Below are positions 1 through 64,000 of a DNA stretch of 64,000 bases, piece by piece; positions within the stretch are counted from its first letter, which is position 1, and each line of letters begins with the position of its first letter. This stretch comes from Nitrospira sp. (GTDB taxonomy: Bacteria > Nitrospirota > Nitrospiria > Nitrospirales > Nitrospiraceae). The stretch spans positions 310,001 to 374,000 of the forward strand of contig JACOEM010000002.1 in the NCBI GenBank assembly GCA_024998565.1, written 5' to 3'. The position numbers and the translations under genes are program-made. The notes under the pieces were generated by a model. The model had not been told where the DNA came from. It was given only the letters and a program-made list of their open reading frames with translations, and did not search any database.

Positions 1-1031
1 GTCTTGCTCCCGAACGTCCGCGAGAAGGACACCGACACCGAGAAGAACAGGAGCTTGATCGAGGCCTTGCCCTCCACCTGCCAGGGCGTGGGGCCGGCCA
101 GACGCCCCTTGAACGAGACTCCCACCAGCAGCCGCCCGCGATAGCGCAGGGCCAGCGCGGCGCCGACCTCCACCTCGAAGGCCAAGGGGGCCAATTGGAT
201 AATCGCATCGAAGCCGAGCATGCCATCGAAGCTGAACCCACCCCCCGCGGCATGCAGATCCACCCGGGCGCCGAACTGCACCGTATTGGAGGTGACGGCG
301 ACGTACGCCTGGCAGCGTAACTGGAGCGAGTCGCCATCGGCCAGCTGCAGCGCCAGTCGCTTCAAGGCGGGCAAACCCGGCGGTGCGGCAAAGCGGGGAT
401 GGAAGCCACCGATGGCCAGCACGAACTGCGGCTGACGGCCCCAGCCCGCGCGTAACGCCATGTCGCCGGTCAGGGTGAATTGGAGAATGCGCGAGTCATA
501 CAGCGTCGCATCCAACGAGACGGTCTCGGCGCTCACATCCAGCACACCCAGGGCATCCATGCGGATCTGCACCAACGGATGGCTCTGGTCCGGCAGCAAG
601 ACTTGCAGCCGGCCCAAGACCACGACCCGAATCGGCGCCGGCAGTTCGACGAGCAGGGCCAGGTCGAGCGTGAGCAGGGTGGGACTGCCCCAGCGGAGTT
701 GCACCATCGGGCCCACCACATGGCGACCGGCGGTCGGTGGGAACACGCGGCGCAAGTCACTGAAGATCTGCGGGGCATTCCGGAGGGGATCGGGCGGAAA
801 CAAGATGGAGTTCAACGTCCCGGTCTTGAGGCCGTCGCGCAGGACATCCGTACGGACGGTGCGATGCAACGCGACCAACCCGCCGATGCCGGTGAGGGTG
901 AAGCCCAAGCCGACCGGGATGGGCGCGAAGCCTTCGGCGGTCAAGATGATAATGAGCGAGTAGCCCTTGCTGCCGTCGGGCATCTTGGTGGTGAGCAGGC
1001 CCAGGGCTTTGAGGGCGATCGTCTCGGCCAG
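1..1031. repeat. Direct repeat, copy 1 (identical to 5725-6755)
   Basis: Bases 1-1031 read the same as 5725-6755 (offset 5724, a multiple of three). The first difference is at 1032 (t against c at 6756). Similarity then decays over roughly 100 bp. The left limit is outside the window. The repeat lies inside the 3' parts of the two paralogous beta-rich genes. Confidence 0.9.
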
Positions 1032-2666
1032 TTCGAGTTGGAGCATCCCGCTGTATTCGGCGCGCTGGGGATCGAAGCCCAGAAAGCCGCCCCCGGTCAG
1101 GCCCGGCGTCGTAATGGCTAAGCCGATGCCGGTCGGCGGCTTGAAGCCGAGGGCGAGGTCAAGTGGGCCCAAGTTTCCGCCGCTCGGAGGAAGCCGGAGG
1201 CTCGCAGAGAATCCCACCTGCTCGATGGTCGCCGTGACCGGGCCAAGTTTGATGGCGGCGTTGGTGGCGGCCTCGATGTCGATGCCCTGGTCCTCGCCGT
1301 TGTGCGACCGGACGGCGAGCCGGAGCAGCTGGATCGAAATCGCATTGAACAGGGTGACGTGCAGGGGTAGGGTCGCTTCGAATCCCACCCCGCCCTGCAG
1401 CGAGAGCCCACGGCGGAACGACCACTCACCGGCGAGATCGAACGGAACGGCAAGACCATCCTTAGGGAAAACCTGCGCGAGAAACCCATCACCTTTGGAG
1501 AAATCAATCACCACCTCGCCGTGCTCGACGGCGAAGGCAATCGCCGGGTCCATTGTGGCGCGAGCCGGTGCGGCCGAGTCGACATGCAGGTCCAGTTTCA
1601 CGGAAGCCCGGACGCGCTGCATGGCTAAGCGAGAGCCTCCCGCCGAGCCGATCACGACAAAAGGTTCGGCGTCGCCTGTGCGGACGAACCGGGCCCCCAC
1701 GGTGACGTCCATCGCGCTTCCTGCCGGCAACTGGAAATCGAGATCCAAGGTCGGACGGATGGAAGCGGTCAGATCACTACTGACGCGGACGACCGTATCG
1801 AAGGTCACTTGCCACGCGCTCTCGTCGAGAGTGTCGCTGCGCTCGATCGAGGTCGGTGCGCGCAACGTGACGTCGAGGCCGGGAGGGGAGAACGTCGGAT
1901 TGACTTCGGCGTTGAATCCGAAGGCTTCCAATAGCGCCGGCTCGCCGGACGGGTGCAGGATCTCAGCGGGGATGCCGAATTTCTCGTGTAGTAACCTCTG
2001 CAACATCCTGAACAGCGTCAGGCCGTCGAACGAGGGCGCGCCCCAGCCATAGACGTCGCGCAACAATCCCGTCGGGTCGGTGAAGAGCTGCAGCAGGCGA
2101 TTGAGATGCAGGGTCTTCCGGACGTAGGGACCGTGAAGCGACCCTTCCGGCAGGCCTGGCTCGTCGACGACCTCGATCGCGCCGGTGCCGAGCAGCAGCA
2201 GGGCGATCTGAGGGAAGCGGACTTCGAAGTAGTCGGCCACCAAACGATGCAGGAGCCGTTCCGGGAACAGACGAGCGAAGGCGGCGAGTTCAGTCCTGTG
2301 TTGAGGTGGAAGGGCTGCATCATTGCCGAGTGTGTGGAGAGCCCGCACTATTCCCTCGAGGCCCTGGAGCGTGGCACGCAGTTGTTGCAGCAAGGCGGCG
2401 ACCGTGGCGGCGATGGCTGCGCGATCGTCCTGCGTCACGGCCTGGGCGAGGTCGTTGAGCAGGGGGTCGAGTTCGGCGGCAGCGGCAGCCGTGGCGGTAA
2501 GCGCGTCAGTCAGCGAAGTCGCATCCGGCTCAATCTCGAAGACGCGCAGGCCCAACCAGGGCAGCACGTCGTCCAGCGTCCCGGTTTCGGCGCGCTGCAC
2601 CAGCGGTTCGAACACTCGCGCGAGTTCACCGGCCAATTGTTCGAGCGACCCGACGGCTGTACTCAT
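1..2666 (-). CDS. Large beta-rich protein, copy A (partial, runs off left edge)
   Basis: The frame is open from an ATG at 2666 to the window edge, giving at least 888 residues with the C-terminus missing. The ATG overlaps the stop of the S8 protease gene (ATGA), so translation is probably coupled. The first ~250 residues look helical. The rest is rich in short hydrophobic beta-type stretches with recurring GPVTA and FKPPTGIGLA motifs and a GFLGFDPQRAEYSG segment. It is a paralogue of the gene at 8426-5103 in the same frame offset; the 3' 1031 bp in the window are identical at DNA level and the 5' part is diverged. From memory it resembles DUF6603-type proteins; I could not check this. No catalytic motif or signal peptide is evident, so the function is unknown. 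Confidence 0.8.
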   Translation of the reverse strand, partial: MSTAVGSLEQLAGELARVFEPLVQRAETGTLDDVLPWLGLRVFEIEPDATSLTDALTATAAAAAELDPLLNDLAQAVTQDDRAAIAATVAALLQQLRATLQGLEGIVRALHTLGNDAALPPQHRTELAAFARLFPERLLHRLVADYFEVRFPQIALLLLGTGAIEVVDEPGLPEGSLHGPYVRKTLHLNRLLQLFTDPTGLLRDVYGWGAPSFDGLTLFRMLQRLLHEKFGIPAEILHPSGEPALLEAFGFNAEVNPTFSPPGLDVTLRAPTSIERSDTLDESAWQVTFDTVVRVSSDLTASIRPTLDLDFQLPAGSAMDVTVGARFVRTGDAEPFVVIGSAGGSRLAMQRVRASVKLDLHVDSAAPARATMDPAIAFAVEHGEVVIDFSKGDGFLAQVFPKDGLAVPFDLAGEWSFRRGLSLQGGVGFEATLPLHVTLFNAISIQLLRLAVRSHNGEDQGIDIEAATNAAIKLGPVTATIEQVGFSASLRLPPSGGNLGPLDLALGFKPPTGIGLAITTPGLTGGGFLGFDPQRAEYSGMLQLELAETIALKALGLLTTKMPDGSKGYSLIIILTAEGFAPIPVGLGFTLTGIGGLVALHRTVRTDVLRDGLKTGTLNSILFPPDPLRNAPQIFSDLRRVFPPTAGRHVVGPMVQLRWGSPTLLTLDLALLVELPAPIRVVVLGRLQVLLPDQSHPLVQIRMDALGVLDVSAETVSLDATLYDSRILQFTLTGDMALRAGWGRQPQFVLAIGGFHPRFAAPPGLPALKRLALQLADGDSLQLRCQAYVAVTSNTVQFGARVDLHAAGGGFSFDGMLGFDAIIQLAPLAFEVEVGAALALRYRGRLLVGVSFKGRLAGPTPWQVEGKASIKLLFFSVSVSFSRTFGSK

Positions 2667-5089
2667 GGTTGCGGCATGGTCCGTGATCCGGTTGAAGCCG
2701 TGAAACTCTCCGTCAGCAGCATGGAGACAAAAAAGTGGTACCGGTCGAGGCTCTGCCGCAGTCTTGGACTGCCCTGTCTGGCCAGCAGGTCCAGACAACG
2801 GTCGAGGTATCGGGAGGCTGATTCTTTCTCGATCGACAGGGGACCGTCAACGGCGTTCGTGCCGTGGATGAGCCGCCGCAAGAGCGCCGGTCCCGCCGCT
2901 CGATGCCACATGGTCGCGATGCGCCGGTTGCTGTTGATCAGGCGCCGGGCTTCGCTGAAGTGGCGGCTGATGGCAGCGGCGACATGTTCGCCTTCAGGAT
3001 AGTCCTTGAGCCGCTCGCGGAGCGTGCGGAGCCAGGACGTGAACGGCGCAGAGTTCCCGGTGATGGCCGACGCTTTTGGCTCGCGCTGGATCGATTCATC
3101 CAAGCCGGACGGCGGAGAGATCCGAGGGACGCCTCCACCGCCTCCGGCACCGCCGCCCCCGGCTGCTGCTGCACGCACCGCATCGATGGCGGCTTGGATG
3201 TTGAGTTTTCCCCCGCCCCAGGTCGCGTCCCATCCGCCGGCCGGCCGGTCTCGCGCCGTCGCCTGCAGGTGGCGGACGATGTCGGCCCTCGTCAGGCGGG
3301 GATTTTCTTCCAGCAGCAGCGCAATGGCGCCGGCCACATGGGGGGCCGCCATGCTGGTGCCGGTCAGGTCTTCATAGAGACAACAACAGGCATCGGGGCA
3401 GCAGTCGCAACAGCGCCCGCGTAAGTTGGCGGCATCGGCTTTGGCGGACGTGATCTCCAACCCCGGCGCGGCGATGTCCGGCTTGCGGTTAGTCGCGGCG
3501 CCCCTTGCGACGGGGCCTCGGCTCGACGAGGACACGATGCCCGTCGAGGGCCAGCAATCGCAGCGACTCGTGCGCGACGCGTGGTTGGCGACCGTGATGA
3601 CCTGGTCGGCGGTCCCGGGAATGCTGAGGGTCGCGTCGAGGCTTGCCCGCACCTTGCCGTCATCCGGAGTTTTCGGCGGGAGAAACCAGGGTGTGTTCGT
3701 GCCGCGTTCGATCCAGCAGTGGAAATTGACATCCCCGGCATTCGGGTTGGCGAGCGTCAGCTTCCAAGGGCCGTGGAGGATGTTTCCACGCCGGGGGCGT
3801 GCGATGGTAATACGAAAGTTATTGTCCCGGTCATGTTCGCCGTTGATGGTCCCGTCGATCGAGACTCGAGTCTGACGGTTGGCGGCAGCCGCGGGATTGG
3901 CGATAAACGGCGGGGCGGCGGCATTGGCCGGAAGGTCGGTGCCATGGTTGACCACCCCGCTGGCGGCGCCACCCGGAGCGGTGACGGTCAGGTTCAGCGT
4001 GCCGGCCCGGTCGTACCAGAGGTCGAGCAGCGTTTCAAACCTGCGACCCTCGGGTACTTCGAATTCAATCTCCAGATTCCCGTTACTCGGCACGCGACCC
4101 TGCACGTGCCTGAGTGCGCCGCCTTCGTTGCCGGCCGATTTGACGACGAGCTGCGGATGGTGCAGGAAGTCGCCGGTTTCCACGTGGGCGTCGATCGCCA
4201 GCTCGACGGCGCTCGTGCCGTCATGTGGGCCCAGGTTGTCGCCTTGACTGATGTTGATGACCTTCGGTTTGTCGATGCTGCCGAGAAACCCGAAGATGAA
4301 ATCGATGGCTTCAATAAGGCGCTGGTTTTCTCCGATCTCCTCCGCGTCGGTATAGTCGTAGCGAACGACGATGAGCTCGGCCTCCGGTGCCACGCCCACA
4401 TAGGTTTGGCTGACGTGGCAGCAGGTAGGAGGCGTGCCGTTACCTGCGGCGATGCCCGCGACATGGGTGCCGTGGCCCTCCCGGTTGTTGCTCGCATCGA
4501 CATCCTTGGTGCGTACCCTGGCCCGGCCTTTCAGCGCTTGGGTGAGTCGGTCCTGGTCGTAGACGACCCCGATATTGTTGGGTCCCCTCGTATCGCCCGC
4601 CCGGAAAGGCAACATTTGATCCCAGATCGCGAGAATCCTCGATTTCCCGTTCGCATCGACGAACGAGCCGTGCCGCCAGTCGATGCCGCTGTCGATGATG
4701 CCGACGACGACGCCTTTTCCTTTGCGCGACAGGGGGCCGGTGTGTACGGCCGTGGCGCGGATTTCTTTCAAACTGAAGTTGAGTTCGCGATGCATGCGGC
4801 GCGGCCCCTCCACGGCGGTGACGTGGGGGATCGCTGCGAGATCGTCGAGGCGGTCGAACGCGATGGTGCCGGTGGCGATGCCGTAGCCCTTGCGCGGATG
4901 ACGCACGAGCGTGCGCTGCACGAAGCCGACGGCGGTCAGGTCGTTCACGTTGCCGGTGAAGGCGACGATGACGCCCACCTGCTCACTCTTTGCGCGGGAG
5001 CGTGTTCTTGGCACGGCTGCGGCTGCCGCATCGGCTGCCCGGTTGGTACGAAGTTTCGACCGCAGTCCGGGATCGAGTTTTTTGTTCAT
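2663..5089 (-). CDS. Subtilisin-like serine protease (peptidase family S8)
   Basis: An 808-residue protein with the full S8 triad: Asp133 in IIDSGID, His206 in GHGTHVAG and Ser579 in GTSMAAPHVAG. The oxyanion Asn is in SAGNEGG near 322. A long insert of about 250 residues between the Asn and Ser regions looks like a beta-sandwich of the kind found in multi-domain subtilases. A cysteine-rich stretch (CCDCCPDACCC, ~560-570) lies just before the catalytic Ser. After ~640 a glycine linker leads to a helical C-terminal extension of ~150 residues. No clear signal peptide is seen. The start at 5089 has GAGG 8 nt upstream, 13 nt after the stop of the large beta-rich gene, and the stop overlaps copy A. 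It is predicted to be proteolytically active on an unknown substrate, perhaps the large neighbours. Confidence 0.93.
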   Translation of the reverse strand: MNKKLDPGLRSKLRTNRAADAAAAAVPRTRSRAKSEQVGVIVAFTGNVNDLTAVGFVQRTLVRHPRKGYGIATGTIAFDRLDDLAAIPHVTAVEGPRRMHRELNFSLKEIRATAVHTGPLSRKGKGVVVGIIDSGIDWRHGSFVDANGKSRILAIWDQMLPFRAGDTRGPNNIGVVYDQDRLTQALKGRARVRTKDVDASNNREGHGTHVAGIAAGNGTPPTCCHVSQTYVGVAPEAELIVVRYDYTDAEEIGENQRLIEAIDFIFGFLGSIDKPKVINISQGDNLGPHDGTSAVELAIDAHVETGDFLHHPQLVVKSAGNEGGALRHVQGRVPSNGNLEIEFEVPEGRRFETLLDLWYDRAGTLNLTVTAPGGAASGVVNHGTDLPANAAAPPFIANPAAAANRQTRVSIDGTINGEHDRDNNFRITIARPRRGNILHGPWKLTLANPNAGDVNFHCWIERGTNTPWFLPPKTPDDGKVRASLDATLSIPGTADQVITVANHASRTSRCDCWPSTGIVSSSSRGPVARGAATNRKPDIAAPGLEITSAKADAANLRGRCCDCCPDACCCLYEDLTGTSMAAPHVAGAIALLLEENPRLTRADIVRHLQATARDRPAGGWDATWGGGKLNIQAAIDAVRAAAAGGGGAGGGGGVPRISPPSGLDESIQREPKASAITGNSAPFTSWLRTLRERLKDYPEGEHVAAAISRHFSEARRLINSNRRIATMWHRAAGPALLRRLIHGTNAVDGPLSIEKESASRYLDRCLDLLARQGSPRLRQSLDRYHFFVSMLLTESFTASTGSRTMPQP

Positions 5090-5102
5090 CGAGGCATCCT
5101 CG

Positions 5103-8100
5103 TCACCGTTCTACCAGAGCGACCGCGTGGCCCCGTCGCCGTTTCCGCGCCGGGGCTTGGCCGGCGGCGCCGAAGGGGGCGACGCGGGCCAACACTGCCG
5201 CCGAGAGTACGTAGCCCGGCTTCGGCCGCTCCGGCGGCCGCGTCGGATCAATCAAGAGCGTCTCATAGGCAATCGGCGCCGCGAGCCCGGCCTCGTCGTC
5301 CACCGCCAGGTCGTCAGCGGCCACCGTGAGGCCGCCCTGTAAGGGCACAAACGCCGGTTGCGCCAACTGCTCATCCTCGCGCAGGTCTTCGAACTGGGCC
5401 AGGGCGAAGGGCTCGTGGACCGGCGTCGTGCGCCAGGGCTGCGCGCCGGCGCGATCCGTCACCGTGACCGTCACCGTCGTGGGCCCGCCGACCAGCGGGG
5501 CCGTCCCCAGCTTCGTGAGGGGTCTGTTCAACGGCGCGATCCGCTCGCGCAACGTCAGCTCCGCCCAGGGATGCACGCGCAGGCCGCTGGCCGGCGGAGG
5601 CGTCTCCCGAATGGTTACCACCGGGGCGCTGCTGCGGGGGACTGCCCCACTCCAATTGCGCCGGTCGGCCAGAGCCGTCGCGATCAAGCCCACGACATCC
5701 ACCGCCGCCGGCAGCGGCGGCGCCGTCTTGCTCCCGAACGTCCGCGAGAAGGACACCGACACCGAGAAGAACAGGAGCTTGATCGAGGCCTTGCCCTCCA
5801 CCTGCCAGGGCGTGGGGCCGGCCAGACGCCCCTTGAACGAGACTCCCACCAGCAGCCGCCCGCGATAGCGCAGGGCCAGCGCGGCGCCGACCTCCACCTC
5901 GAAGGCCAAGGGGGCCAATTGGATAATCGCATCGAAGCCGAGCATGCCATCGAAGCTGAACCCACCCCCCGCGGCATGCAGATCCACCCGGGCGCCGAAC
6001 TGCACCGTATTGGAGGTGACGGCGACGTACGCCTGGCAGCGTAACTGGAGCGAGTCGCCATCGGCCAGCTGCAGCGCCAGTCGCTTCAAGGCGGGCAAAC
6101 CCGGCGGTGCGGCAAAGCGGGGATGGAAGCCACCGATGGCCAGCACGAACTGCGGCTGACGGCCCCAGCCCGCGCGTAACGCCATGTCGCCGGTCAGGGT
6201 GAATTGGAGAATGCGCGAGTCATACAGCGTCGCATCCAACGAGACGGTCTCGGCGCTCACATCCAGCACACCCAGGGCATCCATGCGGATCTGCACCAAC
6301 GGATGGCTCTGGTCCGGCAGCAAGACTTGCAGCCGGCCCAAGACCACGACCCGAATCGGCGCCGGCAGTTCGACGAGCAGGGCCAGGTCGAGCGTGAGCA
6401 GGGTGGGACTGCCCCAGCGGAGTTGCACCATCGGGCCCACCACATGGCGACCGGCGGTCGGTGGGAACACGCGGCGCAAGTCACTGAAGATCTGCGGGGC
6501 ATTCCGGAGGGGATCGGGCGGAAACAAGATGGAGTTCAACGTCCCGGTCTTGAGGCCGTCGCGCAGGACATCCGTACGGACGGTGCGATGCAACGCGACC
6601 AACCCGCCGATGCCGGTGAGGGTGAAGCCCAAGCCGACCGGGATGGGCGCGAAGCCTTCGGCGGTCAAGATGATAATGAGCGAGTAGCCCTTGCTGCCGT
6701 CGGGCATCTTGGTGGTGAGCAGGCCCAGGGCTTTGAGGGCGATCGTCTCGGCCAGCTCCAGTTGGAGCATCCCGCTGTATTCGGCGCGTTGGGGATCGAA
6801 GCCCAGGAACCCGCCGCCGGTCACCCCCGCCGTTGCGATCGCCAGGCCGATGCCGGTCGGCGGCTTGAAGCGCGGCGACAGGCCGAAGAGGCCAAGGTTG
6901 CCTTCCATGAAAGACAGATCAACGGTGACACCGATCCGTTCGACGGTCGCGGTGACCGGGCCGAGCACTAAGCGGGCGTTGATACTGGTTTCCGTGTCGA
7001 TGCCTTCTTCGCCCACGTCGATGCCGATGTGGGCCGCATCCAGCTTCACGGGGCCGACGGCCTGCTGCAACGGCAACGCCACGTGGAGTCCGCCGCTGCC
7101 TGGGAACGACAGTCCCTCTCGGCTGCTCCAGCGCAACGTGAGATCGAACGGGGCCTGGACAGACTCGCGCCCGACCGTGCCTTGGATGAAGTTGTCTGCA
7201 TCTGCGAGTGAGAGGTCGAAGCGGAGCCCCAGCAGCGCAAGCTCCACGAACGTCTCCATGCGGGTCGCCGAGGAGGCGTCGAGGCCGCCTGCGACGGCGA
7301 ACTGCTGATAACGCAGGGCCGAGCCGCCGGGGAACCGCACCAACGGCTTGAACTCGCCGGCGGGTTGGCCGTGCCGAAGCCCCAGCGTGAAGCGGCCGTT
7401 GAGGGCATCGGCGAGCCCGGCTCCCTTGCGAAGGGTGAGGTCCTGCCCGGGCCTGAGGATCACCGCCAGCCGCTTGAGTACGTCCACGTTGCCGGACCAT
7501 TCAATCCGCGTGTCCTCCAGGCGAGGGAACGGAACGGCACCCTCTGCGTGGCCTTGAAAGATGGGGGCGAGGCCGAGGCCGGCATCACTCGCGCCTGCCG
7601 ATGTGGGGGCGGCGCCGAAGAGCGAGAGGCCCAGTCGCACCCCGAATGCGGAGCCGCGTTCCTCGTGCAGGAAGGTGATGAGTTGCGGCGGTGGGTTGGA
7701 ACTTGTTTCGGCTCGTCCCAGCCAGGCCTCTTGCGCCTGGGGACTCATGGGTTGGATACGACTCCGTAGCCCCAGCGTTTGCAGCAGTTGACTCAGCCTG
7801 GTGAGGAAGGTCATCGATTGGAAGTCGGGCGTATGCCAGCCGTAGGCCTCGGTAAAGAGCTGATCGGGGCTCGTGACCGCTACCTTGAAGAGGTGATAGT
7901 TGATCGTGGCGCGCACGTGTTCGACTTGGAATTTTGCTGGATCCGCGGCGTAGTAGGGATAGTCGATGATGTTCAGCAGGTGGAGGACGGCGTAACTGAG
8001 CGGCGAAGTCTGGGCCAGGAAATTCGCGACGAGAAAATCGAAGAGGCGTCTCGGCAGTTCTTTATGGATCTGCGTACGCTCGACGTAGTCGCCGAAGGCC

Positions 8101-8426
8101 GCCAGTTTGGCGGGCAGGGTCTGCGCCAGGTCGTGAATCTGCCGCGTGAGGGCTTCGATCGCGAGCGCGAGGTCGGCGATGCGGCCTGCCATGGCCAGGT
8201 CGTCGTTCCATTCCGCATCGGACGCGCCGATGACCGCGTCGAGCTTTGTGAAGAAATCGCCGAGATTGAGTGCGGCCAGGCCGATGTCGTCGAGGCCGGG
8301 CGGCAGTTCCCAGCCCAATAGTTTCAGGAACGCGCGCGCCTCCTCGACATCGCCCTGGACGATTTCGAGGGACGACAGCAGCCGCCCGATCCCGGCGGTG
8401 GCGTTCTGGATTAGATGATCGGCCAC
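5103..8426 (-). CDS. Large beta-rich protein, copy B (1107 aa)
   Basis: I place the start at GTG 8426, not at an upstream in-frame codon at 8726. AAGGA lies 9 nt before the GTG, and a start at 8726 would overlap the phospholipase-like gene by about 300 bp. The chosen start overlaps it by only 16 bp. The protein has a helical N-terminal ~230 residues with an LHLLNIIDYPYYA segment. A long beta-rich body follows, with motifs such as GIGGLVALHRTVRTD, LFPPDPLRNAP and VVGPMVQLRWG. The C-terminal part is basic and proline-rich and ends RKRRRGHAVALVER. Its 3' part is identical to copy A over at least 1031 bp. It may belong to the DUF6603 group (from memory). No enzymatic motif was recognised; a structural or carrier role is only a guess. 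Confidence 0.85.
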   Translation of the reverse strand: MADHLIQNATAGIGRLLSSLEIVQGDVEEARAFLKLLGWELPPGLDDIGLAALNLGDFFTKLDAVIGASDAEWNDDLAMAGRIADLALAIEALTRQIHDLAQTLPAKLAAFGDYVERTQIHKELPRRLFDFLVANFLAQTSPLSYAVLHLLNIIDYPYYAADPAKFQVEHVRATINYHLFKVAVTSPDQLFTEAYGWHTPDFQSMTFLTRLSQLLQTLGLRSRIQPMSPQAQEAWLGRAETSSNPPPQLITFLHEERGSAFGVRLGLSLFGAAPTSAGASDAGLGLAPIFQGHAEGAVPFPRLEDTRIEWSGNVDVLKRLAVILRPGQDLTLRKGAGLADALNGRFTLGLRHGQPAGEFKPLVRFPGGSALRYQQFAVAGGLDASSATRMETFVELALLGLRFDLSLADADNFIQGTVGRESVQAPFDLTLRWSSREGLSFPGSGGLHVALPLQQAVGPVKLDAAHIGIDVGEEGIDTETSINARLVLGPVTATVERIGVTVDLSFMEGNLGLFGLSPRFKPPTGIGLAIATAGVTGGGFLGFDPQRAEYSGMLQLELAETIALKALGLLTTKMPDGSKGYSLIIILTAEGFAPIPVGLGFTLTGIGGLVALHRTVRTDVLRDGLKTGTLNSILFPPDPLRNAPQIFSDLRRVFPPTAGRHVVGPMVQLRWGSPTLLTLDLALLVELPAPIRVVVLGRLQVLLPDQSHPLVQIRMDALGVLDVSAETVSLDATLYDSRILQFTLTGDMALRAGWGRQPQFVLAIGGFHPRFAAPPGLPALKRLALQLADGDSLQLRCQAYVAVTSNTVQFGARVDLHAAGGGFSFDGMLGFDAIIQLAPLAFEVEVGAALALRYRGRLLVGVSFKGRLAGPTPWQVEGKASIKLLFFSVSVSFSRTFGSKTAPPLPAAVDVVGLIATALADRRNWSGAVPRSSAPVVTIRETPPPASGLRVHPWAELTLRERIAPLNRPLTKLGTAPLVGGPTTVTVTVTDRAGAQPWRTTPVHEPFALAQFEDLREDEQLAQPAFVPLQGGLTVAADDLAVDDEAGLAAPIAYETLLIDPTRPPERPKPGYVLSAAVLARVAPFGAAGQAPARKRRRGHAVALVER
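5725..6755. repeat. Direct repeat, copy 2 (identical to 1-1031)
   Basis: This is the second copy of the 1031-bp identical segment, inside copy B of the beta-rich gene. It could result from gene conversion or a recent segmental duplication between the paralogues. An assembly artefact is also possible, because the window edge falls inside copy 1. Confidence 0.9.
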
Positions 8427-10672
8427 GGGAGCAGATCCTTCTTGTCGTCGACCTTGCAGGTTTTGAAATCGAACTTCTGCGCCTTGTTGCGCAGGGTGGA
8501 CGTGCGGATCTTGAGCGCGGCCAGATAGTCCTTCGGGCTGGTCTCCGGCATCCAGGGCAACAGATGCGGCGCATGGTCGGCGGGCGGCGCCTGTTCGTTC
8601 TTGATGGCATCCACATGATGTGTGGCGGCGGCTTCCCATTCGGCGACCCACGTCATGGAAGTCGGGTCGGCGGGCAAGGTCTTGAGCCGATCCGGCAGCG
8701 AGGCAAGCCCCAGGTGCTCCTGCCACAGTTCATGCCGCAGGGCCTTGACCACGCCGTTCTCCGGCAGGCCGGCAATGCCGCTGTACATCACCAGGTTCAG
8801 TTCCACGCTGCGCGACGGCTGGCGCGATCGACTGGGAAGGGCATGTCGGGCGGTGCGTGTGTAAATGTCTTTCACAAGTTGGGGAATGTCGGCCACGTCG
8901 CCCAACGTCTCGCGGATGGTCTCCAGCGTTTCCTTGAAGTCGAAAATCAGTTTGTAGGCGACGAAGAGCAGGACGAGCAATGTCTTGAGATCGAACAGGA
9001 TCTGCTTGAAGACGAAGAAAAAGAGATACCAGAACAATTCCCAAAGAAATTTCCCCGGGTCGTTGGTGAGCTTCGCCTTTTCGATCGCGCGGTCGAGGAT
9101 GGAGCCGGTGATGATCAGGCCGATCTCGTGGTAGTTCATCGAGGTGCCGTCGAGGTTCGCGCTGCCGGCCGTGGCCCACACGTCGTCGATGATGGCGACC
9201 TTGCTGTGGACATACACCGGCATCACGTCGTAGCGCCGCGGATTCCCCGGGCCGCCGCTGCCTGCTTTCTCCGATCGGCTCCAGAGGGTGTAGGCGCCCA
9301 GGTGATGCCCGCCTGTTTTGGCGGCGCTGCGGAGTTGGTTGACGTTATCGATCTGGCGATCCGGATAGCCGGGCAGGTCGGGGCGCAGGTTCAGGACCAG
9401 GATGATCTGCAACCGGGGTTTGGTCGTATCTTTCATCCTCGCGATGAGCGCATCGACGATCTCGGGAGAGGTGAAGTACTGGTTCTCGATGTAGATGTAC
9501 CGCTGAGCATTGGCGATGGCGCGCTCGTAGGCTTCGAGGATGCCGGTTTCGCCGTAGGGCAGGTCTTCATCGCTCGGGTTGACGCGCTTGATCGAGCCGC
9601 CCGGCAGCGTGCGCAGAACCTGCACCGAGGCCACGTCGCCGTCGGGCGTCACCGCCAGTTCGGGAAAGGTCTTCGGCGGAGGGATGAGCATCGGTTTGCC
9701 GGTGGCATTCCAGATGCTCGCGAACGTCTTTTCGATGTGAGACACCGCCGGGCCTTTGAGATCGGTGTTGACGTCGTGCATGAGCGAGCCCTTGTGGCGC
9801 GCGTCCCGGATGGCATGGTCGGTGTCGCTGAAGTAGTACTGTTTCAGCGGCGACCCCATGAGGATGGCGTGGTCCCCATCCACCACGATGGCCTTGGCAT
9901 GCAGCAGGGCGAAGCCCTTGTTGAACGCATTGGTGCGCACGCCCGCCGTCTGGGCAAAAAACTCCGCCACCTCGGTCACGGTGTCTTCCGCGGAGAGCGG
10001 CAGGTTCGTCACCAGCACGTTCACCGGCTTGCCGCCCTTGTTCTTGAGCACCTCTTCCAGAGTGGCCTCCGCCGCCTGCTTGCAGCCGGTGGAGGGAGGG
10101 TTGAAACGGTCGAAGCTGGTTTTTTTGAACTTGGTGATGAAATTGTTGCCGACGTCGAAAAACAGCGTCATCAGGTTGATGGATTCGGTGGCGCCCTCGG
10201 CGGCGTCGGTCACCGCGGGGAACATCTTCGCCCCGTCGATCAAGTGTGTGATGCGGTTGTGGTGAAAAAGCGCGACGGGTTCTCCGACTGCGGGGTTCAA
10301 CGTCGTATGGGTGACGAGCCAGCCCTCGATGTTGTTGCGATGGATGGTGATGGTGCCGACCTCGTGGTTCGAGTCGGTGACATCTTTCGCTTCCGGGGTT
10401 TCGTGCAGGAGGCGCGTGCCGAAGAGTGCCGGGTCTGCGTGGATGGGGCCGAATATCTGGGCGACGAGGTCGGGATTCCGATCGACCTTCCAGGTGCGGT
10501 AGGCGTCCGGCGAGTAGGAAATGAGAAAGGTGCCGTCGCCTTCTGTCTTGCCGACGCCCAGCACATCGTCTTCGCTAAAAACAGGATCGAAGTCGAGCGC
10601 GCGAACGGTCAAGCCGGCGATGCCGGCCCCCCGCTCATCGATGATACGTCCATGGATGCTGATGTTGGCCAT
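8411..10672 (-). CDS. Phospholipase D-like protein with two HKD motifs
   Basis: A 753-residue protein. Two HKD motifs are intact: H258-x-K260-x4-D265 (HAKAIVVD) and H489-x-K491-x4-D496 (HSKVAIID), each followed by a GS/GSANLDG motif. This is the arrangement of active phosphodiesterases or transphosphatidylases of the PLD superfamily. Residues 1-75 resemble a transthyretin/carboxypeptidase-regulatory-like beta domain (GRIIDERGAGIAGLTV). Two hydrophobic segments (~544-560 and ~562-577) could be a membrane hairpin or an amphipathic membrane-binding region. A ~150-residue helical C-terminus follows. No signal peptide is seen. It is the first gene of the four-gene minus-strand operon and overlaps the next gene by 16 bp. 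The substrate (phospholipid or nucleic acid) cannot be decided from sequence. Confidence 0.9.
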   Translation of the reverse strand: MANISIHGRIIDERGAGIAGLTVRALDFDPVFSEDDVLGVGKTEGDGTFLISYSPDAYRTWKVDRNPDLVAQIFGPIHADPALFGTRLLHETPEAKDVTDSNHEVGTITIHRNNIEGWLVTHTTLNPAVGEPVALFHHNRITHLIDGAKMFPAVTDAAEGATESINLMTLFFDVGNNFITKFKKTSFDRFNPPSTGCKQAAEATLEEVLKNKGGKPVNVLVTNLPLSAEDTVTEVAEFFAQTAGVRTNAFNKGFALLHAKAIVVDGDHAILMGSPLKQYYFSDTDHAIRDARHKGSLMHDVNTDLKGPAVSHIEKTFASIWNATGKPMLIPPPKTFPELAVTPDGDVASVQVLRTLPGGSIKRVNPSDEDLPYGETGILEAYERAIANAQRYIYIENQYFTSPEIVDALIARMKDTTKPRLQIILVLNLRPDLPGYPDRQIDNVNQLRSAAKTGGHHLGAYTLWSRSEKAGSGGPGNPRRYDVMPVYVHSKVAIIDDVWATAGSANLDGTSMNYHEIGLIITGSILDRAIEKAKLTNDPGKFLWELFWYLFFFVFKQILFDLKTLLVLLFVAYKLIFDFKETLETIRETLGDVADIPQLVKDIYTRTARHALPSRSRQPSRSVELNLVMYSGIAGLPENGVVKALRHELWQEHLGLASLPDRLKTLPADPTSMTWVAEWEAAATHHVDAIKNEQAPPADHAPHLLPWMPETSPKDYLAALKIRTSTLRNKAQKFDFKTCKVDDKKDLLPWPII

Positions 10673-10692
10673 AGGTTCCGTCAGACGACCGA

Positions 10693-10721
10693 AACCTACG
10701 CCGCTCGCACGACCCTGTCAA
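10693..10721 (-). promoter_or_regulatory. Possible sigma-70 promoter of the PLD/protease operon
   Basis: On the minus strand, TTGACA (10721-10716) is followed after 17 nt by TAGGTT (10698-10693). The -35 is perfect and the -10 has three of six consensus bases. It lies about 20 nt before the ATG at 10672, so the leader would be very short. Confidence 0.4.
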
Positions 10722-10860
10722 CCGTCAAGGCACGTGAGAATACGTGTATTTATGCGGTAGACAGGCATGCTGTGTCATGTTGCGACGATGTCGTGATGGT
10801 CTGTGCCTTCACGAGCTCACCTGAATTAATCGGGTCCACGATGAGGCATCGGGAACGCGA

Positions 10861-11352
10861 TCACTTCACTGCCGGCTGTGGCATGCCATAGCCATTTGTC
10901 CAAGCCAGATCGATCACTCGCTCATTCGACTGTGAGAGCGACAATTGCTGATCGAACAGCGTGGGATACGAACCGATCATCGTCGCCTGAAAGTCCGGGT
11001 ACCGGTCTGCAGAGACGCCGGTGAGGGCAGCCAACGACGCAAGATATTCTCCCTGGCCGCGGGCGATGTCCGCGCGGAGATTTTCGTGGGTATGCATCGC
11101 GAAGACGGTGGCCTTTTGTTTGGCCCTGAGCAGACGGCCGTCGGCGAGCGCGCCCGGTGTGGTGCTCGACGTGAATTCGGTCGTCGGATCGAGGAACTCT
11201 TTGGTGGCTCCGGATGTGCCGTTGGTGAGTTGGGTCGTCGCGTCGAACGGCGCCTTCGTCAACTCGACGGTGGCATTCGTCATACAGCCGCCGAGGGTGA
11301 GGAGCAATCCGGGCATCAGTGCAAAACGTCTTGTTATGAATCTTGTCATCAT
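10861..11352 (-). CDS. Small secreted protein or lipoprotein, DUF3015-like
   Basis: The start at 11352 (MMTRF) has a perfect GGAGG with a 6-nt spacer, so the longer frame from 11385 is rejected. The product is 163 aa. A basic N-terminus and hydrophobic stretch end in TLGGC, a plausible lipobox. The central part is Thr/Ala-rich. The segment ENLRADIARGQGEYL followed by LASLAALTGV matches what I remember of the DUF3015 family of small periplasmic proteins of unknown role. It lies upstream of the PLD operon in the same direction, separated by about 190 bp with a promoter-like site, so it is probably a separate transcript. Confidence 0.7.
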   Translation of the reverse strand: MMTRFITRRFALMPGLLLTLGGCMTNATVELTKAPFDATTQLTNGTSGATKEFLDPTTEFTSSTTPGALADGRLLRAKQKATVFAMHTHENLRADIARGQGEYLASLAALTGVSADRYPDFQATMIGSYPTLFDQQLSLSQSNERVIDLAWTNGYGMPQPAVK

Positions 11353-11681
11353 ATGAGGCCTCCTGGGTTCGCCCGATGTGTACACAAGTGAAGTACCACA
11401 TCGGGGGCCAGGGCCGACCCTAGGAGGAGCCCTAGTTATGCCGAGGCTTTTGATTCATGGCGAGGCGGACAGCGTGTGGGACAGCGCACGGTACGTTTCC
11501 GTTCTGCTTGACAGGACCGCAAGCTCGGCGTAGGTATCTGCCGCGTCTGTTCATGGGTATCATTGACGTGGGAGGGGATAAAACTTACTTGCAGGCATAG
11601 GGTGCCCATGATGCTTCTTGGCACCTTTTCCGCATGTGGGGACTGGCGGATCCAGATCTTATGCGGATCGGCGGAAACATA
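11353..11681. other. Intergenic stretch, no gene seen
   Basis: About 330 bp between the DUF3015-like gene and the first cassette-like element. Short frames exist on the minus strand but lack ribosome-binding sites and recognisable products. Nothing else was seen. Confidence 0.5.
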
Positions 11682-11682
11682 G

Positions 11683-12400
11683 TTAGCCCACTTCGCACTA
11701 CACCATAATGGGATACTTCCTCGCAGTCACCGCATTCAAAACGGATTCTGTTGCCGACCTGGCACGCGTTGTCATCGATCACATGAAGTCATACGGCGTG
11801 CCTTGCGAGTCTCTTCCAGTTGATTCGCAGCTGGTCCCCCAGCGCGATGCACAGATTTATGCCCCTGTCGCTGGCTGGACGGTGATATTCTGGCCGGCGT
11901 ATTTCAACATCCACGACTTTCCATTGGTGCGCACTCTCGCAGCTTCGCAGGGTTGGCTCGTTTCTACAGTTCACGTTTATGATGATGAGTATTGGGAGCA
12001 TCTTTGCTGTTCAGGCGGCACGGAGTTGCATGCCTTCTGTTCTCGTTCTCGCTATTGGAAGGAGGAGTCACCCGACGACTTTCAGCGCATGTCCGGTTAC
12101 GACACGGAGCCGTCACGCTTGGCTTCATCCATTGGCATTTCACCGCAGGTCATTCAGCCATACATCGTGGACGTTGACTCGTTGCCTACTCCCGAGGCAA
12201 AGGCGCATCCCAATGACGAGTTCACGCTTGGAGATTTTTGGGTCTTTGTGGATTTTTGGCGACGCATGGGCGTCACTTATCCGACACCACCACAGAACCT
12301 CGCAGCGGTATTACGCCTTGGGCTCAATGTTGGAAAGAAATTACCAGTGGGCTAACCAGCGCGCTGCAGCGAATTGGCGACAGGGTGAGTCACCTGACTA
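11683..12400 (+). mobile_element. Putative integron-type gene cassette 1
   Basis: The orphan gene at 11708 is bracketed by GTTAGCCCA (11682-11690) and its exact reverse complement TGGGCTAAC (12348-12356). This is the relation expected between the R' and R'' ends of one cassette. The gene starts about 20 nt after the left end. The right end (12348 to ~12406) is a 59-bp attC-like element ending ATTAGAC, close to the GTTRRRY consensus. The internal L boxes are not clearly paired and no integrase gene is in the window, so this is an inference. Confidence 0.5.
11708..12355 (+). CDS. Orphan protein of unknown function, cassette-borne (215 aa)
   Basis: The product is soluble and rich in aromatic residues (WTVIFWPAYFNIHDFP, WVFVDFWRRMG). 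No signal peptide or membrane segment is seen, and I do not recognise a family. Codon use and base composition are visibly less GC-rich than in the flanking protease and lectin genes, consistent with transfer. The stop codon lies inside the attC-like motif, and the ATG follows 18 nt after TTAGCCC, both typical of a gene cassette. Cassette genes of this size and type are often toxin, immunity or stress proteins, but nothing here decides that. Confidence 0.7.
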   Translation: MGYFLAVTAFKTDSVADLARVVIDHMKSYGVPCESLPVDSQLVPQRDAQIYAPVAGWTVIFWPAYFNIHDFPLVRTLAASQGWLVSTVHVYDDEYWEHLCCSGGTELHAFCSRSRYWKEESPDDFQRMSGYDTEPSRLASSIGISPQVIQPYIVDVDSLPTPEAKAHPNDEFTLGDFWVFVDFWRRMGVTYPTPPQNLAAVLRLGLNVGKKLPVG

Positions 12401-12406
12401 TTAGAC
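12348..12406 (+). repeat. attC-like element 1
   Basis: Starts TGGGCTAACCAG and ends ATTAGAC, 59 bp. Its first 25 bp (12352-12376) match 12908-12932 after the next gene at 22 of 25 positions (core GCGCTGCAGCGAAT). A GGTGA-G-TCACC inverted repeat lies inside. Confidence 0.5.
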
Positions 12407-12418
12407 GGCTGTGTGTTT

Positions 12419-12901
12419 ATGTCTGCCATTGCATCATTCATCAAGCTACCAAAGACCGCTATTGAGGGTCTTCGTCAGGTCGCCCTTCCCAGGAAGCGGC
12501 TCTTTGGCACGCCACGCGACAGTTACCTCGACTATTTGCAGCAGCATGGCCAGGAGGTCGCCGACTATCAGTGGTCAGGCTTTGTTCTAGGCACGCTTTT
12601 GCCGTATTTGGACGAGCAGCACCAGATCACGCTCATGGACTCGGAGTATGATGAGCTTGGCAAGTTTCTCACCGATTCTCGCAAGGCGACGCACTTTATT
12701 TTTACCGATGCTCACAAGCGGGCATTTCTCTCGAAGCTGGACGGTCAGTTTTCAGAGCAGGCAATGCGCGATTATTTTTGTGGGTTCAACGAGACAGACG
12801 AGCCAGATGCAGGTAAGTGGATGTTCGACGGTATTCAGGCATTCCGGCAGAGTTTGAGCACTCTGGACGAGAGTTCGGTGATTATTTTTAGTATTGGATG
12901 A
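12419..12901 (+). CDS. Orphan protein of unknown function, second cassette-like gene (160 aa)
   Basis: ATG 12419 is preferred over GTG 12413, two codons upstream; neither has a strong Shine-Dalgarno sequence, as is common in cassettes. The protein is predicted to be soluble with mixed alpha/beta content. It contains VIIFSIG at the C-terminus and an acidic middle (LMDSEYDELGKFL). I do not recognise the family, although the general pattern recalls DUF1877-like small proteins. It follows the attC-like element directly and is itself followed by a second copy of the attC-type 5' motif. Composition is less GC-rich than in the neighbours. Confidence 0.65.
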   Translation: MSAIASFIKLPKTAIEGLRQVALPRKRLFGTPRDSYLDYLQQHGQEVADYQWSGFVLGTLLPYLDEQHQITLMDSEYDELGKFLTDSRKATHFIFTDAHKRAFLSKLDGQFSEQAMRDYFCGFNETDEPDAGKWMFDGIQAFRQSLSTLDESSVIIFSIG

Positions 12902-12906
12902 CGTGA

Positions 12907-12932
12907 CCTAGCCAGGGCGCTGCAGCGAATCG
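12907..12932 (+). repeat. attC-like 5' motif, copy 2
   Basis: Lies just after the stop of the second orphan gene and matches 12352-12376 at 22 of 25 positions. No matching 3' half (GTTRRRY pairing with CCTAG) was found downstream, so this site may be decayed. Confidence 0.45.
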
Positions 12933-13141
12933 ATATCGTGTCAAGTCGCCCTCGCTGTGGGCGGAGAATTGATCACCACAATTTGGGAGCAGGTCTTGTA
13001 CTGGGCGCGGCACCGGGACGGATTGGGCATCATGCTCAGAACCATTCCGCTAATAAATCCGGGTGACTGTGTCGCGACACCACTCAGGCTAACGTCGGCC
13101 ATGGCATAGTTGCTAGATTCCTCGCCCCACGTCCTAGTTCA

Positions 13142-13469
13142 ACTCTTTCCTATCCGTGAAACAGTTTCCGGCACTCCATGAGGAGATAGACCGGCCGGGT
13201 GTGTTTTCCCTTGTTATCGGGCACGTGGCCGATGGCGGCGCCGGTCACCACCATCCCCGGAGGACATTCCCATTTGTGCGTGCCCGCGATGCCTCCCAGT
13301 CCGAACGCATCCGGCACCCTGGGACTGACCTGGATGGATTGCGGATCTTTTCCCTTTAACCCGTTCTCGTGGATATCCTCCGCGGTGGCATGTTCCAGCC
13401 CTACCTGCAGGAGACTCTCCCGGAGTTGCAGCTTGTTGTAGACCTCGTACAGGCCAATGGAAAGGCGGT
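13142..13469 (-). pseudogene. Truncated 3' copy of the secreted Cys-repeat protein gene
   Basis: These 328 bp are identical to 16741-17068, the 3' part of the intact gene at 17570-16749. The copy keeps the last ~106 codons and natural stop (13150). Its 5' part is replaced from 13470 by unrelated DNA, so there is no signal peptide or proper start. An in-frame ATG at 13524 would give a chimeric 124-residue product, but it comes from the transposase-remnant region. Most likely it is a dead fragment left by recombination. Confidence 0.85.
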
Positions 13470-13522
13470 CAAATCGGGGTCGGATCTTGAATTGTGTCCC
13501 TTGATCAGTTAGGGCAGGTGGC

Positions 13523-13591
13523 ATGGCCCGTTGGCTTCGCTTAGCATTTCCGCGAGCGCTCCACTACGTCACCGCCTGCCGCAATGCCTAG
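13523..13591 (+). pseudogene. Remnant of a REP-associated tyrosine transposase (N-terminus only)
   Basis: An ATG at 13523 opens a 22-codon frame, MARWLRLAFPRALHYVTACR-NA, ending in TAG at 13589. It closely resembles the conserved N-terminus of Y1/RAYT transposases (typically MARPLRIEFPGALYHVTSRGN). The His-containing catalytic core and the Tyr are missing. It abuts the truncated gene copy at 13142-13469, which suggests a past insertion or rearrangement. The call rests on a short match. Confidence 0.5.
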
Positions 13592-13679
13592 CACCAGATT
13601 GCATCAGCGTCCGGCAAGGCCGATCGTTCGGGGGGTGAGGTGTGGGTGTGCCGGGGGCATCCGAACGTTCAGCAGAGAG

Positions 13680-14390
13680 CTACTTCCGCTTCTTCGCGGC
13701 TGTCGGTGGAGATGGAATATCGAGCGAACGGACAACCGCTCGTGAGCCCGATTCTTTCATCCAACGGAGGTCTGCTTCACACTCGGCACGGCTTGGGTAC
13801 GGCCCGGCGCACTCGGCCACAGTTCGCCCGTCGCTGTGACGAAGGCGCCACCGGACCTGTTTCTCTCGATCACGGTAAATTTCATAGAATCCAAGGCGTG
13901 GCGCCGATGGAATACCAGGGAGCCCCAACGCCCCCCAATCGGGATGCGCCCGCAGCTGCTCACCTGTAATGCGTCCTGCCGCGCGGATTCCTTTGGGCGC
14001 ACGGCCGAGCAGGGCTTGGACCTCGGCCAGATCGACCGGCCGTTGGCGCAACTTAGAGAGGTCCGTCACGTTGATCAAGATGTCCCCCAGCGGAGCTTCG
14101 TGGGCGATCGGCACATCGACATAGACGACGGCCGTGCCCTGGCGAGTAAAGCTGTGTCCCGGCTGTTGCGGCCTGGAAATCCCGCGAACCGATCGCGGAT
14201 CGTTGAACGAATGCACGATCGCCGTCGTGCCACCGACCGTGACCTCAGCCAGATAGCTTCCTTCCAGAACCGGCCGTTGGACGGCCGGCCCTTCCAGTGG
14301 CTTCATGCCGGCGAGGCGAATTCCTCGTGCACTAAATTCGAGCGCGACCCGGATACGCCGTTGCCCGCGCCATTGGGGGTGTGGGCTCAT
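13680..14390 (-). CDS. YegP/DUF1508-domain protein coupled to the M64 peptidase
   Basis: The start at 14390 overlaps the stop of the M64 gene (ATGA) and has GGAGG 7 nt upstream, so I reject the longer frame from 14468. The product is 236 aa. The C-terminal ~55 residues (FYEIYRDREKQVRWRLRHSDG, then Cys and RAECEADLRWMKES) match the YegP fold, a small beta-beta-beta-alpha domain common in stress-type proteins. The N-terminal ~150 residues are unrecognised, with a possible beta-sandwich. It ends in a short basic tail. Translational coupling suggests a product that works with, or protects against, the peptidase; that is inference. Confidence 0.7.
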   Translation of the reverse strand: MSPHPQWRGQRRIRVALEFSARGIRLAGMKPLEGPAVQRPVLEGSYLAEVTVGGTTAIVHSFNDPRSVRGISRPQQPGHSFTRQGTAVVYVDVPIAHEAPLGDILINVTDLSKLRQRPVDLAEVQALLGRAPKGIRAAGRITGEQLRAHPDWGALGLPGIPSAPRLGFYEIYRDREKQVRWRLRHSDGRTVAECAGPYPSRAECEADLRWMKESGSRAVVRSLDIPSPPTAAKKRK

Positions 14391-16177
14391 TCGAACACCT
14401 CCAGATCGGTGAGAATCTTTCGCCCGCAGACCGGACACCAGGGCGGATTGTTTTGGTTCATCCGGCATTCCAGTACCGGCCGGAAGAGCCCCGTCGCATA
14501 GGAGCCTCCGGCCCCTTCAAACGCGCCCACGCTGGTGCGTCGATTCCACCCGGCGGGTGGACGGGCTGCATTCGTCGGTAACGGGGTATTGGGGGCGACG
14601 AGGTCAAACCATTTGAGCATGTTCCACTCTGAGGGCGCCTCCGAGGTATTGGGGTACCTGCTCACGCCGGTGAACGTCTCCGTGGCGCTGACGTATTCAT
14701 CGCCCAGGGCAAACAGGTTGTGCCCCATTTCATGGGCGACGGTCGTCATTCCGCTGCCTTCCGTAAAATAGCCGGTGCCGGGGCCGACCGAGCTGCACCC
14801 ACCCCAGGTGTCCGACTTGACGAGCACAATGACATGGTCGGCATCGGGAGCGAACCGCTGGCGGAGTTTTTCGATACGCGCATCCGTAAACGTCGACATA
14901 TCGAACCAACAACGGTCCCAGCTGTCGTTGGGGATGAGACCGAGCCGGGAGGATTTGAACACATCGGAGATGATAGTGCCCCTGGAGTTGTAGCGTCGCT
15001 CTCGAACGCCGGACTCCACCGACACCAAGTCGACACGAACGACACGGAACGCGCCTTGATGCAACAGCAGCAGGTCCAGGCGCAACGCGCCCAGAACCTG
15101 GCTGGTTACCTGTGACCGATAGGCAGTCATGTCGGCCTCGGCATACCCGTCCCCCATGATCAGGATCGAGAGTTTGGGATCAGATCCTGGGCTGCCCACC
15201 GCATGCTCGGCGCGATCGTGAAGGGCTGTGCCGTGGTTCACCCAGGTCCAGCGTGCCCCATCCCACGTGCGCTCGTACAACCGTCCGCTGGCCGTGGATA
15301 CAAACAGCTTGCTGTCCATCATGGCGGCACCGGGGGCGGCGTTGACGGTGGTGCCGGGTGGGGTGTCGTGGTCCACCCAGACCCACCGACTGCCGTTCCA
15401 TACCCGTTCATACAGGTGCCCATTGCCGGTTCCGACGAACAGCTTGCTGTCCATCATCGCCGCGCCGGGGGCCGTGGCGACGGTCGTCGCGGGCGGAGCG
15501 CCGTGGTCGACCCAGACCCACTGACTGCCGTTCCACACTCGCTCGAACAGTCGTCCGTCCGCGGTGCCGACGAAGAGTTTGCTGTTCATCATCGCCGCCC
15601 CAGGCGCCGTGGCTACCGACGTGCCGACCGGCAGGCCATGATCGACCCAGACCCATTGGGTACCGTTCCAGGCACGTTCGTAGAGCCGCCCGTTCGCGGT
15701 GCCGACGAAGAGTTTGCTATCCATCATGGCTGCACCAGGGGCTGTCGCGACGGTGGTGGCGGGCGGCGTGCCGTGGTCGTTCCACACCCAACGCCCCTGG
15801 TCGTTCCGCCAATGCCGCTCCCACAGATGCCCGTCGTCCGTGACGACGAAGAACTTCTCGTTCATCATTTCAGCGCCGGGACCGTGCACGATGGGACGAT
15901 TGCCGGGACGGCCATGGCTGTTCCAAGCCCAGCGTCCGAGATCGCTCCGCCAATGCCGCTCCCACAGACTGCCGTCGGCCACGACGACAAACAGCTTTTC
16001 CTCCAGCATCGCCGCGCCGGGCGTGCCGGTGACAGCACTGCCGGCAGGTCTGCCGTGGTTGATCCAGATCCACTCGTCTCCATCCCACCATCGCTCGTAC
16101 AGGTCGGGGAAGTCGCCGTTCAGGCGTGAGACAAAGAGCTTGCTGTCCAGCATGGCCGCGCCGGGTCCGCTAATCAT
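14387..16177 (-). CDS. M64-family metallopeptidase with N-terminal seven-repeat lectin propeller
   Basis: 596 aa. Residues 1 to ~325 are seven tandem repeats of ~46-48 residues. Each has the pattern PGAAMMDSKLFV...DGRLYER.WNG..WVWVDHG, as in PLL-type fucose/sugar-binding beta-propellers. The C-terminal domain (~335-596) has the metal site H482-E-x2-H486 in HEMGHNLFALGDEY, which is characteristic of IgA-peptidase M64 enzymes. It begins with LSILIMGDGYAE, the usual opening of that domain, and a CPVC pair lies near the end. GAGG precedes the ATG by 5 nt. No signal peptide is visible, so the export route is unclear. Predicted role: a carbohydrate-targeted secreted protease. It shares a transcript with the YegP gene. 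Confidence 0.88.
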   Translation of the reverse strand: MISGPGAAMLDSKLFVSRLNGDFPDLYERWWDGDEWIWINHGRPAGSAVTGTPGAAMLEEKLFVVVADGSLWERHWRSDLGRWAWNSHGRPGNRPIVHGPGAEMMNEKFFVVTDDGHLWERHWRNDQGRWVWNDHGTPPATTVATAPGAAMMDSKLFVGTANGRLYERAWNGTQWVWVDHGLPVGTSVATAPGAAMMNSKLFVGTADGRLFERVWNGSQWVWVDHGAPPATTVATAPGAAMMDSKLFVGTGNGHLYERVWNGSRWVWVDHDTPPGTTVNAAPGAAMMDSKLFVSTASGRLYERTWDGARWTWVNHGTALHDRAEHAVGSPGSDPKLSILIMGDGYAEADMTAYRSQVTSQVLGALRLDLLLLHQGAFRVVRVDLVSVESGVRERRYNSRGTIISDVFKSSRLGLIPNDSWDRCWFDMSTFTDARIEKLRQRFAPDADHVIVLVKSDTWGGCSSVGPGTGYFTEGSGMTTVAHEMGHNLFALGDEYVSATETFTGVSRYPNTSEAPSEWNMLKWFDLVAPNTPLPTNAARPPAGWNRRTSVGAFEGAGGSYATGLFRPVLECRMNQNNPPWCPVCGRKILTDLEVFE

Positions 16178-16220
16178 ACGATCCTCGAACGAAGGCTCCG
16201 TCGCAAAACCGGAGGCATAG

Positions 16221-16276
16221 AAAAACGGAAGCCCCAGATCTCGTCTGATTCATCCTGCACTGGTTGGGGCTTTCCG
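16221..16276 (-). terminator. Hairpin with T run on the minus strand
   Basis: AAGCCCCA (16229-16236) pairs with TGGGGCTT (16265-16272). On the minus strand the stem is followed by CCG and TTTTT. The loop is long (28 nt), so efficiency is uncertain. It lies between the secreted Cys-repeat gene and the M64 gene and could end the former's transcript or act in the M64 leader. Confidence 0.4.
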
Positions 16277-16577
16277 ATACAGAATACGATCGAATCGTGG
16301 GGGTGGCCGTGGCCACTCACTGAGCTCTCCCTGAAATCCGTGACTGTCTAGTTGTAACGGTCTGAGACGGGCGACTCTGCTCCGTCCTTATCGGCCAATG
16401 TGTGGCGCATTATCGGCGCCTGGGTTGACTCAGTCAATGCGCGCGCAACGACACGAGGCACTTATACTTCCATTTTTGGTGGAGCGAGCTATGTGATCCC
16501 ACGGAGTCAATAGGCCGATGAAGGTGGGAGTGCATAATGCCATTTGGTCTCCGTAAATCGTGTGGGGTTCAGGGAAT

Positions 16578-16594
16578 AAGGGGTCAGACCCCTT
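16578..16594. repeat. REP-like palindrome
   Basis: AAGGGGTC-A-GACCCCTT is a perfect 8-bp inverted repeat around a single A. Similar GGGTCAGACCCC elements often accompany RAYT transposases, and a RAYT remnant lies 3 kb away. Confidence 0.5.
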
Positions 16595-16740
16595 TGTCTG
16601 ATCTTACCCCTTGTGTTCGATCCAGCTTGTCCGAGATCGGGCAGGCAGTGGGCTTCTATTCGATCATCAGCCGAATCGTGAATCGCCAGGACAGCGACCA
16701 TGCACGGAAAAAGACCTAACCTCATATCGCCCCATCTCCG

Positions 16741-17068
16741 ACTCTTTCCTATCCGTGAAACAGTTTCCGGCACTCCATGAGGAGATAGACCGGCCGGGTG
16801 TGTTTTCCCTTGTTATCGGGCACGTGGCCGATGGCGGCGCCGGTCACCACCATCCCCGGAGGACATTCCCATTTGTGCGTGCCCGCGATGCCTCCCAGTC
16901 CGAACGCATCCGGCACCCTGGGACTGACCTGGATGGATTGCGGATCTTTTCCCTTTAACCCGTTCTCGTGGATATCCTCCGCGGTGGCATGTTCCAGCCC
17001 TACCTGCAGGAGACTCTCCCGGAGTTGCAGCTTGTTGTAGACCTCGTACAGGCCAATGGAAAGGCGGT
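16741..17068. repeat. 328-bp direct repeat (identical to 13142-13469)
   Basis: This is the intact-gene copy of the duplicated fragment. Identity starts at 16741 and ends at 17068; flanking bases differ on both sides. Confidence 0.9.
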
Positions 17069-17570
17069 TTGTCGGCACCGTGGTCTCGAACAGTGTGCCT
17101 TCTTTTTCGTAATTGAAGAGGAACGGGCTCTTCTCCCAACGGGGCCCGACCGTGCCGTCGGCCTGCAATTCCCGGCAGGAAAACCGGAACGATTCCCACG
17201 TGCGGTTGTTCACCTCTTTGATGAACAGCCCTTGCAGCACGCCGTCCTGAAACATTTCCAGGCAGGATACGAACCGGCTTTCGACGACCTTGTCCTTCGC
17301 GTAATCCAGATCGTTGCAGGCCACCCATACGGAACCCACGGGCCCCTTAATCGGCAGATGCTTCGGCACGCAGCCGGCAATCACGTAGGTGCGATAGTCG
17401 TTGACCGTGTATTGCGGGTCGTGGTCATCCAACGGATGGCCGGCGATGATGTAGCCGCTTCCCGGACGCACGGCACCCGTCCCGGCCCACGGCGTGGAGG
17501 CCGGCAGTAGCAGCGCGGCTCCCAGCGCAACCAGAAGCCCGACACGCGGCGCACACGTTCGTATGGTCAT
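16749..17570 (-). CDS. Secreted protein with two Cys-type (lectin-like) repeats, function unknown
   Basis: The start at 17570 has AAGGAGG with an 8-nt spacer; the longer frame from 17597 is rejected. 273 aa. A Sec signal peptide is clear (MTIRTCAPRVGLLVALGAAL, cleavage near STPWAG). The mature part has two related units. One ends ...VLQGLFIKEVNNRTWESFRF-SCREL (~105-140). The other is KWECPPGMVVTGAAIGHV...YLLMECRKL at the C-terminus. Both show a Cys-hydrophobic-Gly-...-Cys-Arg pattern common in secreted sugar-binding or adhesion modules. I cannot name the family. The 3' third is duplicated at 13142-13469. Confidence 0.75.
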   Translation of the reverse strand: MTIRTCAPRVGLLVALGAALLLPASTPWAGTGAVRPGSGYIIAGHPLDDHDPQYTVNDYRTYVIAGCVPKHLPIKGPVGSVWVACNDLDYAKDKVVESRFVSCLEMFQDGVLQGLFIKEVNNRTWESFRFSCRELQADGTVGPRWEKSPFLFNYEKEGTLFETTVPTNRLSIGLYEVYNKLQLRESLLQVGLEHATAEDIHENGLKGKDPQSIQVSPRVPDAFGLGGIAGTHKWECPPGMVVTGAAIGHVPDNKGKHTRPVYLLMECRKLFHG

Positions 17571-17813
17571 GAGACATCCCTCCTTGCTGTGAGGCATCGG
17601 ATTGTACGTGAGTGGCGCCGCTCTGGCGAGAGGCTGGCGGGGCCGCCCAGGATCGTGACATGGACGAAATGTAAGGGAACAGGAATGGAGGCTAAGACCC
17701 TGTACCTGATCTGGCTGAACGTGAACGATTCGAGACGCCGTGGATATGCGAGAGGCGGTAGGGGGATGAAGGAGCGACTGATGGCCGCATACAGGCCCGG
17801 AGGAACAGTTCTC

Positions 17814-18125
17814 CTATCGGTCCCGGTGCGTTAACCGCTTGAGTGCTTCCTGATAGACCGCGAGATCTTCGCGCCTGCCAATAGCGACGACTTCGACCAG
17901 GATCTGTTGGTCGATGATCCGGTACACGATACGGATCGATTTCTTCGCTGCGTAGAGTTTGTAGTAGCCGGTGAGATCGAGACCAGCGCGATTGCCAAGA
18001 TGCTCGCCGAGCCGTGGGGCGGTTTCGAGTTTCAGGAGCTGCTTCGCAACCGGTTCTTTCAGCGATCCGTCAAGATGTCGAAAATCCTCGGCGGCAGCGA
18101 CAGTCAGGACGACGCTATATCGCAA
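17814..18125 (-). CDS. RelE/ParE-family toxin
   Basis: 103 aa. It has the RelE/ParE layout: an N-terminal MRYSVVLTVAAAEDF strand and helix, a helix pair ending in L-GNRAGLDLTGYYKLYA, then the core strand KKSIRIVYRIIDQQILVEVVAIGRRE and a C-terminal helix. These toxins cleave ribosome-bound mRNA (RelE) or poison gyrase (ParE); which applies here is not clear. The gene overlaps the antitoxin gene by 11 bp, downstream of it, the usual order for phd/yefM-type modules. Confidence 0.85.
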   Translation of the reverse strand: MRYSVVLTVAAAEDFRHLDGSLKEPVAKQLLKLETAPRLGEHLGNRAGLDLTGYYKLYAAKKSIRIVYRIIDQQILVEVVAIGRREDLAVYQEALKRLTHRDR

Positions 18126-18408
18126 GGCCTTGCTCCTTCAGCAAGGCCTCTAATGTGATGGGTTTCTTTCCTTTCTTGCGTGCCCGCTGCGTGACATGGC
18201 GGTGGATCTCCATGTGCTCCAGGAGATCGAGCGCCTCCGCCATCTTTTCATAGTCATCCACCGGCACGATCACAGCTTCCACCTGATTGTTTTTGAGGAC
18301 GACCACTCGCCGCCGGTGCTGGGCCTTCAGGTCGGTCAGCACTTTTCCGAAGGACCGCGCGACTCGAGATGCGCTGAGGATTTCTTCTTTCTTGTACGCC
18401 ACGGCCAT
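18115..18408 (-). CDS. Phd/YefM-family antitoxin
   Basis: 97 aa. The N-terminal domain (SASRVARSFGKVLTDL, RRVVVLKNNQVEAVIVPVDDYEKM) is the Phd/YefM DNA-binding and dimerisation fold. The C-terminal half is charged and helical and should neutralise the toxin. A GAGG lies 6-7 nt before the ATG. It probably autoregulates the operon by binding its own promoter. The toxin gene overlaps its 3' end. Confidence 0.85.
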   Translation of the reverse strand: MAVAYKKEEILSASRVARSFGKVLTDLKAQHRRRVVVLKNNQVEAVIVPVDDYEKMAEALDLLEHMEIHRHVTQRARKKGKKPITLEALLKEQGLAI

Positions 18409-18716
18409 GTGTTACCTCATGCTTAGTTATGTGTGCAATATAGCGCATGATTATACGGAATCACAAGGTTAAGCATTCCTGGCCCAAGGAGTGGAATCGT
18501 CGAAGGGGCTCCGCAGCGATCTCTTGATACGCGTCGAATTTACTTTTAGCGTGCGACTCCGGCAGTTCTCGCGGATTTCCGTGTTATGCTGCGCCTGTCA
18601 ACCGCAGCAGACTTCATCGTGAGGCAGCTCGGTGACGAATGCTCACGAAGTTCAAGGCCTATGGAACTCAAGCCGCACTTTCTTTGTTGCTTGCCGCCGA
18701 TATCGGAGGCACGTCC
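18409..18716. other. Intergenic region between the toxin-antitoxin pair and the ABM gene
   Basis: About 300 bp holding the antitoxin promoter. A 21-bp sequence starting GTGCGACTCC (near 18553) recurs imperfectly near 19113 on the other side of the ABM gene. No further gene was seen. Confidence 0.4.
18437..18466 (-). promoter_or_regulatory. Likely promoter of the Phd/RelE pair
   Basis: On the minus strand, TTGTGA (18466-18461) and TATATT (18442-18437) are separated by 18 nt, about 30 nt upstream of the antitoxin ATG. A TATAAT also occurs within the spacer. Confidence 0.45.
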
Positions 18717-19022
18717 GTGATTCTTGAAGTGGCGCCGCTTCGCATTCGCGCCGGTCAGGCTCAAGCCTTCGAGAACTCCTTTCGTGAGGCGCAACGGATT
18801 ATCAGCAGCATGCCCGGGTACGTGTCTCATGAGTTGCAGCGCTGTCTCGAGCGGACCGACGAGTACATTCTCTTGGTACGGTGGGAATCAGTCGATGCTC
18901 ATGAGACGGGTTTCCGCGGCTCTCCCCAGTATCAGGAGTGGAAAGCGCTCCTACATCACTTCTATGATCCCTTTCCGACAGTCCTTCATTTTGAAGCGGT
19001 GCCGGGCACGACAAGCCTTTAG
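18717..19022 (+). CDS. Antibiotic biosynthesis monooxygenase (ABM)-fold protein
   Basis: I choose GTG 18717, with GGAGG 7 nt upstream, over an ATG at 18639 that adds an unrelated N-terminus. 101 aa. The sequence runs VILEVAPLRIRAGQAQAFENSF, then IISSMPGYVSHELQRCLE, YILLVRWES and a C-terminal VLHFEAVPG. This is the ferredoxin-like dimeric ABM fold, with the usual PGY and VRWES motifs. Family members act as cofactorless monooxygenases or haem-degrading enzymes, or simply bind small molecules; the substrate is unknown. It stands alone between a toxin-antitoxin pair and a damaged gene. Confidence 0.8.
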   Translation: MILEVAPLRIRAGQAQAFENSFREAQRIISSMPGYVSHELQRCLERTDEYILLVRWESVDAHETGFRGSPQYQEWKALLHHFYDPFPTVLHFEAVPGTTSL

Positions 19023-19069
19023 CCCGCATTATTCATGAGCGTGTCTGCTGCAATCACGGATTCGCAGCT

Positions 19070-19101
19070 GCGGCGAGCCTGTCGGCGGGCGGGCTCGCCG
19101 C
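19070..19101. terminator. Stem-loop after the ABM gene
   Basis: GCGGCGAGCC (19070-19079) pairs perfectly with GGCTCGCCGC (19092-19101) around a 12-nt loop, 48 bp past the ABM stop. No T run follows, so it may be a weak terminator or an RNA-stabilising hairpin. Confidence 0.45.
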
Positions 19102-19245
19102 TCGTCTCGCTGTGCGACTCCGCAATTTCTCGACCAACCGCATTCAGCTTCCTCGCATTCTGGCGTTGTCACCGCGTCTGAACCCATGAGGATTGCAGGG
19201 CTTGCCCGCTGGCATGCCAGTCTCGGATTCTCCCCTGATCTGTGA

Positions 19246-19668
19246 ATCTTTGATAGATGGAAGGAGACAGGACGTTATGAAGACGGCACTCAAATCACCT
19301 TTACCTCCGATTTCTTCACACCCATCGCGGGTGAAGAGGAGCACACGAACCCGGGTGTTTATGGCCAAGCCTGGGCCAACTGGCTGGCCGATCGGCTTCG
19401 TGAGCGTGGGGTATCCGTGGAGGGAGTCATCCCGGAGGATTTCGGGTGGGTGGTGATGATCTCGCGCGCACCGTTTCTGTTGTGGCTGGCATGCAGCAAC
19501 ACCGAAGGCAGCACATCGGAATGGACAGTCTACCCCGTCGCAGAATTGTCGGTGCTTCAGCGCCTTTTCAACCGCGTTGACCCCACGCCTGAGATCGAGC
19601 GATTGAACACTCATCTTGCCGAGCTTGTTCCTGCGATTCCGGGCGTCACCAATATCGTCTGGGAGTGA
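19246..19668 (+). pseudogene. Hypothetical protein gene lacking a normal start codon (possibly broken)
   Basis: A coherent frame runs from 19246 (after TGA 19243) to TGA 19666. It reads IFDRWKETGRYEDGTQITFT, SDFFTPIAGEEEHTNPGVYG, QAWANWLADRLRERGVSVEG, VIPEDFGWVVMISR and onward, about 140 residues. The RYEDG...TFTSDFF and PEDFGW motifs look like a genuine conserved family of small cytoplasmic proteins whose function I do not know. The frame has no ATG, GTG or TTG before residue ~58 (GTG 19417). An ATG with AAGGAG at 19277 is in a different frame. So either the 5' end is mutated or frameshifted, or a non-standard start is used. Confidence 0.55.
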
Positions 19669-19797
19669 ATGCGCAGAACCCGCTCTGGTCAGTGCCGAAC
19701 CAGAGTGCTCCTCCCCGGCGAGCGAATGATCGGTTCGCTAGACATTGGCTTCGGATATGATTAGCATGGCGTTATTGGCGCTATACGGAGGGCAAGA

Positions 19798-20004
19798 ATG
19801 ACCGAGCTAATCTTCATGGTCGAGGAGGCGCCAGAGGGCGGTTTCGTGGCTCGATCCCTGGGCCCATCGATTTTCACGGAGGCTGACTCGCTCGCCGAAC
19901 TTCCAGAAAAGGTTCGTGATGCCGTTCGCTGTCACTTTGAGGCAGGACAAGCCCCCAAGGTTATCCGTCTCCATCATGTTCGGGAGGAAGTTATTACCGT
20001 ATGA
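19798..20004 (+). CDS. hicB: HicB-like antitoxin
   Basis: 68 aa, with GGAGG 7 nt before the ATG. The pattern (LIFMVEEAPEGGFVARSLGPSIFTEADSLAEL, then a helix with VRDAVRCHFE) is the short HicB partial RNase-H fold. Typical HicB proteins often carry an extra C-terminal DNA-binding domain; this one does not. Its stop overlaps the hicA start (ATGA), so the two are coupled. It is expected to neutralise HicA by direct binding. Confidence 0.85.
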   Translation: MTELIFMVEEAPEGGFVARSLGPSIFTEADSLAELPEKVRDAVRCHFEAGQAPKVIRLHHVREEVITV

Positions 20005-20243
20005 GGCTTCCGCGGGATCTATCGGGACACGATCTCGCCCATATTCTTCGGAAGGTAGGCTATTCGATCACGCAACAAACCGGCAGTCATTTGCGGCTGA
20101 CGACCACTGAACACGGCGAGCATCATATTACGATTCCACAGCACAGTCCTCTTCGCATCGGAACACTCTCCGCAATCCTCACCGACGTCGCCGCACACTT
20201 CGAGTTGACCCGCGAGCAACTCCATCACCAACTCTTTGAGTGA
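20001..20243 (+). CDS. hicA: HicA-like mRNA interferase toxin
   Basis: 80 aa. It has the dsRBD-like HicA fold with the active-site His in TGSHLRL and the downstream HHITIPQHSPLRIGTLSAIL motif. HicA toxins cut mRNA and tmRNA. The order here is antitoxin then toxin; the classical hicAB order is the reverse. The end touches the start region of the PAP2 gene. Confidence 0.88.
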   Translation: MRLPRDLSGHDLAHILRKVGYSITQQTGSHLRLTTTEHGEHHITIPQHSPLRIGTLSAILTDVAAHFELTREQLHHQLFE

Positions 20244-20248
20244 CAGGC

Positions 20249-20836
20249 ATGGGATTGGACGAAACTCTCTTTCACAGCATCAATGGTGTTGCCGGTCGGT
20301 CGAGTCTGCTTGATTGGGTGATGGTCGAATTGGCCAAACCGGGCAATCTGCTGTATCCCATTCTGCTCGCTGCGGCCTATTGGTTCTGGAAGAACCAGCG
20401 GGAATGTCTGATCGGAGCGGCGGCGTTGGCCGGCGTGATCGGAGCGGCGGATGCGTTGGGCACGCAACTCAAGGGGCTTGTGCAGCGTCCACGTCCCTGT
20501 GTGACGCTTGCGGATGTGCATCAATTGCTGGGCTGCGGCGGGGCCTTTTCCTTTCCTTCCAATCACGCGGCCAATACCGCGGCGGCGGCGGCGTTCTTCC
20601 AGGTGCTCTATCCAAAATCGGGATGGATCGGTTGGCCGCTTGTGGCGGCCATTGGTATTTCGCGCATCTACATCGGGGCTCATTATCTGACGGATGTGAT
20701 GGGCGGATGGGTGGTGGGTGGATTGATCGGAGGGGGCGTGGCCTGGTCACTCACCCGCTGGTCGCGATTCCGGCCGCGTACTGAGCGCATGGCTCCCGCC
20801 GGCGTGCGACAGCCTTCGGCCGGTTCGATCTCCTGA
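20249..20836 (+). CDS. PAP2-family membrane phosphatase
   Basis: 195 aa from ATG 20249; a GTG at 20240 overlapping the hicA stop is an alternative. The three PAP2 motifs are present: KGLVQRPRP (K-x6-RP), SFPSNHA (PSxH) and SRIYIGAHYLTDVMGG (SR-x5-H-x3-D). There are 5-6 predicted membrane segments. Enzymes of this type dephosphorylate undecaprenyl diphosphate or phosphatidylglycerol phosphate on the periplasmic side. It points toward the convergent CobW gene. Confidence 0.9.
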   Translation: MGLDETLFHSINGVAGRSSLLDWVMVELAKPGNLLYPILLAAAYWFWKNQRECLIGAAALAGVIGAADALGTQLKGLVQRPRPCVTLADVHQLLGCGGAFSFPSNHAANTAAAAAFFQVLYPKSGWIGWPLVAAIGISRIYIGAHYLTDVMGGWVVGGLIGGGVAWSLTRWSRFRPRTERMAPAGVRQPSAGSIS

Positions 20837-20841
20837 CAATG

Positions 20842-21807
20842 TTATGAAATGAGGCAGGCGAGGAGGGAGGCTCGACAGCGTTCCTGATCGTAATCGCGTC
20901 CGATCAGCACCACGACATGGTCCGGTTCATCGAGCAGCATGACCGGCTCGACGGTGCTGGTGCGCGGCGGAAAAAACTGAAACTCCTGCAGTTCGGGTTC
21001 TCCCGCAAACCGAAAAAATCCCTTCGCTCGTTCCATTCCCTCCGGTAACGACTTCGTCCATTCCATGAACTTTTTGCGGTCGAGCGGCTTTGGTAGCCGC
21101 ACCGTGGTCACCATCGGGTGATGAGGTGCGCGCGCGTCGTGCCTCTCGTCCGCTGTGGGCGGTTTCCCGAACGACACGTTGGTCGGCACTGTGCGTGTCG
21201 CCGGCGCGGCGAGCAACGCAGAAATGTCCAGCCGGGCGTGGTTGGTTTCCCAGATCCGTCCATAAGGATTGTGATGGGTGATGGTTTCGCGAAACTGCTC
21301 CCAATGACCGGGGATGTAGAGATCCCGTTTGTTCAGGATCAGGTCATCGGCGTAACGAATGGCGTTGCGGGTGACGAGTTCCGCCATGCCGGTATCGGGC
21401 AAGGGCACGGGATGCAACATCGCGAAGATCCGTTCGAGCTTCGCGATGCGTGACACGTAGGCATCCGTCACGGCATCGACCACTTCCGCCGGGTCCGCCA
21501 TGCCGGAGCATTCCAGCACGATTACCGTGGATTGGTAGTCCTGCACGAGTTGGGTGATGCTCCAGGCCAAATCGTCTTTGGTGTCGCAACAGATGCAGCC
21601 GCCGGCAAGATTGAGAACTTGCTCGGCGATCGTGCCCGCGCGCGGCCCATCGATGCTGACTTCGCCCGCCTCGTTCATGAGCACGCCGACCTTATGTCCC
21701 TGGCTGTTCCAGAATTCGAGGAGGCGCATGAGCAGGGTGGTCTTGCCGGCGCCGAGCGATCCGCACAGGACGTAAAAGGGAACGGGGAGTGTCTGCGGCT
21801 GATTCAT
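20842..21807 (-). CDS. CobW/COG0523-family GTPase (metal insertion)
   Basis: 321 aa. It has Walker A GSLGAGKTT near the N-terminus, the metal-binding GGCICC motif (CxCC) and NKRDL as G4. A C-terminal CobW_C domain starts after ~200. The family delivers Zn or other metals to client proteins, or helps cobalamin synthesis. It is next to a CDF metal transporter in the same direction (about 70 bp apart), which supports a metal-homeostasis role. The exact metal cannot be told. Confidence 0.9.
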   Translation of the reverse strand: MNQPQTLPVPFYVLCGSLGAGKTTLLMRLLEFWNSQGHKVGVLMNEAGEVSIDGPRAGTIAEQVLNLAGGCICCDTKDDLAWSITQLVQDYQSTVIVLECSGMADPAEVVDAVTDAYVSRIAKLERIFAMLHPVPLPDTGMAELVTRNAIRYADDLILNKRDLYIPGHWEQFRETITHHNPYGRIWETNHARLDISALLAAPATRTVPTNVSFGKPPTADERHDARAPHHPMVTTVRLPKPLDRKKFMEWTKSLPEGMERAKGFFRFAGEPELQEFQFFPPRTSTVEPVMLLDEPDHVVVLIGRDYDQERCRASLLACLIS

Positions 21808-21880
21808 GCGGCTATTGTAACTGTCGGGGCTGAGGGAGGTATAGCGGGCGCTTCAAAATTCCGACGTTCCGACCATCCGG

Positions 21881-22822
21881 TTAATGATGGCTGTGCAGAA
21901 ACTCGGGATGGGAATGCTGGTCGTGGAGTTTCGAGAGGTCGCAGTGGACGGCTTCGGGATGGCAGCATTCGGTTTCGAGCTGGATCGTCAGGTGCTTGAT
22001 GCCGAAGTCGGTTGTGATGCGCTCTCGGATGGTATGGAGGAGGTCGCTGGTCAGGGCCTCATCGTGCCCATCGACTTGTACATGCGTGGTCATCATGATG
22101 AGGCGCGGCTCGACCGCCCAGATGTGGAGGTCATGCACGTTCTTCACGCCGGGAATGGATTCGATGGTGGCGGCGACCTGCGCGGGGCTGACGCCGGGCG
22201 GGGTGGATTCCAGGAGGACCTCAAGTGATTGTTTAAAGAGCGGCCAGGCGCCGCGAATGATCGCCACAACGACGAACAGGCTCACCAGCGGGTCGAGGAC
22301 GGACCAGCCGGTCAGCATGATGGCACCGCCGCTCACCACAACCCCCAAGGAGACCCAGGCATCACTGAGCATGTGCCAGAACGCGCTGCGGATATTGAGG
22401 TCGTCCTTCGCGCCATGTTGAAGCAGGAGCGCGATCGACAGATTGGCGACAAAGCTGATGAGGGCGATGAGCATGACCCAGCCGCCGGGAATCGGGACAG
22501 GAGTCAGAATGCGCTGGGCGCTCATGATCGTGATGCCGGCGGCGGTGAGCAGCAGGATAAAGGAGTTGAGGAATGCGGCGACGATGCCGGCCCGGTGATA
22601 GCCGAAGGTCCGGCTGTCGGTGGCGGGGCGCGCGGTCAGGATGTGCGCGTACAATGCCAGGAACAGCGAGCCCTGATCGACGAGGTTGTGGCCCGCGTCT
22701 CCGATCAGCCCGATGCTGTTCGTGAGGAAGCCCCCGACAAATTCTGCGACGATGATGACGGCGTTGAGGGCGAGGGCAATCCTCAATCGGGAGTGGAGTT
22801 CATGATAGGTGTGGGGAACCAT
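21881..22822 (-). CDS. Cation diffusion facilitator (CzcD/ZitB-like Zn/Co/Cd efflux)
   Basis: About 313 aa from ATG 22822; no clear ribosome-binding site supports this or the upstream TTG 22858. Six membrane segments are predicted. The metal site residues are visible as GDAGHNLVDQ in TM2 and HMLSDAW in TM5. The C-terminal cytoplasmic domain (IPGVKNVHDLHIWAVEP) is the usual CDF dimer domain and ends His-rich (HPEFLHSHH). It uses the proton gradient to export divalent metals. Its neighbours are a CobW GTPase and ftsH. Confidence 0.92.
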   Translation of the reverse strand: MVPHTYHELHSRLRIALALNAVIIVAEFVGGFLTNSIGLIGDAGHNLVDQGSLFLALYAHILTARPATDSRTFGYHRAGIVAAFLNSFILLLTAAGITIMSAQRILTPVPIPGGWVMLIALISFVANLSIALLLQHGAKDDLNIRSAFWHMLSDAWVSLGVVVSGGAIMLTGWSVLDPLVSLFVVVAIIRGAWPLFKQSLEVLLESTPPGVSPAQVAATIESIPGVKNVHDLHIWAVEPRLIMMTTHVQVDGHDEALTSDLLHTIRERITTDFGIKHLTIQLETECCHPEAVHCDLSKLHDQHSHPEFLHSHH

Positions 22823-22926
22823 CGTAGTCAGTGTCTCATGAGAGATCGACGGGGGCAAGACGTTGCTATGGTTTTGTTGCGAGAGCGGGAGGGACGCATC
22901 GGGGAAGGGGTTGGATCGGGCTGGCT

Positions 22927-24711
22927 TCAGTGTGATGCGGCGAGTGTCTTGAGTTCTTCTCCGCTGATCGTTTCCTTTTCGAGCAGGACCTGGGCGGCAT
23001 GCCGCAGCGTGGCCTCCTGAGCCTTGATGAGGTCGCGAGCCCGTTCATATTGTTCATCGATCAACAGCCGGACTTCACAATCGATTTCACGGGAGGTACG
23101 TTCGCTGTAGTCTCCCGGTGTCTGTGAAGGACCGGTCTGTAGGAAGATGGACTGCCGATCCCGTTCCAGGCTCACCTGGCCGAGCTTCTCGCTCATGCCG
23201 TAGGCCTTGACCATGCTCTTGGCGATATCGGTGGCCTTGCGCAAATCGTCCTGTGCGCCGGTGGAGACTTCGCCGTAGATGACTTCTTCCGCCGCCCGGC
23301 CACCCAGCAGGATGGCGATCCGGTTCTTGAGTTCGGATACGGTCATGAGGAACCGGTCTTCGGTCGGGAGCTGCATGGTGTAGCCAAGCGCGGCAATACC
23401 TCGAGGAATAATTGAGATTTTGTGCACCGCATCGCCGCAGGGAATTGAGAGGGCCATCAGCGCATGGCCGACCTCATGATGGGCGACCCGGGCCCGCTCC
23501 ATTTTGTTGAGGACGCGGTTTTTCTTCTCGAGTCCGCCGATGACCCGTTCGACGGCTTCCTGCAGTTCCGACAGGCTGACGGTGTCTTTGTTGCGCCGGA
23601 CGGCGAGCAGCGCCGCTTCGTTCAGCAGATTGGCCAGATCGGCGCCGACGAAGCCCGGTGTCATGGCGGCGATCGTTTCCAGATCGGCTTGATTGTCGAG
23701 CGTGATAGAACGGGCGTGGACTTTCAGGATCGCGAGTCGTCCGATCTTGTCCGGCCGGTCTACGAGCACTTGCCGATCGAATCGCCCGGCCCGCAGCAGG
23801 GCGGGGTCGAGAATTTCCGGGCGGTTGGTGGCGGCCACGAGAATGACGCCGACGCGTGAATCGAACCCGTCCATTTCGACCAGCAACTGATTCAGGGTCT
23901 GTTCCCGTTCTTCATGCGCCATTGGACCGACCCCGCGGGCCTTGCCCAACGCGTCGAGCTCGTCGAGGAAGATGATGCAGGGGGCCTTGCCTTTGGCCTG
24001 CTCGAAGAGGTCGCGGACGCGGGCTGCGCCGACGCCGACGAACATCTCCACGAACTCTGAGCCGCTGATGGAGAAAAATGGCACGCCTGCTTCTCCGGCC
24101 ACGGCCTTCGCCAGAAGGGTTTTCCCGGTGCCCGGCGGGCCGACCAGCAGGATGCCTTTTGGAATTTTGCCGCCCAGCCGCCGGAACTTTTCCGGTGTCT
24201 TGAGAAACTCGATGATCTCTTCCAGCTCCTGCTTGGCCTCGTCCACCCCGGCCACATCGGCAAACGTGACTTTCACTTCCTTTTCCACATAGATCTTGGC
24301 TTTGCTCTGGCCGACCGTCATGAAGCCCTGGCTCTGCCCCATGCGCCGTAACAGGAACCACCAGACGCCGAAGAAGAGGACGATCGGCACGATCCAGGAC
24401 AACACGTCGCGGAACAGGGTGCTTTCGATGACGCCGGTGACCTTCACGTGATGTTCCGCAAGGTTCCTGAGCAGATCCGGGTCTTCGATGCGAATCGTGT
24501 GGAAGACCTTGTCCTCCTTCAGTTTCCCGTGAATGATCTGCGGCGAGACCGCGACTTCGGTGACCTTGCCCGCCGCCACGGATTCTTTGAACTCGCTGTA
24601 GGGGATTTCAGTCGGGTTGAAGAGCGATGGGAGAAACGTCTGGAGCAGGATCAGCGCCCAAAGGGCGATGAACATGTACCAGATGGAGAATTGCCGCTGT
24701 TTAGGATCCAT
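22927..24711 (-). CDS. ftsH: ATP-dependent zinc metalloprotease FtsH
   Basis: 594 aa. Two N-terminal membrane segments (residues ~10-28 and ~105-125) flank a small periplasmic domain. The AAA domain has Walker A GPPGTGKT, Walker B IIFLDELD and the SRH with RAGRFDR. The protease domain has HEVGH (HExxH) and a downstream acidic ligand. It acts in the inner membrane as a hexamer degrading damaged or regulatory proteins. The C-terminus is a little shorter than in E. coli FtsH. It is a likely monocistronic core gene. Confidence 0.97.
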
Positions 24712-24798
24712 ACGCAGAACGTACGATTGAGTAGTTGGGTGATCCGGTGATTGAACGAAGATCCTCGTCCGTTACTCAGTCACCATACCACGCCTGAA

Positions 24799-25665
24799 TT
24801 AATTCTTCCTGGGCCTGAGTCGTTCGGAGAGCACCGGGTATTGCGCGGTTCCCATCCCGAAGTTGCCGGTCGCCGTGTCGGCTGCGATGACGCGCAGCGT
24901 GATGCCGTCGGGCGCATCTTTCGAAATCGGCACGAAGAACGGCGCTTCGAAGCGGCTCTTCTCGCCCGCATAAAACATCTGCAGGCGCTCTACGATCCGG
25001 TCGCCGATCAGGAGTTCGGCGTAGATGTGAATCTTCCGGGAGTCCCAGTCGCTATGCGGACGCACCAGCGCTCCCGAGAGGGTGCGTACCGACGCGCGCA
25101 GCATGACATCTTCCTTGGCGATGAGGGGCTCACCCGGTTTCGGATGCTCAACTTGCACGAGGTAACCATACAGGTGCAGCACAATGCCATCGTTGGTCAG
25201 GTCGTGACCGGGAATCAGGAGGACCGTCGTGCTCGCCCGTTGCAGAGCAGTGGGATAGGCCAGCGGTCCCTCCGCGGTAATTTCCACGAGCATCGGGCGC
25301 GTGAGCTCGAGGGTGGTGGAGAACGCCGCCGCCGGGCGACTGCTATAGACCGGTTCGTCCATGAGGTGCGGCGTGCGCATGATCTGAGTCTGGTCACCCG
25401 GTTCTCCCTGCTGGAGGCCGGAAGCCAGGAGTTGCCCGCTCGCCACATCGGTGATTGTGACGCGCGCGCCGCCGACGTCGTGGCCGAGCACCAACGAGCG
25501 GTGTGCAACGACTCGCACGAGCACGGTCGTGGGGAGGGGGTCGTTGTAGTGGGTTTTGCTTTCGAGCTCGGAGTCGGACGGTTCAGGCGTAAACGCTGCA
25601 CCCGCACTGCTCAGCAGCACGAGAAGGCAGGTGCCGATCAGTCGGATGAAGAGGGGGCGACTCAT
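24799..25665 (-). CDS. Secreted protein of unknown function downstream of metG
   Basis: 288 aa. A signal peptide is clear (FIRLIGTCLLVLLSSAGAAF, cleavage near GAA-FTPEP). The mature protein seems to consist of beta domains: a VLVRVVAHRSLVLGHDVGGARVTI unit and a later VMLRASVRTLSGALVRP unit, which resemble Ig-like or carboxypeptidase-regulatory-like modules. The start is 1 nt after the metG stop, so it is co-transcribed with metG. I do not recognise a family; a periplasmic or surface role is likely. Confidence 0.75.
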   Translation of the reverse strand: MSRPLFIRLIGTCLLVLLSSAGAAFTPEPSDSELESKTHYNDPLPTTVLVRVVAHRSLVLGHDVGGARVTITDVASGQLLASGLQQGEPGDQTQIMRTPHLMDEPVYSSRPAAAFSTTLELTRPMLVEITAEGPLAYPTALQRASTTVLLIPGHDLTNDGIVLHLYGYLVQVEHPKPGEPLIAKEDVMLRASVRTLSGALVRPHSDWDSRKIHIYAELLIGDRIVERLQMFYAGEKSRFEAPFFVPISKDAPDGITLRVIAADTATGNFGMGTAQYPVLSERLRPRKN

Positions 25666-25666
25666 T

Positions 25667-27658
25667 TCACTTCACTTTGGTGCCGGGCTCCACATCTTCG
25701 ATGAAGGTGGCGAGTCCGCGCACTTCGCTGTCGCCCGCCGCGAGGACCATGCCTTGCGATTCGATGCCCATCAGTTTGGCCGGTTTCAAATTCGCTACGA
25801 TGACGATGGTTTTTCCGATGAGTGTTTCCGGCTCGTACTTTTTGCCGATACCGGCGACGATCTGCCGCTGTTCGCTGCCGAGGCTGACCTGGAGCTTGAG
25901 CAGCTTCTCTGATTTCGGGACACGCTCCGCCGCCAAAACTTTCGCCGCCTTCAGTTGGATTTTCATGAAGTCGTCGATGCTGATCTGCGCCGGTTGCGCG
26001 GCAGCGGGGGCGGCAGCCGGAGCAGCCGGACTCTGGGCTGCGGCGGGGCTGGGAGTGGCAGGGCTCGTCTGCGGAGAAGCAGGTATCTCGCTCACGGGTT
26101 TGGCTCCTTGTGGTTTGGTTTCGATGCGAGGGAACAGCGAGGCGCCTTTCTGGATCCGGCTGCCGGCGAGAGTGTGGTTCCAGCCGCAGTTCTCGTCCAA
26201 AACTGGCTGTGACAAATCCAGTGTCAATCCGAGCTGGTGGATCATCTGCTGCGCCGCTGTGGGCATGAACGGGTAGAGAAGGATGGCCAGCAGGCGAAGT
26301 GCGCGCGCGGACGTATTCAGCACGGTGTGGAGCTGCGGTTGTGCCTCCGGCTGCTTCGCCAGTTTCCAGGGTGCGCTCTTGTCGATGTATTCATCGCAGG
26401 CGCTGTTCAATTCTTCGATCATCAGCAGCACATCCCGGAAGAGCAGGGCCTTGTAGCCGGCTTCGATCCTGCCGGGCAGTTGCCGGGCCAGGTCTTCGAT
26501 TCGTTGTTCGAGCTCCGGCAGGACGGCAGGGCCACGATCGGGAATGGCGCCCGTGCAGGAACGCTCGATCATGGTGAGCGTCCGGCTCAGGAGGTTGCCG
26601 ATGCCGTTGGCGAGTGCACTATTGATGGTCGTGACCATGGTGGTGCGCGAGAAATCTCCGTCCTGTCCGAACGGCACTTCGCGCAGGAGGAAGTAGCGGA
26701 ACGCATCCGCGCCGAATTGATCGATCATCGTGTTGGGATCGACGACGTTGCCGCGGCTCTTCGACATCTTCTCGCCGTCCACCGTCCACCAGCCGTGTGC
26801 AAAAATCGAACGAGGTAGTGGGCGTTCCAGCGCCATCAACATCGTGGACCAATAGACCGCGTGGGTGGTGAGGATGTCCTTGCCCACGAGATGGGCATCG
26901 GCCGGCCAGAATCGCTCGAGTCCCGATTTGTACTCCAGGGCGGACACATAATTGACCAGCGCATCGAACCAGACGTAGGTGACGTACTCGTTGTCGAACG
27001 GAAGTTCGATGCCCCAGGAGAGGCGGGATTTCGGGCGTGAGATTGACAGGTCGCCCAGCTTTTGAGTCTGCAGAAATCCCAGCACTTCGTTTCGCCGGGA
27101 AACGGGGCGAATGAACTCGTCGTGGGTTCGGATGTGGTCGATCAACCGTTCCTGGTACTGCCCCATTTTGAAAAAATAATTGTGCTCGCTCAGTTGTTCG
27201 ATCGGCCGTTTGCAGTCTGGACAGAGCCCACCGACGACATCCTTTTCCGTCCAGAACCGCTCATCGTACGTGCAATACCATCCCGTGTAGTCTGCCTTGT
27301 AAATCAGCTGTTTATCATAGAGCTGTTGAAGGTATCGTTGAACCACGTCTTGATGTTGCTTGTCCGTAGTGCGGATGAAGGCGTCATTGGAAATGTTCAA
27401 CCGTTGCCAGAGGTTTGTGAACTGCGGCGCCAGGCGGTCGCAGTGGGCTTGCGGGTCTATACCGGCCTTCGCGGCGGCCTGCTGAACCTTCTGCCCGTGT
27501 TCATCCAGACCTGTCAGGAAAAACACGTCGCGTCCACGCAATCGCCAGTAGCGGGCGAGCACGTCGGCGGCGACGGTCGTGTAGGCGTGGCCGATGTGCG
27601 GCACGTCGTTGACGTAGTAGATCGGCGTCGTGATGTAGAAGGTGTCGCGCTTGTTCAT
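25667..27658 (-). CDS. metG: Methionyl-tRNA synthetase
   Basis: 663 aa. The Rossmann domain has HIGH at residues 21-24 (PHIGHAYTT) and KMSKS near 300. The zinc/knuckle insert includes the LCPDCKRP Cys pair. An anticodon-binding helical domain follows. An Ala/Pro-rich linker (~515-555) then leads to a C-terminal tRNA-binding OB-fold (FMKIQLKAAKVLAAERVPKS), which promotes dimerisation. It charges tRNA-Met in the cytoplasm. It heads an operon with the downstream secreted protein. Confidence 0.97.
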   Translation of the reverse strand: MNKRDTFYITTPIYYVNDVPHIGHAYTTVAADVLARYWRLRGRDVFFLTGLDEHGQKVQQAAAKAGIDPQAHCDRLAPQFTNLWQRLNISNDAFIRTTDKQHQDVVQRYLQQLYDKQLIYKADYTGWYCTYDERFWTEKDVVGGLCPDCKRPIEQLSEHNYFFKMGQYQERLIDHIRTHDEFIRPVSRRNEVLGFLQTQKLGDLSISRPKSRLSWGIELPFDNEYVTYVWFDALVNYVSALEYKSGLERFWPADAHLVGKDILTTHAVYWSTMLMALERPLPRSIFAHGWWTVDGEKMSKSRGNVVDPNTMIDQFGADAFRYFLLREVPFGQDGDFSRTTMVTTINSALANGIGNLLSRTLTMIERSCTGAIPDRGPAVLPELEQRIEDLARQLPGRIEAGYKALLFRDVLLMIEELNSACDEYIDKSAPWKLAKQPEAQPQLHTVLNTSARALRLLAILLYPFMPTAAQQMIHQLGLTLDLSQPVLDENCGWNHTLAGSRIQKGASLFPRIETKPQGAKPVSEIPASPQTSPATPSPAAAQSPAAPAAAPAAAQPAQISIDDFMKIQLKAAKVLAAERVPKSEKLLKLQVSLGSEQRQIVAGIGKKYEPETLIGKTIVIVANLKPAKLMGIESQGMVLAAGDSEVRGLATFIEDVEPGTKVK

Positions 27659-27703
27659 ATGGCGTGGAGTGAAGATAGCAAGATGCCTGCGGTGAAAGCT
27701 AGC

Positions 27704-28735
27704 TTATCGCGGCGTGTCGGCGGTGTCCTGAGGCGTCAGCAGGTGACGGACTCGTAGCAGGATGGTTTCGAGCGCCATCTGCACGTTCAGGTTTCGATGG
27801 GCCTGCCGTTCCAGTTTTTCGAGATCGTTGATCAGGTCCAGCAGTTCGTCGATGTCGATGCGCTCGGCCAGCGCCTGCATGCCGGCTTTCTGATCCAGGT
27901 TGAGCACATGATCGGAGCCGGCGCCGACGGCAACCAGGAGAATATCGCGCAGCCACCGCAGCAGCCAGTCGAAGGCTTCCGGTCCGCGCTCTTCTTTCGA
28001 CAGGGCTTCGGCAGCGGCGAGCACCGTGGAATAAGACTGGAGGCCTTTGGCGGAAAAGATCACGGCGAATTCCTTCTGGCTGGTCCGCGCCTGTTCGAGA
28101 TCGCATTCCAGGGCCCGCCCCAACTGGCCGTCGCTGAGCACTGCCAGGAAATGCGCGTCGGCAGGAGGCAGCTCGCGTTTGAGAATGACGGCGGCCTCCA
28201 CCTGGGTTTGCGCCGGAGCCGTGAGGCGCAAGGCCTGGCAGCGGGAACGGATCGTCGCCGGCAGGGCATAGGGTCGGCTCGACACCAGAATGAACAGGCT
28301 GTGGTCGGGCGGCTCTTCCAATGTTTTCAGCAAGGCATTGGCGGCGCCGATCGTCATGCGATCCGCGTCGTCGATCAGGCAGATCTTTCGATTCCCGATC
28401 AGCGGGCGATAGATCATCTGGTGTTCGATGTCGCGAATGAGCTCGATCTTGATTTGGGGATTCGCGAGTTCTTGATCCGGCTCGATCACCATGAAGTCCG
28501 GATGGGTGCGCGCATCCACTTGGCGGCAGGCCCGGCAGGCGCCGCAGGCGTCCGGGGTCTGCTCGTTCGAGACGGTTTCGCAGAGGAGCGCTTGCGCCAG
28601 GCGGAGGGCGAGGAGGCGTTTGCCGATGCGATCGTCGCCATGGAAGAGGTAGGCGTGCGCAAGCCGATTCTGCAGGATTGCAGACCGGAGCAAGGTTTTG
28701 GCGCTGTCATGGCCGATGATATCAGCGAACGGCAT
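27704..28735 (-). CDS. holB: DNA polymerase III, delta-prime subunit
   Basis: 343 aa. It is a clamp-loader AAA+ protein with a degenerate P-loop (FHGDDRIGKRLLA), as expected for delta-prime, a CGACRACR zinc module and LIDDADRMT. The SRC-like motif reads RSRCQ. It is part of the gamma complex that loads the beta clamp. The start overlaps the 3' end of tmk by 14 bp, a common tmk-holB arrangement. Confidence 0.93.
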   Translation of the reverse strand: MPFADIIGHDSAKTLLRSAILQNRLAHAYLFHGDDRIGKRLLALRLAQALLCETVSNEQTPDACGACRACRQVDARTHPDFMVIEPDQELANPQIKIELIRDIEHQMIYRPLIGNRKICLIDDADRMTIGAANALLKTLEEPPDHSLFILVSSRPYALPATIRSRCQALRLTAPAQTQVEAAVILKRELPPADAHFLAVLSDGQLGRALECDLEQARTSQKEFAVIFSAKGLQSYSTVLAAAEALSKEERGPEAFDWLLRWLRDILLVAVGAGSDHVLNLDQKAGMQALAERIDIDELLDLINDLEKLERQAHRNLNVQMALETILLRVRHLLTPQDTADTPR

Positions 28736-29450
28736 GGCGAGCCTGTGCCTTCTGAGGTGACGGCCGGCTTGCTGCCGGCCTGTTGTGGTCTACGCCCCGG
28801 CGGATGTGACCGAGCATTGGTGTGACGGCCCGGGCGACTGCTCGAGCCACCGTTTCTTTCGATGTCCTTGCGGATAGGACCTTGATTCGCTTGGGGTGAC
28901 GTTTCGCCAAATCGAGAAATCCGGCGCGAACTTTCTGATGGAACCGTAGGGACTCGCGGTCCAGCCGATTCAGCGCGGCGGCGGAACGCCGCCGCGCCAG
29001 TCCCGTCGAAACGGGGAGGTCGAATACCAGCGTCAGGTCCGGCATGAGCGCATGGGTGGCGAGGCGATTGAGTCGTTCGAGTGTGGCGATGTCCAATCCT
29101 CGCGCATAGCCCTGATAGGCAAGCGTGGAGTCGATGAACCGGTCGCAGAGCACGATGCTGCCACGCGCGAGTGCCGGTTCGATGACCTGGGCCACATGTT
29201 GCCGGCGCGCGGCGAGGACCAGAAAGGCTTCGGTTTCCGGCGCGACCGGTTCGTCGGCGCGATCCAGGAGCAGCGAACGGATTTTTTCCGCGAGCGGAGT
29301 GCCGCCCGGCTCCCGGGTTTCCACCGTGTCATATCCCCGGTTCCGGAGGTGCTCGCCCAGGAGTTTGGCCTGGGTCGATTTTCCGCACCCCTCCGTTCCC
29401 TCGAGGGTAATGAACAGGCCCCGGGGTGGTCGGCTACGTGGCGTCATCAT
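28722..29450 (-). CDS. tmk: Thymidylate kinase
   Basis: 242 aa from ATG 29450; a second ATG at 29447 is possible, and the longer frame from 29597 has an unrelated N-terminus. The P-loop is EGTEGCGKST, with the DRFIDS motif (DRY-like) and a lid region RRRSAAALNRLD. It phosphorylates dTMP to dTDP. A non-conserved ~25-residue Arg/Pro/Ala-rich C-terminal tail overlaps the holB start. It is divergent from the DUF502 gene. Confidence 0.95.
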   Translation of the reverse strand: MMTPRSRPPRGLFITLEGTEGCGKSTQAKLLGEHLRNRGYDTVETREPGGTPLAEKIRSLLLDRADEPVAPETEAFLVLAARRQHVAQVIEPALARGSIVLCDRFIDSTLAYQGYARGLDIATLERLNRLATHALMPDLTLVFDLPVSTGLARRRSAAALNRLDRESLRFHQKVRAGFLDLAKRHPKRIKVLSARTSKETVARAVARAVTPMLGHIRRGVDHNRPAASRPSPQKAQARHAVR

Positions 29451-29581
29451 TCGGGTCTGAAAAACTACGGAGCAAGAGGGTCGGATCCTATTCCAAGTGA
29501 TTGAAAATAGCAAGAAAAGGCTTGCGACGATTGGTGAAAGACCAGTATCATGCAGCTCTACCAAGGGCCCTTCAGCCACAC

Positions 29582-30256
29582 ATGTTGAAAGCTTCACTCA
29601 AACGCTATTTTCTCACCGGTTTGCTGATCATGATCCCCTTCTGGGGGACCATCCTGATCTTGAAGACCCTGTTCGTGAGTCTGGACGGTATTCTCGGCGA
29701 CGCCGCCGCTCGGTTGGTGACCCCCGGTTACTATGTGCCGGGCTTGGGGATCGTGGCGCTGATCCTGATCATTTTTGTCACCGGCTTATTCGCCGCGAAT
29801 TTTATCGGCCGTCATGTGGTGCGGCAGTGGGAGGGATTACTCAATCGCGTGCCGGTCGTGCGCGGCATTTATTCCACCATCAAATCGATGATGGACATTT
29901 TGTCGTTTGCAGAGCGGGAGAGTTACCGCCGCGTGGTGCTGATTCAGTTCCCCAAGAACGGCCACTATTGTTTTGCGTTTGTGACCGGTGTGACCAAGGG
30001 GGAAATGCAGCAGCTCTCGCCGGACCCGCTGGTGCACGTTTACGTCCCGACCTCGCCCAATCCCACGTCCGGATATTTCCTGCTGGTGCCCGAGCGTGAA
30101 GTGATCGCCGTGGACATCACGGTGGAAGAGGCCATGAAATTGATCGTCTCGGGAGGGCTCTACACACCCACTCCTCCCTCAGGCGGCGCGTCCCAGCCCG
30201 GTGGGAAAGCGTGGGCGCCTATTAAGCAACCAGACGCAGGTGTGCAGGTCGGCTGA
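29582..30256 (+). CDS. DUF502-family membrane protein
   Basis: 224 aa from ATG 29582. An in-frame ATG at 29501 would add a basic 27-residue extension; neither has a strong ribosome-binding site. Two membrane segments (FLTGLLIMIPFWGTILIL and GIVALILIIFVTGLFAANFI) are followed by the typical DUF502 pattern VPVVRGIYSTIKSMMD and FVTGVTKGE, then VYVPTSPNPTSGYFLLVP. The function is unknown; it is thought to be a membrane-anchored regulator. It is upstream of glmU with only ~50 bp between. Confidence 0.88.
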   Translation: MLKASLKRYFLTGLLIMIPFWGTILILKTLFVSLDGILGDAAARLVTPGYYVPGLGIVALILIIFVTGLFAANFIGRHVVRQWEGLLNRVPVVRGIYSTIKSMMDILSFAERESYRRVVLIQFPKNGHYCFAFVTGVTKGEMQQLSPDPLVHVYVPTSPNPTSGYFLLVPEREVIAVDITVEEAMKLIVSGGLYTPTPPSGGASQPGGKAWAPIKQPDAGVQVG

Positions 30257-30307
30257 TCCCCTGTGCACTCGACAGACCCTGCGTCGATTTCTTATGGTGA
30301 AGACTCA

Positions 30308-31933
30308 ATGACTCATTCATCGCAGGACAAGGCCGTGCCATCCTCCATTGCAGGGCTCGGTGTCATCATCATGGCGGCGGGACTCGGCAAGCGCATGAAG
30401 TCGGCGCTCGCCAAGGTGCTGCATCCGGTCGCGGGTCGGCCGATGGTGATGTACGTACTCGATATCGCCTGCGGGTTGGCGGAGCAAGGGGTTGCGATCG
30501 TCGTCGGCCATCAAGGCGCGGAGGTGCGGAAGGTGGTGGAGGCGGTCGGCGGGCAGGTTGCCGTCGCCGAGCAAACCAAGCAATTGGGGACAGGTCACGC
30601 GGTGTTGCAGGCGCGTCCGGTATTCGGCGATGGCTCGCATCGGAAGCCGTCCCGCTACTTGATTCTCAATGGCGACACGCCGCTCTTGACGGAAGCGACG
30701 GTGCGGGAATTGCTGGCGATGCACGATGCGCAGGGTGCTGCGGTGACGCTGTTGACCGCCGTGCTCGACGATGCGTCCGGCTACGGACGGGTCATTCGCC
30801 GGCGCCGAGATGAATGGCTGCAAGGCGCGGCGGATAACGCGGTGCAGAGCATTGTGGAGGATAAGGACGCCTCTGAGGCCGAACGGGCTGTGCGCGAGAT
30901 CAATGTCGGGACCTACGTCGTCGACGGCAAATTTCTTTTTCCGGCGCTCGACAAACTCGATCCCCGGAATGCGCAGGGCGAGTACTACTTGACGGACATC
31001 GTGCAGATGGCGGTTCAGCAGGGACGCACGGTGTCGGCCTTGCGGCTGCGGGACATCGACGAGGGCCTCGGGATCAACAGTCGAGTGCAATTGGCGGAGG
31101 CTGAGGGCGTGATTCGCCGGCGGATTCGCGAGCGATGGCTCGAAGCCGGTGTCACGATGCGGGATCCTGCCTCGACCTGGATCGATGCTGAGGTGACCAT
31201 CGGCCGTGACACGGTGTTGTATCCGCATGTGACGCTCGAAGGCCGAACCGTGATCGGCGAATCCGTCGTCGTGCATTCCGGCACCAGGATAACGGATTGC
31301 GCCATCGGCAACAGGGTGGAGATTCTGGATCACTGCATTCTGCGCGAGTCGCAGGTGGAGGAGGACTGTCATCTCGGACCGTTCGTGCACCTGCGACCGG
31401 GTGTCATCGCGCGGCGCAAAGCGAAGGTCGGCAATTTCGTCGAGATGAAAAAGACGGAACTCGGTGAGGGCTCCAAGGCGAACCATTTGAGTTATCTCGG
31501 TGACGCCACGATCGGATCGGGAGTGAATATCGGTGCCGGAACCATCACCTGCAATTACGACGGCTATAAGAAATTTCACACGGTGGTCGGGGACGGCGTG
31601 TTCATCGGCAGCGACGTGCAGCTCGTTGCGCCGGTGACGGTCGGGCAAGGTTCCATCATCGCGGCCGGCGCTACCGTGACGCAGGATGTGCCGAAGGATG
31701 CATTGGTGATTGCCCGGGTTCCCCAGGTGACCCGCGAGGGCTGGGCGGCCAGGCGGCGGGCGTTACAGAGCGGGCAGGTCCCGCCTCCGGCTCCTGCGGT
31801 GAACCGTGTAACTCCTGTGAAGTCTACCAAGACTGTGAAGCGTGCGAAGTCCGCGAAGCCTGCCAAGGCAGGGGCATCCGCGAAGCGTACTATGAAGAAG
31901 CAACCGGCAGTGCAACGTTCAAAACGGAGGTAA
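30308..31933 (+). CDS. glmU: Bifunctional GlmU (GlcN-1-P acetyltransferase / GlcNAc-1-P uridylyltransferase)
   Basis: 541 aa. The N-terminal uridylyltransferase has IIMAAGLGKRMKS and NGDTPLL. The C-terminal left-handed beta-helix carries hexapeptide repeats, the HLRPG motif and the NYDGYKKF acetyltransferase site. It supplies UDP-GlcNAc for peptidoglycan and LPS. It is longer than usual because of a C-terminal tail of ~55 residues, almost all Lys, Ala, Pro, Ser, Thr and Arg (resembling histone H1). glmS follows 9 bp later, so the two steps of amino-sugar synthesis are in one operon. Confidence 0.97.
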   Translation: MTHSSQDKAVPSSIAGLGVIIMAAGLGKRMKSALAKVLHPVAGRPMVMYVLDIACGLAEQGVAIVVGHQGAEVRKVVEAVGGQVAVAEQTKQLGTGHAVLQARPVFGDGSHRKPSRYLILNGDTPLLTEATVRELLAMHDAQGAAVTLLTAVLDDASGYGRVIRRRRDEWLQGAADNAVQSIVEDKDASEAERAVREINVGTYVVDGKFLFPALDKLDPRNAQGEYYLTDIVQMAVQQGRTVSALRLRDIDEGLGINSRVQLAEAEGVIRRRIRERWLEAGVTMRDPASTWIDAEVTIGRDTVLYPHVTLEGRTVIGESVVVHSGTRITDCAIGNRVEILDHCILRESQVEEDCHLGPFVHLRPGVIARRKAKVGNFVEMKKTELGEGSKANHLSYLGDATIGSGVNIGAGTITCNYDGYKKFHTVVGDGVFIGSDVQLVAPVTVGQGSIIAAGATVTQDVPKDALVIARVPQVTREGWAARRRALQSGQVPPPAPAVNRVTPVKSTKTVKRAKSAKPAKAGASAKRTMKKQPAVQRSKRR

Positions 31934-31942
31934 CGGCGACCT

Positions 31943-33775
31943 ATGTGTGGCATCGTTGGCTACGTGGGAAATCAGGACGCAGTACCGATTTTGTTGAACG
32001 GGTTGTCGAAGCTGGAATATCGCGGGTACGACTCGGCCGGCGTGGCGATTCAGCGAGGGGAGAAGATCGAGATTCGCCGCAGCGTCGGCAAGTTGATCAA
32101 TCTGCAGAAGTCGCTGGAGCAGAAGGCCATCGGCGGGATGTGCGGCATCGGGCATACGCGCTGGGCGACACACGGCAAGCCTTCCGAGCAGAACGCGCAC
32201 CCGCACCGCTCCGAAAGCTGCGTGCTCGTGCACAACGGGATCATCGAAAATTACGTCGAGCTGAAACAGCGCCTGGTCAAGGACGGCTACAAGTTTCAGT
32301 CTGAAACCGACACGGAAGTCGTGGCGCACCTGATTGATACACACATGAAGAAAAGCAAGCTGCATCTGGCGGATGCGGTGCGCGCGACGGCGAAAGAGAT
32401 TCGCGGAAGTTATGCCATCGCGGTGATTTCGGAGCGGGAGCCCGGCATGCTGGTCGCGGCCCGGTCCGGTTGTCCGCTGGTCATCGGTCGCACGGCCGAT
32501 GCGTCGTTCGTCGGCTCGGATGTGATGGCGATGTTGTCCCATACCAGGGACGTGACGTTTCTCGAAGAAGGCGACGTCGTCGAAGTCACGGCCGGAGCGG
32601 TGACGTTTACGGATCTCGACGGTCGGGCCGTCACGCGCAAGAAGACGAAGGTCACGTGGGATGCCTCTGCCGCTGAAAAGAGCGGGTATCCCCACTTCAT
32701 GCTGAAGGAAATCCACGAACAGCCGCAGACGATTCTGGATACCATCCGGGGCCGCTATTCCTATGAGAGCGGCGAGGCGGATCTTCCGGATATCGGACTG
32801 ACGCCGAAACAGTTCGCCGAAGTCGGACGTATTTGGATCGTGGCCTGCGGAACCAGTTGGCATGCCGGCCTCGTCGGGAAGTATCTGCTCGAAGAGATGG
32901 TTCGCACGCCGGTGCAGGTGGATATCGGGAGCGAGTTCCGGTATCGCGACCCGCTCATTGAAAAGAACGACCTGTTCATCACGATCTCGCAGTCGGGTGA
33001 AACCGCCGATACGCTGGCCGCGGCGCGGGAAGCGAAGCAAAAAGGCGCGCGTGTCGTTTCCATCGTCAATGTGGTGGGCAGCACGCTGGCCCGCGAGTCC
33101 GACGGGGTGCTCTATACCCATTGCGGTCCTGAAATCGGCGTCGCCTCCACGAAGGCTTTCACCAGCCAGTTGGCGGCGCTCTACATGTTGGCCTTGCATC
33201 TCGGCCGGGTGCGGGGTGTCCTGAGCGTGGCGGACGGGAAGTCCTGGCTCGATCGCCTGGTCACGTTGCCGGCGCTCGTGAAACATGTGCTCGGCCGGGA
33301 AGCGGAGATTCTGGCGATCGCGAAACGGTATTACAAGAAACCGGACTTCTTGTTTCTCGGGCGCGGGATCAACTATCCGATCGCGCTGGAGGGGGCGCTC
33401 AAGCTCAAGGAGATTTCCTATATCCATGCGGAGGGTTATGCCGCGGGAGAGATGAAGCACGGACCGATCGCGCTCATCGACAAGGACATGCCGGTGGTGG
33501 TGTTGGCCCCGCGGGACCGGCTCTATGAGAAGACCGTCAGTAACCTCATGGAGGTGAAAGCGCGCCGGGCCCCCGTGATTGCGTTCGTGGCGGAAGGCGA
33601 GCGCGAGTTAGGGAAGATCGCCGATGCGGTGTTCACGATTCCCGATGTGCATCCGTTGCTGTCGCCCATTCTCTTCACGATCCCGCTGCAGTTGTTGGCC
33701 TATCACATTGCGGTCTTGCGCGGGGAAGATGTGGATCAGCCGCGGAACCTTGCCAAGAGTGTGACGGTGGAGTAG
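31943..33775 (+). CDS. glmS: Glutamine-fructose-6-phosphate aminotransferase
   Basis: 610 aa. It starts MCGIVGY, giving the N-terminal nucleophile Cys of the glutaminase domain after Met removal. Two SIS domains follow, with TSWHAG, SQSGET and ASTKAF. It ends in NLAKSVTVE, the conserved C-terminus. It makes glucosamine-6-phosphate, the first committed step toward UDP-GlcNAc, and is encoded directly after glmU. No glmS ribozyme motif was seen in the short spacer. Confidence 0.98.
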   Translation: MCGIVGYVGNQDAVPILLNGLSKLEYRGYDSAGVAIQRGEKIEIRRSVGKLINLQKSLEQKAIGGMCGIGHTRWATHGKPSEQNAHPHRSESCVLVHNGIIENYVELKQRLVKDGYKFQSETDTEVVAHLIDTHMKKSKLHLADAVRATAKEIRGSYAIAVISEREPGMLVAARSGCPLVIGRTADASFVGSDVMAMLSHTRDVTFLEEGDVVEVTAGAVTFTDLDGRAVTRKKTKVTWDASAAEKSGYPHFMLKEIHEQPQTILDTIRGRYSYESGEADLPDIGLTPKQFAEVGRIWIVACGTSWHAGLVGKYLLEEMVRTPVQVDIGSEFRYRDPLIEKNDLFITISQSGETADTLAAAREAKQKGARVVSIVNVVGSTLARESDGVLYTHCGPEIGVASTKAFTSQLAALYMLALHLGRVRGVLSVADGKSWLDRLVTLPALVKHVLGREAEILAIAKRYYKKPDFLFLGRGINYPIALEGALKLKEISYIHAEGYAAGEMKHGPIALIDKDMPVVVLAPRDRLYEKTVSNLMEVKARRAPVIAFVAEGERELGKIADAVFTIPDVHPLLSPILFTIPLQLLAYHIAVLRGEDVDQPRNLAKSVTVE

Positions 33776-33777
33776 TC

Positions 33778-33899
33778 GGATGTTGAACATATGGCTTCCG
33801 ACTGCGTTCCCGGTCGCCCGGCCTCCTGCGACGTACCCAGAGGGTACGACTCGTCGCCGGGCTTCCTGCAGCCTTGTTGGAAGACCATGCTGAACATCC
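33778..33899. repeat. 122-bp intergenic inverted repeat (long hairpin element)
   Basis: The left end (GGATGTTGAACAT) is an imperfect complement of the right end (TGCTGAACATCC). In the centre GTACCC-AGA-GGGTAC (33833-33847) is flanked by GCGAC/GTCGC and GCCCGGC/GCCGGGC segments. The whole spacer between glmS and gatC can fold into one long hairpin. It resembles a dispersed intergenic repeat or a bidirectional RNA-stabilising element. Confidence 0.6.
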
Positions 33900-33920
33900 T
33901 TACAGAACTGGGAGCATGAG

Positions 33921-34214
33921 ATGGAGATCACGAAGCAGGAAGTCGAGAAGGTGGCCAAGTTGGCGCGGTTGGCGTTGACCGAGGCCGAGACCACGGCCTT
34001 TTCGCAGCAGCTGAATCAGATCGTGGGCTATGTACAGAAGTTGAAATCGTTTTCCACAGAGGGCGTGGAGCCGACGTCGACCGTGCCGGGGCAGAGTAAC
34101 GTCTTTCGTCCGGACCAGGTGCAGGCGTCGCTGTCCACCGAGCAAGCGTTGAGCAATGCTCCCGATGCGGAGGCGCAGTGTTTCCGGGTTCCGAAAATCA
34201 TCCAAGAATCCTAA
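33921..34214 (+). CDS. gatC: Asp/Glu-tRNA amidotransferase subunit C
   Basis: 97 aa, with GGGAG upstream of the ATG. It is a typical GatC: VEKVAKLARLALTEAE, LNQIVGYVQKL, and the C-terminal LSNAPDAEAQCFRVPKII. It wraps around GatA and stabilises GatCAB, which converts mischarged Glu-tRNA-Gln or Asp-tRNA-Asn. It heads a cluster with panD and gatA. Confidence 0.96.
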   Translation: MEITKQEVEKVAKLARLALTEAETTAFSQQLNQIVGYVQKLKSFSTEGVEPTSTVPGQSNVFRPDQVQASLSTEQALSNAPDAEAQCFRVPKIIQES

Positions 34215-34239
34215 GCGATCGAAGGAGCATCAATCGACT

Positions 34240-34605
34240 ATGTTTCGACAAATGTTGCGGGCAAAGATACATCGAGCGACGGTGACCGAGGCCTGTCTGG
34301 AATATGAAGGCAGCCTCACGGTGGACGAAGATCTGTTGGACGCGGCGGGTATTCTGCCCTATGAAGCGATCGTCTGTTCCAATCTCAACAACGGCGAACG
34401 GTTCATGACCTACGCCATGAAGGGAAAGCGCGGACGAGGGGAGATCGTGCTGAACGGGCCGACCGCCCGCAAGGCGGCGGTGGGGGATCAGATTATTATT
34501 TTCTGCTACGAGTATTACAGCGATGAAGAGATCAAGCGGCATAAGCCGAAGATCATCCAGGTCGATGGCAAAAACCGTATTACTCGTAAGGCTGTGAAGC
34601 GCTGA
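34240..34605 (+). CDS. panD: Aspartate 1-decarboxylase (pantothenate pathway)
   Basis: 121 aa. The start at 34240 has GAAGGAG upstream. The self-cleavage site is present as EGSLTVD (Gly-Ser, yielding the pyruvoyl group), along with the NNGERF and TAR motifs. It makes beta-alanine for coenzyme A. It sits between gatC and gatA and its stop TGA overlaps the gatA ATG by one base. Confidence 0.96.
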
Positions 34606-36080
34606 TGGCACTGACGTTGCTGCACAAACTCACGCTGTCGGAATTGCAGCGGAAGTTCACGGCCGGGGATGTCACGGCGACGGAGATCGTCCGCGCTTAC
34701 TTCCTGCGGGTGACGCAGGTCGAGCCGAAGGTGAACGCCTATCTCACGCAGTGCAAAGAAGCGGCCCTCGCGCAGGCGGAGCGTCTCGACCAGGCCCTGA
34801 AGGGGTGGCGGAAAACCACGCCGATGATGGCCATGCCCCTGGCGGTGAAGGACAATATCTGCACGGAAGGCGTGCGGACGACCTGCGCCTCCCGGATGCT
34901 CGACACCTTCGTGCCGCCCTATGACGCGACCGTAGTCGCCAAGTTGCGGGCGCAGAACTATCTCTTGCTCGGCAAGACCAATCTGGATGAATTTGCGATG
35001 GGGTCGTCCACCGAAAATTCGGCCTTCGGCGCCAGCCGCAATCCCTGGAACATTCAGACTGTTCCCGGCGGATCGAGCGGCGGGTCTGCGGTAGCGGTGG
35101 CGGCTGATGAATGTGTTGCGGCACTGGGATCCGACACCGGCGGTTCCATTCGCCAGCCTGCGGCGTTTTGCGGCGTCGTGGGGTTGAAACCGACCTACGG
35201 CCGTGTGTCTCGATATGGATTGGTGGCCTTTGCCTCCTCGCTGGATCAAATCGGTCCGATCACGAAGGATGTGACGGATGCGGCCATTTTGTTGGGCGCC
35301 ATTGCGGGCCACGATCCGCGCGATTCGACGTCCGCGAACGTGCCGGTTCCGGATTACCTCAAGGCACTCAAACGGAAAGATCTCAAACGGCTGAAGGTGG
35401 GTGTGCCCGCCGAGTATTTTGCCGACGGGCTCGATCCGGAAGTGGAGCAGGCGGTGCGCACGGCTATCGAAGGCCTGCGGGAACTCGGGGCAGACATCCG
35501 CGAGATCAAACTGCCGACCACCGATGCGGCCGTCGCGACCTACTATGTCATCGCCACCGCCGAGGCCAGCTCGAACCTGGCACGATACGACGGCGTGAAG
35601 TTCGGTTTGCGGGCAGCGGAGAGCAAAGATCTCCTGGATATGTACTTGAAGACCCGAGCGGAAGGATTCGGCCCGGAGGTCAAACGCCGGATCATGCTGG
35701 GGACCTATGTGCTGAGCGCAGGCTACTATGACGCATACTACGGGAAGGCGCAGGCGGTCAGGACGTTGATCCGGCAGGAATTTGAGGCGGCGTTCCAGAC
35801 GGTCGATCTGATCGTCACCCCCGTGACTCCGACCACCGCGTTCAAGTTCGGAGAGAAGGCCCAGGATCCGTTGCAGATGTATTTGTCCGACATCTACACG
35901 ATTTCGGCGAATCTGGCCGGGCTGCCCGCCATTGCGTTGCCTTGTGGATTCAGCAAGGCGGGATTGCCGATCGGCTTTCAGTTGATCGGTCGGCCGTTTG
36001 AAGAAGAGACCCTGTTGCGTGGGGCGCATGCCTACGAGCAGGCAACGAACTGGCGGGCAAAACGGCCGGCGATTCGGTGA
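34605..36080 (+). CDS. gatA: Asp/Glu-tRNA amidotransferase subunit A
   Basis: 491 aa. Amidase-signature enzyme with the Ser-cisSer-Lys triad: Lys in LAVKDNI, and the two Ser in GGSSGGSA...GSDTGGS. It produces ammonia from glutamine for the GatB reaction. Its start overlaps the panD stop, so translation is coupled. Confidence 0.97.
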
Positions 36081-36098
36081 GCCTGACAAGGAGGCCCT

Positions 36099-36500
36099 AT
36101 GATTGTTGATGTCGCCGCGATTCTGGTTGCCATTGCCTTTGCGGTGCTCGTGGGCTACCTCGTCCCGCTCTTGATTCAAATACGCAAGATGGTGGCCGAA
36201 TCGGAGCAGCTGGTGACGAAGTTGAACGTCGAGTTGCCGACGCTAATTACCGAATTGCGCGCGATGAGTCAGAATTTGAATGATGTGACCGAGCAGGCAC
36301 GCGGCGGGGTTGAGCATGCGGCAGTTCTGCTGCATGCCGTGGGCGAGATCGGCGAATCGGTCAATCAGGTACATAGTATGGTGCGGGGCTCAGGCGGTTC
36401 GTTGTTGGCCAATGTGGCCAGTGTCGTGGCGGGGTTTCGCGCGGCCAAGCAAGTGGTGACGGAACGTTTCAAAGAGGGAGGGCATCACAATGGCGGATAA
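36099..36500 (+). CDS. DUF948-type membrane-anchored protein
   Basis: 133 aa. AAGGAGG is placed 5 nt before the ATG. One N-terminal membrane segment (DVAAILVAIAFAVLVGYLV) is followed by a helical region rich in heptads (LVTKLNVELPTLITEL), as in DUF948 proteins linked to envelope stress. It overlaps the YtxH gene by 11 bp. Confidence 0.82.
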   Translation: MIVDVAAILVAIAFAVLVGYLVPLLIQIRKMVAESEQLVTKLNVELPTLITELRAMSQNLNDVTEQARGGVEHAAVLLHAVGEIGESVNQVHSMVRGSGGSLLANVASVVAGFRAAKQVVTERFKEGGHHNGG

Positions 36501-36810
36501 TCAAGGTCCATCGTCGGCAGCGGTATTGTTGGGCTTCCTGAGCGGAGCGGCGTTGGGTGCGGTAACAGCGATCTTGTTGGCGCCGCGAACCGGACAGGAA
36601 TCACGTGAGATGCTACGCGGCTATGCCCGGCGCGCGGAGGACGGGTTGCGGGATTTGGTCGGCGAAGCGGGTGAGCGGTTTGAAGGGGCGGTCGAGGAAG
36701 GTCGCGACTTCATTGAATCGAAGAAAACCGTGTTGCGGGATGCGTTCGATGCCGGGCGGGAAGCGATGCGCCGGGAGCGTGAGCAGTTTACGAAGGGGGA
36801 GCAGAGCTGA
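36490..36810 (+). CDS. YtxH-domain protein
   Basis: 106 aa. It has the YtxH hallmark: a short membrane segment with Gly/Ala ([20 protein letters not shown]) followed by [12 protein letters not shown] and a long charged helix. The family is linked to general stress. A DUF948-YtxH pair is a frequent arrangement. gatB starts 2 nt later. Confidence 0.88.
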
Positions 36811-36812
36811 GC

Positions 36813-38240
36813 GTGGCATACGAAGTCGTCATCGGTGTGGAAGTGCATGCGCAGCTGCGCACGCAGTCGAAGTTGTTTTGTGCCTGCGGGACGACGTTCG
36901 GTCTCACGGCCAATTCGCAGACCTGTCCGGTGTGCCTCGGCTTGCCAGGGACCTTGCCGGTCATCAATGAGAAGGCCGTAGAGATGGCGGTACGTGCGGG
37001 GTTGGCTATGAACGGCACGATCGGGATCCGCAACCGCTTTGCGCGCAAAAACTATTTTTACCCGGACCTGCCGAAGGGGTATCAGATTTCGCAATACGAA
37101 GCGCCGATTTGTGAACACGGCTGGATTGAAATTGCGGCCGGCGGCAGTCGCAAGCGTGTGCGCATCCGGCGCGCGCATTTGGAAGAAGACGCGGGAAAGA
37201 ATCTGCATGAGGCCGGCAGCGGGATGAGCCTCGTGGATCTGAATCGCGCCGGGACGCCTCTGTTGGAAATCGTGACCGAACCGGACTTGAGCTCTTCTGA
37301 AGAGGTAGTGGCGTACCTCAAGGCCTTGCGCGACCTCTTGATGTATCTCGATGTCTGTGACGGAAACATGGAAGAGGGGAGCTTCCGCTGCGAGCCGAAT
37401 CTGTCTCTGCGGCCTGTTGGGCAGACCACCTTCGGGACGAAGGTTGAGTTGAAGAACATCAACTCGTTCAAGTTCGTGAAGGACGCGGTTGATTTCGAAA
37501 TCAAGCGGCAAACCAAGGTGCTCAACGAGGGCGGGAAGATTTATCAGGAAACCAGGCTCTGGAATCACGAGCGCGGGGAAACCGCTGTGATGCGTAGCAA
37601 GGAAGAGGCGCATGACTATCGGTATTTTCCAGACCCTGACTTGGTCCCGATGGAGATTTCGTCCGAATGGATCGAGCAACTGCGCGAGGGACTGCCGGAA
37701 CTGGCCTCGACCAAGCAACAGCGATTTATCACGGAGTACGGCGTGCCCGAGTATGATGCGGGGATTCTGACTTCCAGCAAAGCGCTGGCGATGTATTTCG
37801 ACGCCTGCGTGAAACTGTACCCGCAACCCAAAACGGTGAGCAATTGGGTGATGGGCGAATTGCTGCGTGAATTAAACAACTCCGGGACTGAAGCGGACGC
37901 TTCTCCCGTGACGCCTGAACGGTTGGTCGAGTTATTGACCCTGGTGGATCAAGGGATGGTCAGTCTCAAGGTGGCACGAGAGATTTTCCCTGATGTCTAT
38001 GCCTCGGGTAAGGCGCCGGCCCGGATCGTCCAGGAAAAGGGACTGACGCAGGTCTCCGATGAAGGGGCTTTGGCGACGATGATTGATGAAGTCTTGAAGA
38101 AAAATCCTGCCCAGGTCGGGCAATTTAAGGAAGGCAAGCAGCAGGTGCTGGGGTTCCTCGTCGGACAGGTGATGAAGGCGTCCGGCGGTAAGGCCAATCC
38201 CGGGAAAGTGAATGAGTTGCTGAAGAAAGCCTTGGCCTGA
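36813..38240 (+). CDS. gatB: Asp/Glu-tRNA amidotransferase subunit B
   Basis: 475 aa from GTG 36813. The catalytic core has [10 protein letters not shown], a Cys pair motif CACG...CPVCLG (zinc) and GYQISQYE. A YqeY-like C-terminal helical tail binds tRNA. Together with GatC and GatA it transamidates Glu-tRNA-Gln and probably Asp-tRNA-Asn. Two small envelope genes separate it from gatA. Confidence 0.97.
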
Positions 38241-38259
38241 GGCTGGTGTCCGGTGGTCG

Positions 38260-38282
38260 CCGCGTCACGCATGGCGACGCGG
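38260..38282. terminator. Hairpin between gatB and eno
   Basis: CCGCGTC (38260-38266) pairs with GACGCGG (38276-38282). There is no T run, so the function as a terminator is uncertain. Confidence 0.3.
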
Positions 38283-38331
38283 TGTTCGGTGAAGCGGTTA
38301 GCGAGACGGCAGTGTTGATGGTTCAGTGTGA

Positions 38332-39639
<1,308 letters not shown>

Positions 39640-39644
39640 TCGTG

Positions 39645-40007
39645 ATGATGATCAAGCCGAACCGGGGTCGCGACTGGTTGGATTGGCAACGGAAGCTCTG
39701 TTCCGCCGGCAAGTGGGTGGGGCTCGGAGCGCTGTTCCTCATGATGGGAACCCTGCTGTTCGGCGAGATGGGGATTTCGCGGTATTTGCATTTGCGTGAC
39801 CATGCGGAGCAGCTTGATCAGGAGCTGGCCGAGCTTCAGCGGTTGAACGGTGAACTGCGCACGGATCTGGATCGTGTGCAATACGATCCGACTCGCATTG
39901 AAGAACTGGCTCGGGAACGGTTAGGGTATGTGCGGAAAGGAGAAACGGTGTATCAATTGGCTCCGATTGGAGAGAAGGAACGGTTTCCCACGGTGAGGAC
40001 ACCATGA
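39645..40007 (+). CDS. FtsB/DivIC-family septum formation protein
   Basis: 120 aa from ATG 39645; GTG 39642 and ATG 39648 are alternatives. One membrane segment (WVGLGALFLMMGTLLFGEM) is followed by a coiled coil (DHAEQLDQELAELQRLNGEL) and the EELARERLGYVRKGE motif typical of FtsB/DivIC. It acts in the divisome with FtsL and FtsQ. The gene follows eno, as in many bacteria, and its stop overlaps the era start (ATGA). Confidence 0.9.
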   Translation: MMIKPNRGRDWLDWQRKLCSAGKWVGLGALFLMMGTLLFGEMGISRYLHLRDHAEQLDQELAELQRLNGELRTDLDRVQYDPTRIEELARERLGYVRKGETVYQLAPIGEKERFPTVRTP

Positions 40008-40888
40008 AGTTTGGAAGTGTGGCCATCATCGGACGGTCGAATGTCGGGAAATCGACGCTCCTCAATCGTCTGCTGAAAGAAAAAATCGCCATTGTCTCCG
40101 ACAAGCCGCAGACCACCAGGACGCGGATTCTGGGTGTGGCGCATGTTGAGGGCGCTCAAATTGTCTTTCTCGATACGCCCGGGTTTCACGAGCCGCATCA
40201 CTTGTTGAACCGCCGCATGGTGCGCACGACACTGGACACCTTCGACGATGCTGATGTGCTGTATGTGGTGGTCGAAGCCACCGCTCAGCCAGGCCCTGGT
40301 GATCTCGCCGTCATCGAACATGTGAAGCAGGCGGTTGCCAAGCAGGCGCGGCCGGTGGTGCTAGTGATCAATAAAGTCGATCTGGTGAACAAGTCGCGTT
40401 TGTTGCCATTGATGGAGCAGTATCTGCGGATTTTCCCCTGGACGGAAATCGTTCCGGTCTCGGCGGAAACCGCGGACAATGTGGATCGCCTGTTGTCGGT
40501 GACGGTGTCGCTCCTGGCGGAAGGTGAGGCGACGTTTGGCGACGATGTGGTCACGGATCAATCGATGCGCACCCTCGCGGCGGAACTGATCCGGGAGAAA
40601 ATTCTGCAGCAGACCTACGAAGAGGTGCCTCACTCGGTGGCGGTCGAGATCGAGGAGTTTATCGAGACCAAGAAATTGACCAAGATCGGCGCCGTGGTGC
40701 TGGTCGAGAAAGAGTCGCAGAAAGGCATTCTGATCGGCAAACACGGCGAACGTCTCAAGCTGGTGGGGACGGCGGCCCGGGAAGATATGGAACGCCTGTT
40801 CGGGACGAAGGTCTTTTTGAAGGTCTGGGTCAAAGTGCGCGAATCCTGGCGGGAAGACGAACAAACGCTTGCGGAGTTAGGTTATTAA
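40004..40888 (+). CDS. era: GTPase Era (16S rRNA maturation)
   Basis: 294 aa. G1 is GRSNVGKST, G3 DTPG and G4 NKVD. A C-terminal KH domain has GKHG. It binds the 3' end of 16S rRNA during 30S assembly. It overlaps the preceding ftsB-like gene by 4 bp. Confidence 0.97.
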   Translation: MKFGSVAIIGRSNVGKSTLLNRLLKEKIAIVSDKPQTTRTRILGVAHVEGAQIVFLDTPGFHEPHHLLNRRMVRTTLDTFDDADVLYVVVEATAQPGPGDLAVIEHVKQAVAKQARPVVLVINKVDLVNKSRLLPLMEQYLRIFPWTEIVPVSAETADNVDRLLSVTVSLLAEGEATFGDDVVTDQSMRTLAAELIREKILQQTYEEVPHSVAVEIEEFIETKKLTKIGAVVLVEKESQKGILIGKHGERLKLVGTAAREDMERLFGTKVFLKVWVKVRESWREDEQTLAELGY

Positions 40889-40991
40889 CGACCTCACCAT
40901 CCAACCGCCCGAGCCTGCGCGACTTCCTGATCGGGAGCCGCTCGGGAAAGATGCGTCTCGTGACGCCGGCGGCGGACAGGCTAAGCCCGAC

Positions 40992-42329
40992 GTGCGGCTG
41001 GTCTCCATTCAGCGGCTTCTGCGCCGTGGCGCCATCACCAATCTGGCCAAGATGCTGGCGCGCATGCATCCGGCGGATATTGCCAACGTCATCGACCATC
41101 TTTCCTCACTGAAAGAAAAACGCGAAATCTTCGAACTGGTGCGCGGAGACGTCAAGCGTGGGCAGGTGCTCAGCGAATTGGACGGCGAGAGCATCACGCT
41201 GGTGTTGTCCGATCTGCTGCCTTCCGATGCCGCCTGGTTGTTAAAAGACCTCGGTTCCGACGATATCGCCTACATTTTGAGTGTGATTCCGAACGATCGC
41301 GCCAAGGAGATCCTGGCGCTGATGCGGACGGAGGACTCCACTGAAATCGCCGACCTGCTGAAGTATCCCAAAGGCACGGCCGGCGGCATCATGACCACGG
41401 AGTTCTTCGCGCTCTTCGAGGATGCCACGGCGCAGGAAGCCATTCGTCGCTTGCAGCAGGCCACCGACGCGGAAATGGTGTTCTACATCTATGTAACGGA
41501 CAAGGAGGACCGGCTTGTCGGTGTGTTATCGCTCCGCCAATTACTGACCGTCCCTCCGGCGACTCCGTTGAAGAACATCATGACCCGGGATCTGATCAGC
41601 GTGGCCGTGGACATGGATCAGGAGGAGGTCTCGCGCCAGGTCGCGAGCTACAACCTGCTGGCCATTCCGGTGGTGGAGAAAGACGGCAAATTGGTCGGCA
41701 TCATCACGGTAGACGACGTCGTCGATGTCATCCGTGAAGAAGCGACCGAAGACATGTTGAAAATGGCCGGCGCCATCGAAGAGGATGCGATGTTCAAGTC
41801 CTCCAGCATGGCCGCTGCTCGTGTGCGCCTGCCGTGGCTCTTTACCAATCTCGTCGGGAGCCTCCTGTCCGGCATGCTGTTATGGATGTTCCGGTATACC
41901 ATTCAGGAAGTGGTGGCCATCGTCAGTTTTATCCCCGTCATCGCGGCCATGGGGGGCAACGTCGGGTTGCAGTCCTCCACGCTGATTATTCGAGGGCTCG
42001 CCACCGGCCTGGTGGAACTCACCGACGTGTGGAAGATTTTCTTTCGCGAAGCGAAGATTGCCTTTTTGATGGGCATTGCCTGTAGCCTGATGCTGACCGT
42101 AGTGGGCTGGCTGTGGCATCAGGTCTTTTTGGGCATGGTGGTCGGTGTGTCGCTCATTACGGCGTTCCTGGTCTCGACGAGTATGGCGACGGTGATGCCG
42201 ATTGTCTTGAAGCGGATGGGCGTGGATCCTGCCGTCGCCGCCGGTCCGTTCGTGACGACGGCCAATGACATCACCGGCATTGCTATTTACCTCACGCTGG
42301 CGACGATCTTCCTCGAGCAAATTCGATAA
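40992..42329 (+). CDS. mgtE: MgtE-family magnesium transporter
   Basis: 445 aa from GTG 40992. It has the MgtE N-domain (LARMHPADIANVIDHLS), two CBS domains (ending VEKDGKLVGIITVDDVVDVI) that sense Mg2+, and about five membrane segments from residue ~285 with GGNVGLQSS. The open frame continues upstream to 40881 without an ATG, so a longer product starting at ATT 40884, overlapping era, is possible. It imports Mg2+ under control of its cytoplasmic domains. Confidence 0.95.
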   Translation: MRLVSIQRLLRRGAITNLAKMLARMHPADIANVIDHLSSLKEKREIFELVRGDVKRGQVLSELDGESITLVLSDLLPSDAAWLLKDLGSDDIAYILSVIPNDRAKEILALMRTEDSTEIADLLKYPKGTAGGIMTTEFFALFEDATAQEAIRRLQQATDAEMVFYIYVTDKEDRLVGVLSLRQLLTVPPATPLKNIMTRDLISVAVDMDQEEVSRQVASYNLLAIPVVEKDGKLVGIITVDDVVDVIREEATEDMLKMAGAIEEDAMFKSSSMAAARVRLPWLFTNLVGSLLSGMLLWMFRYTIQEVVAIVSFIPVIAAMGGNVGLQSSTLIIRGLATGLVELTDVWKIFFREAKIAFLMGIACSLMLTVVGWLWHQVFLGMVVGVSLITAFLVSTSMATVMPIVLKRMGVDPAVAAGPFVTTANDITGIAIYLTLATIFLEQIR

Positions 42330-42383
42330 TGATGCGCGGTGGGTCTCCTCGTTTCCCTGTCATCCTTCACGCTGGGTGGTGAG

Positions 42384-43142
42384 ATGCCGTTGGTGAAGAC
42401 TGCTGCCATCGTGCTGCACAGCCGAAAGTGGGGTGACGCCGACCGGATCGTCACGTTCTATACGATGCGTATAGGCAAGTTGCGCGGGGTCGCGCGCGGC
42501 GCGCGTCGGTTGAAGAGCCGTCTCGGCGGGATGATCGAGCCCTTTACCCTCTGCCAGCTGGATCTGTTTGAGAAGCCCGGCGATTCACTCTACCGGATTT
42601 CACAGGTCGCGCTGGATGAGCCGTTCGCCAAATTTCGAGACGATCTGACCCTCATGACCGCCGCGGGGCGCATGGTCAACCTTGTGAGTGCCGTCATGGC
42701 GGAAGGCGATCCGGAGCCGCGGGTATTTGAGATGTTGGAGTCGGGGTTGCGCACGTTGTTGGAGAGTCGGGACGCGGCATGGACGACCTTATTGTTCCAG
42801 ATTCGACTGTTGGGGATGACGGGGTTCCGGCCGCAAACCGAGCAGTGCGCGACCTGCGGCCAAGTGCATCGAAGTTCGCTCCCGCAATTTTCACCCATGG
42901 CCGGGGGGATCGTGTGCGAGCGGTGCGCGAGCCGTCAGCCGTTTCGTTGTACGGCGTTGTCCCGCGGAAGCGTCGCATTTCTCCATCAAGCGTTGCATAT
43001 GCAGCCGGCGCTCTTGAATCGATTGCATGCGGCCGGCCAGGTGCGGACTGAAGTCGAGTCGGCCATAGAAAGTTATGTCACGGTGGTGGCGGGGCGACGA
43101 CTTCCGCCGGTCGATTTTTTGACCAGTGGAAGCCCTGTGTAA
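42384..43142 (+). CDS. recO: DNA repair protein RecO
   Basis: 252 aa from ATG 42384, with a GGTGGTGAG just upstream. The N-terminal OB-fold has TAAIVLHSRKWGDADRIVTF. Zinc Cys pairs are CATC and CERC. It works with RecF and RecR loading RecA at gaps. The era-mgtE-recO order keeps the frequent era-recO proximity. Confidence 0.95.
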   Translation: MPLVKTAAIVLHSRKWGDADRIVTFYTMRIGKLRGVARGARRLKSRLGGMIEPFTLCQLDLFEKPGDSLYRISQVALDEPFAKFRDDLTLMTAAGRMVNLVSAVMAEGDPEPRVFEMLESGLRTLLESRDAAWTTLLFQIRLLGMTGFRPQTEQCATCGQVHRSSLPQFSPMAGGIVCERCASRQPFRCTALSRGSVAFLHQALHMQPALLNRLHAAGQVRTEVESAIESYVTVVAGRRLPPVDFLTSGSPV

Positions 43143-43205
43143 AAGGGCATCCGGTTTGAGTGTTGCAGGTGTTTTCGGATTTCTAGTAAGGGAGCGTTGC
43201 CTGTT

Positions 43206-43562
43206 ATGACTGAGACGGTGCTTGAACCGACCGACATGGAATGGGTGGCGAAGGGTGTCTTGAGCATCACGTGGAGTGACGGGCACAAGGCGCTCTATCC
43301 TGTCCGTTATCTCCGGCAGCATTGCCCGTGCGCCGCCTGTACGGACGAGTGGACGGGAGAGCTTCGGCTGAAACCGGATGACGTGCCGATGGTGATGATG
43401 TTGCAGGATGTGCAGCCGGTGGGACGGTATGCGTTCCAATTTACATGGAGTGACGGGCACGATACGGGGATCTATTCCTATACGTTTCTTCGGCGGATGT
43501 GCCAGTGCGATGTGTGCCAGCCGGTGAAACCTGTGGAGCCGCGGTCCAGACGGTTGCTCTGA
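43206..43562 (+). CDS. DUF971-domain protein
   Basis: 118 aa, AAGGGAG upstream. It has two WSDGH units (SITWSDGHKALYPVRYLR and FTWSDGHDTGIYSYTFLR), each followed by a Cys motif (CPCAAC, CQCDVC). This matches DUF971, related to the N-domain of gamma-butyrobetaine hydroxylase. Family members are often linked to Fe-S metabolism. The Cys residues suggest metal binding. Confidence 0.9.
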   Translation: MTETVLEPTDMEWVAKGVLSITWSDGHKALYPVRYLRQHCPCAACTDEWTGELRLKPDDVPMVMMLQDVQPVGRYAFQFTWSDGHDTGIYSYTFLRRMCQCDVCQPVKPVEPRSRRLL

Positions 43563-43605
43563 TCGGTCGGACGCAGGTGTATGACGGAACGGGAGGTCTA
43601 CTCAG

Positions 43606-44067
43606 ATGACACAAGCGCGAATCATTGCTGTGGGATGGTGGTGGCTTGTCGCTATCCTCTCGGCGGGCTGTTCGAGTCTTCCTTCGTTGGATCAGCAAAA
43701 ACAGCTGGTTCAGCAGGGGGACTATCGAATCCATCAGCTGACCCCGAGAGCCTTCGTTGAAACCTGGGGGGAACCGACCTATACCCATCAGCAGTTCACG
43801 CATTTCTTCGGGATGCAGGACGGGCAACTGATTCCTCAGTCGCGCATGGCGCTCGGAGAGTCTCCGCAGGGGTGGGAGACGGGGCTTGCCGCGGGCGATG
43901 CGTTATTCCTGGCCTATGCCGATCGTGGCCAGTATCTGGTGTTTCTCGATGAGGCGCTCGTGTACCATGAGGCCATGACGCCCGAGAAGGTTCATGCTGT
44001 CGGCAAGACCTGGAAGTACGAATCTCAGTTCAAGACGCGACTCGAATTATCTCCGGCCATGAAGTAA
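43606..44067 (+). CDS. Putative lipoprotein
   Basis: 153 aa. Hydrophobic signal followed by the lipobox LSAGC. The mature part contains TPRAFVETWGEPTYTHQQFT, a pattern seen in small lipoproteins of unknown function. It is 43 bp after the DUF971 gene and directly abuts glgA. Confidence 0.78.
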   Translation: MTQARIIAVGWWWLVAILSAGCSSLPSLDQQKQLVQQGDYRIHQLTPRAFVETWGEPTYTHQQFTHFFGMQDGQLIPQSRMALGESPQGWETGLAAGDALFLAYADRGQYLVFLDEALVYHEAMTPEKVHAVGKTWKYESQFKTRLELSPAMK

Positions 44068-45621
44068 GTGGTGGCGGCTCCTCCTCCTATGATGGCTCCT
44101 CCTTCCAATCATCGTCCCCTGAAGATCTGTATGGTGTCCTCCGAGGTCGTACCCTTTGCGAAGACGGGCGGACTCGCCGATGTGGTCGGAGCCCTCGCGA
44201 CCGAGTTTGCCAGGCTGGGGCATGATGTCTGTGTGCTGCTTCCTGCCTATCGGCAGGTCGATGCGCTGGGCTATCAGGTGGTCGACTATGCCCGGTTGGC
44301 GGTGCCGACCGCGCAGGGGCTGGTAGAGGCGCGTATCCAAGAGCGCACCGGCCCGCATTCGCATGTGACAGGTTCTGGACGCCTGCGAGTGTTGACTGTT
44401 CGCCACGATGCGTTCTTTTCCCGCTCAGGTCTCTACCAGGAGGCCGGTCACGACTATCCCGACAATCTCGAGCGGTTCGCATTTTTTTGTCGAGCCGTCA
44501 TGGAATTGTTGGTGCACTTCGGTGAAAAGGACAGATGGCAGGCGGATCTGCTGCATGTGCATGATTGGCAAGCCGCCCTGTGTGCAGTCTACTTGCGGAC
44601 GCTCTATCAAGCGAAGTCCGCCCTCAGCAAGATCCGCAGCGTGCTGACCATCCATAATCTGGGATATCAGGGATTATTTCCGGCTGAACATTTTTCCCTC
44701 ACCGGCCTGCCTGCCCAGCTGTTTACCCCCGCTGCGCTTGAGTTTTACGGGAAACTGAATCTCTTAAAAGGAGGGCTTGTCTTCGCCGATCTGCTCACCA
44801 CGGTAAGTCCCACGTACAGTGAAGAGATTCAGACGCCAGAATATGGTTGTGGGCTGGAAGGGGTGATCAGCGGGCGGAAGGACGTGCTGCACGGAATCGT
44901 GAATGGCATTGATGCTGAGATCTGGAATCCCGCCAAGGATCCCCACCTGCCGACCCAGTATTCTCTGTCCGATATGTCCGGAAAGGCGCGATCCAAGAAA
45001 GGGCTTCAGCGTGAACTGAAGCTTCGTACCGACAAGGGGCCGCTTGTCGGGGTGATTGCGAGACTGACCGGTCAGAAGGGTATCGATCTCGTGATCGATA
45101 TTATTCCGGAACTGATGGAACTCGATGTGCAGGTCGTGATTCTCGGGACCGGAGATGTGAAGTATGAGCAGCTGGTGCGTGAGTTGGCGGAACGGTATCC
45201 CGGGCGACTCGCGGTGCGCAACGTCTTTGACGAAGGGCTGGCCCATCGGATTGAAGCCGGCGCGGATATGTTTCTCATGCCGTCCCGTTATGAGCCTTGC
45301 GGCCTCAGTCAGTTATACAGCCTTCGCTATGGTACTGTTCCTATCGTGAGGAAGACCGGAGGGTTGGCCGACACTGTGGTCAACTATACGCCGAGCGCTT
45401 TCAAGGGATCGCGTGTCACCGGTTTCAGCTTTACGGATACCAGCGCGGACTCGCTTTTGACCTGTCTCTTGCTTGCATTGTCGATCTACCGGAAAAAGGC
45501 GGATTGGCACCGCATCGTCAGGGCGGGCATGGAGCAAGATTTGTCGTGGGCTCGATCAGCCAAGATCTATCTGCGGTTATTCCAGGAGCTGCTTGAAGGG
45601 GAAGCGCCGCAGCGGAAGTAG
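44068..45621 (+). CDS. glgA: Glycogen synthase (ADP-glucose type)
   Basis: 517 aa from GTG 44068; the true start may be ATG 44089, as the first residues are a low-complexity Pro/Met stretch. GT5 family: KTGGLADVVGAL (ADP-glucose binding), HDWQAAL, and the C-terminal EPCGLSQLYSLRYGTVP. It extends alpha-1,4-glucans in the cytoplasm. No glgB/C/P genes are adjacent here. Confidence 0.94.
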   Translation: MVAAPPPMMAPPSNHRPLKICMVSSEVVPFAKTGGLADVVGALATEFARLGHDVCVLLPAYRQVDALGYQVVDYARLAVPTAQGLVEARIQERTGPHSHVTGSGRLRVLTVRHDAFFSRSGLYQEAGHDYPDNLERFAFFCRAVMELLVHFGEKDRWQADLLHVHDWQAALCAVYLRTLYQAKSALSKIRSVLTIHNLGYQGLFPAEHFSLTGLPAQLFTPAALEFYGKLNLLKGGLVFADLLTTVSPTYSEEIQTPEYGCGLEGVISGRKDVLHGIVNGIDAEIWNPAKDPHLPTQYSLSDMSGKARSKKGLQRELKLRTDKGPLVGVIARLTGQKGIDLVIDIIPELMELDVQVVILGTGDVKYEQLVRELAERYPGRLAVRNVFDEGLAHRIEAGADMFLMPSRYEPCGLSQLYSLRYGTVPIVRKTGGLADTVVNYTPSAFKGSRVTGFSFTDTSADSLLTCLLLALSIYRKKADWHRIVRAGMEQDLSWARSAKIYLRLFQELLEGEAPQRK

Positions 45622-45646
45622 GGCTCACCTGCGCGAAGCGTAGAGA

Positions 45647-46144
45647 CTACCGGAGAGCGGCTTGGAGTGTGAGGTCGAGGTACGACAGCCGTTCTCGAGC
45701 TTGCGAGGCGTAGTAAGAATAGTCGGATTGTGTCTGGTTTTCTAGCACCAGCCTGAACTCATTTCTTGCCAGATCATGTTCTCCGACTGACACGGCCAGA
45801 TTCCCAGCATACAGGCTACAGGCAGCGGCCATGGCATGAACGTCCACCGCCAGTCTCGAGGCCGGCTGGGTCACCATGCTCTTCAGCTTGGTCGGGAGGA
45901 AGTTTTCGAGTGGTGAGCGGAGAGCTTGGGCCTGACTGACCTCGCGTAATTTGTGCGAATCGAGGAGGGCCGATTGGCTTTGGTTCGAGGCCAAGCAATG
46001 TGTGTAGGTGCTCCACACATCCATAAATCGGACATTATCGTATCGAACCGAGGTGGTCGCAGGGTTGGATTGGCAACCAACGACCGACAGGGCAGCGACC
46101 AGAATGGCGAGGATGCCGACTCTGATGTCTCGTCTATCGCTCAT
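45647..46144 (-). CDS. Putative lipoprotein with TPR-like helices
   Basis: 165 aa. The start at 46144 has GGAGGAGG upstream, so the longer frame from 46219 is dropped. It has a signal peptide with lipobox SVVGC. The C-terminal half (AACSLYAGNLAVSVGEHDLA, then ARERLSYLDLTL) looks like paired helices of the TPR type. It is convergent with glgA. Function unknown. Confidence 0.72.
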   Translation of the reverse strand: MSDRRDIRVGILAILVAALSVVGCQSNPATTSVRYDNVRFMDVWSTYTHCLASNQSQSALLDSHKLREVSQAQALRSPLENFLPTKLKSMVTQPASRLAVDVHAMAAACSLYAGNLAVSVGEHDLARNEFRLVLENQTQSDYSYYASQARERLSYLDLTLQAALR

Positions 46145-46953
46145 GTGCCGCCTCCTCCAATCCCTGTCTCTTTGTCGAGACATCAAGGTATTGAGCAAGT
46201 GTCGGGCCAGGGTGTGCAATCATAAATAATTGAAATAGTTGAGGTAAAGTTCGTGATTTGAGGCCGTTCCTGTCTCAATAATATGTCACTGTGTTGAATA
46301 GAACACGAAAGATGAGAGCCGGACAGGGATCTTGAATGACCAAACGGTGGTCGCAGCGTGCCTTCCCTGGAGGTCCATCCAGATGTTGAGATTGCGCGGA
46401 TCGCCTGGTGACCGAGGGGTAGTGTCCGGTGTAGCTGAGTTTTCAGTGCTGGTTAGCGTTGCCCTGCGATGGTCTCGGCGGTATTTCGCAGATTCGGTGA
46501 TACAGACTTTTTCCATGACCGAGTCCGTGCTCGGCCATCGCTCGCAGGACGACGGATGCGAGATGGTATTCCTGTGACGATGCGGTGGCGGCAGTGCCCG
46601 TCACTGGGCTACTATTCTGCAACTGGGCGGCGGATGTAGCGAAGTGGGGCATCAGTGGTAGCTAAAGATGAAGGAGCCCATTGTTGGGTGAATGCCCCTC
46701 ACATGGTTCGGGTAGAGTGCTGGCGGTTGTGGCTCTAGCGAATTTTGTGCGTGGCTGATATTGTCGGGGACTCGTGGTGTGCATGTCCTCTGCAGTGTGT
46801 CTGGTCATGTACCCCGGCGGCACGCGTTGCTTCAAGCAGCTGGTTCCGCAGATGGGGCGGTTGTTGCCATCCGACTGCCTGACCGTTTTGACATCTATCC
46901 CAGCAGTCAAACCGTATCGAGTGCCATCCTTTTGGTGAAAGGTTCCTCCGCTC
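46145..46953. other. Long non-coding stretch upstream of the PEP mutase gene
   Basis: About 800 bp with lower GC than the core genes. Frames of 70-80 codons occur (e.g. 46332-46577) but have no ribosome-binding site or recognisable product. It probably contains the pepM promoter; I see no convincing boxes. Confidence 0.4.
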
Positions 46954-48588
46954 ATGAATGCGAGCCAAGCGTTGACCAAGACACGTCAATTCAGAAACCT
47001 CCTCCTCTCTGAACAACTGCAGTTCATCTGCGAAGCCCACAACGGACTCAGCGCGAAAATCGTCCAAGAGGCCGGGTTCCCCGGTATTTGGGCCAGCGGG
47101 CTCTCTATTTCGGCTCAGTTCGGCGTACGTGACAACAATGAGGCCAGCTGGACCCAGGTGCTTGAAGACCTGGAATTCATGTCCGATGCCACCCGCATTC
47201 CGATCCTCCTTGACGGTGACACGGGGTACGGCAATTTCAACAACATGCAGCGGCTCATTCGCAAACTCGAACAGCGCAACATCGCCGCGGTGTGCATCGA
47301 AGATAAGCTGTTCCCCAAGACCAACAGTTTTCTCAAGGGCGATGCGCAGCCGCTCGCCGATATGCAGGAATTTTGCGGCAAAATTAAAGCTGGGAAAGAT
47401 GCGCAGACCGACCCTGATTTTTGCCTGATTGCCAGGGTTGAGGCCTTTATCTGCGGGTGGGGGCTGGCGGAGGCGCTGCGGCGTGCGGAGGCCTATCATC
47501 AGGCGGGCGCGGACGGCATTCTCATTCATAGCGCGCTCTCGGTGCCGGATGAGATCCTCGCGTTCAAGCGGGAATGGGGCAATCGTTGTCCGGTGGTGAT
47601 TGTGCCCACGAAATACTATGCGACGCCGACGGATGTGTTTCGGCAGCATGGTTTTTCGATGGTGATCTGGGCAAATCATATGCTGCGTGCGGCCGTGGCC
47701 AGCATGCAGAAAACCGCGCGCGCGTTGAAGGAGAGTGAGCATCTCCTCTCCATTGAGGATAAGGTCGCGCCGGTCTCCGAAATATTTCGGCTGCAGAATG
47801 CCGCGGAGTTGCTGGAGGCGGAAGAACGTTATCTGCCCCGAGGTGCCGAGGGCACCTCAGCGGTAGTATTGGCCGCTTCCCGGGGAGAGGAATTGGGGGA
47901 GCTGACCGAGGACCAACCCAAGACCATGGTGAAAGTGCAGGGCGTTCCCATCCTGAGCCATATCGTCGATGCGTATAATGCGGTCGGGATTAAAGATATT
48001 TTAGTCGTCCGTGGCTATAAGAAGGAGGCGGTGAACCTCCCCAACTTGACGTATATCGACAATCTCGAATTTGCTGAGACCGGCGAGTTGGCCTCCTTGT
48101 CCCAGGCATTGCAATCCAGAAGGGGTCGTTTCCAGCCGACGATCGTTTCCTATGGAGATGTATTGTTCAATAAATATATTCCGCAGGCGTTGTGCCAGGA
48201 GCAGGATGACTGCGTGATTTTCGTCGACAGCAACTGGAGAGATCAGAGCAGTTATGCCCGCTTGGGCGGTTTTGCCGAATGCTCCATTCCGAATTCGCGG
48301 AAGGCCTTCAATGCCAAAATCCATCTCAAGCAATTGGGGAAGACCCTTCCCGAAGAGTCGATCCATGGAGTCTGGATGGGGTTTCTTAAGCTCTCTTCCA
48401 GCGCGGCCAGCCAGGTCAATGATCTCCTGTTGGACATGCTTGCCGATCCGGCGAATCGAAGGGCCGGCATTCCGCAATTGCTGCAGGCACTTCTGAAACA
48501 GGACGTCCCGGTTCGTGTGTTGTATACGGTCGGTCATTGGTTGGATGTCAACAGCCTGGAGGATGTTGTCCAGGCTGGGAATTTCTGA
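46954..48588 (+). CDS. pepM: Phosphoenolpyruvate mutase fused to a nucleotidyltransferase domain
   Basis: 544 aa. Residues 1-~290 form the PEP mutase TIM barrel, with DGDTGYGN and the diagnostic [10 protein letters not shown] motif (the EDKxxxKxNS signature that separates mutases from lyases). After ~300 a second domain begins [20 protein letters not shown] and [17 protein letters not shown]. This is a sugar-nucleotidyltransferase fold like PntC, which makes CMP-activated phosphonates. The first domain converts PEP to phosphonopyruvate. Ppd is encoded just downstream, and the two steps give phosphonoacetaldehyde. The fusion of the first and activating steps next to exopolysaccharide genes suggests surface phosphonate decoration. 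Confidence 0.92.
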
Positions 48589-48705
48589 GTTTCCACCCAA
48601 GTAGATTCGGTTAGGTGGTTATGGCCGGATGAAAAATCCTGTCTGCAGTAGAAGCACAGGTGAGGTCCAGCTACACGAGGCGTCCGCCTCAGGAGATACG
48701 ACGGC

Positions 48706-49833
48706 ATGATTGATCCGCAGGATTTTATTAAGCACCTTCAGGCCAATGGGGTGGAGTTTTGCACTGGGGTACCTGATTCTCTGTTGAAGGAATTCTGTGC
48801 CTGCCTTGAACATCTGCCTCGTGCCGGTCACCACATCATCGGTGCTAACGAAGGGGGTGCTGTGGCACTGGCACTCGGGTACCATCTCGCAACACGAAAG
48901 GTTCCGCTGGTCTATCTGCAGAATTCCGGGTTGGGAAACATCATCAATCCTCTTTTGTCATTGGCCGACCCCGAAGTATATTCGGTTCCTCTCTTGCTTG
49001 TGATCGGGTGGCGGGGAGAGCCAGGTGTCCATGATGAACCGCAACACAAGAAGCAAGGGCGGGTGATGCTCTCCATGCTCGAAGCGATGGAAATTCCCCA
49101 TTCCATTTTGGGGCCTGAGTTAGTTGATCCGCAGGCAGCGCTGGCGGATGCCCTGGCTCATGTTCGAAAGATGAGCGCACCGTATGCGCTCGTCATCAAG
49201 AAAGGGACTTTTAAACCGTTTACTGTACCCAAGGTTGAGAAAACAGAGTTTCCGCTCTCCCGGGAAGAGGCGATTCAGCAGGTGATCGAATCGTTGGGCG
49301 AACGCGATGTGCTCATTTCTACGACCGGCATGCCATCGCGTGAAGTATATGAGTATAGGAGCAAGCGGGGGGAAGGCCATCAGCGGGATTTCTTAACCGT
49401 GGGAGGGATGGGGCACGCTTCCCAAATTGCCCTGGGAATTGCGCTCCAAAAACCGGGACGTCCCGTCTATTGTCTTGATGGAGATGGCGCTCTGCTCATG
49501 CACATGGGGGCTCTTGCTATCACTGGCGCTCTCAAACCCCGCAATTTTAAGCATATCATTGTGAACAATGGGGCTCACGATTCGGTAGGCGGGCAGCCGA
49601 CTGTGGCCTTTGATGTCGATGTTCCGGGCATTGCCCATGCTAGCGGCTACGAATCGGTATTTTGTGCTCAAACTAAGCAGGAACTTCAGTCCCGTCTGGC
49701 AGAGTTACAGCGTTCAAGTGGTCCGAGCTTGTTGGAGGTCCGAGTACGCTGTGGTGCCAGGAAGGATATCGGGCGCCCGGTAACAACTCCAAGTCAGAAC
49801 AAGAATGCGTTCATGGATTTTGTCGAGAATTGA
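48706..49833 (+). CDS. ppd: Phosphonopyruvate decarboxylase (TPP-dependent)
   Basis: 375 aa, AGGAG upstream. N-terminal pyrimidine-binding domain with FCTGVPDSLLKEFC. C-terminal diphosphate-binding motif GDGALLMHMG...NNGAHDSVGGQP (GDG-NN) for thiamine diphosphate. It drives the thermodynamically unfavourable mutase forward by decarboxylating phosphonopyruvate to phosphonoacetaldehyde. No aminotransferase follows in this window. Confidence 0.94.
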   Translation: MIDPQDFIKHLQANGVEFCTGVPDSLLKEFCACLEHLPRAGHHIIGANEGGAVALALGYHLATRKVPLVYLQNSGLGNIINPLLSLADPEVYSVPLLLVIGWRGEPGVHDEPQHKKQGRVMLSMLEAMEIPHSILGPELVDPQAALADALAHVRKMSAPYALVIKKGTFKPFTVPKVEKTEFPLSREEAIQQVIESLGERDVLISTTGMPSREVYEYRSKRGEGHQRDFLTVGGMGHASQIALGIALQKPGRPVYCLDGDGALLMHMGALAITGALKPRNFKHIIVNNGAHDSVGGQPTVAFDVDVPGIAHASGYESVFCAQTKQELQSRLAELQRSSGPSLLEVRVRCGARKDIGRPVTTPSQNKNAFMDFVEN

Positions 49834-49971
49834 GGCGTGGGGTGGTTCGCTCGAGCGTTTTGGGCAGGATGGTAGTTTGGGCGAAGCTCAGTCTAGTAAG
49901 TGAGCGTCAGGTCTGTGGCTGGCTCCGATTGAAATCCATAATCTTATTCTCGCAGGATGACAACTAGAATG

Positions 49972-50583
49972 CTAAGATCGGAACACTTGGACTAGAACTC
50001 CTGTTCGAGTCGTTGAATTTGTCTTTCGCATAATGTGTTTGATGTGTTCCTTCACTGTCTGTTCGGTGATCTTCAGCGCGTTGGCGATTTCCTTATTGGT
50101 CCATCCCTTTGCCAGATTTTCGACCACTGATTGTTCTCTGTTTGTGAGCTGAAAGCGTTCCTTGGCTTGATCGGTATTAAGTTGCTGCCGGCGGCCAAGT
50201 TCTTCTAGTGTTACGACAAGGCGGGCATACTGGATGCCACCTCGATCGGGTAAGCCAAATCCTCGAAGGAGGACGGGCTGATTTGGGTTTCCTGCGATTC
50301 GTTTGACCTCAAATTGTTCCCAGTCCTTTGCCTCGGTGCGAACTTGGAGTGCTTTCAGAACTTCGGTGCAGAGTTCGGTCAAGGCAGCGGGAAGCACCCC
50401 CTGGGCGGACTTTGCAGGTGCGCCACCGTTTTCAGCCATATTGATGAGCTTGGACAGCTCAGCGGCTTGTCGATTCATATGCAGCAGTTGCATGGAGGAG
50501 GATAAAACGACGATTCCGGCACCTGCACGTTGGTCAGCCAGGTTATCTGCAGGTTCCTGAGAGTGAACAGCGTTTTGAGCCAC
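49972..50583 (-). CDS. LuxR/GerE-family transcriptional regulator
   Basis: 203 aa from GTG 50583, with GGAG 7 nt upstream. The N-terminal ~120 residues resemble a PAS-type sensor (AGIVVLSSSMQLLHMNRQAA). The C-terminal GerE HTH (LTNREQSVVENLAKGWTNKE...QTVKEHIKHIMRKTNS) is complete. It is divergent from the PilZ-like gene and the EPS operon, and may control it. No receiver domain is seen. Confidence 0.88.
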   Translation of the reverse strand: MAQNAVHSQEPADNLADQRAGAGIVVLSSSMQLLHMNRQAAELSKLINMAENGGAPAKSAQGVLPAALTELCTEVLKALQVRTEAKDWEQFEVKRIAGNPNQPVLLRGFGLPDRGGIQYARLVVTLEELGRRQQLNTDQAKERFQLTNREQSVVENLAKGWTNKEIANALKITEQTVKEHIKHIMRKTNSTTRTGVLVQVFRS

Positions 50584-50957
50584 GGTTATACTCCGTATGG
50601 TCCTTAATCTCTCTAGACAATCAGGCTATTTCTGATAACCTAAAGCATGTGTCTGTTACTAGTAATGCTACATAATACTTTCGAGGTAGTCAAATTATAC
50701 TTGTGGGGGAGTTATCCGTACGTCATTGGTATTGTTCGTTGGCGCTCGTACTTCTATACTGCAAAAGCAGAGGCAATTATCGTTGGTTAGGGCAGCTAGC
50801 ATGAGATGAACTGGTAAATGACTTCGCTAGCCGGTGTTCAATGGGCGTACCGGATCTGTCCATCAACCGTAAATTGCTTAGTTATTAATGGTATAGGCCA
50901 TGGTGGGTTCCAGCCAGGCGCTTTGTAAAGTTTTGTGCGGTAATGAGGTCCCTGGAG
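50584..50957. promoter_or_regulatory. Divergent regulatory region between the LuxR and PilZ genes
   Basis: About 370 bp, AT-rich, with small palindromes (TACTAGTA near 50690) but no unambiguous promoter boxes. It must hold the promoters of both genes and perhaps binding sites for the LuxR-type regulator. Confidence 0.4.
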
Positions 50958-51356
50958 ATGCGTGATCTAAGCAGTCAAAATGGGCCTGTAGCCCAGGACG
51001 GATGGGACTGGCCCACAATTGCGGCCAGCGAGAAGCACGCCGAGCGGCTAGCGCTCCTTCGCCCAATTCCTTATGAAATGTCCCTACCGAATCATGAAAG
51101 TGGTCAAAACGGACCCAGCGTGTTCCACGGACGGGCGCTCTCATTGAACATTAGCAGTGGTGGGATGTTGATCCTCATGGCTCAGGCGCCACTGCTTGAT
51201 CAGGTCATCAAGGTACATGTTCCGACCCCTGTTGCGCTGGCCGAGACCCCAACACTTGCGGAAGTGCGCTGGATTAGAAAAGTCCCCTTTTCAGCGTCGG
51301 GAAGTGAGGCATCCTTTTTCGTGGGTTTGAAGTTTTTGTTCTCGGCGGGAAGGTAG
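50958..51356 (+). CDS. PilZ-like domain protein
   Basis: 132 aa from ATG 50958 (GAGG 9 nt upstream); ATG 50943 is an alternative. After ~30 residues comes RLALLRPIPYEM, then the LNISSGGMLI motif (D/NxSxxG of PilZ) and a beta-barrel ending FFVGLKFLF. PilZ domains bind cyclic di-GMP. It sits directly before the polysaccharide export genes, so c-di-GMP control of export is plausible but not shown. Confidence 0.7.
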   Translation: MRDLSSQNGPVAQDGWDWPTIAASEKHAERLALLRPIPYEMSLPNHESGQNGPSVFHGRALSLNISSGGMLILMAQAPLLDQVIKVHVPTPVALAETPTLAEVRWIRKVPFSASGSEASFFVGLKFLFSAGR

Positions 51357-51410
51357 ATGCTAGGCAGTTGTTGCAAGTGGCCAGCTGGAATTTCTTCAGG
51401 AGAATAAGTC

Positions 51411-52112
51411 ATGAATGGTAAGGCCTTATTGAGCGGGATTATCCTTGTGGGAAATGTGATCGGTGTGGCGCATGCCGGACAATTTGACCAGGTGCCCAAG
51501 CCGACGTTAGTAGCGGGATCGTCTCCAGGGGCAAGTTCGTCTGGGGTCCGCCACGGAGGCGAAGGGGCAGAAAAATCATCCCTTACGGTGACCCCGGATT
51601 ATATTATGGGCCCAGAAGATGTGTTAGAGATTACAGTCTGGAAAAATGCTGATCTTTCCAAGCAAGTTCAAGTTCGACCTGATGGAAGGATTTCACTTCC
51701 GCTCATTGGCGATGTCTCAGCAGTGGGACGAACTGCGGCTCAGCTGACCGAAGAGATTTCTGCTCGACTGAAGTCTTACATGGAAAACCCGACAGTTTCG
51801 ATCTTGGTTCGAGAGGTAAATAGTTATCAAATTTATGTTCTTGGTGAGGTGAATGCACCTGGTAAGTACCCTTTAAAAAGCAAAACAACCTTGCTGCAAG
51901 CGATTACGATCGCGCATGGTTTTACGCAAGTGGCTGCGCGCAATAAGATTGTGGTATTTCGATTCGGGAAAGACGGCGAGGGGCTGAACAAGATTAAGGC
52001 GAGTTACGACGATATTGTTCTGAGAGATGGATCCGATCAAAACATAGAGCTAAAGCCCGGAGATCAGATTGTCGTGCCTTCTGAAACGATGGTGGTGTTG
52101 CCGTCAAGGTAG
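51411..52112 (+). CDS. Polysaccharide export protein (Wza/EpsE-like), first copy
   Basis: 233 aa, AGGAGA upstream. Signal peptide ending in AHAGQ. Poly_export domain (DYIMGPEDVLEITVWKNADL, VRPDGRISLPLIGDV) followed by an SLBB domain (YQIYVLGEVNAPGKYPL). It forms part of the outer-membrane or periplasmic export channel. It has no lipobox, unlike the next gene. Codon use is more AT-rich than in the core genes. Confidence 0.92.
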   Translation: MNGKALLSGIILVGNVIGVAHAGQFDQVPKPTLVAGSSPGASSSGVRHGGEGAEKSSLTVTPDYIMGPEDVLEITVWKNADLSKQVQVRPDGRISLPLIGDVSAVGRTAAQLTEEISARLKSYMENPTVSILVREVNSYQIYVLGEVNAPGKYPLKSKTTLLQAITIAHGFTQVAARNKIVVFRFGKDGEGLNKIKASYDDIVLRDGSDQNIELKPGDQIVVPSETMVVLPSR

Positions 52113-52173
52113 AGCCTCGTCGGTCGAATTTACGGGTGACATTTCGCTGAAGCGAGCCAAAGGAGTGGGGAAA

Positions 52174-52797
52174 TTGAAAACTTTCGGTTGCAGATGGTTG
52201 CGAGGGGGGGTATGTATTGTTTTCAGCCTGCTTCTACCTCTCCCAGGGTGCTGGATCGGGAATGAACAAATCGACTTTAATGTTACCTATATCCCACCGA
52301 ATGAGTTCTTGTTGGGACCGGAGGACGTTCTTGTTGTAAATATTTGGCGAAATCAAGAGTTGTCCCGAGAAGTCATCATTCGTCCTGATGGGAAAATCTC
52401 CATGCCTTTAATTGGCGATGTTCAGGCCGCAGGAATGACATCCAATGTTTTGGCGAAGAGAATCGCAGATGGGTTGGCTGAGTTTATGTCCAATCCGACA
52501 GTGTCGGTGCAAGTCAAAGAGGTCAATAGTTATTATGTGTACGTTCTCGGCGAAGTATCAAAGCCGGGTAAGGTGCCGCTAAAGTCGTATGCGACGGTTT
52601 TGCAAGGCATCTCGTTGGCTGGAGGTTTCACAACGTTTGCTTCGAGAAATAAAATCCATGTGCTTCGGGTTGTTCCCAATGGTCAAGGGCAGCCGAAACA
52701 GGTTCAAATTCCTGTTCCCTATGAAGACATTATTCAAGGTAAAAACTCGGAGGGAAATTTCTTCCTCAAGGCGGGTGATGTCATTGTTGTGCCGTGA
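52174..52797 (+). CDS. Polysaccharide export lipoprotein (Wza-like), second copy
   Basis: I place the start at TTG 52174 with GGAG 8 nt upstream (GTG 52165 also possible). The frame extends to 52069 but that part overlaps the previous gene. 207 aa. A lipobox (LPLPGC) follows a signal sequence. It has Poly_export and SLBB domains closely related to the upstream paralogue (GPEDVLVVNIWRNQELSREV, YYVYVLGEVSKPGKVPL). Confidence 0.88.
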   Translation: MKTFGCRWLRGGVCIVFSLLLPLPGCWIGNEQIDFNVTYIPPNEFLLGPEDVLVVNIWRNQELSREVIIRPDGKISMPLIGDVQAAGMTSNVLAKRIADGLAEFMSNPTVSVQVKEVNSYYVYVLGEVSKPGKVPLKSYATVLQGISLAGGFTTFASRNKIHVLRVVPNGQGQPKQVQIPVPYEDIIQGKNSEGNFFLKAGDVIVVP

Positions 52798-54379
52798 CCA
52801 GTGCTTGAAGATAGGTTGGTTGTGTTGCGGCGTTTTTGCCCTGGTGTCGTGTTGGACTATATCCGACTCTGCCGCGCAACAGATACGCGTGGTGCCGTCA
52901 ATCTCGGTTATCGAGCAGTACGACAGTAACGTATTTTTCACACCGAAGTCGTTATTGGCACCAGGTACAAAAGTCGATGATTTTATCACTGTAGTTACTC
53001 CTCAGCTAAATTTTATGCAGAGTAACTCACTGGTGAAAACAAATCTGTCAGTTGGCGCGGTTGTTCAGAAATTCGTAAATAACTCAGCCCTGGACAACGT
53101 CGGATTCAACGCGAGTACGGGAATTGATCTCTCCCAAGCTGTGAATAGGATTCTGCCACGAATGCGAGGGGCTCGGATCTTTGGAACATACATGTATACC
53201 CCTTCGGCCCCTGCATTCGGTGCTGGCAGCCTCGGGGGTGGGGCTGGAATGGGAGGGGGAGGTTTCGGAGGAGGAGGGATCGGGATTGCAGGGCCGATTG
53301 ACTCGGGACTGCTCACTCAGCGAATTAGAACCACCATGTTCAACGCTGGGTTTGCAAACTCTTACTCCCTTTCGCCGACTACAGATTTTCAAACTACCTA
53401 CACCTATTCTCAGCTTAGTTTCGGTGGGTCATTCACCCCATCTACGACAGTGTCCGGGCAAGCCCAGAACACGGTGTTCGATACCACGACCCATTCCATT
53501 TCAGCAGGGCCGACGTCACAGATTTCCGCTATCGACACCTTAACCGTGAAGTATACGTTTATGCAAATGTCTCAAGCCCAATTTGGCGACTATGCGACGC
53601 ATGGTGGGACACTTGGCTGGGGGAGAGCGTGGACCAAGGAGTTGAGTTCCTCGCTTAACGGGGGGCTGACTCTTGTTGAGCCTATTCCGGACCTCTCTAC
53701 TACCGGAGGGCAGCGAAGAATCCCTGCCACAATGTTTCCGACTGGGGGTTTTAGCGTAACGTATGCCTCAGGCTCTTCCTTTCTTAGGAAGTTAGGCAGT
53801 GAAATTCAAGAGGCGACTGGAACGAGTGGTGCCGGTTCTGTAGGAGGTGGAGGCTTTCTTCCACTTCTTGCTGGAATGAATATGCCCGGAGGAATTGCAG
53901 CTCCCGGGTCTTATCGAGTCACCCTCATGTATAACCTCGGCGTGTTTCCAAGCTTTGTTCAATCTGCTGGGCCTATATATACGCATACGATCTTATTGGG
54001 TGGTACCGCTGGAATCACTGATAGGCTGAGTGCTCAGGCGCTTTTTAACTATGCTCGGAGCAGTTACACATCTGAAGCCATTGGTACGACGTTCAGCACC
54101 TATGGGACGACTGTATCCCTCAATTACCTCATCACACCTATGTTGACTGCCAGACTAAGTCACCAGTGGCTCAAGTTTGATAATCAGGCGAGTGGTGTGA
54201 GTGCTGCGGATTTCGGCTTTGCAAAACAAGTAGTTCTGCTTGGTTTCACATACGCGTATTCACCACGAGGAGATTTTTTCCGGTCTGGTGCTTTCTGGGA
54301 AGGTCCCTCCGGTGCCTCCTCGTCTGCTGAGTCAGGAGTGAGTAAATCTGGATCAGGAGGAGTGGATACAAAGAAATGA
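52778..54379 (+). CDS. Outer-membrane beta-barrel protein of the EPS locus
   Basis: 533 aa from ATG 52778 (AAGGCGGGTG upstream), overlapping the previous gene by 20 bp; the frame is open further upstream but antisense-like. It has a signal peptide (CCGVFALVSC...DSAAQQ). The body has alternating strand patterns and a C-terminal GFTYAYSPRGDFF. A glycine-rich loop (~140-170) interrupts the barrel. It resembles porin-like proteins associated with PEP-CTERM/EPS loci. Predicted outer-membrane channel for polymer export. Confidence 0.75.
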   Translation: MSLLCRDQCLKIGWLCCGVFALVSCWTISDSAAQQIRVVPSISVIEQYDSNVFFTPKSLLAPGTKVDDFITVVTPQLNFMQSNSLVKTNLSVGAVVQKFVNNSALDNVGFNASTGIDLSQAVNRILPRMRGARIFGTYMYTPSAPAFGAGSLGGGAGMGGGGFGGGGIGIAGPIDSGLLTQRIRTTMFNAGFANSYSLSPTTDFQTTYTYSQLSFGGSFTPSTTVSGQAQNTVFDTTTHSISAGPTSQISAIDTLTVKYTFMQMSQAQFGDYATHGGTLGWGRAWTKELSSSLNGGLTLVEPIPDLSTTGGQRRIPATMFPTGGFSVTYASGSSFLRKLGSEIQEATGTSGAGSVGGGGFLPLLAGMNMPGGIAAPGSYRVTLMYNLGVFPSFVQSAGPIYTHTILLGGTAGITDRLSAQALFNYARSSYTSEAIGTTFSTYGTTVSLNYLITPMLTARLSHQWLKFDNQASGVSAADFGFAKQVVLLGFTYAYSPRGDFFRSGAFWEGPSGASSSAESGVSKSGSGGVDTKK

Positions 54380-56730
54380 ACACGCGCACATTGTCTCCGG
54401 AGGATTATTGGCGAGCGGTTGTCAGCAGAAAGTGGTTTGTTATTTCTGCAGTCTTGGTCTCGCTGAGTATTGCTGGTGTGGTATGTGCGCTCATGCCGAA
54501 GATTTATCAGTCAGCGACCAAAATGTGGTTTGAGGGTGCGAAGATCGAAGAGTCCATTGTGAGCGGGCCTACTCCAGCTGGAAGCGGCTATTCCCCTACA
54601 CTGGATGATCGCGTCATGGAAGTGCGACAGTTTGTGATGGGGAGAAAAACTCTTGGGCAAATTGCGGGAGAGTTTGGGCTTTTTGGATACGAAAAAGATC
54701 ATCCGGATGCTCCAGAATCAGAGAATGCCATCAGAGCCATGCGGGGATCGATTAAGGTTGAGCCTACCAAGGACAAGCTGTTTATCACTCTTTCATTCTC
54801 TAATGAAGATCCGATCATCGCGAGAGATGTGACGTCAAGGCTTAGTGATCTGTTCATTGAAGAGACGTTGAAGGATCGGGAGCGAGGCGTTGAGGCGGCC
54901 GAAGATTTTCTCGGGCTAGAGTTAAAGCACGCAAAAGCCGAACTCGAGGTAAAAGAGAAAACTATCTCAGAGTTCAAACAACAACATCTCGGTGAACTTC
55001 CGCAGCAGATAGATGCCAATCTTCGTAAGCTGGATCGACTTCAGGATGACATGCGGTCGCAGAGTGAGCAGGCCCAGAATCTGGCCAATCGATTGGCCCA
55101 AATCGACAAGTCAATTAAAGATTACGAGGAGACTGGAGAAATCAGTAGTGATTCGCCGGTCGGCGGTTCCAGCAAGCGTAATAAGGATCCACGCCTTGGG
55201 AGAATCAAGGAATTGGAGCGGCGGTTAGTGGAGCTGTCCTCAATATATAAAGAGACCTATCCCGATCTGGTACAAGTTAAGGAGGAGATTAAGAAACTCC
55301 GAGAGATGACTTCAGCTCAATATCGCGATTTGTTGCCTGATAGCGAGGGCGTTGAAGAACCGGCTGTTGGGAAGAAGTCTAAGCGCAAGGCAATTGATCC
55401 ATACCATGCTGAACTTCTCAAACAGCGTGAGGAGATTGTTCTTGAGTTGGATGCGGTAAAACGCCACCAGGCACATATTTCTAGTGAAATATCTCAGTAT
55501 GAGCGGAGGGTGGAACATACCCCAGAGCGGGAACAGAAGCTAAAGACACTTGAACGGGACTATGAAAACCTTCAAAAGAATTATCAATCGCTTCTGGACA
55601 AGAAGCTTAGTGCCGGTATGCAGAAGAGTTTGGCCCAAGGACGCAAGGGTGCCAAGTTTAGCATCGTAGATCCGGCCTATACGCCGGTTGTTCCTGTTGT
55701 GCCCAATATTCCGTTGGTTATGGCGGCGGGACTTGTCCTTGGCTGCGCGTTGGGTTTTGGCGGTGCCGTCGGGCTTGAGCTGATGGGACGAGGATTCCGG
55801 TCTGCGGAAGAGGTCGAGCTGACTTTGGGCCTCCCGGTGATTGCTTCAATTCCACTGTACGAAAGTGCGTTCGGCGGATCAATGCAAACCGTGCGGGCAC
55901 TATCTGGCAAAAGCCGAAATACTGCAGTGTTGCTCCCGCGTTATGGAAAACAGGGTGAAAGTCTGGAGATTTCTGGAGGCCTTCCCGCTGCATCGGTTAG
56001 CAAGTCCAGAGGTGCCAATGGGAAGCTAAATGACCCAACTCCTGGTCTAGAGTTGGTCTCAATGTGGCGACCGCTTTCATTTGTGGCGGAGCAATATCGT
56101 GTTGCGGCCACACGGCTTGAGTTGATGACAGGGGATCGAAAGAGTACGGCGATAGTTGTGACTAGTGCTGTCATGGGAGAGGGAAAGTCCTCTACGGCCC
56201 TTAATTTGGGCTACGTGCTGGCGAAAGATCTTGATCGTAGAACCATAGTGATCGATTGCGACCTCAAGCGGCCTATGCAACATATCTATGCAGGAGTCTG
56301 GCAGCAGCCGGGCCTGGCTGAAGTTCTGCGTGGCACCAAGGCGGTCGAAGATTGCTTGCAGAAACTTGGGGAGGCGGGCCCATGGATTCTTACCGCAGGG
56401 GCGGTCGGAGATAACCCGTTGGCCTTATCGAAAATGCATCAGTTGGCTGATCTGATTGCTGAACTGAAAGAAAAATTTGATTACGTGATCATTGATGCTC
56501 CGCCGGTGTTGCCACTTGCTGATATGCAGGTATTGGCAAGCATGGGAGATCTTCTCGCCTATGTGGTGAAGGCAAGCATGACTGGTCGCGATGTTGTACA
56601 AAAGGCATTGAGGGTCATCGGTGATACCACCAATGTGGGGATTATCTTGAATGGCTTAGATGCACATACCACTCCCTACTATATGCAGCAGGAGTATTAC
56701 CGCGAAGCCCACCATGAACAGCTCAAGTAA
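54376..56730 (+). CDS. Polysaccharide chain-length determinant/BY-kinase (Wzc-like)
   Basis: 784 aa. N-terminal Wzz domain with a membrane segment near 20-40. A long coiled coil (~165-400) precedes a second membrane segment (IPLVMAAGLVLGCALGFGGA) near 450. The C-terminal kinase has Walker A GEGKSSTAL, A' VIDCDLKRP and B VIIDAPPV. The C-terminus is tyrosine-rich (PYYMQQEYYREA), the usual autophosphorylation cluster. It controls polymer length and export. The start overlaps the stop of the barrel gene (ATGA). Confidence 0.95.
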   Translation: MNTRTLSPEDYWRAVVSRKWFVISAVLVSLSIAGVVCALMPKIYQSATKMWFEGAKIEESIVSGPTPAGSGYSPTLDDRVMEVRQFVMGRKTLGQIAGEFGLFGYEKDHPDAPESENAIRAMRGSIKVEPTKDKLFITLSFSNEDPIIARDVTSRLSDLFIEETLKDRERGVEAAEDFLGLELKHAKAELEVKEKTISEFKQQHLGELPQQIDANLRKLDRLQDDMRSQSEQAQNLANRLAQIDKSIKDYEETGEISSDSPVGGSSKRNKDPRLGRIKELERRLVELSSIYKETYPDLVQVKEEIKKLREMTSAQYRDLLPDSEGVEEPAVGKKSKRKAIDPYHAELLKQREEIVLELDAVKRHQAHISSEISQYERRVEHTPEREQKLKTLERDYENLQKNYQSLLDKKLSAGMQKSLAQGRKGAKFSIVDPAYTPVVPVVPNIPLVMAAGLVLGCALGFGGAVGLELMGRGFRSAEEVELTLGLPVIASIPLYESAFGGSMQTVRALSGKSRNTAVLLPRYGKQGESLEISGGLPAASVSKSRGANGKLNDPTPGLELVSMWRPLSFVAEQYRVAATRLELMTGDRKSTAIVVTSAVMGEGKSSTALNLGYVLAKDLDRRTIVIDCDLKRPMQHIYAGVWQQPGLAEVLRGTKAVEDCLQKLGEAGPWILTAGAVGDNPLALSKMHQLADLIAELKEKFDYVIIDAPPVLPLADMQVLASMGDLLAYVVKASMTGRDVVQKALRVIGDTTNVGIILNGLDAHTTPYYMQQEYYREAHHEQLK

Positions 56731-57781
56731 GTCCGAACAGGAGATCGGCCTCGAGAATGTGGTCACCCAACCACCACTGGTTTCGGTGTCGGTCAGCTTT
56801 CCTAAATTCACGCGGCGAGTGTTAATTTTAGGTGTTGGGCCTCTTGCTCGAGATCTCTGTCAGACCCTTCTGTCTAAACGAACCGGTTTTACCGAAGTGG
56901 TGGGATTTCTTGATAAGGATGCGAGTCGGGTTGGTGAGCGGTTGGTAAATCCGAGCATCATCGGCACGTACGATCAACTATTTGAGATTGCGGAGCGATA
57001 TCAAGTTCATACCGTGGCTGTGTGTTTGGAAGATCGTCGCGCAGTTCTGCCCGTTCAGACGTTGTTGGACATGAAGGCCATGGGGCGTGATGTTGTTGAT
57101 GGCCACTATCTGTATGAGGAAGAATCAGGCCGCCTTTCGATTGACCATCTCAAGCCGAGTGCACTCATTTTTTCGACGGGGTTCCGGCGTCGACTAGTCA
57201 CGATGCTCCTGAAACGGTGCCTGGATGTTTTAGTGGCAATCGTAGGAGTAGTCGCACTGGTGCCGCTGGTATTGCTTCTCTCTATCCTTATCAAGGTAGA
57301 CTCGTCCGGTCCTGTGTTCTACCGGCAAATGCGAGTCGGGCTTCGCGGCCGCCCTTACATGATCTGGAAGTTCAGGTCCATGCGACAAGATGCTGAACAA
57401 AGCGGGGCGAGATGGGCCACAAGTGAAGATCCTAGGGTATCCAGAGTTGGTCGATGGATTCGGAAGTGGAGGTTGGATGAACTTCCTCAACTGATCAATG
57501 TGATGAGGGGCGAGATGAGTTTGGTTGGCCCAAGACCGGAGCGGCCGGTGTTTGTGCAGGAACTCAGAAACACCATACCTTATTACGATCTGAGGCATAC
57601 CGTTCGTCCAGGAATCACAGGGTGGGCACAAACCCGTTTTCGGTATGGTGCATCGAAGGAAGACTCGCACGTCAAGCTTCAATATGACCTCTTCTATGTG
57701 AAGAATTTGTCATTGGCGTTGGATTTGCGAATTGTTATTCATACAGTGAAAGTAATGTTGATGGGTGAGGGGGCACGGTAG
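56714..57781 (+). CDS. Undecaprenyl-phosphate sugar phosphotransferase (EpsB/WcaJ-like)
   Basis: 355 aa. It overlaps the end of the BY-kinase gene. Rossmann-like N-domain (RRVLILGVGPLARDL, VVGFLDKD). A membrane helix near 180 precedes the catalytic bacterial sugar transferase domain (KFRSMRQDAE, DELPQLINVMRGEMSLVGPRPERP, RPGITGWAQ). It starts the polymer by adding the first sugar phosphate to the lipid carrier. It resembles the PEP-CTERM-associated type. Confidence 0.94.
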   Translation: MNSSSKSEQEIGLENVVTQPPLVSVSVSFPKFTRRVLILGVGPLARDLCQTLLSKRTGFTEVVGFLDKDASRVGERLVNPSIIGTYDQLFEIAERYQVHTVAVCLEDRRAVLPVQTLLDMKAMGRDVVDGHYLYEEESGRLSIDHLKPSALIFSTGFRRRLVTMLLKRCLDVLVAIVGVVALVPLVLLLSILIKVDSSGPVFYRQMRVGLRGRPYMIWKFRSMRQDAEQSGARWATSEDPRVSRVGRWIRKWRLDELPQLINVMRGEMSLVGPRPERPVFVQELRNTIPYYDLRHTVRPGITGWAQTRFRYGASKEDSHVKLQYDLFYVKNLSLALDLRIVIHTVKVMLMGEGAR

Positions 57782-57790
57782 GGGGCGCAA

Positions 57791-58678
57791 ATGCCTGATG
57801 CAATTCCTGGACATTGTTTGTCATTTGACGTCGAGGAACATTTTCAGGTCTCGGCATTTGAAACCCCAATGCGAAGAAGGCACTGGGGGCAATTTGAGAG
57901 TCGCGTCGAAGGCAATACCGAGAGACTGCTTGGGTTGCTAGAAAGTCGAGGCGTTCACGCAACCTTCTTTATTCTAGGATGGGTAGCAGAGCGGTATCCT
58001 TCGTTAGTTCGCCGTATCGCATCCAGTGGGCACGAAGTGGCTTCACATGGGTATGCCCATGAACTCATAACAAGCCAAACTCCTGGTATTTTTCGCGAGG
58101 ATGTTCGTAAGGCCAAGGGCATCTTAGAGAACATTCTTTCTCAGCCTATACTTGGCTATCGCGCACCAAGCTTTTCCATCACCAAAGAGACGATGTGGGC
58201 GACTCAGATCCTGGTTGAAGAGGGCTATGTTTACGATTCCAGTATTTTTCCGGTACTCCACGATCGCTATGGCGTGCCCTCTGCAAACCCGGAGGCACAT
58301 CAACTGTTGACCGCATCAGGTCTCCTGTGGGAGGTACCTCCCTCAACGGTTAAGTGCTTGGGGGTGCGGCTACCCGTTGCTGGTGGTGGGTATTTTCGGT
58401 TGTATCCGTATGCGCTGTTGCGTGCGCTCCTTCACAAGTTGGAAGCCGAGGGAGCTTCACTAGTGATGTATATGCATCCGTGGGAATTCGACCCAGATCA
58501 GCCAAGAATGGAGGGTTCGGTGGTGTCGCGAATGCGACACTACTTGAATCTTGATAAGACCGAAATCAGAATGCGGAAACTCTTGCAAGATTTCTCTTTT
58601 GCTCCAATTCGAGAAGTCTTTCCACAAATTGAACAAATGCACAGTGCGCGGCTGGTTTCTCAGATTTCTGGAGTGTAG
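57791..58678 (+). CDS. Polysaccharide deacetylase (PEP-CTERM/XrtA-associated type)
   Basis: 295 aa. The NodB fold has SFDVEEHF (the metal-binding Asp region) and HGYAHEL. A C-terminal DUF3473-like part carries VAGGGYFRLYPYALLRALLH and YMHPWEFDPDQP. It would deacetylate N-acetyl groups of the polymer. No exosortase gene is visible in the window. Confidence 0.92.
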   Translation: MPDAIPGHCLSFDVEEHFQVSAFETPMRRRHWGQFESRVEGNTERLLGLLESRGVHATFFILGWVAERYPSLVRRIASSGHEVASHGYAHELITSQTPGIFREDVRKAKGILENILSQPILGYRAPSFSITKETMWATQILVEEGYVYDSSIFPVLHDRYGVPSANPEAHQLLTASGLLWEVPPSTVKCLGVRLPVAGGGYFRLYPYALLRALLHKLEAEGASLVMYMHPWEFDPDQPRMEGSVVSRMRHYLNLDKTEIRMRKLLQDFSFAPIREVFPQIEQMHSARLVSQISGV

Positions 58679-59127
58679 GTGCATTGTGAAAGAAGTCCGT
58701 CCGGCATTACCCAGTTAGTATCCTTCTCAGGGCAATTTTTGAAATTGACAATACCCAGGCTTCACTGACGTTTTGTTGCTCGCGATTAGATAGTTCCTCC
58801 TTATGTCGACAAAACTCAAACTGTGCTGACGTTCAGTAGTCGCATCGTGGGTCGACTTCTTGCCTGTTGGGGCGCATTGCGAGAGTGGTATCAGCAGATC
58901 CCGTCTCGAGTCGCTTCTCTCACATGCATAAGCGCGGGTGCTTGTAGTTCAACAGGATGGTTCTCTGCCTCTCGAGAAGCGTATTCGCTTGCCTTCATTG
59001 TGTGTGCACTATTCTTCGATCATAAGCAGTGCATTTGATTAGGATAGAAATCATTTCCTGCGGCTGTGCTACTCTTGTGGTGTGGATCCGTCAACATTCG
59101 TTGACATATTCCGCTTGGGGGAGACCT
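58679..59127. other. Intergenic region before the ABC exporter genes
   Basis: About 450 bp without a supported gene. It includes an inverted repeat GTCAAC-ATTC-GTTGAC (59090-59105). No reliable promoter was found. Confidence 0.4.
59090..59105. promoter_or_regulatory. Inverted repeat, possible operator
   Basis: GTCAAC and GTTGAC are separated by four bases (ATTC). The right arm overlaps a TTGACA (59101-59106), so a regulator bound here could control transcription of wzm/wzt. The matching -10 is weak. Confidence 0.4.
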
Positions 59128-59178
59128 ATGAAAAGAAGTGGATTCCGGTCATGTGCTCGAGAAGGAGCAGAGAGGTAG
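59128..59178 (+). CDS. Possible short upstream ORF (16 aa)
   Basis: ATG 59128 with GGGGGAG 4 nt upstream encodes 16 basic residues (MKRSGFRSCAREGAER) ending in TAG 59176. The strong ribosome-binding site suggests it may be translated as a leader before the ABC transporter gene. There is no homology to support a function. Confidence 0.3.
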   Translation: MKRSGFRSCAREGAER

Positions 59179-59230
59179 TTGCGCCGGAACTTTCGCCTCG
59201 GGTGGCGGAATCCAATAGCTAGGTATCACG

Positions 59231-60076
59231 ATGGAATCTACGGTAGAGCAGGAAAGCATGGCCGTGTTGGTAATAGAACCCCGCACAGGTTATATCCAGG
59301 TGGGATGGCGTGAATTGTGGGCTTCACGGGAATTATTGTACTTTCTCGCATGGCGTGATCTCAAAACCCGCTATGCTCAGACTGCTATCGGGGCTGGCTG
59401 GGCCCTCATGCAGCCTTTGCTCAGCACGCTGATCTTCACCCTGGTATTCAGCCACTTGGCAAAAGTGCCTTCGGATGGACTGCCTTATCCACTCTTTGCA
59501 TTCGCTGCCATTCTTCCATGGTCCCTGTTTGCGAGAAGCCTGGAGCGCAGCACATTGAGCGTGGTGACCGAAGGCGGCCTGATTAAGAAAGTCTACTTTC
59601 CACGGCTAATCATTCCAATCGCTGCCACCTTCATTAATCTCGTTGATTTTACCGTCGGTCTGCTGATCCTTATGGGAATGATGACGTGGTATCAAGTGCT
59701 GCCCCAGTGGACGGTGCTGTTTCTACCTCTGTTCGTTGTTGTCGCGCTGCTCACGGCGTTGTCGGTAAGTTTGTGGCTGTCGGCCCTCAATGTGAAATAT
59801 CGTGATGTGGCTTCGGTCGTCCCATTGATGACGCAGTTGTGGATGTTCGCCTCTCCGGTGCTCTACCCGGCATCTCTGGTACCCGAGTCGCTCCGGTGGT
59901 ACTACGGTTTAAATCCTATGGCAGGTGTGATCGAGGGATTTCGGTGGGCGCTACTCGGCAAGTCGGCCCCCGACTGGACTATGGTGGCGGTGAGTTTGGT
60001 TGTTGTGGGATTCTTGCTGATCGGAGGTGTCATGTTTTTTCGGAGAGTGGAGCGAACCTTCGCTGATCTGATTTAG
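59231..60076 (+). CDS. wzm: ABC-2 type polysaccharide export permease (Wzm-like)
   Basis: 281 aa. Six predicted membrane segments after an amphipathic N-terminal region (ELLYFLAWRDLKTRYAQTAIG, the conserved ABC-2 start). It forms a channel with Wzt for O-antigen-like or other lipid-linked polymers. The stop abuts the wzt start (TAG-ATG). Confidence 0.93.
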   Translation: MESTVEQESMAVLVIEPRTGYIQVGWRELWASRELLYFLAWRDLKTRYAQTAIGAGWALMQPLLSTLIFTLVFSHLAKVPSDGLPYPLFAFAAILPWSLFARSLERSTLSVVTEGGLIKKVYFPRLIIPIAATFINLVDFTVGLLILMGMMTWYQVLPQWTVLFLPLFVVVALLTALSVSLWLSALNVKYRDVASVVPLMTQLWMFASPVLYPASLVPESLRWYYGLNPMAGVIEGFRWALLGKSAPDWTMVAVSLVVVGFLLIGGVMFFRRVERTFADLI

Positions 60077-61348
60077 ATGAGCAACATCGCTGTCAGCGTC
60101 ACCGGGCTCTCCAAGTGCTATCGCCTGGGGACGACGCATGCTCAAGACGGCTCTCTGGCCGGAGCCTTGACGCGTGGGCTCCGCCGTCTCATCAATGGGC
60201 AGCCGGCGTCCCCCCAGACCCAAGACACCCTGTGGGCGCTGCGCGACGTGTCGTTTGAGATCAAAAAAGGCGAAGTCTTCGGAGTCATCGGCACCAACGG
60301 CTCGGGTAAGAGCACACTCCTTAAGATCCTCTCGCGGGTGACGGAACCCACCCGAGGCCGTGCGCTCATCCACGGCCGCTTTTGTGGCCTCTTGGAAGTG
60401 GGCACGGGCTTTCATCCGGAACTGACCGGTCGCGACAACGTCTTCATGAGCGGCGCGATTCTCGGCATGAAGCGACAGGAAATCGCCCGCAAGTTCGACG
60501 AGATCGTGGCGTTCGCCGAAGTGGAGCCGTTCATCGACACACCGGTGAAACATTACTCCAGCGGCATGTATGTCCGGTTAGGGTTCTCCGTGCTGGCCCA
60601 TATGGATCCGGACATTCTGATCGTCGATGAGGTGTTGGCGGTCGGGGACGTCCGGTTTCAAAAGAAGTGCATGGGGAAGATGGAAGATGTGGGGCAGCAT
60701 GGGCGGACGGTGATCCTCGTCTCCCACGACATGCCGGCCATCACGCGGATGTGTTCTCGCGCGATTCTGCTGAACAAGGGGGAGATCGTGCAGGCAGGGC
60801 CGGCGCATGAGGTGGTGAATCACTACCTCCATGCCGGACACATCCAACCGGCAGTGGAATGGCCGGATCCAACCCAGGCTCCGGGCAATGACGTCGCTCG
60901 CCTCCGTGCCTTACGGGTCAGATCCGAAGCGGGGCAAGTTACGGATGTCATCGATATTCGAAAGCCTATGCGCGTAGAAATCGAGTATGACATCCTCAAG
61001 CCAGGGCAGATGGTTGTTGCGCAATTTGGTTTCAATACCGAAGAAGACGTGATCGCGTTCATCGTCAACGACCGGGACCCAGTATGGTACAGGCGTCCTC
61101 GTCCAGTAGGTCGATATATCAGTACCGCCTGGATTCCTGGGAACTTTCTGTCAGAGGGAACAATGGTAGTAGGGGGAGGGATCTTTTCGGAAGATCCTTG
61201 GCATGAACATTGTGATGTGCCGCGAGCTGTGGGTTTTCGCGTTGTGGATCCCGGGACCGGTGATACGGCACGGGGTGACGTGACAGGACGGTGGGAGGGG
61301 GTTGTAAGGCCCTTGCTTCGATGGACAACAGAGCATCGCTCGCTATAA
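60077..61348 (+). CDS. wzt: ABC transporter ATP-binding protein (Wzt-like) with C-terminal substrate domain
   Basis: 423 aa. Walker A GTNGSGKST, signature YSSGMYVRL, Walker B ILIVDEVLAVGD and H-loop SHD. After ~270 a beta-sandwich domain (VEIEYDILKPGQ...VVGGGIFSEDP) resembles Wzt_C, which recognises the end-modified polymer. This suggests a polymer with a specific terminal cap. Confidence 0.93.
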   Translation: MSNIAVSVTGLSKCYRLGTTHAQDGSLAGALTRGLRRLINGQPASPQTQDTLWALRDVSFEIKKGEVFGVIGTNGSGKSTLLKILSRVTEPTRGRALIHGRFCGLLEVGTGFHPELTGRDNVFMSGAILGMKRQEIARKFDEIVAFAEVEPFIDTPVKHYSSGMYVRLGFSVLAHMDPDILIVDEVLAVGDVRFQKKCMGKMEDVGQHGRTVILVSHDMPAITRMCSRAILLNKGEIVQAGPAHEVVNHYLHAGHIQPAVEWPDPTQAPGNDVARLRALRVRSEAGQVTDVIDIRKPMRVEIEYDILKPGQMVVAQFGFNTEEDVIAFIVNDRDPVWYRRPRPVGRYISTAWIPGNFLSEGTMVVGGGIFSEDPWHEHCDVPRAVGFRVVDPGTGDTARGDVTGRWEGVVRPLLRWTTEHRSL

Positions 61349-61863
61349 CGAGGGAACCAGTAGGTAGTACTGGTATGGTTGCTCCTCGCTGGGTTGAGAG
61401 GATGGCATCATGACAATTGATAGCGTTGTGCTGTTGGTTTTTCTGTGACTGGCTAATACGCAAGCAAATGTGTTCGTAGAAGTAACTCTGTTGGCCTGCG
61501 AGCAGGATTTCGGTGTGAATAGGAGATAGTCGTCTGTGTAACGCCGGAGATCGAGATAAGCCTCACGTTTCCTGGCTCGTTGGGCTGTGGGAATGATCCT
61601 TGTGTGTGTGAATGATGCAGAGACGATGGGAAGTCTTAACGGGAAAGCTCAGCTGCACCTTCTTGCGAGTAGAATGCCATTTGAGGAGGTCTTTCAGCTT
61701 AAAGATGGTATGGTAAAGACTAATGCCTTACCGGTCAAGTATGCCTCGTGCTTGCTGCAGGTAGGCGTATGCTGGGAAGGCGAAGGAAGTGTACTCGACG
61801 CTCTGACGTAGGTTTCCATGTCAGTACGGATGGCGACAATGATTGATTGCTGGAGGTAGGGAC
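61349..61863. other. Non-coding stretch between wzt and rfbF
   Basis: About 500 bp. It has the hairpin at 61356-61374 and a 74-codon frame at 61587 that lacks a ribosome-binding site and a recognisable product. Otherwise nothing is supported. Confidence 0.4.
61356..61374. terminator. Hairpin after wzt
   Basis: ACCAGTA-GGTAG-TACTGGT, 7-bp stem, directly after the wzt stop. No T run follows, so it is a weak candidate. Confidence 0.35.
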
Positions 61864-62634
61864 ATGAAAGCGGTGATTTTAGCTGGGGGATTGGGAACTC
61901 GATTGTCCGAGGAAACAGTGCTTCGTCCAAAGCCGATGGTTGAAATCGGCGGCAAGCCAATCCTCTGGCATATCATGCAAATTCATGCGGTGTATGGGGT
62001 GACCGAGTTTATCATCGCCCTTGGCTACAAAGGGGAAATGATCAAAGAGTACTTCCTGAATTTCTTTGCCATCAACAATGACTTGTCGGTGGATCTTTCA
62101 ACGGGAAAAACGACAATCCATGATGGAAACCAGCCGAAGTGGACCGTTCATCTGGCCGATACAGGACAGACAACGCAGACGGGTGGACGGGTAAGGCGTT
62201 TGAAGAAATGGCTAGAAAACGATGAAACATTCATGTTGACGTACGGAGACGGCGTGGCAGATCTGAACATTAGCAAGTTGCTGGAGTTTCATCGTTCCCA
62301 TGGAAAAATTGCAACCATGACCTCAGTCCGGTCCCCAGCGAGATTTGGTCGGATTGGGTTTGACGGAGACCGAGTGACTGAGTTTTTTGAGAAGCCTGAG
62401 TCTGGGGAAGGGTGGATCAACGGCGGATTTTTTGTCCTCAACACAAAAGCCCTGGACTATATTGATGGTGATCATACGGCGTGGGAGCGTGAGCCTGTCG
62501 AACGTCTCGCTCACGCCGGCGAGATGGTAGGGTATAAACACTACGGATTCTGGTCGTGCATGGATACCCTAAAAGAAAAAAGTTACCTGGAGGAGTTGTG
62601 GAATTCTGGCAAGGCTCCCTGGAAGTTATGGTGA
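61864..62634 (+). CDS. rfbF: Glucose-1-phosphate cytidylyltransferase
   Basis: 256 aa from ATG 61864, with GGAGG upstream. Nucleotidyltransferase motif KAVILAGGLGTRLSEET and RPKPMVEIGGKPILWH, followed by YGDGVADL. It makes CDP-glucose, the precursor of 3,6-dideoxyhexoses. The usual CDP-glucose dehydratase partner (rfbG) is not next to it; a different SDR follows. Confidence 0.93.
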   Translation: MKAVILAGGLGTRLSEETVLRPKPMVEIGGKPILWHIMQIHAVYGVTEFIIALGYKGEMIKEYFLNFFAINNDLSVDLSTGKTTIHDGNQPKWTVHLADTGQTTQTGGRVRRLKKWLENDETFMLTYGDGVADLNISKLLEFHRSHGKIATMTSVRSPARFGRIGFDGDRVTEFFEKPESGEGWINGGFFVLNTKALDYIDGDHTAWEREPVERLAHAGEMVGYKHYGFWSCMDTLKEKSYLEELWNSGKAPWKLW

Positions 62635-62713
62635 CGAACACTGAATATAGGGATTCTGAAATGCATAAAGTCGCGGACGTTCGGCGGCATCGTGGACCGG
62701 CAGAGAGGAGCAA

Positions 62714-63853
62714 ATGTCAATGACGGCTGATACATCTTTGTTCGCACAGGCGCAGGCATGGTTGGATGAAGATTGGGTGCGAATGGAGAAGACGCTGGGC
62801 CCTCGGTTGGAGGCGTTTCGCGGGAAGCATATTCTTGTTACGGGGGCAGCGGGATTTCTCGGGTTCGGATTCCTCCATTTTTTTTCGTATCTCAATAGGA
62901 ACCTCTTAAAGACTGGGCGTCTGTCCATTGTCGCCGCCGACAATTACATTCGGGGTTGTCCACGCTGGCTGACTGAGCTAGTCGCTGCAAGCCCCGACAT
63001 ACAGCTGGTTCGACAAGATATTACCAAGCCCTGGACAGGACCAGCGGGCCATCGGTTCGATTTCATTATTCACGGTGCATCCATAGCCAGCCCGAAAGTG
63101 TATCGACAATACCCGTTGGAAACTTTGGATACGAATATCTCCGGTTTGCGGCATATGCTCGAGCTTGCCAAGAGTCATCGGGCTGAAAGTATCCTCTACT
63201 TCAGCTCAAGTGAGATTTACGGTGATCCGCCGGCTCATGAAATTCCAACGAACGAAGCCTATCGTGGCAATGTGTCATGTATCGGTCCTCGGGCGTGTTA
63301 TGACGAATCGAAGCGTTTGGGCGAGACGCTCTGCTATTTGTACCATCAGCAACATGATGTGCGCGCGAAGATCGTCCGACCGTTTAACAACTTTGGCCCT
63401 GGATTGCGTCTGGCCGACGGCCGCGTGTTGCCTGATTTTTGTCGCGATATCCTGGCCGATCGCGATATCGTCCTTCGCTCGGATGGGAGTCCGACCCGCA
63501 CGTTTTGCTATGTCTCGGATGCACTGACCGGATATCTCTTGACCCTATTATCATCGCATCATGCTGAACCGTTCAACATAGGTAGTGATTCTCCCGAAAT
63601 TTCAATGCGTGAGCTTGGGCGTATGTTGCTGGAGGTGGCCGGTAGTAAGCGGAAAGTTATCCATACGCCGAGTGAGGAAGTCGACTATCTGACGGATAAT
63701 CCTAACCGCCGTTGCCCGAATCTTGAGAAGTCTCGATCGCTTCTCGGCTATACCCCGCTGGTCGATCTCCGGTTTGGACTGAGCAGAATGCTACAGTGGT
63801 ACAAGAAGTTCGTTGGCTTGGAAGAGCTGGCGAAAGATGAACGTGTCGGCTAA
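62714..63853 (+). CDS. NAD-dependent epimerase/dehydratase (extended SDR)
   Basis: 379 aa, GGAG upstream. Rossmann motif TGAAGFLG after a ~35-residue N-terminal extension. Catalytic Ser in YFSSSEIYGD, and YDESK (YxxxK). RPFNNFGPG is typical of the UDP-glucuronate decarboxylase or dTDP-glucose dehydratase branch. It is not a CDP-glucose 4,6-dehydratase of the usual RfbG type. Its exact nucleotide-sugar substrate cannot be told from sequence. Confidence 0.88.
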   Translation: MSMTADTSLFAQAQAWLDEDWVRMEKTLGPRLEAFRGKHILVTGAAGFLGFGFLHFFSYLNRNLLKTGRLSIVAADNYIRGCPRWLTELVAASPDIQLVRQDITKPWTGPAGHRFDFIIHGASIASPKVYRQYPLETLDTNISGLRHMLELAKSHRAESILYFSSSEIYGDPPAHEIPTNEAYRGNVSCIGPRACYDESKRLGETLCYLYHQQHDVRAKIVRPFNNFGPGLRLADGRVLPDFCRDILADRDIVLRSDGSPTRTFCYVSDALTGYLLTLLSSHHAEPFNIGSDSPEISMRELGRMLLEVAGSKRKVIHTPSEEVDYLTDNPNRRCPNLEKSRSLLGYTPLVDLRFGLSRMLQWYKKFVGLEELAKDERVG

Positions 63854-63867
63854 CCATTAGGGTGACC

Positions 63868-64000
63868 ATGAAGATATCAGTGATGGGGACAGGATACGTG
63901 GGGCTTGTATCAGGGACCTGCTTGGCAGAGCGCGGGCATCAGGTGACCTGTATCGATATCAGGCCTGAGGTGGTACAGGAAATTAACGCCGGACGTCCAC
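63868..64000 (+). CDS. UDP-glucose/GDP-mannose dehydrogenase family (partial, runs off right edge)
   Basis: The first 44 residues are in the window: MKISVMGTGYVGLVSGTCLA, then ERGHQVTCIDIRPEVVQEIN. This is the N-terminal NAD-binding GxGYVG motif of nucleotide-sugar dehydrogenases. It probably makes UDP-glucuronate. It starts 15 bp after the SDR gene and belongs to the same operon. Confidence 0.9.
   Translation, partial: MKISVMGTGYVGLVSGTCLAERGHQVTCIDIRPEVVQEINAGRP

What the first reader, a model, noticed from the sequence alone, without database searches (positions are those of the whole stretch)
1..10672. Four-gene operon: PLD-like enzyme, large beta-rich protein, S8 protease, second large beta-rich protein
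The genes overlap or are 13 bp apart, all on the minus strand. An intact two-HKD enzyme and an intact subtilisin triad flank two >850-residue proteins with no recognised catalytic motif. I know no named system with this layout. A secreted or cell-associated complex in which the protease processes the large proteins and the PLD acts on membranes is one reading, e.g. an antagonism or predation module.
Basis: partly seen in the sequence, partly recalled or inferred. Interest (0 to 1): 0.75.

Follow-up and report, generated by a model that had tools for sequence, protein, structure and literature searches.

The report
Swappable enzymes on a shared carrier
A bacterial operon joins a phospholipase-like enzyme and a protease to two copies of an uncharacterised carrier protein and three more uncharacterised proteins; the same set recurs in at least a dozen bacterial and archaeal phyla with the enzyme swapped for others, which suggests an undescribed modular system for loading different enzymes onto one shared machine.

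Summary
It is an eight-gene operon, probably from Nitrospira: PLD, DUF6603a, S8 protease, DUF6603b, then three large proteins and a coiled-coil protein left of the window. DUF6603 plus the proteins I call G865, G1772 and G571 form a fixed core, found in the same order in haloarchaea, Actinomycetota, Bacteroidota, Pseudomonadota, Chloroflexota, Cyanobacteriota and others. The gene directly upstream of DUF6603 varies: S8, trypsin-like, PLD, PhoD-like, M64, tyrosinase, amidase, putative caspase-like. DUF6603 splits in two. Its N half follows the upstream enzyme across phyla (8 label changes; shuffled 28) and ignores phylum. Its C half does the opposite. In each Nitrospira genome the two N halves are about 20% identical, the C halves 91-100%. 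So the window holds two enzyme-carrier cassettes on one core. Most likely DUF6603's N half holds its enzyme and its C half docks on the core. Presentation or delivery outside the cell is inferred. No described system fits. Architecture is strong; biological role is open.

The parts
8411..10672 (-). Enzyme of cassette 1: PLD-like protein, 753 aa, two HKD motifs (residues 258-265 and 489-496), hydrophobic segment near 558-576; stop overlaps DUF6603a start by 16 bp
5103..8426 (-). DUF6603a, 1107 aa, carrier of cassette 1
   Evidence: PF20248 2.6e-131; AF2 model pLDDT 80, pTM 0.52
7227..8426 (-). Enzyme-specific N half of DUF6603a (residues 1-400): helical 1-240, then beta
5142..6854 (-). Common C half of DUF6603a (residues 525-1095): long amphipathic beta-meander, near-identical to the C half of DUF6603b in the same genome
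2663..5089 (-). Enzyme of cassette 2: S8 subtilase, 808 aa, triad D133/H206/S579
2666..3112 (-). C-terminal domain of the S8 enzyme, shared with trypsin-like enzymes of other modules and, in 61 related genomes, found only in the protease of this kind of locus
1..2666 (-). DUF6603b, 1092 aa, carrier of cassette 2; continues left of the window (contig G000:C2:309388-312666). The operon then goes on outside the window on the same strand with G865 (C2:306770-309367), a coiled-coil protein Gcc (about C2:305940-306800), G1772 (C2:300594-305912) and G571 (C2:298876-300591)
   Evidence: PF20248 2.9e-124 on the part in the window; G865, G1772 and G571 match no known family; G865 AF2 model pLDDT 82, no known fold found
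10861..11352 (-). DUF3015 small protein, lipoprotein-like start; upstream of the operon in many Nitrospira genomes; membership doubtful

Best explanation
The operon encodes a modular enzyme-loading complex. Each enzyme (here a PLD and an S8 protease) is made together with its own DUF6603 partner. The N-terminal half of that partner is specific for the enzyme and probably binds it, and may keep it inactive. The C-terminal half, a long amphipathic beta-sheet, is the common plug that joins a core made of G865, G1772 and G571. With two cassettes and one core, this genome can load two enzymes. Cassettes are gained, lost or exchanged by recombination in the C half, which gene conversion keeps uniform within a genome. 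The complex most likely presents or delivers the enzymes to targets outside the producing cell. SHOWN: conserved gene set and order, the variable enzyme slot, the split of DUF6603 into an enzyme-tracking and an organism-tracking half, concerted evolution of the C half, and a shared C-terminal domain on unrelated proteases. INFERRED: physical binding, assembly of one complex, extracellular action, and benefit by antagonism or nutrient release.
For: Core: among 75 named loci, G865 follows DUF6603 in 64 of 65 with room, G1772 in 55 of 57, G571 in 14 of 16, in at least 12 phyla including archaea. G571 and G865 occur in nearly the same genomes as DUF6603 among 61 relatives. Slot: a co-directional ORF abuts or overlaps DUF6603 in 72 of 80 cases, with at least nine unrelated families. 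Split: on 42 dereplicated loci the N-half tree needs 8 enzyme changes (minimum 7; shuffled mean 28) and 26 phylum changes (shuffled 27.1); the C-half tree needs 25 enzyme (27.7) and 19 phylum (26.9, 0 of 300 as low). G865 and G1772 trees behave like the C half. Within each large enzyme class, enzyme distance follows N-half distance with C controlled (partial r 0.81-0.96), not C with N controlled (-0.57 to 0.08). Concerted evolution in ten genomes. S8 and trypsin-like enzymes share one C-terminal domain; in 13 relatives it occurs once each, beside DUF6603 wherever the contig shows it. Extracellular hints: FG-GAP propellers in actinobacterial G865, a lamin-tail domain in a haloarchaeal G571, a peptidoglycan-binding domain in an upstream ORF.
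Against: No interaction was tested. Cassette inheritance alone could produce much of the enzyme/N-half link, because a crossover in the conserved C half carries everything upstream with it. No signal peptide was seen by a hydropathy check, so no export route is known. No immunity gene was found, which a toxin system usually has. The beta-sheet match is to sheet type only (Foldseek TM 0.16 or less by query length) and the model's pTM is 0.52. Loci were the best 80 of 321 hits, so they lean towards the query.
Confidence: 0.55

Rival explanations
1. Intracellular conflict or suicide system: the enzymes act inside the producing cell after a trigger (for example phage infection), with DUF6603 and the core as sensor and scaffold. 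This would resemble effector-associated-domain systems, which also use trypsin-like, S8 and caspase-like effectors.
For: No signal peptides by hydropathy. S8, trypsin-like and putative caspase-like enzymes (conserved SHG and KGCKIG), with a shared C-terminal domain on two protease folds, recall PMC7159879.
Against: No NTPase or known sensor domain in the core; no PADLOC match for the core. PhoD-like, M64, tyrosinase and amidase enzymes and FG-GAP or lamin-tail inserts are commoner outside cells (general knowledge).
Confidence: 0.17
2. Non-aggressive enzyme display or scavenging scaffold: the complex holds hydrolases at the surface or in the medium to obtain phosphate, peptides or lipids.
For: The enzyme list is mostly hydrolases; the module is widespread in soil, water and haloarchaeal organisms; no immunity gene seen.
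Against: Secreted hydrolases normally use signal peptides and need no four-protein core; several enzymes (amidase, PLD with hydrophobic segment) point to cell envelopes. Overlaps with the best explanation in all but purpose.
Confidence: 0.17
3. DUF6603 is not an adaptor: enzyme and N half travel together only because they are adjacent, and recombination in the conserved C half creates the pattern.
For: The C half is the only long homologous stretch between cassettes, and crossovers there would move all upstream sequence together.
Against: Conversion stops before residue 400 in every genome, and each enzyme class keeps its own N-half lineage across phyla while the C half follows the organism. 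Without functional coupling the N half should drift apart from enzyme class.
Confidence: 0.11

Closest known systems
T6SS effector adaptors/chaperones (Tap/Tec DUF4123, Eag DUF1795, DUF2169), reviewed in PMC10433429
   Same: Effector-specific adaptor gene next to a variable enzyme effector; couples it to a shared machine
   Different: Different families; no Hcp, VgrG, PAAR or sheath in the locus; no T6SS VipB in this genome; here one adaptor also carries the common docking half; present in archaea and Actinomycetota
NTP-dependent conflict systems with effector-associated domains (PMC7159879)
   Same: Trypsin-like, S8 and caspase-like effectors coupled by shared small domains
   Different: No NTPase in this core; EADs pair homotypically, whereas the domain here was seen only on the proteases; core proteins are unrelated to known families
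Polymorphic toxin systems and Rhs-type beta-shell toxins (named from general knowledge)
   Same: Constant part plus interchangeable enzymatic part; recombination in the constant part swaps cargo; large beta-rich carrier
   Different: Enzyme is a separate gene upstream; variable N half and constant C half, the reverse of the usual layout; no Rhs repeats by Pfam; no immunity gene seen
Pfam PF20248 DUF6603
   Same: Both large proteins are members
   Different: The Pfam model covers only about residues 453-1018; the enzyme-specific N half lies outside it, and no paper in the searched library mentions DUF6603 or PF20248

Membership tests
DUF6603 (PF20248) | Score above the curated cut-off over the domain | tested here: met
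   439 and 416 bits against a cut-off of 27
The four-gene core described here | DUF6603, G865, G1772 and G571 in this order on one strand | tested here: met
T6SS or extracellular contractile injection system | Sheath, tube, spike or baseplate genes in the locus | tested here: not met
   No such match among the operon proteins; VipB absent from the genome; a PF04984 sheath lies on another contig, and relative G029 has the module without a PF04984 match
STAND/EAD NTP-dependent conflict systems | NTPase component linked to the effector | tested here: not met
   No NTPase family in the core proteins; SMC-like weak hits only for the coiled coil
Polymorphic toxin system | Toxin domain fused to a trafficking region, with an adjacent immunity gene | tested here: not met
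   Enzyme is a separate ORF; genes abut or overlap, leaving no room for an immunity ORF between enzyme and DUF6603
Subtilase (peptidase S8) | PF00082 with Asp/His/Ser triad | tested here: met
PLD superfamily | Two HxK(x)4D motifs | tested here: met
Cardiolipin synthase / DISARM DrmC | NCBIfam cut-off | tested here: not met
   49.9 bits against 281 (ClsB); 28.2 against 133 (DrmC)
Outer-membrane beta-barrel | Closed amphipathic beta-barrel with export signal | tested here: inconclusive
   Amphipathic meander resembles porins, LptD and ApoB (Z about 12-14.5 but rmsd 9-15 A); no signal peptide by hydropathy; also in archaea and Actinomycetota

The most novel reading that the evidence does not exclude
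A previously undescribed, cross-domain delivery or display machine made of four uncharacterised proteins, whose carrier subunit (DUF6603) has an enzyme-specific half and a universal docking half, so that unrelated enzymes can be exchanged as two-gene cassettes.
Probability: 0.5. Interest if true: 0.92.

Novelty: categorically new. Interest (0 to 1): 0.82.

Why it matters
If right, this is a large family of machines, with 321 hits in 84,980 species from a single strict motif, that has no name and no paper in the library searched. It spans bacteria and archaea. DUF6603 N halves would become markers for finding new secreted or delivered enzymes, as T6SS adaptors did, and interchangeable N halves would suggest a general way to load different cargo. 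It turns several 'hypothetical protein' families into one testable system, in organisms such as Nitrospira whose interactions with neighbours are poorly understood.

Tried and rejected
Phage origin: no DUF6603 match in 50,697 phage records or in viral contigs; PHROG hits mainly to generic protease and PLD domains. Known defence: PADLOC gives only generic PLD and subtilase hits plus weak coiled-coil hits. Solved relatives by sequence: for DUF6603 mainly designed helical bundles matching the N-terminal helices, which is composition, and nothing convincing for G571, G865, G1772. A known fold for G865: none found. A common docking domain across all enzyme classes: not found; only S8 and trypsin-like enzymes share one, and three putative caspase-like groups share a catalytic region. 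Assembly artefact for the duplicated C halves: rejected, because single-contig genomes (for example N. defluvii, G023) have the same layout. A fixed link to contractile systems: rejected by G029 and by sheath-positive genomes without the module. Promoter and terminator scans were uninformative.

Full report
OBSERVATION. The window is G000:C2:310001-374000 of a 4.13 Mb genome. The four minus-strand genes exist and are intact. Gene 1 has two HKD motifs and PF13091; gene 3 is an S8 subtilase with all three catalytic residues. Genes 2 and 4 are both Pfam DUF6603. Gene 4 runs out of the window. The extra sequence shows the operon continuing with G865, a coiled-coil protein, G1772 and G571, named here by their lengths. 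G865, G1772 and G571 match no informative family in Pfam, PHROGs, NCBIfam or PADLOC; the coiled coil gives only weak, generic coiled-coil hits. The organism is most likely a Nitrospira: the closest named records, with 93-94% protein identity to DUF6603a, are a Nitrospiraceae bacterium and a Nitrospira sp., though the genome itself is unnamed.

THE CORE. tblastn found DUF6603 on plasmids of Streptomyces, Nocardia, Rhizobium, Paraburkholderia, Gemmatirosa and four haloarchaea, and the annotated records among them showed the same run of large, mostly hypothetical genes behind it. A blastp map confirmed the order DUF6603-G865-G1772-G571, also in the unannotated records. A scan of 84,980 species' genomes with one strict motif gave 321 relatives; the best 75 loci come from at least 12 phyla. 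Where the contig had room, G865 followed DUF6603 in 64 of 65, G1772 was present in 55 of 57 and G571 in 14 of 16. Among 61 relatives, 27 have DUF6603, 26 have G571 and 26 have G865, 25 of them the same genomes. The exceptions are two fragmentary assemblies and one lone divergent DUF6603.

THE VARIABLE SLOT. The gene directly upstream of DUF6603 usually abuts or overlaps it, often by 4 or 16 bp. Clustering of 100 such genes and Pfam give S8, trypsin-like, PLD, PhoD-like, M64, tyrosinase, amidase, a beta-lactamase-fold protein, DUF4056, and three related groups. In one of these groups, conserved SHG and KGCKIG motifs suggest a caspase-like His/Cys pair (inference). Several groups have no known family. 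In Nitrospira the first slot holds PLD, PhoD-like or caspase-like genes and the second S8 or M64; some species have a single cassette. So the window is two cassettes, PLD-DUF6603a and S8-DUF6603b, on one core.

THE TWO HALVES OF DUF6603. On trees of 75 sequences the enzyme label needs 11 changes on the N half (residues 1-400) and 32 on the C half (440-1018), while phylum needs 29 and 20. To remove near-copies I kept 42 loci under 70% identity and used a mixture model. N half: enzyme 8 (minimum 7, shuffled 28.0), phylum 26 (shuffled 27.1, no signal). C half: enzyme 25 (shuffled 27.7, as low in 24 of 300), phylum 19 (shuffled 26.9, none of 300 as low). G865 and G1772 behave like the C half. Inside five enzyme classes the enzyme's distances follow the N half with the C half held constant (partial r 0.81-0.96, 0 of 500 permutations) and not the reverse. 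In ten Nitrospira-family genomes the two N halves of one genome are 19-29% identical and the C halves 91-100%. Between other genomes of the genus and this one, C halves are 78-89% at DNA level, and N halves are 70-95% identical where the enzyme is of the same kind, against 17-28% where it differs or is a distant S8. The C half is therefore homogenised within each genome, and homogenisation stops at the N half. That is expected if the N half must match its enzyme. It could in part also follow from crossovers in the only homologous stretch, so binding is inferred, not shown.

A SHARED DOMAIN ON PROTEASES. S8 and trypsin-like slot enzymes, which have unrelated folds, share a C-terminal region; the conserved part is about 110-150 residues. 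Among 61 relatives it occurs once in each of 13 genomes, beside a DUF6603 match except in one fragmentary assembly where a short contig hides the neighbour. It is probably a docking domain (inference).

STRUCTURE. The AF2 model of DUF6603a (pLDDT 80, pTM 0.52) has a helical N-terminal region, a beta region, then some twenty long antiparallel strands, most with one hydrophobic face. The best comparisons are porins, LptD and ApoB, at high rmsd, so only the sheet type is informative. G865 (pLDDT 82, pTM 0.71) has no significant Foldseek hit and Z at most 4.6, which does not prove a new fold.

WHERE IT ACTS. No enzyme class shows convincing signal peptides by a hydropathy test, though many relatives of these enzymes are normally exported (start codons are uncertain). 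Some lineages add modules common in extracellular proteins: FG-GAP propellers in actinobacterial G865, a lamin-tail domain in a haloarchaeal G571, peptidoglycan binding in an upstream ORF. This tilts towards action outside the producing cell.

VERDICT. The architecture (fixed core, swappable enzyme, two-part carrier) is well supported; I would put it at about 0.8. Delivery or display outside the cell is a reasoned guess at about 0.5. No described system fits: contractile systems, EAD/NTPase systems and polymorphic toxins each fail a defining feature. The library searched has no paper naming DUF6603 or PF20248; it holds open-access papers only.

Noticed in passing
window 14387-16177 (-): M64 metallopeptidase with an N-terminal beta-propeller that is 38-39% identical to an insert in G865 of Micromonospora (L082, L083); a fragment 93% identical to its end lies upstream of the operon in N. 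defluvii (L069:3-266). Possibly an orphan enzyme of the same system.
   Followed up: partly
window 13142-13401 and 16741-17000: 260 bp direct repeat, 100% identical, overlapping a 124-aa ORF and the end of the 282-aa ORF at 16749-17597.
   Followed up: no
window 10861-11352 (-): DUF3015 protein with lipoprotein-like start, upstream of the operon in many Nitrospira genomes.
   Followed up: partly
G005:C22, G016:C19, G027:C50, G003:C88 and others: Draft Nitrospira assemblies often break inside DUF6603, as expected where the two near-identical C halves confuse assembly.
   Followed up: partly
G000:C7:184384-184674 (+): Contractile sheath PF04984 in the same genome, unlinked; common in the genus.
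   Followed up: partly
L119, L131: Tandem arrays: G1772-G571 of one module directly followed by another enzyme-DUF6603 pair (Bacteroidota, Methanosarcinales).
   Followed up: no
L080, L094, L089, L128 upstream ORFs: Several slot proteins match no Pfam family; possibly new enzyme families.
   Followed up: no
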